Virus record (IMG/VR): IMGVR_UViG_3300005435_000036
Location: 1-35,471 of that record
Source of the DNA: a virus
Direction: 5' to 3' (one strand)
DNA: 35,471 bases
Part shown: positions 1-35,471 of the stretch, piece by piece
Layout: every line of letters starts with the position of its first letter
Numbering within the stretch: position 1 is the first letter of the stretch
Made by a program: the position numbers and the translations under genes
The notes under the pieces: model-generated
Told to the model about the DNA's origin: nothing
What the model saw: the letters and a program-made list of their open reading frames with translations, nothing else
Databases searched by the model: none

Positions 1-50
1 AAAAGCATCCAACATGTCTTCGGCGATAGCGTCCAAGTATTCATATTCGC
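1..50. repeat. Terminal direct repeat, left copy (circular overlap)
   Basis: These 50 bases are identical to the last 50 of the window. The repeat lies inside a gene that reads through the join without a frame change. It is therefore best explained as the overlap left when a circular contig is cut open, not as a biological terminal repeat. Confidence 0.95.
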
Positions 51-138
51 CATCATCATCATCGCGGGTGCTTCGGACTTCGATTTCTATTGGTCCTGAC
101 ATCCCACCTTCTTTTTGATTCTTAAGAAAAGGGAGCAT
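1..138 (-). CDS. Small acidic head-operon protein, N-terminal part (continues at 35314-35471)
   Basis: This is the 5' part of an 81-residue protein read on the minus strand from the ATG at 138-136 through base 1 and onward from 35421 down to the stop at 35314. I prefer this ATG to the one at 144-142 because AAGGA lies six bases before it; the upstream ATG would abut the ribosome binding site. The residues encoded here include a DDDD run and a predicted helix (LDAIAEDMLDAF). The protein is strongly acidic, especially at its C-terminus. It is the first gene of the head operon, upstream of the 252-residue virion protein, and follows control motif copy 1. I do not recognise a function; small acidic proteins in this position are common in podoviruses. 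Confidence 0.85.
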   Translation of the reverse strand, partial: MLPFLKNQKEGGMSGPIEIEVRSTRDDDDGEYEYLDAIAEDMLDAF

Positions 139-387
139 TTTCATTCCTTTTTGAGAGAAATAGGTCTCAAAAGTTATGGAAATGGGTAGTTTTTATAAAT
201 GTGATGGGTATATTGAGTTTGTGCATGACGGCGTGGGAAGCAAATCTACCTATTAACCAGAGAGATCGGTTTCAGTTGATTGGAGACACGCAAGATACGG
301 TGGATCTGTATCGAGCCCTATATCTCATTCATTGGAGTGGGGGAGATTCGGGGCGGCCGAAGTCGCGAACGGCTCATGCATACTTAC
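139..387. other. Gene-free stretch between terL and the head operon
   Basis: No convincing gene lies here. The stretch separates the end of the large terminase gene from the first gene of the head operon, both on the minus strand. It holds control motif copy 1 and a short GC-rich inverted repeat near 354-371 (GCCG/CGGC arms) with no T-tract. I cannot call that repeat a terminator. A plus-strand open frame from 201 runs into the antisense of terL and looks like a shadow. Confidence 0.6.
165..197 (-). promoter_or_regulatory. Conserved late control motif, copy 1
   Basis: One of three copies of a motif of about 32 bp whose minus-strand core reads CTACCCATTTTCA with T-rich flanks (here CTACCCATTTCCA). 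The other copies are at 16563-16594 and 28853-28885. Each lies about 45-90 bp upstream of the first gene of a minus-strand structural operon; here that is the gene starting at 138. It does not match a sigma-70 promoter. Inference: a phage-specific late promoter, or the binding site of an activator. Confidence 0.6.
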
Positions 388-1854
388 TTAGCCCAATTCC
401 CCTAAGTTACCCTCTTCAGGCCAATCACTTTGGGCAGCTTCCAGATGCTGTCTCTCACGCTCCCAGATGCTTTCAGACATTTGCTGATACCAATCCTTAG
501 ACCCTTTGATAACTTTCTTTTCAGCAGTAGTTGAGGAGTAATGATATCCGCATCTCCATGCATACAAAAAGGCATCACAGAGATGATTCGGCAGGGATTT
601 ATGCTCTTTCTTGGGATATTTAATCTTCTCGCCGTCTGTTTCCCAGACCAATGCAGCCATCTCTTCCCAAAGCGCACGGTTCTCTGGAATATTGAGAATC
701 TTGATTTTACCTTGGATGAGGTCTGAATTGCAGAGTTCGATAAATGTAACTTTGTCCTGCTTGTCCGCATATTCGAAAGGAATTGAAGAGCGCGCGCGCA
801 TGCTCTCAACGCCCTGCTTATTGGCGCCATCAATTACGATCTTATGGGGAGCCATAAAGGAGTCTTTTTGAAATTCCTCGATCTTTTGGCAGACCTCATC
901 AAAGGTCATCCGCCGTTTTTTAAAGACCTTCGCAATGAATAGATGAGGGCTGTTAGAGTGATACGCTGTAAGGCAGAAAGCGCTATCGTCCTCCCATCCC
1001 GTGTCGACTCCAAGTACAAATGTCCATCCCGTAGGCGACAAATGCGGTATTTCTTGGGCAAGATTCCGTACCATATCGAATCGATATACAAGTTTTTCCT
1101 CATCGATTACCCACTGATTAAGATACCATTGCTTATATTGCGGCGTCGCCATGTACTCGGGGCGTTCTCTGTGTATCTTCTTAATGGCCTCGTCCCATTG
1201 CCTTGATACATAAGGATTATCGTAAGCGCTCCACTCAAATAGCTTCCAGCCCTTCTCTTTGCCAATGGTGATATCATAAAAAAGTCCGCGCGGAAAATCC
1301 GATGCTGTCCCCATTAGACAGATAGTACCAGATTCCCCCTCGGTATTGGGATCGACCATTGCGGGGCCAAGAACACCATAAACAAGATTTTTGATATCAA
1401 TCGTATACATGGAAGCTTCATCGATACATACCAGCCGGTATTTTCGCCCAAGAAGCTTGTTCATATCCTTTTCATCAGCATCGATACCGGTGACTTTGAC
1501 CACAGAGCCATTCGGAAAAGTCATTGAGAGTTCGGACTGATTGAACCTAGCCTTTAAATCATATGCCCGATCAATAACCTGTAAGATGTCTTTCCAAATA
1601 ATCGCCTTTGCCGAATCTCTCGTCAGTCCTATGAATAGACAATTTACGCCGGCGTTATGGAGAGCCTCGTTGACAAGATATAAACCTGCGGTGAACGATT
1701 TAGCGGAACGGCGAGTACAGAAGAGCACTTTCTGAGTGGCCTTATCTTTTATAAACCGCACCTGATGCTCGAATGCTCGCTCTAAGATATTGGGGATATT
1801 CTTCTGAGCTAAAAGACGCTGGGCGTATTCCTGATAGTAAATATCAAGGTTCAT
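388..1854 (-). CDS. terL: Terminase large subunit (TerL)
   Basis: The DNA-packaging motor ATPase and nuclease, acting at the portal vertex. The 488 residues show a Q motif near Gln31, a Walker A-like CTRRSAKS at about 46-53, Walker B VCIDE at about 142-146, and an RNase H-like nuclease half. The latter has GVDTGWEDD at about 286-294 and later acidic sites near IVIDGA and LCDAFLYAW. This is a normal length for a podovirus TerL. The ATG follows directly on the stop codon of the upstream gene. It is the last gene of a minus-strand packaging operon that starts with TerS. Whether packaging is headful or site-specific cannot be told from the sequence. Confidence 0.95.
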   Translation of the reverse strand: MNLDIYYQEYAQRLLAQKNIPNILERAFEHQVRFIKDKATQKVLFCTRRSAKSFTAGLYLVNEALHNAGVNCLFIGLTRDSAKAIIWKDILQVIDRAYDLKARFNQSELSMTFPNGSVVKVTGIDADEKDMNKLLGRKYRLVCIDEASMYTIDIKNLVYGVLGPAMVDPNTEGESGTICLMGTASDFPRGLFYDITIGKEKGWKLFEWSAYDNPYVSRQWDEAIKKIHRERPEYMATPQYKQWYLNQWVIDEEKLVYRFDMVRNLAQEIPHLSPTGWTFVLGVDTGWEDDSAFCLTAYHSNSPHLFIAKVFKKRRMTFDEVCQKIEEFQKDSFMAPHKIVIDGANKQGVESMRARSSIPFEYADKQDKVTFIELCNSDLIQGKIKILNIPENRALWEEMAALVWETDGEKIKYPKKEHKSLPNHLCDAFLYAWRCGYHYSSTTAEKKVIKGSKDWYQQMSESIWERERQHLEAAQSDWPEEGNLGELG

Positions 1855-2154
1855 CTACCACTTTCTAGGTCTTTCCTGTCCTTTAGGTATCTTGCCGCTC
1901 AAGGCTGCGTTCAAAGCTTCGTTTCGTGAGGCAATCGCTGCCGCTGCTTCCGGTGTCTGAGCTATTTGTTCCACAGGGATGGGGGCAGGTTGGGGAATAG
2001 TAGAGGCAAAATCCTGCCTAGGCATCGCACGTGATGCAGGCCTATTCGATGCAGGTTGGTCGATCAGCTTGATTCTCTCAACGATCAGTTCTTTTACCGG
2101 TTTCGAAAGTTTATGATTAACAAGGAGATCGACCAAAAAAGAGAGTTCACTCAT
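1855..2154 (-). CDS. Small hypothetical protein upstream of TerL
   Basis: A 99-residue protein. The start chosen (MSELSFLVDLL) overlaps the stop of the peptidase gene as ATGA, a coupling seen elsewhere in this operon. A start six codons further upstream is possible. The N-terminal half is predicted helical (LVDLLVNHKLSKPVKELIVERIKLI). The second half is low-complexity, rich in Pro and Ala, and ends with a basic tail (KGQERPRKW). I recognise no family. Its position directly before terL suggests a packaging accessory role, which is inference only. Confidence 0.75.
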   Translation of the reverse strand: MSELSFLVDLLVNHKLSKPVKELIVERIKLIDQPASNRPASRAMPRQDFASTIPQPAPIPVEQIAQTPEAAAAIASRNEALNAALSGKIPKGQERPRKW

Positions 2155-2891
2155 ACAAATCGTACACACCATAGATCGCTGGAAAGATTAGGATCAGTAA
2201 AATACTCATATGGCATGCTGAAATAGCCTTGCATACCCCAAGATGACCCCCAGGAGTTTCTTACAATCCATCCCTTATCATCATATCCTACAATAGCAAC
2301 CGCATGCCCTCCAACCATGGATTCATCGGGACTTGGCATAGGGATAATTCCTGTAGCTGCCACCTGATCGGTCATAAAGGAATCATAGACTGAAAAGCCA
2401 ATAACGATTGGAAACCCAGAAGCCAGAACGGTCTTCATTGAATCGACATCTTGGTCAACAGCGCCATATTCTTTAACAATATCCTTTAATGCCGAAAAAT
2501 AAGCTTTCATAGGAGGTCTAATTGCAAAAGCTTCGGGTTCATAGGGCCACATATCTTCTGGGCAAAAACCGAATCTATGCAGAGATTTTATACCATCTCT
2601 AATGGCTGCACCTGCATCGGTATGCACAGTACCTTCCATAGCTCTTTCATTATAATAGATAAACAAACGAGAAGGGATGAAAGCATCTGGTTTTTTCTCT
2701 TTCATCCAATCAAATTCACACAAAAATCCGATGGCATTAGCCGTGCAGCTTCCAAGTTGGCCTTGATCATAAGGTTCTGGACATTGAGATCTTAAATCTA
2801 TTGTCTCCGGTAGGTTTCCAGCTCTTTGAACTGCAAATTTACGGTCTCTGAAATCAGGCTTTTGCGGCTTCCAACCAAAATGTCTTTTCAT
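2151..2891 (-). CDS. Papain-family (C1) cysteine peptidase
   Basis: A cysteine peptidase of 246 residues. The papain signature is complete: Gln43 of the oxyanion hole and nucleophile Cys49 in DQGQLGSCTAN, His196 in GGHAVAIVGYDD, and Asn212 in VRNSWGSSWG. The N-terminal stretch (WKPQKPDFRDR, then LPETIDLRSQC) resembles the short pre-region of bacterial C1 enzymes. There is no signal peptide or long inhibitory propeptide, so it should act in the cytoplasm or inside the particle. It sits in the packaging operon, which is an unusual place. Roles to consider are processing of virion proteins, digestion of host proteins, or lysis; the sequence does not choose between them. Domain assignment is secure, function is not. 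Confidence 0.9.
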   Translation of the reverse strand: MKRHFGWKPQKPDFRDRKFAVQRAGNLPETIDLRSQCPEPYDQGQLGSCTANAIGFLCEFDWMKEKKPDAFIPSRLFIYYNERAMEGTVHTDAGAAIRDGIKSLHRFGFCPEDMWPYEPEAFAIRPPMKAYFSALKDIVKEYGAVDQDVDSMKTVLASGFPIVIGFSVYDSFMTDQVAATGIIPMPSPDESMVGGHAVAIVGYDDKGWIVRNSWGSSWGMQGYFSMPYEYFTDPNLSSDLWCVRFV

Positions 2892-2947
2892 TAAATCCTC
2901 AAAATCAAAGTTTCAGCTGTCTAGTATATGACTTAGATATGAAGAAA

Positions 2948-3280
2948 TTATAAAACCACCTTTGTGGTCTTACCCGTCTTGCCAGCTCCTAAACCTCCCT
3001 GTACATGCCCATAAGGTGTTTCCACCTGCGCTGAAATAATGCCGGCTACCATAGGATGGTGCACCGGTTCTGCATATTTGTGCGGTTTACCAGGTTCCAT
3101 AGCACTGATATTAGCCAGCGGGACATATGATTCCTTATCCTGCCATTTGACTATGAGCCATTTATGCTCAGGATCAAACTCGAGCTTTAAACCTGCAAGC
3201 TTGCCTGGGTCGAGTTTCATACCGAAGTTTCGGCCTGCGAAAAATAAAGCGTTATGTAGATGTGCTATTTTGATTTCCAT
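2948..3280 (-). CDS. Hypothetical protein of the packaging operon
   Basis: A 110-residue protein of mixed strand and helix character. A compact N-terminal part (LKLEFDPEHKWLIVKWQDKES) is followed by a Pro/His/Gly-rich tail ending in GGLGAGKTGKTTKVVL. The GAGKTGKT stretch looks like a P-loop, but it lies at the extreme C-terminus with no downstream Walker B, so it is not a credible ATPase. No family recognised. It lies between the GNAT and C1 peptidase genes in the same direction. Confidence 0.75.
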   Translation of the reverse strand: MEIKIAHLHNALFFAGRNFGMKLDPGKLAGLKLEFDPEHKWLIVKWQDKESYVPLANISAMEPGKPHKYAEPVHHPMVAGIISAQVETPYGHVQGGLGAGKTGKTTKVVL

Positions 3281-3288
3281 TGGTTTAC

Positions 3289-3714
3289 CTATAAATGCGG
3301 ATTGAACTTCCAGTTTTTGAACTTCTCACGCCATATCAAGCCACCAGTTCTAGTATAATGCGTGAAAGTATCAATACCGGCCGGTAATAAAGATTTAGCT
3401 ATACCCTGTCTTCTCATATCCCTTTTGACACAAATATAATCTAGGATGTTTTTTCTATGCGCAGAAAATCCCAGAACTATATCAGGATCATCTGCAAGTA
3501 CAGCAAGCTTTACAATGCAATCGGCGTCTCTAAGATTGCGTTTGAGATTGATCTCATAGTTTTTATAGAAAACAAACGAATCGATTTGCGAAAAAACAGG
3601 ATTGCCGAAACGTAAGGTACGCAGCCAATTTGATAATATTACATTATGATATTGCGCAGGGACATCGCTGCCCTTGAACTCTAGAACTGTATAGCTGCTT
3701 TCAGGTTCAGTCAT
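3289..3714 (-). CDS. GNAT-family N-acetyltransferase
   Basis: A 141-residue protein with the acetyl-CoA-binding motif A of the GNAT fold (ICVKRDMRRQGIAKSLL, matching the R/Q-x-x-G-x-A pyrophosphate loop) after a strand containing DIVLGFSAHR. Length fits a single GNAT domain. The family moves acetyl groups to amines of proteins or small molecules; the substrate here is unknown. Its start overlaps the end of the 139-residue gene by eight bases. A second, unrelated-looking GNAT gene lies at 21831-22178. Acetyltransferases next to terminases occur in several podoviruses, but their role is not settled. Confidence 0.75.
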   Translation of the reverse strand: MTEPESSYTVLEFKGSDVPAQYHNVILSNWLRTLRFGNPVFSQIDSFVFYKNYEINLKRNLRDADCIVKLAVLADDPDIVLGFSAHRKNILDYICVKRDMRRQGIAKSLLPAGIDTFTHYTRTGGLIWREKFKNWKFNPHL

Positions 3715-4126
3715 TTTTCTCTTTCAGATTCAATTGAGCCCGAGTGAAATACCTGATCCTCCAGGCCATAATGTAGCGCCTGATAATATAGCGAATCGTC
3801 TTACGCTCTCTTGGCATTCCTAACTCGGCAAGCTTTTCTACCATAGTTTTTATCTTAACGCCATCCGCATACCACTGCATGATAAGCTTATCTATGGGGC
3901 GCTTATATTCTGTATTGGGATTCATGACTTTCATGTTGACCAGGATAAAATATTCTTCCTGTGCAACCCTTTGGAGGGGGGCTAGCTTCTTATAAACTTG
4001 GATAATATAAGGATCTTCATTTGTATTTTCGATATCCTCGATATAACCGAGGCCATCTTCTTTTAAGCGTCGATCCCATTCTCTCTTCAGGATTTCATAT
4101 TCGCTAGGCGTTATTTTTTTTGACAC
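3707..4126 (-). CDS. Hypothetical basic helical protein, possible DNA binding
   Basis: A 139-residue protein. The C-terminal half is mainly helical and positively charged. It contains a segment (LIMQWYADGVKIKTMVEKLAE, then IRYIIRRYIMAWR) that could form a helix-turn-helix like those in transposase or sigma region 4 relatives. I cannot assign a family. It overlaps both neighbours (4104-4126 upstream, 3707-3714 downstream), so it is translated as part of the packaging operon. DNA binding is inference from charge and predicted helices. Confidence 0.75.
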   Translation of the reverse strand: MSKKITPSEYEILKREWDRRLKEDGLGYIEDIENTNEDPYIIQVYKKLAPLQRVAQEEYFILVNMKVMNPNTEYKRPIDKLIMQWYADGVKIKTMVEKLAELGMPRERKTIRYIIRRYIMAWRIRYFTRAQLNLKEKND

Positions 4127-4409
4127 TTAGCATCCTCATTATGGCGCTATTGAGTATCAAATCTTTTATTTTGATCTTAGGAGCATCCGGATGCTTTGGC
4201 AGCTCAGATTCTTGAAAATGCTTTTGAGCATCCTCATGGTGAGCTTGGGATTGGCCGGTAATAATATATCCCTTGAGCATGGCCTCAAATTTCATCTTAT
4301 TCCAACGCTCTTGCGTAGCTTGCAGCCTTGCTTCCGATTCTTTCACCCCGGCATTTTCGCTGGGTAAATGCTCTTCATAATGTTGGGCTATCGGAAATAG
4401 ATTTTTCAT
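4104..4409 (-). CDS. Hypothetical protein of the packaging operon
   Basis: A 101-residue, mostly helical and charged protein with no motif I recognise. It overlaps the upstream gene by 35 bases and the downstream gene by 23. Such strong overlaps argue that it is a real, co-translated gene. Function unknown. Confidence 0.7.
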   Translation of the reverse strand: MKNLFPIAQHYEEHLPSENAGVKESEARLQATQERWNKMKFEAMLKGYIITGQSQAHHEDAQKHFQESELPKHPDAPKIKIKDLILNSAIMRMLSVKKNNA

Positions 4410-4806
4410 TTTTGTTTTCTTCAGATTCTTTCTTTGCCAATCTTTCCTTTGCTCTTTGTCTGTATTCAGTGCCGATATCGTGAGCTATTTGATTGGCTGC
4501 ACCCTTGCGGAGCGAATGTATAAAGAAAGCATCTGGTTTATGGGATTCAGTCGGGCCAAGATGGAGAATCATGCCAGCTAGAGTGCATTTTTGAGAATCA
4601 ATGAAGATTTGTTTCTCATCATCTGATTTTAAATGCTCTGTAGGCAACATAGCCCCCGCAATCATCCTATCAGACCATTCCTCAAATTCCTGACGCCCAA
4701 GAGGTAAAGGACGTGGTTCCATCATCTGATCAACGATTACATCAGGAGGCGTAGATTGTAAGTTTTTGCCGCGCATTTTTGGCAGGACAGAATCTATGAT
4801 TTTCAT
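4375..4806 (-). CDS. Hypothetical protein downstream of TerS
   Basis: A 143-residue protein. The N-terminal part has a Pro-rich stretch (MEPRPLPLGRQEFEEWSDRMI), the middle is helical, and the C-terminal 30 residues are highly charged (RQRAKERLAKKESEENKNEK) and probably disordered. Its ATG overlaps the TerS stop as ATGA, so translation is probably coupled to TerS. No family recognised; a terminase accessory role is only a guess from position. Confidence 0.75.
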   Translation of the reverse strand: MKIIDSVLPKMRGKNLQSTPPDVIVDQMMEPRPLPLGRQEFEEWSDRMIAGAMLPTEHLKSDDEKQIFIDSQKCTLAGMILHLGPTESHKPDAFFIHSLRKGAANQIAHDIGTEYRQRAKERLAKKESEENKNEKSISDSPTL

Positions 4807-5216
4807 TTATTTGAATTTTCCTCTTCTCTTTGTTTTATGAATTCTTTGAGTTCTGCTGTGGACATATTGCGGATCTTTTCACGCTCATAATCGATTTTTG
4901 CTTCGATCTCTTGCTTGTCTCGCCATTGATAGCGATTCTTCATGTTAAAAATCCAAATGGATGCATTGAGTGAGCGCCCCTCTTTCTCATTCCACATTCC
5001 TTCGATGCCTGCCTCCTCCCAAAAACGCATACCTTGGGCATGCCCTTCTGTTTTGGCGTCTAGAAATTCGCGGTGTTCTTTGGACCATGTATAGAGCGTT
5101 TGGATGCATGTTTTGATCACACCGGCAAAGCTTTCAAAAGAGAAACCTTTCGCCATATGTTTAACGAGCATATCACAATATTTGGGATCGTATTTGGTAG
5201 GGCGCCCAACGGCCAT
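4803..5216 (-). CDS. terS: Terminase small subunit (probable)
   Basis: A 137-residue DNA-binding protein starting GRPTKYDPKYCDML, the typical opening of one class of phage small terminases. It continues with a helix-turn-helix (GFSFESFAGVIKTCIQTLYTW) and a central segment ending in KNRYQWRDKQEIEAK before a charged C-terminal helix. TerS recognises the packaging site and regulates TerL. I chose the ATG at 5216; a TTG ten codons upstream is possible. It heads a run of overlapping genes that ends with TerL. The gene-free 98 bases upstream (5247-5344) show no clear feature and could hold a packaging site. Confidence 0.8.
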   Translation of the reverse strand: MAVGRPTKYDPKYCDMLVKHMAKGFSFESFAGVIKTCIQTLYTWSKEHREFLDAKTEGHAQGMRFWEEAGIEGMWNEKEGRSLNASIWIFNMKNRYQWRDKQEIEAKIDYEREKIRNMSTAELKEFIKQREEENSNK

Positions 5217-5344
5217 AGAGATTTCATTCCGATCATATTGAAGCAAAGGGGACCGCTGACTAAAACCGAATCTATACCCGAACTGCTGCCGCCAGCGATC
5301 CTTACCAAAATATTACTGAGTTTGGCTGTGAAATCAACGGCGAG

Positions 5345-5539
5345 TTATTTGGCGGGGATTTTGAATTTTCGGGCTTCTAAGCCATACATTGTATAAAAAT
5401 AGCCTTTATATATTCGGCCCTCCCTTAAAATACCCCGTATGTATCTGAGATGCCTTTCCCCTAATTCTTGAGAAATGACGGTAAAGACTTCCATTTGAAT
5501 AATTTGCCTTTTCTTCCCCATCCTTTTATTTTTTCTCAT
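5345..5539 (-). CDS. Small basic hypothetical protein
   Basis: A 64-residue basic protein (MRKNKRMGKKRQ at the N-terminus). A strong ribosome binding site (GGGGAGG, seven bases before the ATG) supports it. The central part could form a helix-strand unit (VISQELGERHLRYIRGILREG). It is transcribed divergently from the plus-strand gene at 5615, so its promoter must share the 5540-5614 interval with the sigma-28-like site. No family recognised; small basic phage proteins at such places are often regulators. Confidence 0.65.
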   Translation of the reverse strand: MRKNKRMGKKRQIIQMEVFTVISQELGERHLRYIRGILREGRIYKGYFYTMYGLEARKFKIPAK

Positions 5540-5554
5540 TTATATAACCTCCCC

Positions 5555-5581
5555 TAAAGTTTTTCGCACGAGTACCGATAA
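5555..5581 (+). promoter_or_regulatory. Sigma-28 (FliA)-type promoter
   Basis: TAAAGTTT at 5555-5562, an 11-base spacer, then ACCGATAA at 5574-5581. The flagellar sigma-28 consensus is TAAAGTTT-N11-GCCGATAA, so this matches 15 of 16 positions with exact spacing. A start site near 5588 would give a short leader containing the GGGGGG ribosome binding site of the gene at 5615. A second such promoter stands before the plus-strand gene at 16649. Confidence 0.75.
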
Positions 5582-5614
5582 GATGTATGTAAATAAAATT
5601 TGGGGGGAACAAAT

Positions 5615-5803
5615 ATGATTACGACAAAATTACTTAAAACGATGATGTCAGTTAACGCCGCCGAAATAGCAATTTCTTACCATGATCTGATTGTTTACTT
5701 GATGGCGCAGGGGTTTTCTGAAGCAAAAGCTAGGAAGATTGCAGAGAAGGGGATTAAGAGCTTAGAAAGTAGATTAAACTGGGCTCTTAATAACAAGAAA
5801 TAA
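5615..5803 (+). CDS. Small helical protein under a sigma-28-type promoter
   Basis: A 62-residue protein. The ATG at 5615 follows a GGGGGG ribosome binding site at 5602-5607; an in-frame TTG at 5600 is less likely. It is helical and amphipathic, with a segment LIVYLMAQGFSEAKARKIAEKG that resembles a small UBA-like or helix-hairpin fold, and it ends basic. No transmembrane span. The gene stands alone on the plus strand between two minus-strand operons, with its own promoter and a strong terminator at 5826-5863. This is the typical layout of an independently expressed accessory (moron) gene. Function unknown. Confidence 0.8.
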   Translation: MITTKLLKTMMSVNAAEIAISYHDLIVYLMAQGFSEAKARKIAEKGIKSLESRLNWALNNKK

Positions 5804-5825
5804 GCGGGTCCCCTCATATAGATAG

Positions 5826-5863
5826 GAAGGGCAGTTCAGATTGGGGACTGCCCTTCTTTATTT
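5826..5863 (+). terminator. Rho-independent terminator after the 5615 gene
   Basis: A perfect 10-bp stem (GAAGGGCAGT at 5826-5835 with ACTGCCCTTC at 5847-5856) is followed by TTTATTT. The loop is 11 bases. Polarity and position fit termination of the plus-strand gene ending at 5803. Confidence 0.85.
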
Positions 5864-5867
5864 CGTA

Positions 5868-6035
5868 TTAGAGTTCAGATAATAATATAATTACAGTAAT
5901 AAATACTAATGTTTTTCCAAGCAAACGCCAAGATATTGGTTGTTCATAAAATAAAATATCGGCCGCTATATAAATCATTGCTGATATCATATAAGCCGAT
6001 ATTTTCTTTAAGGTTCTTTTACTGGGAAGCCTCAT
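5868..6035 (-). CDS. Small two-span membrane protein, holin candidate
   Basis: A 55-residue protein. A basic N-terminus (MRLPSKRTLKK) is followed by two hydrophobic segments, ISAYMISAMIYIAADILFY and LGKTLVFITVIILLSEL, joined by a short polar link. Its ATG overlaps the stop of the upstream gene as ATGA (6032-6035), which supports it as a real, coupled gene. Size and two-span topology resemble class II holins, which open the inner membrane at lysis. It is the last of a series of small exported or membrane proteins. Holin function is inferred from size, topology and neighbours only. Confidence 0.7.
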   Translation of the reverse strand: MRLPSKRTLKKISAYMISAMIYIAADILFYEQPISWRLLGKTLVFITVIILLSEL

Positions 6036-6310
6036 TTGTCCTTTTTAGATGAAAAAATAATATCGGCAGCGACAGCACCGGCTGCTCCTTTCGCACATCC
6101 AATACATAATGCTTGAAATCCTTTTGGTGCTTCAGTAATAGCATTTGCTACACATCCCTTACCAGCAGTTTCAGCATGCTGCATTGCATGTTGCCTAAAA
6201 TTATCATGAACTTCTACAAACTTTGCAAAGTCCATATCATCCATATCATCTTGGGTGCTTTCTACGTTTGTAATAAGAGATGCTGCTATAAATGCTAAAT
6301 GTAAAACCAT
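6032..6310 (-). CDS. Small exported or membrane-associated protein
   Basis: A 92-residue protein. The N-terminus (MVLHLAFIAASLIT) is hydrophobic and looks like a short signal or anchor. An acidic stretch (TQDDMDDMDF) follows, then a helical His-rich part, then an Ala/Gly-rich apolar segment near the end (GCAKGAAGAVAADIIF) with CIGC just before it. It has a ribosome binding site (AAAGGA) within the end of the 45-residue gene upstream. The downstream two-span protein overlaps it by four bases. No family recognised; membership of a lysis cassette is inference. Confidence 0.7.
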   Translation of the reverse strand: MVLHLAFIAASLITNVESTQDDMDDMDFAKFVEVHDNFRQHAMQHAETAGKGCVANAITEAPKGFQALCIGCAKGAAGAVAADIIFSSKKDK

Positions 6311-6313
6311 GAA

Positions 6314-6451
6314 TTATTCCTTTCCTTGTACGGGGTCTTGAGCTTCCATAAATTCCTCGAAATCCATTGTCTTGTCATCTGGCTGGAATATCGGAGGCAA
6401 ATGCATATCGGATGCAAATATTCTTATAACTAAAAGAAACGGGATTAACAT
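6314..6451 (-). CDS. Tiny protein with signal-like N-terminus
   Basis: A 45-residue protein. The first 14 residues (MLIPFLLVIRIFAS) are strongly hydrophobic, followed by a Pro-rich and then acidic tail (DDKTMDFEEFMEAQDP). The gene fits exactly between its neighbours, ending two bases inside the ribosome binding region of the 92-residue gene and starting two bases after the stop codon of the Cys-rich protein. This tight packing is the main support. It may be a secreted peptide or a single-span protein comparable to spanin-size lysis products, but no lipobox or other diagnostic motif is present. Confidence 0.6.
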   Translation of the reverse strand: MLIPFLLVIRIFASDMHLPPIFQPDDKTMDFEEFMEAQDPVQGKE

Positions 6452-6453
6452 TT

Positions 6454-7017
6454 TTAATATTCTTTTCTCTTACAATTTTCTGTTTTATCTGTAGACATAT
6501 AAAGAGGCACGCATGAACGGCAATAATTTTCGAGAGGGATTTCATCAGGGCAAACAGCTTTTATAAAAGTTCTTCTCTCTTTTGCATTGCAGTTAAAATA
6601 AGGATCTCCTTGGGAAGGAGTAAGTTCCTGTTCAAGAACCCAGAAATAATCTTGCTCGGTATACCCAACGCCAGTAATATATTTAGTTCTTGGCCCCTTG
6701 CGTGGATGCCAGGTTCCTTTTTCCCGGGATTTTCGTTCATAAAAACTCATTTTTGCTTCACGACATTGGTAAAATCCGCCCTTATTACACCAATCTTTAC
6801 GCAAATCATCACAGCGCATTTTATGGGTATAAACAGGATCTTTATAACCTTTCCCAAAAAACTGATCGATGAAGGGAATTCCTGTATTTGCTAGACAGTT
6901 AAAACCATCCATCAGGCAACCCAAGAAAGCTGGGTTTAGATCAAGACCTTCAGCATGAAGTGCTTGAAAGCCAGAAAATGTTAAACCAAATGTCAATAAA
7001 AGAGATTTACCTAACAT
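6454..7017 (-). CDS. Secreted cysteine-rich protein
   Basis: A 187-residue protein. A clear signal peptide (LLLTFGLTFSGFQALHA, cleavage likely after AHA) precedes a soluble part with ten cysteines, an even number that fits disulfide bonding in the periplasm or outside. Tyr, Lys and Arg are frequent (MSFYERKSREKGTWHPRKGPR). A good ribosome binding site (GGAGGG) precedes the ATG. I recognise no family and no peptidoglycan hydrolase motif. Because it leads a run of small exported and membrane proteins, it may take part in lysis or envelope modification; this is inference. Confidence 0.75.
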   Translation of the reverse strand: MLGKSLLLTFGLTFSGFQALHAEGLDLNPAFLGCLMDGFNCLANTGIPFIDQFFGKGYKDPVYTHKMRCDDLRKDWCNKGGFYQCREAKMSFYERKSREKGTWHPRKGPRTKYITGVGYTEQDYFWVLEQELTPSQGDPYFNCNAKERRTFIKAVCPDEIPLENYCRSCVPLYMSTDKTENCKRKEY

Positions 7018-7047
7018 GAACCCTCCATCCCGTAATTGGGAGAGGTG

Positions 7048-7075
7048 GTTATAATTGGCTGCTCAATTTAAACAA
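7048..7075 (-). promoter_or_regulatory. Possible sigma-70 promoter for the exported-protein cluster
   Basis: On the minus strand TTGTTT (7075-7070) and TATAAC (7053-7048) are 16 bases apart, about 30 bases before the ATG of the Cys-rich protein. The match to consensus is moderate and the region is AT-rich, so chance is possible. Confidence 0.35.
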
Positions 7076-7126
7076 GAAAAAAGAGAAACTTATAAGCCGC
7101 TGTAAATACAGATTATTACCGAAATA

Positions 7127-7450
7127 TTACGAGAGAAGAATTTTTATAAATTCTTCTCTTTGAGCGGGCGTAGATTTTGCGAGAATAGGGCCGAATATCG
7201 CATTAAGTTTTTCAGCCATGTATTGTAATCGGTAAGATTTTATGGATTCGGGGAATTCATTTTGCATAAAATCAAGGTTTGCTTCCATCGCATCAATGCA
7301 GAGATTGACGTACTCGCGTTGCAATCCGCAAAATTCTATGAAATGTTGACAACCCGTGCGGGCGGCATGGTGGTAGAAGAAAGTGGCTGCTGAATTCATT
7401 TTTTCTAAACTAAGTTCGAGTTCATTTCTTGTGTTTTCATCTATCGTCAT
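7127..7450 (-). CDS. Hypothetical helical protein
   Basis: A 107-residue, almost wholly helical protein with no membrane span. A strong ribosome binding site (GGAGGT, six bases from the ATG) supports it. The sequence pattern (ELELSLEKMNSAATFFYHHA, later NAIFGPILAKSTPAQREEFIKILL) suggests a small helical bundle. The end FGPILAKSTPAQREEF is not diagnostic. It lies between the Ea22-like gene and the Cys-rich secreted protein. Function unknown. Confidence 0.7.
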   Translation of the reverse strand: MTIDENTRNELELSLEKMNSAATFFYHHAARTGCQHFIEFCGLQREYVNLCIDAMEANLDFMQNEFPESIKSYRLQYMAEKLNAIFGPILAKSTPAQREEFIKILLS

Positions 7451-7510
7451 CTGTATACCTCCAAATTCAAGAGGTAATTCATTCTCACAATATTTGAAAA
7501 TTAAGAATTC

Positions 7511-7921
7511 TTATTTAAGCAATAGAGATAAAATTTCTTTACATTTTATATATTTTTCGAACCAAGCAGGTTTTAGGTAAGAAGAATAGGGAGTATAGCC
7601 CTCAATGTCCTCGCTGAAATATTCGCTGGCTGCTTTGGCAAGTTCAATAAGCTTCGGCATATGTTCCCGTGACATTTCTATGAATTTTGCATTGATTAAT
7701 TCTTGTCGTCTACTATAGCGCGCTGGTTCCAAGCCTTCTTCGCCCTTGATAAGGGTAGATCCCATTTCACATACTACATGGTTTTTATCTCCACCCCATA
7801 TACTGCCACGATAATTGCACCCACATAGACGGTCATGGTCTTCGCTTTGAAGATGAAAACATCTATTCCAGGGGCCGGCACTTGCTTCATTGCAAAGTTT
7901 TTCTATCTCTAGAAGATTCAT
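7511..7921 (-). CDS. Ea22/Ead-like phage protein
   Basis: A 136-residue protein with the layout of the Ead/Ea22-like family. The N-terminal part (LCNEASAGPWNRCF) and the motif NAKFIEMSREHMPKLIELAKAA resemble the common 'NA.FIA..R..iP.LI' pattern found in many phage accessory proteins. The family has no proven biochemical role, although lambda ea22 has been linked to the lysis-lysogeny balance. Ribosome binding site AAAGGA. First gene of the minus-strand run ending at 5868, divergent from the lipoprotein at 8034. Family call is by motif memory and moderately sure. Confidence 0.6.
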   Translation of the reverse strand: MNLLEIEKLCNEASAGPWNRCFHLQSEDHDRLCGCNYRGSIWGGDKNHVVCEMGSTLIKGEEGLEPARYSRRQELINAKFIEMSREHMPKLIELAKAASEYFSEDIEGYTPYSSYLKPAWFEKYIKCKEILSLLLK

Positions 7922-7930
7922 ATATATCCT

Positions 7931-7960
7931 TTGGTATTTTTGTAAATTGCGTTATAACGC
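7931..7960 (+). promoter_or_regulatory. Possible lipoprotein promoter with palindromic operator
   Basis: TTGGTA at 7931-7936 and TATAAC at 7953-7958 are 16 bases apart on the plus strand, about 70 bases before the lipoprotein ATG. The -10-like hexamer lies inside a perfect 12-base palindrome, GCGTTATAACGC (7949-7960), which would suit a repressor dimer. Both elements are short and could occur by chance. Confidence 0.4.
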
Positions 7961-8033
7961 CTGTGCAGTAGGCTTTTCAAGCCTTTTAAATGTTTCGTGA
8001 ATCTTACAATTTCTCAAAAGAAGGGTATTACAC

Positions 8034-8705
8034 ATGAGATTAAAAGAACTAGCAGCTTTGACTCTACTCCCATTAGCTTTCTCTATAAGTTGCGGCAAGA
8101 AAAATGATGAGCCTAAAGCTGAAATCAAAGTTACTGTCCCAGAAAATCCCCCGAGTATCCCAACTTCTCCCCCTTCTAACCCAGATGATTCTACTAACCC
8201 TACCAATCCACCTGTGAACCCGCCGGTGATGCCAACTTTTCCTGAAATAAACCCTCCGATTGCATTTGATCCACCGGAAGCTTTTATGCACCCAATCGAA
8301 GGCATTTGGCAAAATGCCGACTGTAGTCAAGCCACAAATGGCTATGTCACCTTCATTCTAAGCATCGATAAACTCACAATAAAAAAGACTTTGGCACGTT
8401 TTAGCGATGAAAAATGCACAATTTATGTAAATGAATGGGAAAAGAACAATGAGTTTATATATAAAATTAAAGATGCTGAGATCGATTTAACAGTTACCAA
8501 CGATAAAATCGGTATCGATGGTTTTGACCTTGGCAAGACTTACTATAATGTATTTCAAATAGCAGATAAAAACGTCCTCTATTTTGGCAAAACCTATGCT
8601 AAAAGCCCTGAGAAGCGAAGCTATGAAATGGATTATGAGGATAAATGGCTGAAGCTGGATAATCATCCGAAGTTCAATGTCAAACCAGGTTGCGGTGTTC
8701 AATAA
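8034..8705 (+). CDS. Secreted lipoprotein, probable moron
   Basis: A 223-residue protein with a bacterial lipoprotein signal: basic start MRLKE, hydrophobic core, and a lipobox-like SISC whose Cys20 would be lipidated. Next comes a disordered Pro-rich linker of about 60 residues with PP and NPP repeats, then a folded domain beginning near IEGIWQNADC. Three cysteines (in NADC, DEKC and near the end) could form bonds outside. A ribosome binding site (GAAGGG) precedes the ATG. It is the only plus-strand gene between two minus-strand blocks, which fits cargo expressed in an infected or carrier cell. Surface exclusion of other phages is a plausible but unproven role. It implies a host with a lipoprotein pathway. 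Confidence 0.8.
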   Translation: MRLKELAALTLLPLAFSISCGKKNDEPKAEIKVTVPENPPSIPTSPPSNPDDSTNPTNPPVNPPVMPTFPEINPPIAFDPPEAFMHPIEGIWQNADCSQATNGYVTFILSIDKLTIKKTLARFSDEKCTIYVNEWEKNNEFIYKIKDAEIDLTVTNDKIGIDGFDLGKTYYNVFQIADKNVLYFGKTYAKSPEKRSYEMDYEDKWLKLDNHPKFNVKPGCGVQ

Positions 8706-8761
8706 ACCCGTCTTGAGCTTTGAATGCATCGTACGATAAGCCTTACCGAGTTTGTGACTCT

Positions 8762-8814
8762 TGTTCACTAGACATCTGTTTGGTGAACAGCAAACTATCA
8801 TGATCAATAGTTTG
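8762..8814. terminator. Tandem hairpins between convergent genes
   Basis: Two adjacent inverted repeats: TGTTCAC (8762-8768) with GTGAACA (8783-8789), and CAAACTAT (8791-8798) with ATAGTTTG (8807-8814), the latter around a TGATCA core. They lie between the convergent ends of the lipoprotein and resolvase genes. No good T-tract follows on either strand, so a bidirectional terminator is likely from position only; a protein-binding site is the alternative. Confidence 0.45.
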
Positions 8815-8815
8815 A

Positions 8816-9301
8816 CTATCTTGTTTTCCATTCCATGAGTTTGCGCCTACCATACTCAGCGATGAGCAAAGCTTCCATTACGCCTTCATGCATTTTAAGC
8901 GCTCTTGCAGTGCTTCTAGGAAGAGATATTCCTGGGAAAAGACGTTCTACTGCTTGCTGAGATTTCTGTTTAGTCGTCTCTCCCCGACATCCTGCATGCA
9001 TCGATTTCGCCCAAACGTGCGGTGATACAAGCTCATAGGGAATACCGAGAAAGCGTAAGCAAACATCGAGCTGTCCATTGTGATAACCAAAGCTAAATGT
9101 TGATTTAATCCCATTGCCAGGACGCGGATGCGCCTCCTCAAGGAAAATCAAAGTAGGTTCTCTAAGGTCCTTAAAATCTTTGAGCATATCGTGAAGCTGC
9201 AAAGGGTCCTTTGGCATAATCTCCTTGAGGATCGGCTCACCATTTTTATTTAAGGCGACGATGCCGCCCTCTCTGCCCGGGTCAATTCCAACTGCGATCA
9301 T
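8816..9301 (-). CDS. RuvC-like Holliday junction resolvase
   Basis: A 161-residue protein of the RNase H-like RuvC superfamily. It cuts branched DNA so that replicated or recombined phage DNA can be packaged. The first catalytic strand is IAVGIDPGREGGIVAL (Asp7), the second acidic site is in LIFLEEAHP, and the C-terminal site is HEGVMEALLIAEYG. There Glu occupies positions usually held by Asp in the HxxDA pattern, a conservative variation. The ATG overlaps the stop of the replication gene as ATGA, so the two are coupled. No RecU or T7 endonuclease I features. Family assignment is confident. Confidence 0.85.
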   Translation of the reverse strand: MIAVGIDPGREGGIVALNKNGEPILKEIMPKDPLQLHDMLKDFKDLREPTLIFLEEAHPRPGNGIKSTFSFGYHNGQLDVCLRFLGIPYELVSPHVWAKSMHAGCRGETTKQKSQQAVERLFPGISLPRSTARALKMHEGVMEALLIAEYGRRKLMEWKTR

Positions 9302-10293
9302 TCAACTTTCCTTTGCTGCTGGTTAAAATTCTCATATTCGGCTATAAATTTCTCAAGGCGATTGACACATTCCTGTTGGTCGCGAATTGATATGGCGAGA
9401 TATGGGTCCTTATGACCCTTGGCGGTCTTCTGCTCCTCCAGCAATCGAGCCAAAAGATCATGCTCGCTTTCTAATGCCTCTTTTAACGAGTTTAGGTCCA
9501 CCCCCGCATACTTACTATTACCTGACCGCTTATCGTCGACTCCTGATACACGCCCCGGCTTTTTAGCCACCATCGGGATCACAACTCCACCCCCCGTTTT
9601 CGGTTTCTCCCCAGATGGATTTAAATTCTCTCTCAAAGTCCCCTTCCCGTTCCCGCCCCCAGCCGTGTCGGCGGCCGCCATACTGTAAGACTTAAATAAG
9701 GGAATAGTAGGAGATATAGATTTATCCCTAATTATTGAATTTCTTAATAATGGGTCCGTTTGTGTACCATCTAACTCCCCGCCGATTCCTGTCTCCCTTG
9801 TCTCGCAGGCAAACTGACTGCCCAAGTCACTCCACTTTTTCTGACCATTTTCCGGGGTGACTCCACCGCATTGGGTGTCTCCCTTGTGGGACAAGCAAAC
9901 TGACTGCCCATCGCCATCCAATGTCTTGTCTTTACTAACATTTGTTTCGGCGGACTTCTCACCGATGGCGGGGTATTTGAGGCAGGTTATAATCACGCCA
10001 TTTTTGATATTCTGGATGGAAATCTCGCCATCATCGGCCAAGCTTTTTAGAAATCTTCCCGCCTGGCGATATCTTGAATCTTGCAAAGCCAAATTGTCGC
10101 TGATCTCTTTATGGCTCGTTAGCACCTGGCCACGAATCAGCGCTATTGGTGTTTGGCGATGTTTTGCGATGCGCGGCTCGTATTCGGCCCATGCGTAAAG
10201 TAGCGTTAGAATGAATCGCGCCTCTAGAGGCTTATCCGCATCCATCATATAAGCGCGAGGTATCGGTGCCCATTTGCCATTGTATCTTGTCAT
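9298..10293 (-). CDS. Phage replication initiator (winged-helix, lambda O-like)
   Basis: A 331-residue protein. Residues 1-110 form a winged-helix-type DNA-binding domain of the kind found in phage replication organisers (ISDNLALQDSRYRQAGRFLKSLADDGEISIQNIKNGVIITC). The middle 140 residues are low-complexity and Gly/Lys-rich, probably disordered. The C-terminal 60 residues form a predicted helix (LNSLKEALESEHDLLARLLEEQ) that could contact a host loader or helicase. Such proteins bind an origin, often within their own gene, and recruit host replication proteins. A 35-base out-of-frame repeat lies inside the linker-coding part. With no phage polymerase or helicase present, recruitment of the host replisome is the likely role. 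Confidence 0.75.
   Translation of the reverse strand: MTRYNGKWAPIPRAYMMDADKPLEARFILTLLYAWAEYEPRIAKHRQTPIALIRGQVLTSHKEISDNLALQDSRYRQAGRFLKSLADDGEISIQNIKNGVIITCLKYPAIGEKSAETNVSKDKTLDGDGQSVCLSHKGDTQCGGVTPENGQKKWSDLGSQFACETRETGIGGELDGTQTDPLLRNSIIRDKSISPTIPLFKSYSMAAADTAGGGNGKGTLRENLNPSGEKPKTGGGVVIPMVAKKPGRVSGVDDKRSGNSKYAGVDLNSLKEALESEHDLLARLLEEQKTAKGHKDPYLAISIRDQQECVNRLEKFIAEYENFNQQQRKVE
9790..9910. repeat. Imperfect 35-bp direct repeat within the replication gene
   Basis: Copies at 9790-9824 and 9876-9910 agree at 30 of 35 positions. Both start TGTCTCCCTTGT and end GCAAACTGACTGCCCA. They are 86 bases apart, which is not a multiple of three, so they encode different peptides. Conservation therefore acts on DNA, as for origin iterons inside lambda O-type genes. 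Copy 2 also contains the dyad CTTGTGGGACAAG. Only two copies are visible, so a simple duplication is the alternative. Confidence 0.6.
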
Positions 10294-10552
10294 TGCATTA
10301 ACTTTCTTATTGCAAGGACCTCAGCCGTGGGATATGTAGAGGGTACATCTACCATCTGTACGTGCTGCTGAAGTTAAAGTCTCGACAACGATTAACTTCA
10401 GTAATTGCGTCCAAGGTTGTTGTTTAATCCCCTGGGCGACTGCTTAGTACCCGTAGCTCGGGGGAACTCTTCTCTCTTAGCACAAAGCCATACAATTTTG
10501 TAAGCCCACAAAATCCTTGGCTTAAGATTTAAGCTGAGCTATAAGCTATAAA
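10294..10552. ncRNA. Gene-free structured interval, candidate RNA or origin
   Basis: No gene is apparent in these 259 bases between the replication gene and the 105-residue gene. The interval holds two strong stem-loops. One is a perfect 10-bp stem CTGAAGTTAA/TTAACTTCAG at 10368-10377 and 10392-10401. The other is a nested hairpin with outer arms AAGCCA (10485-10490)/TGGCTT (10518-10523) and inner arms ATTTTGT (10495-10501)/ACAAAAT (10508-10514). GC-rich blocks near 10430-10462 could pair too. It matches no RNA family I know. It may be a 5' leader of the replication gene, a separate RNA, or the replication origin. Confidence 0.45.
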
Positions 10553-10870
10553 CTAGTTGGGAACACCACCCTTCTTTTGAGATTCGTTAGAAACTGCAGA
10601 AAAGCCTGGATGAGAAATCGTCCGGGCTTTTTTGTTTGATCCTTCAAGTTCCTGTCCTTCTTCTTCTCTTATGAAATATTCCAACTGCCGTGTGATATCA
10701 ATGAAAGCTACTGATTCCCCATCAGCGGAATGTCTTCTCTGAACCAGAGAAAAATCAACATTATCAGTATCAATTTTAATTTGTTTAAAATTGTAAAATG
10801 ATCTGAATACAACCTTATCATCCGGCTTTGCATAGTTTTGCAATAAATAAACCAAATCCTTTACATACAT
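10553..10870 (-). CDS. Hypothetical protein divergent from the early operon
   Basis: A 105-residue protein. The N-terminal 70 residues look folded: MYVKDLVYLLQNYAKPDDKVVF, a typical opening of small phage proteins of unknown role, then strands around FNFKQIKIDTDNVDFSLV. The last 35 residues are polar and probably disordered. It is transcribed away from the ribbon-helix-helix gene across an 86-bp control region. I recognise no function. Confidence 0.65.
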   Translation of the reverse strand: MYVKDLVYLLQNYAKPDDKVVFRSFYNFKQIKIDTDNVDFSLVQRRHSADGESVAFIDITRQLEYFIREEEGQELEGSNKKARTISHPGFSAVSNESQKKGGVPN

Positions 10871-10885
10871 TTTATATTTCCCTTC

Positions 10886-10924
10886 TTGTATAAGGATCTT
10901 TGATCGTGTATATACCCATGTATA
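10886..10924 (+). promoter_or_regulatory. Early promoter and overlapping operator
   Basis: TTGTAT (10886-10891) and TATATA (10909-10914) are 17 bases apart and point at the early operon starting at 10957. An inverted repeat TATAC-CCAT-GTATA (10911-10924) overlaps the -10 element, where a bound protein would block transcription. The first gene of the operon encodes a ribbon-helix-helix protein, so self-repression is a reasonable inference. The promoter match is moderate. Confidence 0.45.
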
Positions 10925-10956
10925 GTTATATTTACTTTCTGTCTAGGGTAAAAAAT

Positions 10957-11130
10957 ATGCGTGAGAAACTAAGCAACCCTCAAATGTTACGACTACCTCC
11001 TAAGTTACTAGAAGATTGCATAGCTCTTGCTAAAGAGCGGGGAGTAACTACAACCGAAATGTTTCGCATGCTTTTAGATAAGGCTTTATATGGGGATCTA
11101 CGGATGCCTGTTAAAAAGAAAAAGAAATGA
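10957..11130 (+). CDS. Ribbon-helix-helix (Arc/MetJ-type) regulator
   Basis: A 57-residue protein with the layout of a ribbon-helix-helix repressor: strand LSNPQMLRLPP, helix KLLEDCIALAKERGV, then TTTEMFRMLLDKALYG, and a basic tail ending KKKKK. These act as dimers that insert the strand into the DNA groove. I chose the ATG at 10957 because AGGG lies eight bases before it; the ATG at 10900 would put the promoter inside the gene. Its stop overlaps the next start as ATGA. It heads the early operon and probably controls it and the divergent gene. Confidence 0.7.
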   Translation: MREKLSNPQMLRLPPKLLEDCIALAKERGVTTTEMFRMLLDKALYGDLRMPVKKKKK

Positions 11131-11312
11131 CTCAAAATTCAATATTAATATGGAGTCTTATAATTACTAACGCTGTTACCTTTGGTTTTTATATAGCCTC
11201 TTGGTATAGAATTACAAAACTTGAGCTTCTCTGTATTAGCGCGAGTGAAACTGCGTACCTTTATAAAAAATGCCTTGAGACGGAAATACAAAATAGAGAG
11301 AAGAATAAATAA
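11127..11312 (+). CDS. Small single-span membrane protein
   Basis: A 61-residue protein. A hydrophobic segment (ILIWSLIITNAVTFGFYIASW) is followed by a polar, basic C-terminus (LETEIQNREKNK), suggesting one membrane span with a cytoplasmic tail. It overlaps the regulator stop by four bases and ends directly before the ERF ATG, so it belongs to the early operon. Similar tiny membrane proteins in early phage operons may alter host physiology, but no function can be assigned. Confidence 0.65.
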   Translation: MTQNSILIWSLIITNAVTFGFYIASWYRITKLELLCISASETAYLYKKCLETEIQNREKNK

Positions 11313-11945
11313 ATGAAAACTTCTGAGCAGATCAATGAACTAGCGGCAGCCCTTGCTTTGGCCCAAGCTATTATTAAGCCCGCCCCCAAAGATTCCACAA
11401 ACCCCCACTTTCGTTCGCGATACGCAGATCTTGCTGGAGTGATGGAAGCATGTCGAGCTCCTCTTGCCACCAATGGAATTGCGCTCGTTCAAAGTGCATC
11501 TACAACGCCTGAGCGATATGTGCGTATCACAACCCGCCTCATACATAAAAGCGGTCAATGGATAGAAGATAGCCTCGATTTAAAGCCTTCTAAAGATGAC
11601 CCGCAAGGTGTCGGCTCCTGCCTGACCTATGGTAGACGATATTTGGTCTGTGCAATGGTAGGTGTTACCGCTGATGACGATGATGATGGTAATGCAGCCT
11701 CTAATGTTACTAACAAGCCTAAACAACCCAGTGGGCCACAGACAATTCAGCAGCCACAGCCTGCTCAGCAACAAAGTGCGAGAATGTTTCACGTGAAAGA
11801 ACCTAAGCACAAGGAATGGGCGGAGAAAGAACTCACCGCAAAAAACATCCCGCAAAATCTTCATACGGAAATTTTAAGTCAATTAGACGGCAAAGATTTC
11901 AAAGAATTGGTGAATATCGTAAAACATATGATGGAAGGGCTATAA
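11313..11945 (+). CDS. erf: ERF-family single-strand annealing protein
   Basis: A 210-residue recombinase of the ERF superfamily, which anneals complementary single strands during phage recombination and genome circularisation. The family pattern is clear: NPHFRSRYADLAGVMEACRAPLATNGIALVQ near the start, then GSCLTYGRRYLVCAMVGV and an acidic patch (ADDDDDGN). A Gln/Pro-rich linker near 140-155 leads to a C-terminal helical part. It lies directly before SSB, its usual functional partner. No paired exonuclease gene is visible, which is common for ERF systems. Confidence 0.9.
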   Translation: MKTSEQINELAAALALAQAIIKPAPKDSTNPHFRSRYADLAGVMEACRAPLATNGIALVQSASTTPERYVRITTRLIHKSGQWIEDSLDLKPSKDDPQGVGSCLTYGRRYLVCAMVGVTADDDDDGNAASNVTNKPKQPSGPQTIQQPQPAQQQSARMFHVKEPKHKEWAEKELTAKNIPQNLHTEILSQLDGKDFKELVNIVKHMMEGL

Positions 11946-11946
11946 T

Positions 11947-12342
11947 ATGGCGAGCATGAATCGTGTGACCCTAATCGGCAATATAGGCGATAAGCCTACT
12001 CTTCGTACTATTGGCACCGGTAAAGAGGTTTCTAACTTTTCATTGGCGACAAAAGAGATCTCTTTAAAAGATAATCAAAAGACCGAACAGACGGAATGGC
12101 ATAGGATCGTAGTTTGGGGAAAAACCGCACAAAATTGTGCTAATTATCTTGATAAAGGCAGCCTTGTCTGCGTTGAGGGGCGCCTTCAAACGAGAAAATT
12201 CAACAAGAACGGCTTTGATCAATACACGACTGAAATCATTGCTTCGAATGTGATCTTTCTATCCAATTCAAAAAAGACTCAAGAACCCGCTCAAGAGAGC
12301 TCTAATACAGATGCATTCCCTTTCTCAGAAATACCATTTTAA
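11947..12342 (+). CDS. ssb: Single-stranded DNA-binding protein
   Basis: A 131-residue SSB with an N-terminal OB fold (NRVTLIGNIGDKPTLRTIGTGK, TEWHRIVVWGKTAQNCANYLDKGSLVCVEGRLQTRKF). A short polar linker is followed by an acidic-aromatic tip ending SEIPF, close to the DDIPF ending that binds partner proteins. It protects single-stranded DNA during replication and ERF-mediated annealing. It starts one base after the ERF stop. Length is typical for a phage SSB. Confidence 0.95.
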   Translation: MASMNRVTLIGNIGDKPTLRTIGTGKEVSNFSLATKEISLKDNQKTEQTEWHRIVVWGKTAQNCANYLDKGSLVCVEGRLQTRKFNKNGFDQYTTEIIASNVIFLSNSKKTQEPAQESSNTDAFPFSEIPF

Positions 12343-12402
12343 AGATAAGTATTTTCTTATGCTTAGCTTAATCGTATATCTCATGGGCGAAAGGAGTTTC
12401 TT

Positions 12403-12699
12403 ATGGAAGAACTCATTTTGTCCCACAAAGTGGAATATGATTCTGAAAGCATCTCCCAATATGCTATATCCGACCGCGATCATGTCTTTCATTTTTGGAA
12501 CTACTCTCCCACAAAGAGGCCATTTAAAAAGTCTCAAGGCTTTTGTATCAGTAAGCGTTGCGATTTCGGCGAAAAATCCTTTAAAGTCGCCAATCATTTC
12601 CGCAAACCCAAGATGTTTTTTTCAAAAGATCATAGTGTACATGAGTGCCCTAAATGTAAATCATCCCTATTTTGGTCAAATCAATGGGAAGAATTATGA
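12403..12699 (+). CDS. Hypothetical protein with zinc-ribbon-like cysteines
   Basis: A 98-residue protein supported by a strong ribosome binding site (AAAGGAG, eight bases before the ATG). Four cysteines occur as CISKRC in the middle and CPKC near the end, a pattern that could bind zinc. Basic and aromatic residues are frequent (HFWNYSPTKRPFKKSQ). Being in the early operon after SSB suggests a nucleic-acid or protein-binding role; this is inference. Its stop overlaps the next ATG. Confidence 0.75.
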   Translation: MEELILSHKVEYDSESISQYAISDRDHVFHFWNYSPTKRPFKKSQGFCISKRCDFGEKSFKVANHFRKPKMFFSKDHSVHECPKCKSSLFWSNQWEEL

Positions 12700-12881
12700 A
12701 AGTCTTAGAAATCCTCTTCATCCTTCTCTTTATTCTCTTCATGTCCTTTAGGATTTGGAATGAGTGGAAAAGATATAAAATCTTTAAAATGAGCTATGGG
12801 GAGCTAAGCCCGGAGCAGAAAATGACATATTTATTGTTTTCACCGAAACCAAAAGAAGACTGCGGCGAGCGAAATTTCTAA
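12696..12881 (+). CDS. Small single-span membrane protein
   Basis: A 61-residue protein. Residues 3-17 are strongly hydrophobic (VLEILFILLFILFMSF), followed by a basic juxtamembrane patch (RIWNEWKRYKIFK) and a polar tail. The ATG overlaps the stop of the previous gene (ATGA), which supports translation. It is the last gene of the early operon, ahead of a terminator. Function unknown. Confidence 0.7.
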   Translation: MKVLEILFILLFILFMSFRIWNEWKRYKIFKMSYGELSPEQKMTYLLFSPKPKEDCGERNF

Positions 12882-12924
12882 CGCCCGACGCAGCTATATG
12901 GAGGAAACGCAACCTTACTTAAAC

Positions 12925-12980
12925 ACTCACTTCATTAAACACTCATTTGCTAGCTAGTTTTATGAAGAAAGTGAGTTTTT
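12925..12980 (+). terminator. Terminator of the early operon
   Basis: ACTCACTT (12925-12932) pairs with AAGTGAGT (12969-12976), partly extended by CAT/ATG, and five Ts end at 12980. The loop is long and contains a second ACTCATTT copy, so alternative pairing is possible. It overlaps the 3' end of the convergent gene at 12960. Confidence 0.6.
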
Positions 12981-13178
12981 GACCTTCATTAGCGCGTGGT
13001 ACGCCGCTTCAGCAAGCTTAGCGCTATCCGAAAGAGACAAGGTAGTAAGATTGGGTAGGATTGCTGAACATGTCTCATCCGCCTTATCAAGGATAGGGTT
13101 TGAGATGCCCATTTTTTTGAGAGTATGGATGCCTTCGCACAACAATTCGCCGATTTTTTCGATGCTTTGAATATCCAT
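12960..13178 (-). CDS. Small helical hypothetical protein
   Basis: A 72-residue protein from the ATG at 13178; an in-frame GTG four codons upstream is an alternative, since both have only fair ribosome binding sites (GAGAGG or AGGAA). It is almost all helix (MDIQSIEKIGELLCEGIHTL, then SDSAKLAEAAYHALMKVKNSL). It lies alone on the minus strand between two plus-strand genes. No family recognised. Confidence 0.55.
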   Translation of the reverse strand: MDIQSIEKIGELLCEGIHTLKKMGISNPILDKADETCSAILPNLTTLSLSDSAKLAEAAYHALMKVKNSLSS

Positions 13179-13305
13179 GTAATAATACACCTCTCGGAAA
13201 TTCCTAGTAAGTATAGGCCGGTATCACAAAAAACACCTATTTGTTTTATATGGCGTGAATATTGCATGCTAAAGTTTTAAACATAACTCTCCGAAAGGAA
13301 TACGT

Positions 13306-13530
13306 ATGAAAAAGAAAGCGTCAAAAAAGAAAACATCTAAAAAGAAGAAATCAGTAAGATTGAGCAAAGAAACAAAAAAGGAGATTGAGCTCGTGCATCG
13401 CTTGCGCTCAACTCCCTTTGCCTACCATGCGCATAAGCCAAAGAAAAAAAGAAAAAGAAAGAAGATTGTAGCTAACCCAGACAAACGAAAAAAGGATTGG
13501 TTTTTTACAGTGGTGAAAAGCTTTTATTAA
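13306..13530 (+). CDS. Very lysine-rich basic protein, probable nucleic-acid binder
   Basis: A 74-residue protein in which lysine makes up about two fifths of residues, in clusters such as KKKASKKKTSKKKK and KPKKKRKRKK. The central part (SKETKKEIELVHRLRSTPFAYHAH) could form a helix. Ribosome binding site AAAGGAA at good distance. Such composition resembles histone H1-like or condensing proteins of bacteria. Inference: it binds DNA or RNA, possibly condensing the host or phage genome. It could also be a small ribosome-binding protein. It stands alone on the plus strand, convergent with the fibre operon. Confidence 0.7.
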   Translation: MKKKASKKKTSKKKKSVRLSKETKKEIELVHRLRSTPFAYHAHKPKKKRKRKKIVANPDKRKKDWFFTVVKSFY

Positions 13531-13548
13531 CAAATTTCATTCAATAGC

Positions 13549-14157
13549 CTACCTACGTCGTCTTGCCCAGATAGAACCATAAACTGTCATGGTTGAAACC
13601 GAAAATGTAGATTGAGCTACTAGATAAAAATCTGTTGATGCATTTATTGAGATATAAGATTGTGCGTTTAACATTGAATCAAAGTTAGCCGTTGGGACCT
13701 CAGCACCTTGTGACACAGCAATTTTTATTTCACCGCTTGTTGGCACCGCATTAGTATCAGCAGCTGGCAAAGATGCTGATGTTTTTGAAATTGCAACGAG
13801 TATTTGTGTGATACTGGTTGTTGCCGCCGGTATAAAACCGGCATTTGCATAGATATCCCAGTCACCCGCAGTAAGGGTTAATTTTGTTGCGGTGACGTTG
13901 GTAGGGGTATTACTGGAAATAGATGTGGCTGAAGAACGCACCCGCGACTGAATCAGCACTTCACCGACAACCCCAGATGCTGCGCTCGACCCATCTGTAA
14001 CACCATTGATTACCGGCTGGCTTATAGTAGGTCCATTAGAAAGAACGTTATTGGTTGTTCCCGTGGATGTTGTTACCCCCGTCCCACCGTTTGCTACAGC
14101 AAGAGTTCCGGTGATATTGCCCGCAAGATTGATAAGCTTAGATATAATACTACTCAT
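13549..14157 (-). CDS. Tail fibre / receptor-binding protein (distal)
   Basis: A 202-residue structural protein. The N-terminal part holds GTLAVANGGTGVTT, a motif common in phage tail fibres. It is followed by Thr/Asn/Ser-rich beta-type sequence (GPTISQPVINGVTDG) and a C-terminal beta domain ending in an Arg-rich tip (ARRRR). Such C-terminal domains commonly form the trimeric tip that touches the receptor. It overlaps the 491-residue fibre gene by one base and is last in its operon. Confidence 0.65.
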   Translation of the reverse strand: MSSIISKLINLAGNITGTLAVANGGTGVTTSTGTTNNVLSNGPTISQPVINGVTDGSSAASGVVGEVLIQSRVRSSATSISSNTPTNVTATKLTLTAGDWDIYANAGFIPAATTSITQILVAISKTSASLPAADTNAVPTSGEIKIAVSQGAEVPTANFDSMLNAQSYISINASTDFYLVAQSTFSVSTMTVYGSIWARRRR

Positions 14158-15629
14158 TAGCTTGCCCCATTAACTCTAAAGCTTCCCGACGTCGGAGCTC
14201 CGCTTGTTTGTTTAATTTGAATTGCCGTCGTAGGTGATTTGAGACCATTTGCTACAAAATCAGTAGAAACTTGATCTCCCGCATCGAGAATGAAATTTGT
14301 CGTCGTTCCAGCATCCATACTAACGCTTATTGATGCGTTCGTATTATTTCGCATATAAAGAATTTTAGTATTAGCCGCAGGCGTAAATACCGTTTGAAAT
14401 GCTGAAGTAATTGATCCAAAAGCAAGATTACCTTCCGCTTGCCATGTTGCAGTTGTGCCACTTGTTGCTTGGATTGCATTTGTTGTTCCCGGCGTGGTCT
14501 GATCTATGCCAACTTTTCCCAATAAGTTAGTTCCGGCGGGAAGAGCATTCGTTATTGCAGTCACTGCGGTCACTGTGGAGACAGTCGTAACAGAAGCAAG
14601 ACTTGAATCACTGGATACGGTCACACGTGGAATACCAGCCCCACTTGTCCCAGTCCCCGTGACTACGTTTGAACCCCCAAATTGGGCGACGTTTACAGAA
14701 CCAGTTCCGCCGCTTGGGTCAACTTTCACGGGTGTCATACTGGCTATACCCTGAATAGTAACCACTCCTGTAGCTGCGGTGCCCGCTGTTCCCGAACCAG
14801 TTACAGTCCAAGGACCTGATGCCTGCGTAACTGCTCCGATGGTATTGGAACCTGCTGGCAATGGTGCATTTACTTGTACACCATTGGTGGTGCCAGGCGT
14901 AGTCTGATCTATCGAAACTTTGCCGATAATATTAGTACCCGCCGTCAGCCCAACATTTCCTATTGTATTAGTTCCTGCTGGAATAGGGTTATCCAGCATA
15001 AACTGAGATGAAGTGGAATTTGCTCGTAGATATACAACGGCAGTGCCAGATGCGACCGAACTACCGCGGACCCTAACAGCGGCCGCGCCAGAACATTGCA
15101 TTGTACCAGCACCATTAGCTGCGAATGTGAGGGCTAATGCACCGGTTTGAATAGAAGCCCAGGTAGTATTATACCAAGTAACGTTATCTGGGCTCCATTC
15201 AGTAAAAAGAGTACCTGTCCATGTACCGGTTACTTGAACCCCTACAGAAGCATAACCGATTGTAGAAATTGATACACTTTGGGTACTTGAAATATTTCCT
15301 GTCGCAGTACTGTCCACAAAAGCTGTCGGTTGCGTAACGGCGGACCCATCAACCTTTAAACCGTTTGCTGTACCTGTAAGACCAGTAAGGTTGCCGCCAA
15401 CATTCATACCGGCATATGTAGCATCGGCCGGTACAGCATTTCCAGTTGCACCGACGGAAGGATTCGTCGCTGTCACAATACCCGAAACAGGAATAGGTGT
15501 TCCTGAAGGATCTCCTTGGACCGTAAGCACACCCCCAGTTTGAACCCCAGGCGTTCCTTCACCTTGTACGGTTTGCACTGTAACCGTACTCACTCCAGTA
15601 GCAGGATATTGCGCATAAAATGTACTCAT
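14157..15629 (-). CDS. Repetitive virion surface / fibre protein
   Basis: A 490-residue protein rich in Gly, Thr, Val and Ser, nearly lacking Lys and Arg, typical of beta-structured virion surface proteins. It has internal repeats of the type PAGTNxIGxV followed by IDQTTPGTTN; the latter occurs twice, with matching DNA. I start it at 15629 (MSTFYAQYPATG) because AGGTGG lies seven bases before; the open frame extends seven codons upstream. It ends with a compact domain (TPAANTKILYMRNNTNASISVSMD). Its exact place in the particle, fibre or decoration, is not certain. Confidence 0.7.
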   Translation of the reverse strand: MSTFYAQYPATGVSTVTVQTVQGEGTPGVQTGGVLTVQGDPSGTPIPVSGIVTATNPSVGATGNAVPADATYAGMNVGGNLTGLTGTANGLKVDGSAVTQPTAFVDSTATGNISSTQSVSISTIGYASVGVQVTGTWTGTLFTEWSPDNVTWYNTTWASIQTGALALTFAANGAGTMQCSGAAAVRVRGSSVASGTAVVYLRANSTSSQFMLDNPIPAGTNTIGNVGLTAGTNIIGKVSIDQTTPGTTNGVQVNAPLPAGSNTIGAVTQASGPWTVTGSGTAGTAATGVVTIQGIASMTPVKVDPSGGTGSVNVAQFGGSNVVTGTGTSGAGIPRVTVSSDSSLASVTTVSTVTAVTAITNALPAGTNLLGKVGIDQTTPGTTNAIQATSGTTATWQAEGNLAFGSITSAFQTVFTPAANTKILYMRNNTNASISVSMDAGTTTNFILDAGDQVSTDFVANGLKSPTTAIQIKQTSGAPTSGSFRVNGAS

Positions 15630-15630
15630 A

Positions 15631-16017
15631 TTAAGCCACCTTTCCTGCAACAGTAATTGTCATCGTTCCAGTACCACCACTTGCCGTATATAATAAGCGA
15701 CATGCATAGGCACCCGTTGCGGTTACATCAAAAAAACCATTGCCAGAATTTCCTGAAATAGAAACTGATGTTTGAAGAGCCCCATTAACATTGATAGGGG
15801 CAATATTCCATGTCCCGGCATTTGCAATTTGACCATTAGGATCAAGCGCATAATCGTTACTGATTTCTAAAGCCAATGTTCCGGTAGGAGATGTTCCAGT
15901 CCAAGCGATGGCATAACTTACCATCGACAAACCTTGCAAAACCGTTGCAGAAGTATTGACTGTCGAAGCCATATTAAGAGAAGAGGTATAAGGACGTAAT
16001 ACAGTTCTTGTACTCAT
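15631..16017 (-). CDS. Small beta-rich virion protein
   Basis: A 128-residue protein with alternating polar and apolar residues and many Gly/Thr, suggesting a beta-sandwich. Segment ALEISNDYALDPNGQIANAGTW is typical of phage structural proteins of this kind. It overlaps the upstream gene by four bases (ATGA) and lies in the fibre operon. Probably part of the fibre or its attachment; no stronger assignment. Confidence 0.6.
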   Translation of the reverse strand: MSTRTVLRPYTSSLNMASTVNTSATVLQGLSMVSYAIAWTGTSPTGTLALEISNDYALDPNGQIANAGTWNIAPINVNGALQTSVSISGNSGNGFFDVTATGAYACRLLYTASGGTGTMTITVAGKVA

Positions 16018-16517
16018 ATTTCATACCACGCTACTTGAGGGATTGCTAAAGATGTGCCAGCAGCAGCTTGTTGGGCAGTAATCAATATGTTTGCGCCCTG
16101 ATCTATGACAAGGAGAATAGGCGATGTGAAACCATATTGGCCGGATGCATAGACATCAATTAGTGTACCATTGCTCGTTATTGTAGAGCTTTCATAACAG
16201 CTGGCAATGCTGGTTTGCGTAGCCCCACTTCTCATATTGACCGCAGATGTCGTACTGCCTGCCGCATTTATAGTGGGGTTTAAATAGGTCCGAAAAACAA
16301 CCGGGTTGTTATTGGAACTAAAAGCCCTCATGAAAATGAAAATGCTTTTTCCGCTTCCGCTTGGATTCTTTATGACCGTTGTCGGGGTCTCAATAGTATT
16401 TGAAATAGAAGTTCCAGCTGCTGGCAAAGTAAAGGTATTTCCAAGATAAGTCTGCTTGCCATTTAAATCTAAAATGGCTTCTAAAGGCAGCTGCGTCTGC
16501 GTTAGCGGTGCTCCCAT
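16014..16517 (-). CDS. Beta-rich virion protein, first gene of the fibre operon
   Basis: A 167-residue structural protein (GKQTYLGNTFTLPAAGTSISN near the start), with beta-type sequence and few charges. Ribosome binding site AGGAG, eight bases before the ATG. It lies about 45 bases downstream of control motif copy 2, so it is the first gene of the fibre unit that continues to 13549. It is likely a fibre or attachment protein. The assignment rests on composition and place. Confidence 0.6.
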   Translation of the reverse strand: MGAPLTQTQLPLEAILDLNGKQTYLGNTFTLPAAGTSISNTIETPTTVIKNPSGSGKSIFIFMRAFSSNNNPVVFRTYLNPTINAAGSTTSAVNMRSGATQTSIASCYESSTITSNGTLIDVYASGQYGFTSPILLVIDQGANILITAQQAAAGTSLAIPQVAWYEI

Positions 16518-16562
16518 ATAGGGGTCTCCTGTTTATAGGGTAAGCATATTAGGGGGTTCTCC

Positions 16563-16594
16563 CCTCAAAGATAGTGAAAATGGGTAGCTTTATA
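16563..16594 (-). promoter_or_regulatory. Conserved late control motif, copy 2
   Basis: Minus-strand core CTACCCATTTTCA with flanks matching copies 1 and 3. It lies about 45 bases upstream of the fibre operon start at 16517, and it directly abuts the plus-strand sigma-28-like promoter at 16598-16624, so the interval holds two divergent control elements. Confidence 0.6.
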
Positions 16595-16597
16595 CCC

Positions 16598-16624
16598 TCA
16601 AGTTTCGTTTCCTAATGCCGATAA
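16598..16624 (+). promoter_or_regulatory. Sigma-28 (FliA)-type promoter
   Basis: TCAAGTTT (16598-16605), exactly 11 bases, then GCCGATAA (16617-16624). The -10 element is a perfect match to the sigma-28 consensus and the -35 differs at one base. Predicted start near 16631, just before the GGAGG of the gene at 16649. This is the second such promoter in the window. Confidence 0.8.
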
Positions 16625-16648
16625 GGTATATAAGAGGGAGGACTAGTC

Positions 16649-16801
16649 ATGATCATCAAATACACAATTGTTACGATAGTAGGACTAATCGTACTTAAAT
16701 ATTTCAACCCAAGTGCTGGCGTTTCTTTCACGTTAGGATGTATGGTCTATGGATTTATGCAAGGAAATGAATCTTCTAAGAAACCTTCTGCTGACGAGTA
16801 G
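16649..16801 (+). CDS. Small membrane protein under a sigma-28-type promoter
   Basis: A 50-residue protein. The ATG follows GGGAGGA by six bases. Residues 5-17 (YTIVTIVGLIVLK) form one hydrophobic segment and a second weaker one follows (VSFTLGCMVYGFM). The tail is polar (NESSKKPSADE). It overlaps the 3' end of the convergent ejection-protein gene by 26 bases. It stands alone on the plus strand inside the structural region, with its own sigma-28-type promoter, so it is probably expressed outside the lytic programme. Function unknown; a membrane-located exclusion or signalling role is speculative. Confidence 0.75.
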   Translation: MIIKYTIVTIVGLIVLKYFNPSAGVSFTLGCMVYGFMQGNESSKKPSADE

Positions 16802-18803
16802 CCGTCGCTTGAGGTCCCGTCAAAAAGGCCTGTGAAGATTTTGTGAGGGTTGAAGTCCCTCTTTTATTTTTAGAGGCTTGGGGGATGCCCTGAGATTGTG
16901 GGGCAGGCGTTTGAGCGAAAGTGGCTTGCGCAGCTAGGATGTTTTGCGGCTTAAGCTCCGAGGAAAGAGGAGATCCGGTGAGAAGACTCAAACTCTGTCT
17001 CATTTTGTAACTTGGTTTTTCACCTTTAAGCTGCGCTTCCGTAATTCTATTTGTCAATTTTTGTTGAAGAATATTGTTTATCTCAGGATACATCCCATTA
17101 AAATGCAACATATCTTCAGGCTCTAACATGCCTTTAGCGGCTTTGCCCATAACATGAAGTGGATCTATGGCTATCTTTAAAGCTCTCTCGTAAGAGCGTT
17201 TCTGTTGTGTTTGATCTGGTTTTGGATCGAATGCAAGTTTGGGGCTATTATCCTGCGGTCTCAAATTAGAAAGGTAATTTGAAATTCTACCCTTTGCCGA
17301 TGCAAGAAGCATATTTTGCTCAGGATAAAGATTCGCTAAGGGATGATCATGAAAGATCCCCGGCTTAGATTTATTTTCGTTGGGGTTAAAATCCACCATA
17401 CCACCCTCTGCTAACCCGGGCTGAAGAGGGGGCAAATTTTGGTTTTCCATCTCATTGTCGATATCCTGCTGAACGCCGCCGTTCTTTATCCATTCATCGA
17501 CCTTATCCATGGCTTCTTGCGTTATAGGTGTTTGGTCCAAATAAGGAATCGATTGCTTATAGCCTTCTTTGAACAAACCATTTACCGAAGAGTTTAAAAG
17601 ATTCTCTCCTGTAGAGATCTGTTTTGAATAGTTTAAAAGCGGGGCTAAATCTCCGGCTGCACCTTCAGAGAGCCATTTGGTAACGGTAGGTACTGTATAT
17701 TTGCCGAGTTGGCTCATTGGTTTTTTGATAGCCGAAGCTAAAAAAGGTGTAGCCCAATAGCCGAGCTCACCTACTTGTTTTGATAATGCATTAGCACTTG
17801 TTGCTGCGGCAGCCCATGCTGAAGAGGTCAAAGCATTATCATAGAGATGTTTGCCAAGATTAAACATCTTCTCATCATAGAGGCCACGATCAAATAGATT
17901 TACAGCTCGAGCGGCCTCTTCTCCTGCGATCCCTTTTGCTTGCGCTCCCATACCTGCTAGAAAAGAAGTGGCTTTAGACCCCAAATTAAGCTGTTTTGCA
18001 GCACCCATGCCACCTTCAAAGATCCCCCCCAGCAATCCACCTATGCCAGCGTTGACTAAAGCTGAGGAAACAGGGTGCTCAGGATCACCTTGCCCAATCA
18101 TAGCTTGGCTGATTTGATCACCACCAGTAACAGCGGCATTCGATATAAATGCTTTAAGAGCAGTAGAACCCAATTTTCCTAAAGCGGGAAGAGCTTCCGG
18201 AAGGATCTTGCCTACGCCCTTTGCAATAAGACCTGCTTCCCCCACGCCGCTGGCTAGCCCTGCTCCTAAGCCACCAGCTTCTGCGATACCATGAATCCAA
18301 GGATTGGCTTGTTGACGGGCTGCAATATCTTCAGCGCTGATATTTGGAACACCAAGCTTGCTTAAACCAAGTTCCGCTGCGGTAGCTAGTGGGCCAGCAA
18401 ATCCCTGCGCAGCTCCTTCTAGTCCTGTGAGGACTTTCTCCGAAGGAGTCTCTCTCGAGCTAAGAGAATCATCTTTTAGACTATCGAAATCTTCTCCAGA
18501 AAGATCTTTCTCATCAGTAGGGTCTTGCTGAAGTTTGTCGAAATCCTGACCTGTCAGATCCTCAGATTGCTGTTGAGGCTTGGGAGGCATATCTGCTTTT
18601 AAACTATCAAAATCTTTCCCGCTTAAATCTTGGGAGGTATTGCCACCTTCCGCGAAATATTGGCAATCTTTATTATGCTCCCGTTTTGTCTCACAAAAAT
18701 GCTTTACTTCACCGCCTTCTGCAAAGCCACCATAGCATCTGCAATTGGGGTGCGGTTTCCCCCGTGATTTGCAATTTGGATTAATACAGGGCTGATTTTC
18801 CAT
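16776..18803 (-). CDS. Large internal virion / ejection protein
   Basis: A 675-residue protein. The N-terminal 60 residues carry two Cys-rich units (CINPNCKSRGKPHPNCRCYGG; HFCETKREHNKDCQYF), each followed by FAEGG. Next are three tandem repeats of the form DLSGxDFDSLKxD separated by Gln/Pro-rich spacers. Residues about 130-300 are Gly/Ala-rich and hydrophobic (GLGAGLASGVGEAGLIAKGV), as in podovirus proteins that enter the membrane during DNA ejection. The C-terminal part is helical and polar. It lies in line with two further probable ejection proteins. Role inferred from composition, size and place; the Cys motifs could bind zinc. Confidence 0.65.
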   Translation of the reverse strand: MENQPCINPNCKSRGKPHPNCRCYGGFAEGGEVKHFCETKREHNKDCQYFAEGGNTSQDLSGKDFDSLKADMPPKPQQQSEDLTGQDFDKLQQDPTDEKDLSGEDFDSLKDDSLSSRETPSEKVLTGLEGAAQGFAGPLATAAELGLSKLGVPNISAEDIAARQQANPWIHGIAEAGGLGAGLASGVGEAGLIAKGVGKILPEALPALGKLGSTALKAFISNAAVTGGDQISQAMIGQGDPEHPVSSALVNAGIGGLLGGIFEGGMGAAKQLNLGSKATSFLAGMGAQAKGIAGEEAARAVNLFDRGLYDEKMFNLGKHLYDNALTSSAWAAAATSANALSKQVGELGYWATPFLASAIKKPMSQLGKYTVPTVTKWLSEGAAGDLAPLLNYSKQISTGENLLNSSVNGLFKEGYKQSIPYLDQTPITQEAMDKVDEWIKNGGVQQDIDNEMENQNLPPLQPGLAEGGMVDFNPNENKSKPGIFHDHPLANLYPEQNMLLASAKGRISNYLSNLRPQDNSPKLAFDPKPDQTQQKRSYERALKIAIDPLHVMGKAAKGMLEPEDMLHFNGMYPEINNILQQKLTNRITEAQLKGEKPSYKMRQSLSLLTGSPLSSELKPQNILAAQATFAQTPAPQSQGIPQASKNKRGTSTLTKSSQAFLTGPQATATRQQKVS

Positions 18804-18812
18804 ATGAGTCTC

Positions 18813-20393
18813 TTATTGAGATGCTGTTTGACCAACTCTTATTGCTCTTCCATCAGGACCGCGCTTATAAGTCACACCATTGACGACTTTTATATCAGAA
18901 TTTGCAGCGCTCGATTGCTTCTGAAATTGCTGTTTGCCCTTTCTAGTAGGCATACTCATCTGCGGGAATGCGGTTTTTAAACCATAACGATCCAAGGCCG
19001 GGGTTGCTGCTTCCATCCCAGCAAAATGCTCTACCCCTTTTTGATATTTTGCCTCGATATTACCTGGGAAAGCCTTATCGCTAATCGTTGGGAACATGCC
19101 ATCAAGGATCTTTGAAGCCTGCTCTGTAGACATCGCTCCAGTATCACGTGAAATTCTAGTAGCTACTGCATCAATTAATGCAGCACGTCTCTGAGGATTG
19201 AATTTGTTAGCAGTGATCGAATTAGCAAGCTCTTTAAAGCTATTGTCCCAGATCTGCAGAATAGCTCTGTTGGAAGCCACTCCTTTTGCTTCATTTTGAA
19301 CTTCTGGCACATCAGACGGAGGGATTACCCCGGGTAGATCGGGTGCCAATTTGCCGAGATTTATTTTCTTTTGAAGAGCATTATAATCTACTCCGCTATC
19401 AAACTTCGGAACTTCCGCTTGTCCTTGTTGCTGTTGATTTTGATGTTTCTGCAAGTAGTTCACAGTATTCATATTTTGCATATTGGCTGCATCTTGGTTG
19501 TTTTGATGCATTTTCTGCATTATTGCGGGGATGACTTGGTCATTCAACACCTGCTGAGCTTGAGGGTTATTACCAGCAATATCCGATAAATGTTGAGCTG
19601 CCGTGGCGGCCATATGATTGAAAGTTCTGTTTTTCTCAGCTAACCCGGCATTTTGAGCATTGATAGCATTCGCATTTGCCAACATTTGCGCAGTTTGGGC
19701 CGGTATCATTCCCGTCTGGGCTTGAAGCAATTGATTCTGATAAGCCGCTTGTCGAATCTGAGATTGCTGCATCTCATGATTATAGGTCATGTTTAAGAAA
19801 TTTTGGGAATTGGTTCTATTCTTTTGTTGAGCATCCATATCCCGTTCGATTTCTTTATTCATCATCTCCATAAGCTGATTTGGTTGGCGCGTTAAGCCTG
19901 AACCAATACTACTTACTAAAAGTCCAAATAAAGTGCCGATCTTGCCCAATGTGTCTTTTTTACCAAACATTTGTTTATAGGTTTCAGGACTCACTTGTCT
20001 CGATGCAAGATCTTGCGCAAATTGCATATCGCGTTGATTATATTCATCCGCAGTTGGATGATATTGATATCCTGGTAATACTCCCGGAGAAGACGCTTGT
20101 TGGAGCGATGATTTTGCGGGTTGTTGGGTATTAGCGGTCGCATTTGGCGCAAAAGCTTTTACCGATTGCGCAGCTGAAATGCTATTATCGGGAGCTTGTG
20201 GCACAGGAGCTGCAGGAGGAGCAGGTTGTTGAGCTACCTCTTGTTGCTGTGGCTGTGTATCGGATGATTCTTCATCATCTTGACCATCATCCGTACCTTG
20301 ATCTTGCTCCTGATCACCGCCTCCTTGTGGTTCGGCATTTTTATCGATCTCAGCTTCATCAGAATAATATTTTGTCGGGTCAGCCATGGTCAT
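18813..20393 (-). CDS. Internal virion / ejection protein, Gln- and Ala-rich
   Basis: A 526-residue protein. The first 100 residues are acidic and then Gln/Pro-rich (disordered). From about residue 110 it is helical, with a long Gln/Asn-rich segment (YNHEMQQSQIRQAAYQNQLL and onward) suited to coiled coil or helical bundle formation. It resembles internal core proteins of podoviruses that are ejected with DNA. The start given overlaps the upstream stop (ATGA); a second ATG six bases on has better ribosome-binding spacing. Its C-terminal end (VVNGVTYKRGPDGRAIRV) is a small motif common at the ends of phage virion proteins. Confidence 0.65.
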   Translation of the reverse strand: MTMADPTKYYSDEAEIDKNAEPQGGGDQEQDQGTDDGQDDEESSDTQPQQQEVAQQPAPPAAPVPQAPDNSISAAQSVKAFAPNATANTQQPAKSSLQQASSPGVLPGYQYHPTADEYNQRDMQFAQDLASRQVSPETYKQMFGKKDTLGKIGTLFGLLVSSIGSGLTRQPNQLMEMMNKEIERDMDAQQKNRTNSQNFLNMTYNHEMQQSQIRQAAYQNQLLQAQTGMIPAQTAQMLANANAINAQNAGLAEKNRTFNHMAATAAQHLSDIAGNNPQAQQVLNDQVIPAIMQKMHQNNQDAANMQNMNTVNYLQKHQNQQQQGQAEVPKFDSGVDYNALQKKINLGKLAPDLPGVIPPSDVPEVQNEAKGVASNRAILQIWDNSFKELANSITANKFNPQRRAALIDAVATRISRDTGAMSTEQASKILDGMFPTISDKAFPGNIEAKYQKGVEHFAGMEAATPALDRYGLKTAFPQMSMPTRKGKQQFQKQSSAANSDIKVVNGVTYKRGPDGRAIRVGQTASQ

Positions 20394-21829
20394 GCTCTCT
20401 TCTTTGCTAGAACTTTAGCTACAAAATCAGCAGCCCCGCGAACAGGATCTTTTCCTTGGGTTACACTTCGTGGGATAACAATTTCACCTTCAGATAGCTT
20501 TGCAGAGATTTTATCATTGGCATAACTATCCCCCTTTTTCACGGCTTTTTCTTGCGGAGATTTAGCCTTAACGTTGCCTCCGCCGGTATAATCCACTCTT
20601 TTCGCCATACCACCTTTAGCAGCTACTGCAAGCATAGCCGGTCCAGCCATATCTGCAATATCAGGACCTGCCATAGCTCCCGCAGGACTTGCAGCAGTCG
20701 TGGGAGATTTTAATAAACTTCCAACCCCTTTACCTGCAAAGGAAAAGCCTTTTCGTAGGGCTTCAGCGCCAGGATTACCAGCTGCAGGGGCAGAAAAAGA
20801 ATTGTTATATCCCTGCAAAAACTTTCCAAAGGAACTTTGCGCCATATTATTGGGATTAGCGGAAGAAGCAGTTGTATCCATAGATGCAGTCGGATCTCCT
20901 CCGTCCGCCATTTTGACTTCGCCACCTTTAGCAAGACCTAAAGCAGAACCAATACCGCTCATAACGCCACCAATGATGCCCTGCTGACCTTGCATTTGCG
21001 TACTAGCAAGTCCAGCATTTGCATTATTGACGTTACTTTGCATGCCAACCTTTTGATTGTTTGTATTATTGATAGAATTGAGCAGAGCCTGTTCCTGTGC
21101 CTGATTGGCTTGCACGTTAGTGTTCATCGCTCCGATTTGCTGACCAGCTAAAGCGTTAGCTTGGTTTGCATATGCTTGTTGTGCTGCTTGTTGCTGTGCT
21201 ACTTGACTGGTGCCAAGATTTGCTATCTGTTGTTGCGTATTGCCCATCGCTTGCTGTTGTGCGGTTTGAGCCTGGAGAGCTGCTAATGACTGATTCGCCT
21301 GCATAGTTGCAGCTTGACCAACCGCTTGCTGCTGATTAGCCGCTCCTTGTTGAGAAGCTTGTCTTGCCATTAGCCCAACGTTTTGAGAAGCGCCTCTCTG
21401 GCCAGCCATAAGAGCTGCCTGATTAGCTGTATTCTGCCCGGTCTGTTGATTGAGCATGGCTTGCGCAGGATTAGGCCCCCTTCCGGCCGCTATGTTTTGA
21501 TATTGTCCTAGCGTACCTTGTTGTTGAGCTGCTAAGCCTTGGAGACCTGCTAAAGCTGATTGCTGAGTACCAACTCCATTAGCTCTAGCCATTTGAGCAG
21601 CTTGATTAGCTAACCCTCCTGTGGAATTATTTTGGAGCGCTAAACCATTTTGGTTTTGCAATGCCTGAAGTAGCGCATATTGATTATTGATTGCATTGGC
21701 GTTGGAATTATAGCTTTGCAATGCCTGATTATAACTGATCGGCGCAACAATATCCGTTTGACCCGGCGCTTTAAAACCGGTACCGGCAGCTCCTCCGGAG
21801 GTGCCAAATAAGCCTCCTATTCCGCCCAT
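20390..21829 (-). CDS. Internal virion protein with long Gln/Ala coiled-coil
   Basis: A 479-residue protein. Gly-rich start (GGIGGLFGTSGGAAG), then about 250 residues dominated by Gln, Ala and Asn in a helical pattern (QQAIGQ-, AQQQA-type repeats). A hydrophobic Gly-rich stretch follows (GIIGGVMSGIGSALGLAKGG), then a tail with KGGEVKMADGG and AAKGGMAKRVDYTGGG. The hydrophobic stretch could insert in a membrane during ejection. It lies between the GNAT gene and the 526-residue protein, both same direction. Assignment as an ejection or core protein is by composition and position. Confidence 0.65.
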   Translation of the reverse strand: MGGIGGLFGTSGGAAGTGFKAPGQTDIVAPISYNQALQSYNSNANAINNQYALLQALQNQNGLALQNNSTGGLANQAAQMARANGVGTQQSALAGLQGLAAQQQGTLGQYQNIAAGRGPNPAQAMLNQQTGQNTANQAALMAGQRGASQNVGLMARQASQQGAANQQQAVGQAATMQANQSLAALQAQTAQQQAMGNTQQQIANLGTSQVAQQQAAQQAYANQANALAGQQIGAMNTNVQANQAQEQALLNSINNTNNQKVGMQSNVNNANAGLASTQMQGQQGIIGGVMSGIGSALGLAKGGEVKMADGGDPTASMDTTASSANPNNMAQSSFGKFLQGYNNSFSAPAAGNPGAEALRKGFSFAGKGVGSLLKSPTTAASPAGAMAGPDIADMAGPAMLAVAAKGGMAKRVDYTGGGNVKAKSPQEKAVKKGDSYANDKISAKLSEGEIVIPRSVTQGKDPVRGAADFVAKVLAKKRA

Positions 21830-21830
21830 T

Positions 21831-22178
21831 TTATATCTCCTTTGTGAGAACGATCATGTTGTCTGAACATGATTTTAGCTTCATGCCGTATGCAATCAAT
21901 ACCAAGAGGCTTGCGGTAGCACCTTTTGTCAAAAGATTAACGGTTCCAATCATTTCAGTACAACCGCTGTGTTTTGCTTCATCGCAAATTCGATCTGCGA
22001 TCTGGGAAGCAATGCCCTTTTTCCTAAATTGAGGAAGTACAAATATATCAATGATATAGACCTGATTTTCATTGAGATAACGATAGGTAGCAAAACCCTC
22101 TTTGATCTCTAAAATGCGATCATCGGTTCTCTCAGTCAAATATTTTGCATAGAGACTAACCATATTTTGATCATCCAA
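21831..22178 (-). CDS. Second GNAT-family acetyltransferase
   Basis: A 115-residue protein with GNAT features: strand VYIIDIFVLP, then motif A QFRKKGIASQIADRICDEA with the R-K-K-G-I-A loop, and a following strand-helix (MIGTVNLLTKGATASLLVLIAYGMKL) that matches motif B. It is short but complete for a minimal domain. Its start overlaps the tail protein gene by eight bases. An acetyltransferase inserted between virion genes is a recurrent finding in podoviruses; the target may be a virion protein or a host protein. The substrate cannot be read from sequence. Confidence 0.75.
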   Translation of the reverse strand: MDDQNMVSLYAKYLTERTDDRILEIKEGFATYRYLNENQVYIIDIFVLPQFRKKGIASQIADRICDEAKHSGCTEMIGTVNLLTKGATASLLVLIAYGMKLKSCSDNMIVLTKEI

Positions 22179-25100
22179 TGCTTTGTGATGCTGATTGTGG
22201 TCTGAAATCCTTTTTCAAACCAAGTACCATATTAATACCCGATAAACTCAAACCTTGCCCAGGGGAAGCACTTAGTGTTGAATCATATATTTCCTGCACC
22301 CCTATGCTTACTGCCATACAACGTTGCCTCTCAAAGAAAACACGCCATGACTCAAGATTCGAGCCACCTCCAAACGGGTTTCCTTGTCCAAATGGGCTTT
22401 GAGAAGCTCCACTGCCAAAAGGCGTGCTATAATTTATCGGACTAATCAGAACGCTCTGACTGGGGCTTATTTCATAATCATAGAACATGCTGACATAAAG
22501 CTTATGAGGCGAGTAATAGGTACCCAAAAGATAGAAAAAATAGGCTCTTTGATAGCCTTGCAGCATATTAAAATTGAGAGGGCCTGTTTGGAATTTTATT
22601 AAAACCGGATTTGAGCCATCGATGTAAGTTCCAGATTTCTCCTCATATGCATTACCTTGTTCATTTATATAAGTATGAGATCCAGCATAGATGCAGCTAG
22701 AAACCGCAGGTACTCCAGTAAAGGTACCCCATTGACTGTAATAATAGTCATACATCAATGTGATACCGCTATCGAGAGTGAAGCGTACCTGATTTTGTTG
22801 CTCGATATTTACCGCACTATTTACCAAAGCATCAGTTGTAAATTTCTCAACAGGAGAGCCAATGTAGGTAGTGCCTAGGTTTCTATCAAGAAGCCATATG
22901 CCCTTATCACTTTGAAACATCAGGCCATTGGGCATCAAAACAATGGAATTTTGATTGGTACATCCCACTGTTGAGGTCACAAATATAGGCTGACTATACT
23001 GATTGTTGGCGCCCGTATTATCGGGGCCGGTACCATTTAGATAAAGTATGGCGTTTCTTTTGAAGAAAATAATCTTATCATCGAGTGGTGCAATTCCCGT
23101 TATAGGGCCTGTATTGCCTTGAGTTGAAGTCGTTGGCGGGATATAGATCGTAAAAACATCACTGGTTTCAACCGGCGTATTTTCAATTACCTGCTTTGAA
23201 TACCAAACCGTATTAGGATCTTCAGCATTCACAAGCCACAATCTCGTATCAAAAATCGTCATAAGATTGGTAGCAGGTACCGCTATATTCTCAACAACCC
23301 CACCGGTCGTATAGAGAATGTTATTACCAAGAATGCTAGCATCCGAATTCCCATCTACGTACTTAACTGAATCAATTGTTGTATCATTAAGAAGTGGCGT
23401 AAATATGCTTGTAATCTGATAGTAGATCTGTTGCGCTGCGGACCAACGATAGATACAAATCTTTACCGGGCTCGCTATTTTCATGGTCAGACGTAGAGTT
23501 GGGATATTAAGAACCACTGAGCTATTGCCGGAAGTTGTAGTGACACTTATAGGGATGCTAGGAGCTGATCTAAATAGGTTGCCCTGATTATCGCACCATT
23601 CATAGGTGACTTGATAAAAATATTGCTGGGCTATTTGTGCCCCTTCAAAAGTAAGAGTGGTTCCGGTTTGAACGCTAGCCCCATTTTTATTCATGGTTAC
23701 TGTATTGCTAGTGAAACTTACCACAACACTATTTGCGGCTATTCCTGTCCCGCTTATAGTCATCCCAATACCAATTCCTGAGGTTGAGGAAACATTGGTA
23801 ATGATAGGAGATGTATTTGAAGTATTTCCCGTAACCACAGGATCTGCTTGGGTAGCACCTTCAACGTTATCAGGCCAGAGAAAGAAAAGATGCTCAACCG
23901 GCAAATAACCATCATACATCCATAGGAAACCGCCGGCTAAATGCAAATCTAAGCCAATAGAACTAGTATCCATATTGGCTGTTGTGAGATCGAAATTAGA
24001 TAGATTAATGCCAAGTTGAGCATAAATACCTGCTGTTTGCGTCCCTGATGGAATATTAGTATCTTTATTAACTGCCTGAATAAGATCTTTATAAAGATAA
24101 GGAATACTTGCCGTAGTAGCGTCGATAGCTACGTTTGGCAAACCCTGTGTTAGATAGCCACCCCCATTCTCATAGGCTAATTTAGCGGCTAATACGGGAC
24201 TTGAAGAGAGACTTCTACCCGCATTGATCAGAAAATAAGTGGATTGGTAGGAACTCTGATAAGCAGATAGAAAATAGATCATTCCATCTATGATGAATGC
24301 TTTTGATGCCAATCCAACGCTTCTAACAATGGTAGATGCGGCGCTTACAACGGCCGATGTTAAAGTATCTCCAGGGCTGCTAGCGGAATTACCGGCGGTG
24401 TTAGCAGACAAAGTTAAAGTAGTTCCTGAAACCGTGAAAGTGGTGCCAGCTGTGATGTTTGCGGCCGTCGTTTGATCGATAAGATACATGCCGTTTACTA
24501 AACCGCTGGCATTATTGACCGTGATAGATGAAGCCCCTGAAAGAAAAACGGATCTAAAAGTAGATCCTAAAGGAGTAACAACGATACCATTGATATAATG
24601 AGTAGCAATTGTAGAATCATAAGAATAGTTATTAGAAACTTCATAATAGACATAACAAGAACCGTACATTGCTACTGAAGTTATATTGCTGATAGTCCCG
24701 GAAGAGATAATCTCAACCGGATTCATAATAGGATTTAGGTTTGCATCCGTCGATAATGTATATCCTGTATTTGATCCACTATTGTAAAAGCTTACATAAA
24801 CACGCATAGCCGATGAGTTGCTCGTATCGACGGTTACGCTCATATGGGTTGCGGTATAGCCAGAGTAGACCTTGGTGCTCGAAAATAAAAAAGAAGTATT
24901 TAAGCTCACTAAATTGACCGACTGGCCACCTGATGTGGTATCGTAAGCTATATAAAGCTTATTATTTGCAATATACCCATCAAAGGATAGGGCGCTCGAA
25001 GGCACATAAGAAGATGCGATATCTGTATTTGCGCTTACCTGTGAAGTATTTACTGAGTTAACAGATACATATTGCAAATGATTAGTTGCGCTAATCACGT

Positions 25101-25644
25101 TTGTGAAGACGATGATAAAGTTTGTGCCTAGATAAAAAACCCTTAATCCCCCCGTTACTGTGCCTGAAGAAACCGGTATCGGAGTGGGGGCTACTATATT
25201 TTGGCCCGTTTTCGCATCGGCAATCGCATACTTGGCCACCGTTGTTGTGCCATTGTTTTCCAAATACACACTGCATATAAGACCATTTGCTGAAATTGCC
25301 GTATCTACCTGGGATTGATTGAAATTGTTTCTAATCAAAGGAAGCGTAGATAGACTCAAAGGCTGCAAATCCCCTTTAGTGACCCATGTGTTGTTTCCGG
25401 TATTGAAAGCAGAGATCTTATTTCCGAGCGCCGTAAGATTATTATTAAAAGTGGTCAAATAGGAATAACTGGTATCAGGCAGTGATGATATCTGAGCATA
25501 TCCATTTCTCTTTTGAAGCAAACCGCCTTTTGTAAAGACAGTATTTTCAAGATTAACAAAATTGCCCATTTGCACACGTTTAGGATCGGTCTTGGTATCA
25601 AGGCCCTGTGCAAAATTGATATCGAATGCCTTTTTAACTATCAT
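22171..25644 (-). CDS. Giant tail nozzle / stabilisation-type protein
   Basis: A 1,157-residue structural protein. The N-terminus (FDINFAQGLDTKTDPKRVQMGNFVNLENTVFTKGGLLQKRNGY) is a recognised signature of podovirus tail proteins that close the DNA channel. They are related in place to tail tubular protein B and the P22 gp10-type stabilisation proteins. A long beta-rich body follows, with Ser, Thr and Asn prominent. An embedded Ig-like or repeat stretch near residues 600-680 contains paired 'TGTTLTFEGA/GTTFTVSGTTLTL'-type strands. The C-terminal part has GSGASQSPFGQGNPFGGGSNLESWR. It precedes the ejection genes in the tail operon. Confidence 0.7.
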   Translation of the reverse strand: MIVKKAFDINFAQGLDTKTDPKRVQMGNFVNLENTVFTKGGLLQKRNGYAQISSLPDTSYSYLTTFNNNLTALGNKISAFNTGNNTWVTKGDLQPLSLSTLPLIRNNFNQSQVDTAISANGLICSVYLENNGTTTVAKYAIADAKTGQNIVAPTPIPVSSGTVTGGLRVFYLGTNFIIVFTNVISATNHLQYVSVNSVNTSQVSANTDIASSYVPSSALSFDGYIANNKLYIAYDTTSGGQSVNLVSLNTSFLFSSTKVYSGYTATHMSVTVDTSNSSAMRVYVSFYNSGSNTGYTLSTDANLNPIMNPVEIISSGTISNITSVAMYGSCYVYYEVSNNYSYDSTIATHYINGIVVTPLGSTFRSVFLSGASSITVNNASGLVNGMYLIDQTTAANITAGTTFTVSGTTLTLSANTAGNSASSPGDTLTSAVVSAASTIVRSVGLASKAFIIDGMIYFLSAYQSSYQSTYFLINAGRSLSSSPVLAAKLAYENGGGYLTQGLPNVAIDATTASIPYLYKDLIQAVNKDTNIPSGTQTAGIYAQLGINLSNFDLTTANMDTSSIGLDLHLAGGFLWMYDGYLPVEHLFFLWPDNVEGATQADPVVTGNTSNTSPIITNVSSTSGIGIGMTISGTGIAANSVVVSFTSNTVTMNKNGASVQTGTTLTFEGAQIAQQYFYQVTYEWCDNQGNLFRSAPSIPISVTTTSGNSSVVLNIPTLRLTMKIASPVKICIYRWSAAQQIYYQITSIFTPLLNDTTIDSVKYVDGNSDASILGNNILYTTGGVVENIAVPATNLMTIFDTRLWLVNAEDPNTVWYSKQVIENTPVETSDVFTIYIPPTTSTQGNTGPITGIAPLDDKIIFFKRNAILYLNGTGPDNTGANNQYSQPIFVTSTVGCTNQNSIVLMPNGLMFQSDKGIWLLDRNLGTTYIGSPVEKFTTDALVNSAVNIEQQNQVRFTLDSGITLMYDYYYSQWGTFTGVPAVSSCIYAGSHTYINEQGNAYEEKSGTYIDGSNPVLIKFQTGPLNFNMLQGYQRAYFFYLLGTYYSPHKLYVSMFYDYEISPSQSVLISPINYSTPFGSGASQSPFGQGNPFGGGSNLESWRVFFERQRCMAVSIGVQEIYDSTLSASPGQGLSLSGINMVLGLKKDFRPQSASQSIG

Positions 25645-25647
25645 ATC

Positions 25648-26697
25648 TTAAGCACCAATCAAAGCAGCCTGAAAGCCACCCCTAGCTTTTGGGGCGGTCC
25701 CTGTAAAGGTAATCTGACAATTTAAATAGAGTCTAATTGCCGCTATCGCTTGATATGTGAACATGAGCGAACCTGATCTCGTATAATTACCTAACCCAGA
25801 TGTAGCATTTTGTCCCTCTATAGAATTAAAATCTATACAAGCAAATCCCCCTATGAGGCCTGTTATGTTATTATTTGCAGATGAAACTGTAAAATCAAGA
25901 TCTGTAGAAGGATTCGTACTATTATCGCCCATCTTTAATTGCACTTGAGCAGTGATGAGATAAATCCCGGCGGCCGGTATATCTAGAAATTGAAGATTAA
26001 ATGGAGTAGCCGATGTTAAGCTCAAGAATCCATTCGTATTCTTGTTTGCAGGCCCAAATACGGTAGACCCCAATGCCACAAAGCTCGCATTGCCTACATT
26101 ATTTATAGATAAAAAAGAATTGGAACTCGGCAAAGCCGGGGGATATACAAAATTGTAATCTACAACCTGCGAAGAGCTGGGACTGAAATTAATAACGTTT
26201 GAACCAGCAGCATTTCGACCCATTGTATAGGGACCAGCAGAAATGACAGCTGGTGTGTTGGTAGCACTTTCAAAGGTAAATGTAGGATTTGAAAATGATG
26301 CCGATGCTGTGCCAGAAGGAAGACCTGTAATCGTTCCTGTCGCTCCGGTCACAGAACCTGATTGCGTAATCCTGACTTGGTTACCGTTTCCATCGTTATA
26401 ATAAAGGTCTACCCCGCTCTCATAGAGGCAACCTATATCGCTCGCGCCAGCCAATGGTGCGGTTTGGGCGTTAAATCGTACACTTCTTAGCGCTGTTGCA
26501 TTGTTATCGTTATAAGGCAAATCAGCTGTAATACTAATTCCATCGGGCTGAATCTGCACCCCTTGGTTAGGGGAATGATTATGGCTATCTATCGCATTTA
26601 AACATGCAACAATATTATTAGCCCAGTCTGGCCCCGGATCTTGCCCCGGAACCGGTATGGGAAGATTCATGTTTGGGGAAACAGTTATATTAGCCAT
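25648..26697 (-). CDS. Tail or collar fibre-type protein
   Basis: A 349-residue structural protein. It opens with SPNMNLPIPVPGQDPGPDWA followed by LNAIDSHNHSPNQGVQI, a short motif found at the virion-attachment end of many phage fibre proteins. The middle is Ser/Thr/Gly-rich; the C-terminal 140 residues are a beta domain that could form a trimer tip (AGIYLITAQVQLKMGD). It lies between the short 96-residue tail protein and the nozzle protein. Probably a side fibre or collar protein. Confidence 0.65.
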   Translation of the reverse strand: MANITVSPNMNLPIPVPGQDPGPDWANNIVACLNAIDSHNHSPNQGVQIQPDGISITADLPYNDNNATALRSVRFNAQTAPLAGASDIGCLYESGVDLYYNDGNGNQVRITQSGSVTGATGTITGLPSGTASASFSNPTFTFESATNTPAVISAGPYTMGRNAAGSNVINFSPSSSQVVDYNFVYPPALPSSNSFLSINNVGNASFVALGSTVFGPANKNTNGFLSLTSATPFNLQFLDIPAAGIYLITAQVQLKMGDNSTNPSTDLDFTVSSANNNITGLIGGFACIDFNSIEGQNATSGLGNYTRSGSLMFTYQAIAAIRLYLNCQITFTGTAPKARGGFQAALIGA

Positions 26698-26700
26698 TTT

Positions 26701-26991
26701 TTAATACACCCATATGGAAATCACAGTATCTGCACTGCTTTCTAAGGTTATAAATAAATCTGTAGATGCTTTAGATCTCCAAATCACCGCGTTAGCCGTA
26801 TTATCGGTAAGAATCCATCCTTGCGGCATGCGCTGCAGAAGATGATTGATGGCTTTGGGAGTGCTGGCAGTAAGACTTATGTTTTCGATCGCATTTCCCT
26901 GTAAAAAAGGGATTGCGATAATAGGATTAAGGATAGAAGACCATTTAGTCTGAGCCAAATCCCAAGGAAGTTTTGTGCTAAGCTGAGCCAT
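26701..26991 (-). CDS. Small tail-completion-type protein
   Basis: A 96-residue protein starting MAQLSTKLPWDLAQTKWSSI, an opening seen in small phage proteins adjacent to fibre genes. The ATG at 26991 is preferred over the TTG upstream. Beta-rich C-terminus (ISIWVY). Probably a structural tail component; the precise role is unknown. Confidence 0.6.
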   Translation of the reverse strand: MAQLSTKLPWDLAQTKWSSILNPIIAIPFLQGNAIENISLTASTPKAINHLLQRMPQGWILTDNTANAVIWRSKASTDLFITLESSADTVISIWVY

Positions 26992-26996
26992 AATAC

Positions 26997-28052
26997 TTAC
27001 CAACCAGCGTTTCCACCGCCACCGGAAGCAAAGCCATTGCCACCATATAATGGGTCTTGGCGAGTATTTGAGATTGTATCGGCCTGACCCGCATCTCTAT
27101 TTTGCGCAGCACTTTCGATTCGATCTTTTAAGAATGCTATCTCTGCATCAAGTTTAGCTGTATCGGACTCTTCTTTATCGAGAGCGTATTTTGCTGCTCT
27201 GACAATAGGATAGCGTAGCCATCCGGAGTAGCCAATCGTGGTTAAATCTGTGTCCTGAAGCAAAGCAGGAAGGCGTGGAGAATACCACATCCGTATCTGC
27301 TGATTACCCGCAGGAGTGGGGATGATGTTGACGAAATTGCCCATAAGGCGATAGCGCATGTTATATACGCCATAAATCGTTGAAGTGCTATTTGGATAAA
27401 CATACTTATTGCGTTCGATGAAATCAAATTTAAGTAAAGTCACCCAAGCATTGTTGCTGGTGTTGATGCCTAAATCCATTCCCGCAAGCTTATAAAAAGC
27501 AGGAGCAGGAGTTCCGGAAGCGGCGTTTGGATAAATGCCACCAATATAGTTAGTCGCGCCATCCGGAAGAGGATAGTTGATCGTCGTACCATTGGTATTG
27601 ATGAAAGCAATTTGTGAAGCAAAAAGATCCTCATAACTGTCTATGAGAAGATCGTAGAGTTCATACATTGCAAGACGAAGGAAAGCATTCCATTCGCTTG
27701 TTGTTACAAAATTGCTATTTACCCTATCCGCGGTCTGTTGCGATCGTAAGCGCAATTCAAAAAGTGACATCTCACTTGGAGGAGCTGCCACCATTTGGAC
27801 TATGGATGAATATGGCGAGGTGCCTGAACTATTGGTACCTGCGACCTGGTAATAATACATAATACCGACGCCCGGAAAGGGATCGATATACTGTGTCACT
27901 ACTCCCACAGTCGCAAGATTAGTAAAATTCACCCCATCCGTAGAACGCTGAATCTGATACCCTGTCGCACCTAAAGAGCCTGTCCAGGTGAGTAGAATAT
28001 TTCCATCAGCCTGTTCCACAGAAAGGTTCTGAGGCTGGTAAGGAACAGCCAT
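26997..28052 (-). CDS. FN3-fused tail adaptor (tail tubular A-like)
   Basis: A 351-residue protein. Residues 3-90 form a fibronectin type III domain (PQNLSVEQADGNILLTWTGS, GYQIQRSTDGVNFTNL, YYYQVAGTNSSG). The following part (LRLRSQQTADRVNSNFVTTSEWNAFLRLAMYELYDLL to WLRYPIVRAAKYALDKEESD) fits head-to-tail adaptor proteins of podoviruses. A Gly-rich tail ends it. The adaptor forms a ring below the portal; the FN3 domain probably projects outward and may bind cell-surface sugars. The fusion of FN3 with an adaptor is a useful family marker. Confidence 0.75.
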   Translation of the reverse strand: MAVPYQPQNLSVEQADGNILLTWTGSLGATGYQIQRSTDGVNFTNLATVGVVTQYIDPFPGVGIMYYYQVAGTNSSGTSPYSSIVQMVAAPPSEMSLFELRLRSQQTADRVNSNFVTTSEWNAFLRLAMYELYDLLIDSYEDLFASQIAFINTNGTTINYPLPDGATNYIGGIYPNAASGTPAPAFYKLAGMDLGINTSNNAWVTLLKFDFIERNKYVYPNSTSTIYGVYNMRYRLMGNFVNIIPTPAGNQQIRMWYSPRLPALLQDTDLTTIGYSGWLRYPIVRAAKYALDKEESDTAKLDAEIAFLKDRIESAAQNRDAGQADTISNTRQDPLYGGNGFASGGGGNAGW

Positions 28053-28067
28053 TTCTGTCCCCTATCA

Positions 28068-28766
28068 TTAGAGCCCATCGATGGTTACTGATGATCCATC
28101 GTACTCAAATTGCATTCCGATAATTGTCCCATCCGCTGGCGCTGTAGGAACAATAGTTGTGGTGCTAGAGTTGGTGGCTGCCCCGAATTGAACCATAATC
28201 AGAGCACCACCATTTTGAGCAATATTGGAGTTAGCAATGGTCTGGTTAGGATCGCCGACAACAGTAATCTGAGAAATCGCAGGGACGCCTGGAATACCTA
28301 CCGTGCCGCTACCCCCGATAGATCCAGTTGTTATAGCGATGAAAGCTTGTCCAACCGTTGGCGTTAGCCCCTGTTGCAGACCGGCAGCTTGCCATTGCGC
28401 AAGTGTCGTGGTTCCCAGAGACGTTATGACATAGGCGTCATGTTGTGTAACACTTGTGGTGCTCGTGCTCGTTAAAACGTTGGTCTGCCAATGGAGAAGA
28501 CCCATGAATTTATTAAAATTGTTCTTGAATTTGATTAAAGCATAACCAGCTTGTGGGTTTGGATTGGTATATCCATTAACCGAGCCTGGGGTCTGACTTG
28601 TATTCATCATTACATATTCAACGTAACCATTACTTTTAACCGATGTGACACCTAGGCCACCAGTATCGGCATGATTAACCGTGAAATTAACCCAGATCTC
28701 TTGAGGCTTTACTATATTTTTATATGTGGATTTTCCATTAAGACCAAAACCGCGAGGTACTGACAT
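28068..28766 (-). CDS. Virion structural protein, first gene of the tail operon
   Basis: A 232-residue beta-rich protein (FTVNHADTGGLGVTSVKSNG, and C-terminal TAPADGTIIGMQFEYDGSSV). No decisive family motif. It is the first gene after the capsid terminator and follows control motif copy 3 by about 90 bases, so it starts the tail unit. Candidates are a head decoration protein or a tail-ring component. Confidence 0.6.
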   Translation of the reverse strand: MSVPRGFGLNGKSTYKNIVKPQEIWVNFTVNHADTGGLGVTSVKSNGYVEYVMMNTSQTPGSVNGYTNPNPQAGYALIKFKNNFNKFMGLLHWQTNVLTSTSTTSVTQHDAYVITSLGTTTLAQWQAAGLQQGLTPTVGQAFIAITTGSIGGSGTVGIPGVPAISQITVVGDPNQTIANSNIAQNGGALIMVQFGAATNSSTTTIVPTAPADGTIIGMQFEYDGSSVTIDGL

Positions 28767-28852
28767 AAGGCTGTCCCCTTAAAATGAGCCGAGATTTCTC
28801 TGCGGGTAGCTCGGCACCACTTGCCCGCCAGTATGACAGATTCATTTTCTGC

Positions 28853-28885
28853 CTTCAAAAATGATGAAAATGGGTAGTTTTGCTA
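28853..28885 (-). promoter_or_regulatory. Conserved late control motif, copy 3
   Basis: Minus-strand core CTACCCATTTTCAT with the same AT-rich flanks as copies 1 and 2. It lies between the capsid terminator and the first tail gene, where a promoter is expected. Confidence 0.6.
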
Positions 28886-28895
28886 TTTTTTAAGC

Positions 28896-28933
28896 AAAAA
28901 AAACCCCCGGAAACCCAAAAGAATCCCCGGGGG
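28896..28933 (-). terminator. Rho-independent terminator after the capsid gene
   Basis: On the minus strand a 7-bp GC-only stem (CCCCCGG at 28933-28927 with CCGGGGG at 28910-28904) is followed by eight Ts (28903-28896). It lies 37 bases after the capsid stop codon and separates the head operon from the tail operon. Confidence 0.9.
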
Positions 28934-28970
28934 CCTTTACACCAACTTAAGAACTAAAAATATGCATCAA

Positions 28971-30761
28971 TTACGCAGAAAGCGCAACTTGCATGTTGTA
29001 GCCAGGAGCTGAACAAATCAGGTTCCCGTAGTAGGCAATTCTGATCTCAAGAGCATCAGCATTGCCTACGCGCAGACCTTCCAGGCCTTCCATACCGTAG
29101 GTCAGTATGTGCGGTGCTTTTCCAAGCGTTCTTAATTTCCATGTATCAGTCGTCAATGCCCATGCTGTTTGAGCCTGGCAAGAACGATCAGCAATTACTG
29201 GGATTTTGCCATCAATTTTGTTACTCCCACTTTCGTGGTGGCCTACTAGCTTCTTCGAGCTTCGGCTCTCGGATTTTATTTATATTCCGAGTTCAGACTA
29301 TCGCATCCCTTTCGGGCTTTCTCACTTAGTCGTTCACGCTGCTTTCGCTTGCGCCCTGTCATCCTGTCGGACTTCCAAGTCAATCAGAGAAAGTTTTAAG
29401 TGCGCTAAGCTTAACGCACTGTGGAAATGGATCGCTTCGAAAGCAACTTCAACTTCATCATGCTCGAGCTGAACGTATTGAACCTTAGCGCCCAATTCGT
29501 TGATCAACGTCGAATAAGATAGGAAATCAAGAATGATCAAATCAAAGCTTGCACCTTCTCGGTTTCCGTATGCCAGAGCATTCGTAATACCTTCGGAGAT
29601 GCTTTGAGATGATGCATTATAGCGAAGACCGCCCAAACGGGTAGGGTCTGCACTACGGTTTACACTCCAGAAGTTATCGTTGCTTGGAGGATCTACTGCT
29701 GGAACCCATGCAGCAAGACCTGACATACCGAGCATACCGGCGATCGTAGAAGATCCACCGATACCGATATCGCCAAGAACCTGTAGGTAATCAGAAGCAC
29801 CCCAAGAAGATTGAGGAGCACCTTGTACCACTGTTCCTGAAATAACACCTGTCCCACGGTTGACCGATGTGATTTGAATCGCATCGACGGTGCCAGGAGT
29901 GTTTTGAAGAGCAGAGCCACCGTCAGTAGCACTCGCCTGAAGCGTCATACCAACTTCAAACTGCACAACTGTCTGTGGGTTAGACAGAGTGAAGGTTAAA
30001 GTAGGAGCGCTGTAACTTACGCCGGCAGAGCTAATTTGACCCCTTGATGCAGTACCACCAGCAAACAATTCAAACGCCATGTTGTTTGAAATGTTTCTAA
30101 AGCCGTTATCAAGAGTACGGGATGCTTCATCAACGAATGCACCGGCATTGCTCTTGGTTTGCTCCATAAGCAAGTTGGTTATCGTGCAAAGCTGATAATC
30201 TTGAATCGCATACACAAAATAGCTGACAACATCAGAAGCAGTTTGCTGATTCTGAGCGTTAGCAAATGTGTGTGAGCGACCTTGGGGGTTGCCGTCAACT
30301 TGTTACCGTAAAGGCTTTTTATCCTCTACTTCTTATGCTTCTCCAAATAGGCCATGCCGATCTTTCGCATAAGTTCAGCGTACATTTTCACTTTCGTGTC
30401 GGGCACTCTTGGTGGCTTATATTCTCTATCGAGGTTCATCCACTACGCGTTACGGTGAGCCAGGCTCTTTAATTCCTGCTTTACCACGGTATTCCCATCA
30501 CAGGGTTCACCGTTTTTACCCGATTTTACTTGAGCAAGCAATCCACTCAAGAGGTACAGGTATATACTTCAATTTCCTATACCTACGCGGGCAAGTATTT
30601 TAACCCGCGAAACCATCTGAACTCTCATTCTTTGGAACAAGTGCAAGCCAAGGATTCTTGGAATACACAATATTCTTCATGTAGTCTTTGTCGTCTGTAT
30701 ACAATTCTTTAAGAGCCGCTAGCTGGTTACTGCTATTGGCATAAATAGGAGCTATTGCCAT
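28971..30761 (-). CDS. Major capsid protein, interrupted by two group I introns and a 33-nt insertion
   Basis: The HK97-fold-type coat protein, split on the DNA. Four coding segments are visible on the minus strand: 30761-30603 (53 codons), 30569-30545, 30295-29414 and 29212-28971. Joined, they give 1,308 nt and a clean 435-residue protein. Family landmarks run across the joins: NPWLALVPKNESSDGFAG, then KYIPVPLEYGNPQGRS, and finally SAYGKIPVIADRSCQAQ through GMEGLEGLRVGNADALEIR. Intron joins split two Tyr codons (62 and 356) after their first T. Without splicing the frame is closed at codon 54 (TAA). Gene order scaffold-capsid-terminator is standard. Splicing and the route past the 33-nt insertion are inferred; no RNA data. 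Confidence 0.85.
29213..29413 (-). ncRNA. Group I intron 2 in the capsid gene (201 nt, no endonuclease)
   Basis: P1: exon AGTGCGT (29420-29414) pairs with GCGCACT (29405-29399), with the U.G pair at the 5' splice site. P3: CTTTCTC (29393-29387) with GAGAAAG (29323-29317). P7: GACTA (29331-29327) with TAGTC (29300-29296). P8: CCC-GAAA-GGG (29316-29307). P9: CTCGGA (29291-29286) with TCCGAG (29273-29268). The intron ends in G at 29213. P4 to P6 I could not resolve by eye. At 201 nt it is near the smallest known self-splicing group I introns. No open frame for a homing enzyme. Confidence 0.9.
30296..30544 (-). ncRNA. Group I intron 1 in the capsid gene (249 nt, IA-like)
   Basis: P1: exon CTTGAGT (30551-30545) with GCTCAAG (30535-30529), U.G at the splice site. 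P3: TCGGG (30523-30519) with CCCGA (30403-30399). P4: CGGT (30512-30509) with ACCG (30490-30487). P5: CCC (30505-30503) with GGG (30496-30494). P7: GCGTA (30448-30444) with TACGC (30382-30378). P8: CAC-GAAA-GTG (30398-30389). P9: CTTATGC (30373-30367) with GCATAAG (30338-30332). Extra pairing GTGG/CCAC between P7 and P3 fits P7.1/P7.2 of subgroup IA. It ends in G at 30296. No homing endonuclease gene. Confidence 0.9.
30570..30602 (-). other. Enigmatic 33-nt insertion in the capsid gene with in-frame TAA
   Basis: Between Gly53 and Lys54 lie 33 extra bases beginning TAA and ending TTG. The start matches a group I P1: exon CGCGGGT (30609-30603) pairs with GCCCGCG (30592-30586), U.G at the junction. 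A second hairpin follows (GGTATA 30583-30578 with TATACC 30564-30559). There is no room for a catalytic core. Reading through gives 10 extra codons after the stop, all open. Possible meanings: a gutted intron, readthrough, trans-acting splicing, re-initiation at TTG, or an assembly collapse. Confidence 0.85.
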
Positions 30762-30777
30762 ATATTTTTAATCCATT

Positions 30778-31641
30778 TTAACGTTTAAGTTGTCCGTAAA
30801 ATGCCGCAAGAGCACGTGCCCTTGGAGACATTGGTACGGAAGCCGTATCCCTATTCGTTAAAGTCCTCATCCCAGATGTTCGTGACTGCGATTGCATCTG
30901 TGGAGGCTGCGGAGCTGAAATAGGTTGATAAACGCTCTGCATTTTCTTTAGCTTTGCAACTTCTTGGGCATCTTTAAACAACTCATCTTCGACAAGTTTT
31001 AGAGCCTCGGGAACATCTAAAACCTCTCCGGATTGTCGATAAGTTCGCTCAATCAGTTGCATCACTAAAGGGACATTGCGTGTGGCTTTGACCAGCTCAT
31101 AATCAGAGCTATTTTCCACAAGCCTTTGCGCATCCATTCTCATTTGCATAAGAACTTGCTTTTCAGCCTGCGTCTCGTTATCAGTAAACCTTTTATCAAT
31201 GCCTTCTCTCAGAGATTTTATCTCTGCTTTCAATGCATTAACTTCAGGGTTTTCCTGACTTGAGAGAATAGCTTGGGTGAGCTGCTCATAAGTCACACCA
31301 TTATCCAGAAGTACTCGCAATGGCTCTGATTTCAATTGGGCTACATCGATTATCGGTGTCTGACTCTGCGATGATCGCGCCTTTTCTCTGTTCAGAAGCT
31401 CCCGTTCTCTCTGAAGGGCTCTACGTTGTTTTGCAAGTAGAGCAAGCTGAGGACTCAACGGCTGCCGTGTAACTGCACTATCAGCCGATTTCTGGATGGG
31501 TTCTTCATTAGCCTGTTGAGATACATAATCAGGCGTCGGATTAGCATTGGTATTCATTTTAAGGCCAGCCCCACTTGGGATCAAATTTCCTTGTGGGTTT
31601 AGATTTGGCATTCCGGAAGCTGGCATTGGGCTAATCTTCAT
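30778..31641 (-). CDS. Scaffolding protein
   Basis: A 287-residue, highly charged helical protein between portal and capsid, the classic place of the scaffold. A disordered N-terminus rich in Asn, Pro and Gln is followed by helices (LALLAKQRRALQRERELLNREKA; NALKAEIKSLREGIDKRF). The last residues are basic (SPRARALAAFYGQLKR), as in scaffolds that bind the coat protein by a C-terminal helix-turn-helix. It would guide capsid assembly and leave before or during packaging. Confidence 0.8.
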   Translation of the reverse strand: MKISPMPASGMPNLNPQGNLIPSGAGLKMNTNANPTPDYVSQQANEEPIQKSADSAVTRQPLSPQLALLAKQRRALQRERELLNREKARSSQSQTPIIDVAQLKSEPLRVLLDNGVTYEQLTQAILSSQENPEVNALKAEIKSLREGIDKRFTDNETQAEKQVLMQMRMDAQRLVENSSDYELVKATRNVPLVMQLIERTYRQSGEVLDVPEALKLVEDELFKDAQEVAKLKKMQSVYQPISAPQPPQMQSQSRTSGMRTLTNRDTASVPMSPRARALAAFYGQLKR

Positions 31642-31657
31642 TCAAACAACTTTCTAT

Positions 31658-33598
31658 CTATGCCGCCATTGGCGCATTAGTATTGGGTATTAACGGTGAC
31701 ACAGGAGTTGGCATCGGATTTGCTGTCGGAGTAGGCATTGGCGCCTGTGCCGGTTGCAAAGCCATTTGCGCACTCTGTTGTAAAGTCTGAATCTGATTGA
31801 AGAATGTTCTTAATAAATCCGCCTTAGATTCCTCAAGATTTAGACTCATATAAAGATTGTAATACTGAATAACCAATGTCTGAGCCAATTGGAGATCCAT
31901 AAATGGATCTGGCGGTGTGTATGTACCATCTTCAACAATAGCATCAAGAATCTTAAAGATGCGCTCTTCACTTGCATTATCGAGCTGTTCATTTTGCTCA
32001 AGATCAGGAAAGCGCATGAGACGCCTTCCTTCTTTAATGGAAAGCATTCCTGCCTGCACCTGCTCGGTGACGGTTGCAATGCGTCCTGAAGGAGACCTGG
32101 GCAGAGAAGATTCTGTGAAGCATTGGATCACGAATGGATCTTTGATGAGGGACATCTTTGGAAGATCGATCTCTTTGGTTCCATTTTTATTGGGATAAAC
32201 AGTCTGATAGCTGCCAGTTTCTTCTGCTATCTCCATAGCAGTCTCGGTAATCAAATATGCTAAGTCTATATAGGCCTGTTCATACTTTTTCAAAAATAGA
32301 GATAGTCTTGTATCATTGACATCTTCGTAGGTACGTATCGCCTCTCCGCTATCTAGACCAGCTGGTTTTTGCGATGTAGCAGACATCTGTGATACACCGC
32401 ACTGTTGAAAGCCATATTGGATAAGACGATCACGCTCCGCATAGAGTTCAGGCGCGTTACATGGGGCTATCTCATAACTAGGTTTGGTACCATGATACGT
32501 AACAATGACACCGATTTCATTGTTGTTATGAGCTTTTGCTACCTTAGACCCTTGCTCAATAAATACACGTGGTACACCTACAAGGTTGATAGCGCGTGAA
32601 ATGGTATACATGATGCGATTGATAGACTGCTGGGTACCAAAAAGCTGGGTACCGAGTCCTTGCCCCCAAAATCCAAGGAAAGGCTCTGAGTATTTAACAA
32701 AGACAAATGGAAATTTATCTTTATGCCATTCAGGTTCATCAAATAGCACCCCCCCTACCGTCGCGATAGTATGGCGCCCAGGAATATATCCTTTGGTTTT
32801 AGGATCTGGCCCAGAAGCCAATCTCCATCCTTCTATCACCATGATTTGATCTGCTGTTGTGCGTCCAGAATCGGGGCAGTTATCGGGGTAGCTGGTAGGG
32901 CACATCATGATGATGGCTTGAATTTTAGGATCTGGATTGCAGGCAAGAAGTTTACTGCGATCAACAAGCTTCAGCTGGATCATCTGTTGTGGTGTGCCAT
33001 TGAGGCTATCATTATCATCGCAATAGAGATCGGTAGCCATTACTCTATCTACACCGACTTTATTATCTTCGGTGCGGTAGACCTTTAAGATGCCTGTCCC
33101 CATGGAAACGGCATCACGCAACATGCGTTGGCCTTTTTCATATGCTTTGGTCTGGTAGAACTCACCTAATATAAACTGGTTAAGCTCTTGCGCCAGATGG
33201 CGCTCTTTATAATCAGCACCATCTGTTAAGAACTTAGGTTGCGGCTGATCTTGTGTTGCACGTGAAACAAGTGTGTCCGTGCACGCCTGGATTAGATTAA
33301 AAGTTGGCCGATCATCAGGAAGGCTTTTAGTGCGGTCCATTTGAGACACATTTGAGCCCGCATAAGAATATACGGAGAGACCGCAATAGAGACGGATTGA
33401 GACAGCAAGCTGTCTTATTCGGTAAGTTTGAGAAGTTTTGAGATAGCTAGCTGTAGCATCTAACTGTGCAGCTAGCTTCCTCTCATCCGTCTCTTTCCAC
33501 CATTCAGGCAAAATTGATGCACCATCAAGCCCACCGGCAGTAGGGCGCGTTTGATAGCGGATCTTTTCTGGCCCTTTTTTCATCGGCTTTATTTTCAT
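31658..33598 (-). CDS. Portal protein
   Basis: A 646-residue portal. Dodecameric portals form the vertex through which DNA is packaged and ejected. Support: length, place directly upstream of the scaffold, and family-like segments such as RTKSLPDDRPTFNLIQACTD, GFQQCGVSQMSATSQKPAGLDSGEAIRTYED and a helical wing/stem region (FLKKYEQAYIDLAYLITETAME). The C-terminal 40 residues are Pro/Met/Ala/Asn-rich and disordered. Its ATG overlaps the upstream stop (TAATG). Confidence 0.9.
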   Translation of the reverse strand: MKIKPMKKGPEKIRYQTRPTAGGLDGASILPEWWKETDERKLAAQLDATASYLKTSQTYRIRQLAVSIRLYCGLSVYSYAGSNVSQMDRTKSLPDDRPTFNLIQACTDTLVSRATQDQPQPKFLTDGADYKERHLAQELNQFILGEFYQTKAYEKGQRMLRDAVSMGTGILKVYRTEDNKVGVDRVMATDLYCDDNDSLNGTPQQMIQLKLVDRSKLLACNPDPKIQAIIMMCPTSYPDNCPDSGRTTADQIMVIEGWRLASGPDPKTKGYIPGRHTIATVGGVLFDEPEWHKDKFPFVFVKYSEPFLGFWGQGLGTQLFGTQQSINRIMYTISRAINLVGVPRVFIEQGSKVAKAHNNNEIGVIVTYHGTKPSYEIAPCNAPELYAERDRLIQYGFQQCGVSQMSATSQKPAGLDSGEAIRTYEDVNDTRLSLFLKKYEQAYIDLAYLITETAMEIAEETGSYQTVYPNKNGTKEIDLPKMSLIKDPFVIQCFTESSLPRSPSGRIATVTEQVQAGMLSIKEGRRLMRFPDLEQNEQLDNASEERIFKILDAIVEDGTYTPPDPFMDLQLAQTLVIQYYNLYMSLNLEESKADLLRTFFNQIQTLQQSAQMALQPAQAPMPTPTANPMPTPVSPLIPNTNAPMAA

Positions 33599-33807
33599 TA
33601 AGCACCTGCATTTTCGACTGCGTAATAGATAAGCTCATCGGCTGATAGCTCATCCGTTGGGATTGAGTCGGTCTCATTCGTCTCACTAGCAATTTTAACT
33701 GGCATATCGCCAAACTTGACCACTAGATCCTTGAATGTGATCGTCTCAATCCCGTGTTTGCGACAAATCTTGAAGAATTTGTCCAAGTCTTTAAGGTCTT
33801 CAAACAT
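33598..33807 (-). CDS. Small hypothetical head-operon protein
   Basis: A 69-residue acidic protein (DLDKFFKICRKHGIETITFKD, then an acidic C-terminus with TDELSADEL). It overlaps the portal ATG and the stop of the His-rich gene, so it is co-translated with both. No family recognised; a role in head assembly is inferred from place. Confidence 0.7.
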   Translation of the reverse strand: MFEDLKDLDKFFKICRKHGIETITFKDLVVKFGDMPVKIASETNETDSIPTDELSADELIYYAVENAGA

Positions 33808-34547
33808 TACATATATCCAGGGTATTTAGGCATCCCAGTATGAGGATACTTATCCTTCTTTTTACGAGAGCTCATAATCCTTGCGACGATGTCATGACGA
33901 TCCTCATCTTCTTGAGCATCTCCAATCTCATCACCTGAGTTTGCTCCGGTATAGTGTTGTTCAAGATCATCATCCTTGGACAAATCATCGAATTCGTTTG
34001 GTTCAAAATCAGCTTCGACATGTGTCTTGTTTGCTACTTTGCCGCCATGAGAATAATGATGCTGGCGTTGTTTCATGATGCGAGAGACCATGTCATGCTC
34101 TTCATGAGGAAAGCCCTGATTTTCTTCTGCATGAGCATAGTGCTTTTCTTGATGATGCTCGTCATCCTCATCCATGCCTTGAGCTGCGATTTCATGGGCT
34201 CCATGTTGATTGAGCATGCGATCATCTTCGCGCATTGCCATTTCATCATGCTTCTCATGTTCTTTTGGCATCGCTCCATAGCCGGTTTCTTTTTCTTCGT
34301 GAACGAAACCACCTTGGGCATATTTACCGCCATGGCACATATGGCAATTGGGCGAACCATGCGCCATACATGTCCCGCCATGAGCTTTATGCTCTTCATG
34401 CCCATCTCTTGTCTCATCTCTCTGACGCGCTTTCTTTTTCATTGCGTAAGCTATAGCTAAACTTTGTTTCATAGGTTTCCCTGCATGCATTTCTGTTCGA
34501 ACATTCCTAGAGAACGATCTAGGAGATTTTCCCTCAATCAATGGCAT
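33807..34547 (-). CDS. Histidine-rich head-operon protein, possible metal binder
   Basis: A 246-residue protein. The N-terminal 40 residues (IEGKSPRSFSRNVRTEMHAGKPMKQSLAIAYA) match a module widely seen in environmental podoviruses. The rest is low-complexity, rich in His, Glu, Asp, Gly and Met, with CMAHGSPNCHMCHGG and many HxxH or HH pairs, and it ends basic and then Pro/Tyr-rich. Composition suggests binding of transition metals. It also contains YAQGGFV and HGGKVA, resembling motifs in two ejection proteins. Likely a virion or assembly protein; function unknown. Confidence 0.7.
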   Translation of the reverse strand: MPLIEGKSPRSFSRNVRTEMHAGKPMKQSLAIAYAMKKKARQRDETRDGHEEHKAHGGTCMAHGSPNCHMCHGGKYAQGGFVHEEKETGYGAMPKEHEKHDEMAMREDDRMLNQHGAHEIAAQGMDEDDEHHQEKHYAHAEENQGFPHEEHDMVSRIMKQRQHHYSHGGKVANKTHVEADFEPNEFDDLSKDDDLEQHYTGANSGDEIGDAQEDEDRHDIVARIMSSRKKKDKYPHTGMPKYPGYM

Positions 34548-34548
34548 C

Positions 34549-35307
34549 CTATTGTCCCTGCCCTTGGAATAGGTTCACGATCGTTTTGACAGAATTGAGT
34601 GCATTATCGGCAGTTGAAAGCGAGCTCAGAACTATGCTGATAACATCGCCAGAAGAGGCTTGGATTGTGACATACCCGCCCATGATAGGTTGCGTAGGGG
34701 TCGGGTAGCTATATTGCCCAAGTACCGTGGAGTTTTGCTTAAGAAGGACAGCTAGACCAGATTGTGCAGGAGTTCCATAAGAGCCCGCTGTTGATATCGC
34801 AAACGTAAACCCTGTCGCTGCCGTTCCATCAGCTGCTGCAGTCGCTTGACCAACTTGGATAGCGTTTAGAACTACTGAAGTCGTTGAACCAGAGACCGTG
34901 AAATATTTAACAAACGTTGCATCTGCCGCCAGAGCTGTGCGGGTAGCACCGCCTAAAGTAGACGCAGTCGCATTGGTAGCTCCGGTTACTTGGATTCCAT
35001 GCAAGCCAGCGGGTGCAGGATCTACACCGGCAGAGTTGATGTTATACCAAACATAAAAGCCCTGAAGATTGTTTGGAGCCCAGAAAGTGAAATAGGTGCT
35101 ATTTAAAGAGCCGCTAACATCGGCGACTGTTGTTACGGTTTGAATTTCAGCTACAGGATTTGCAGTGACTGCTGGACCGCCTGCAGCTAAATAAGGAAGG
35201 AAAGATTTAAAGGCGAGTGTATAAAGACCTGCTGTCACAACTGTGAAAGATTGAGTTCCGAGACCGCCAACAACTGTACTTTGGTTTGCTTGTAGTGCAT
35301 TCGTCAT
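34549..35307 (-). CDS. Beta-rich virion protein
   Basis: A 252-residue protein with low charge and high Ala, Thr, Ser and Val content (VVTAGLYTLAFKSFLPYLAAGGP; TAGSYGTPAQSGLAVLLKQNSTVL), typical of surface beta domains of phage particles. It lies second in the head operon, upstream of the His-rich and portal genes. Probably a head fibre or decoration protein, but no family-specific motif is visible. Confidence 0.65.
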   Translation of the reverse strand: MTNALQANQSTVVGGLGTQSFTVVTAGLYTLAFKSFLPYLAAGGPAVTANPVAEIQTVTTVADVSGSLNSTYFTFWAPNNLQGFYVWYNINSAGVDPAPAGLHGIQVTGATNATASTLGGATRTALAADATFVKYFTVSGSTTSVVLNAIQVGQATAAADGTAATGFTFAISTAGSYGTPAQSGLAVLLKQNSTVLGQYSYPTPTQPIMGGYVTIQASSGDVISIVLSSLSTADNALNSVKTIVNLFQGQGQ

Positions 35308-35313
35308 AAACTC

Positions 35314-35471
35314 TTATTCCTTCTCTTCAAATTCTTCGTGATCTAATTCTTCATCTTCTTGCTTAATATATTCACAGAAAGATTCGAGGGCAGCTTTCAT
35401 CGCACGTCGATCTTTAGATTCAAAAGCATCCAACATGTCTTCGGCGATAGCGTCCAAGTATTCATATTCGC
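35314..35471 (-). CDS. Small acidic head-operon protein, C-terminal part (starts at 138)
   Basis: This is the continuation of the gene that begins at 138 and crosses the circular join. The stop is TAA at 35316-35314; bases 35422-35471 repeat 1-50. This part encodes ESKDRRAMKAALESFCEY and a very acidic tail (EDEELDHEEFEE). Reading through the join keeps one frame and yields a protein of 81 residues, which is the main evidence that the contig is circular rather than terminally redundant. Confidence 0.85.
   Translation of the reverse strand, partial: EYEYLDAIAEDMLDAFESKDRRAMKAALESFCEYIKQEDEELDHEEFEEKE
35422..35471. repeat. Terminal direct repeat, right copy (circular overlap)
   Basis: Identical to bases 1-50. 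Collapsing the two copies gives a circle of 35,421 bp. Confidence 0.95.

Follow-up and report, generated by a model that had tools for sequence, protein, structure and literature searches.

The site at positions 16,598-16,624 of the window is, in our judgement, likely a working promoter for the FliA/sigma-28-family RNA polymerase of the host, driving the gene of a small membrane protein; this is the best explanation of what the sequence contains. Flagellar and developmental genes of bacteria are served by promoters of this kind. The promoter turns up again in the equivalent place in distant relatives of this uncultured soil phage, and therefore these phages probably use the alternative sigma factor of their host to switch on a few small genes. 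The window, meaning the whole stretch of DNA analysed here, is a virus record from IMG/VR with a length of 35,471 bases. Its relevant features are:

16598-16624, plus strand: candidate sigma-28 (FliA)-type promoter, TCAAGTTT-N11-GCCGATAA and then G, 15/16 match
16634-16641, plus strand: Shine-Dalgarno region GGGAGG of the 50-residue ORF, read from the sequence
16649-16801, plus strand: ORF of the 50-residue small membrane protein, no family match
16845-16861, plus strand: terminator-like hairpin with a T tract, 3' of the 50-residue ORF
16776-18803, minus strand: gene of 675 residues belonging to the structural operon and anchoring the conserved slot on one side
16014-16517, minus strand: gene of 167 residues (phrog_5335), the opposite anchor of the slot
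5555-5581, plus strand: first sigma-28-type promoter candidate, TAAAGTTT-N11-ACCGATAA and then G, 15/16 match
5615-5803, plus strand: ORF of a 62-residue soluble small protein, no family match over the cut-off
5824-5858, plus strand: terminator-like hairpin of 14 pairs ending the 62-residue unit
13270-13297, plus strand: weak candidate TAAAGTTT-N12-TCCGAAAG, 13/16, before a Lys-rich 74-residue ORF (13306-13530)

At 16598 the -35 element (TCAAGTTT) agrees with the consensus at 7 of 8 positions, with the TNAAG core intact, and the -10 element (GCCGATAA) at 8 of 8, at a spacing of 11. The first-pass annotation had reported a perfect -10 and a single mismatch in the -35 here, and both its sequence and its coordinates are exact. 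The distance from the promoter to the ATG of the 50-codon ORF, which has a Shine-Dalgarno region, is 24 nt. This ORF lies alone on the plus strand with minus-strand genes on both sides, which bears out the earlier description of an isolated membrane-protein gene. In the protein one segment, residues 1-17 with a mean hydropathy of 1.98, exceeds the cut-off, and a further hydrophobic stretch can be seen by eye. Upstream of the ORF no sigma-70 promoter (TTGACA-N16-18-TATAAT) is listed, and over the whole window the counts of sigma-70-like sites fall below the shuffle means, i.e. they are not above chance.

When both strands of the window are scanned at spacings 10-12, with a score out of 16, only the sites at 5555 and 16598 reach 15/16 or more. 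The runner-up is 13270, with 13/16 at spacing 12, and the rest score 12 or less. From the base composition about 0.0015 matches of 15/16 are expected per window on both strands, and 4 Mb of third-order simulated sequence contain none. That two such sites before lone small plus-strand genes are improbable by chance, as had been claimed, is what these numbers say. The 62-residue ORF behind the 5555 site has a Shine-Dalgarno sequence and is a lone plus-strand gene amid minus-strand genes; the site itself is also present in the relatives L001 and L002. We turned down 13270 as a third sigma-28 site, and it is probably non-functional, since it lacks an intact CGATAA core and a score of 13/16 is often reached by chance. 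Another lone gene (8034-8705, plus strand) encodes a predicted lipoprotein of 223 residues, with a lipobox-like N-terminus and a proline-rich linker, and has no sigma-28 site. In L156 (8120-9508), which is otherwise little similar to the window, three perfect sigma-28 sites have a common start region, GATAAGAAGTATGTAAGT, that is closely like the window's 5555 site, GATAAGATGTATGTAAAT.

The window encodes a terminase, identified by PHROG matches, an SPP1-like portal, an ERF recombinase and a papain-family protease, as well as an SSB-like protein recognised from its sequence. Its group comprises at least 275 uncultured viral contigs found by portal profile in IMG/VR, of which 80 were kept. Among annotated phages there is no match to the window's portal, capsid-candidate or 1157-residue protein, and the portal has no match in plasmids either. 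In GTDB genomes the portal profile gives a single distant match, with 33% identity, on a contig of a Polyangiaceae MAG. No tRNA genes were found in the relatives, and an Rfam search gave no match. Integrases are absent from the sigma-28 clades, so that integrase-based lysogeny is unlikely. A Pfam and NCBIfam search of 40 accessory proteins of the relatives returned no lineage-diagnostic family. The papain-family (C1) protease gene (2151-2891, minus strand) adjoins the terminase and is shared with the window's closest relatives and also, as a PF00112 match, with G034. Its product has 54.5% identity with a protein encoded by an uncultured phage of 595 kb (LR756511) and 42% with one of Burkholderia phage FLC9.

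A search of whole records for sites with at most two mismatches gave 23 sites, spread over 15 of 49 viral records, and zero for the reversed-pattern control in the viral records. After removal of near-copies 29 non-redundant records remain, and for these 200 permuted motifs served as decoys. At spacing 11 there are 19, 13 and 3 sites scoring at least 14, 15 and 16, respectively, against permuted-motif means of 0.79, 0.03 and 0. At spacing 12 the corresponding numbers are 3, 2 and 1, and at the remaining spacings at most 3, 0 and 0. Downstream of most sites, at 16-33 nt, comes the start codon ATG of an ORF that has a Shine-Dalgarno sequence and, in most cases, 37-104 residues. Further, the base 3' of GATAA was no part of the search pattern, and 16 of 17 sites have a G there. 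In 52 fragments from other relatives (0.56 Mb) we found one 14/16 site. On the portal tree the presence of sites falls in two clades and takes 4 changes; with shuffling the mean is 10.9, and in 500 shuffles a value as low as 4 never occurred. Three sites were taken as chance or uncertain: the one at G017:15017 (spacing 12) lies within the terminase gene, and those at G022:3071 and G008:1461 have no convincing gene downstream. In another relative a 14/16 site on the minus strand (L007:3040), TAAAGTTT-N11-ACCGACAA, is located 20 nt upstream of an RtcB-like RNA ligase gene, as judged by eye.

The 50-residue gene occupies an antisense position between the 675-residue gene and the genes of 167 and 128 residues, which we call the slot. 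Five genomes have a sigma-28 site in the slot: the window, G004 (slot protein of 102 residues, portal 84% identical to the window's), G017 (57 residues, 71%), G021 (104 residues, 70%) and G046 (37 residues, 55%). All five slot proteins behind these sites have a hydrophobic N-terminal segment and otherwise look unrelated. In G012, G034 and G049 the slot holds a small gene with a sigma-70-like promoter, assigned by eye:

G034: TTGATA...TTATAT
G049: TTGACA-N17-TATTAT
G012: extended TGGTATTAT -10

The slot gene of G049 does not encode a membrane protein. G003 and G014, which belong to the window's clade, have neither a sigma-28 site nor a gene in the slot, and the gene is missing in many other relatives as well. 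At the slot the promoters are thus sigma-28-like in the window's clade and G046 and sigma-70-like in others. Since the same slot carries varying promoters and proteins, the position is conserved and the promoter class and the protein depend on lineage. Judged from the sequences, the slot is a conserved place for fast-evolving small membrane proteins, with the promoter class following lineage.

Exact 16/16 sites at spacing 11 are found in at least 120 stretches of IMG/VR, a count that is approximate because near-duplicate contigs are included, and several contigs contain 2-4 sites. At spacing 15, used as the control, the entire IMG/VR contains 53 sites, all of them single. Among the matches listed, 64 of 137 spacing-11 sites have an ORF with Shine-Dalgarno and ATG at most 60 nt downstream, whereas none of the 53 control sites has one (p = 4e-12). 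Conversely, 38 of the 137 listed spacing-11 sites lie inside an ORF of at least 150 residues, against 42 of the 53 at spacing 15. The genes behind perfect sites include, among the matches listed, three rIIA-like genes, one rIIB-like gene, a DUF932 pair and a DNA invertase; capsid and tail families do not occur among them. Few of the listed loci have structural genes in common with the window, which indicates that several phage groups use this promoter class. In classical phages rIIA and rIIB are early genes, and an early or accessory role is therefore preferred over a structural one. Taken as a whole the gene content suggests that sigma-28 sites serve early or accessory, non-structural genes.

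Some of these loci deserve description. In L196 (6635-10438) perfect sites precede two genes, one rIIA-like and one rIIB-like, as well as a small conserved ORF, which would make up a sigma-28-controlled early-gene set. The uncultured phages L170, L180 and L232 have perfect sites upstream of rIIA-like genes. In L167, L173 and L188 the sites precede single-span membrane peptides of 29-30 residues, echoing the theme of small membrane proteins. Four viral records with names in the style of isolate genomes (L165, L185, L195 and L219) contain one identical perfect site, whose spacer is TACTTTAGTAA; it may belong to a prophage element that FliA controls in a cultured host.

Two further proposals of the first-pass annotation are that the sites are of the sigma-28 (FliA) class and that they would drive small lone accessory genes away from the main operons. 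The evidence from the relatives, from the spacing and decoy controls and from conserved synteny agrees with both. Single 13/16 matches are frequent, and one could imagine that the resemblance is fortuitous and that the ORFs are driven from elsewhere or silent. However, the enrichment, the spacing specificity, the placement before genes, the synteny and the G that follows the -10 without having been selected for all speak against this and the controls contradict it, so we regard chance as a negligible explanation. It is also very improbable that we are looking at a phage-specific promoter which is FliA-like in looks only and is read by a phage-encoded factor. The motif does recur at a fixed spacing in one virus group, and a sigma region-4-like stretch occurs in a small protein of G014. 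This stretch (G014:C1:27533-27667, plus strand) is part of an open frame of 177 residues just upstream of the sigma-28 site at 27817 in that genome, and the product could be a transcription regulator. Against a phage factor stand the 12 members, including the window, in which neither sigma region 2 nor a full FliA-like protein was found, and the motif itself, which agrees with the bacterial FliA consensus at all 16 positions and is also present in unrelated phages. Sigma region 4 was not found in the window. As there is no recognisable phage sigma, a host sigma factor of the FliA type is the simplest and best-supported reader, and we infer that the sites are recognised by a host factor of the FliA/sigma-28 family.

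Which bacterium supplies this factor is a separate matter. It is plausible that both units are coupled to a single state of the host cell. That the host is an ordinary flagellated soil bacterium, where sigma-28 simply ties a few accessory genes to the motile state of the cell, is quite possible but short of probable. The generic FliA consensus fits unchanged, and csrA-tldR loci of temperate phages have a reported FliA-dependent promoter (PMC13418256); however, this idea alone leaves the frequency of the sites and their spread over several units (3-4 perfect sites in L156, L182 and L196) unexplained. The Bdellovibrio-like predator of the first-pass annotation, with both units as attack-phase genes and FliA dominating transcription in the free-swimming infected cell, is not established and in our opinion rather unlikely. 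It is attractive because FliA controls about two-thirds of the attack-phase promoters of B. bacteriovorus (PMC3627812) and is reported to be essential in this species (PMC5430801). The sites before rIIA- and rIIB-like genes, whose classical counterparts are early genes, in other phages would also suit sigma-28 as the main sigma factor at entry. However, the window has TCAAG-N15-CCGATA, one base short of the attack-phase consensus TTAAG-N16-CCGATA (PMC3627812). Bdellovibrio phage phi1422 (complete, 45,354 bases) was considered as a positive control and rejected, as a scan of the whole genome shows no sigma-28 regulon: its one site of at least 14/16 (14/16, at 8011 on the minus strand) overlies annotated plus-strand genes and precedes no annotated gene. 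Also against a predator host, annotated phages include no relative of the window and the GTDB matches no Bdellovibrionota contig. Unlikely, too, is a chlamydia-like or other developmental intracellular host, in which the units would, like hctB and tsp, belong to a late sigma-28 stage. Sigma-28 has a developmental role in chlamydiae (PMC12282069), and the 16598 site, TCAAG-N14-GCCGATA, is an exact fit to the chlamydial consensus TNAAG-N14/15-GCCGATA (PMC3333780). This consensus is nevertheless common to many flagellated bacteria, and the portal profile has no match in chlamydial contigs of GTDB. An ankyrin-repeat protein in G004, the window's closest full relative (G004:C1:26527-26793, minus strand; the sole case in 33 records), and the Lys-rich 74-residue protein of the window would fit such a host but are non-diagnostic. 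The Polyangiaceae MAG was not accepted as host because its genome has no sigma-28 site at two mismatches or fewer.

If 16598 is a host sigma-28 promoter, the sigma-28 polymerase would start the transcript a few bases 3' of GCCGATAAG and produce a short mRNA of this one gene, about 230 nt in length, which ends at the hairpin at 16845-16861. The 50-residue protein would be translated from the strong Shine-Dalgarno. Its synthesis would precede expression of the minus-strand structural operon or be independent of it, in cells with active sigma-28 and without a phage sigma. Read-through of the structural operon would be antisense to this mRNA and may shut it off. Together with the 62-residue unit at 5555 it would form a two-gene sigma-28 regulon.

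What the small proteins do is a guess, as they have no detectable family. Most likely, the 50-residue protein has an early or accessory membrane function, e.g. superinfection exclusion. In our judgement exclusion is a possible role that falls somewhat short of an even chance, and another effect on the envelope stands level with it or behind. A holin-like role comes below exclusion and is unlikely; it is disfavoured by the gene having its own promoter, antisense to the structural operon. No endolysin match was obtained among the window proteins scanned, a subset of the ORFs. T4 Imm and rIIA/rIIB are small or membrane-associated exclusion proteins made early by host RNA polymerase. No sequence similarity of the 50-residue protein to them was found; in other IMG/VR phages rIIA- and rIIB-like genes bear the same promoter.

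Compared with the bacterial FliA class (E. coli class 3 flagellar promoters, TAAAGTTT-N11-GCCGATAA), the phage sites have the same elements, spacing and place before a gene, with spacing 12 as a minor alternative. In contrast, the genes driven would be phage accessory genes instead of flagellar or chemotaxis genes, and the G after GATAA is conserved in the phage family. In the Bdellovibrio attack phase this sigma class likewise controls many non-flagellar genes (PMC3627812). The ChIP-supported sigma-28 regulon of C. trachomatis consists of two host genes, hctB and tsp (PMC12282069, PMC3333780), unlike the phage genes here. Our full-text literature search, with most subscription journals outside its scope and therefore weak as evidence, turned up no paper that describes sigma-28 promoters as characteristic of lytic phages. 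The nearest precedent is the FliA-dependent promoter by csrA-tldR loci, where it also accompanies phage-related genes (PMC13418256). Those loci remodel flagella in lysogens, whereas here neither flagellin nor TldR is seen and the clade lacks integrase.

A host alternative sigma factor driving whole phage gene units is little documented. Clade-specific, syntenic sigma-28 promoters offer a clue, at the level of sequence, to host physiology and infection stage, and the small phage membrane proteins behind them form a testable list. Further, one gene slot with a sigma-70-like or a sigma-28-like promoter, depending on the relative, amounts to a natural experiment in promoter adaptation. More doubtful is a broader idea: several unrelated uncultured phage groups may have moved early or accessory genes, both small membrane and rIIA/rIIB-like ones, to host sigma-28 promoters because the infected cell is dominated by sigma-28, for example in a predator's attack phase or a chlamydial developmental stage. 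If this were true, the promoter class would reveal host and infection stage from the sequence of the phage alone.
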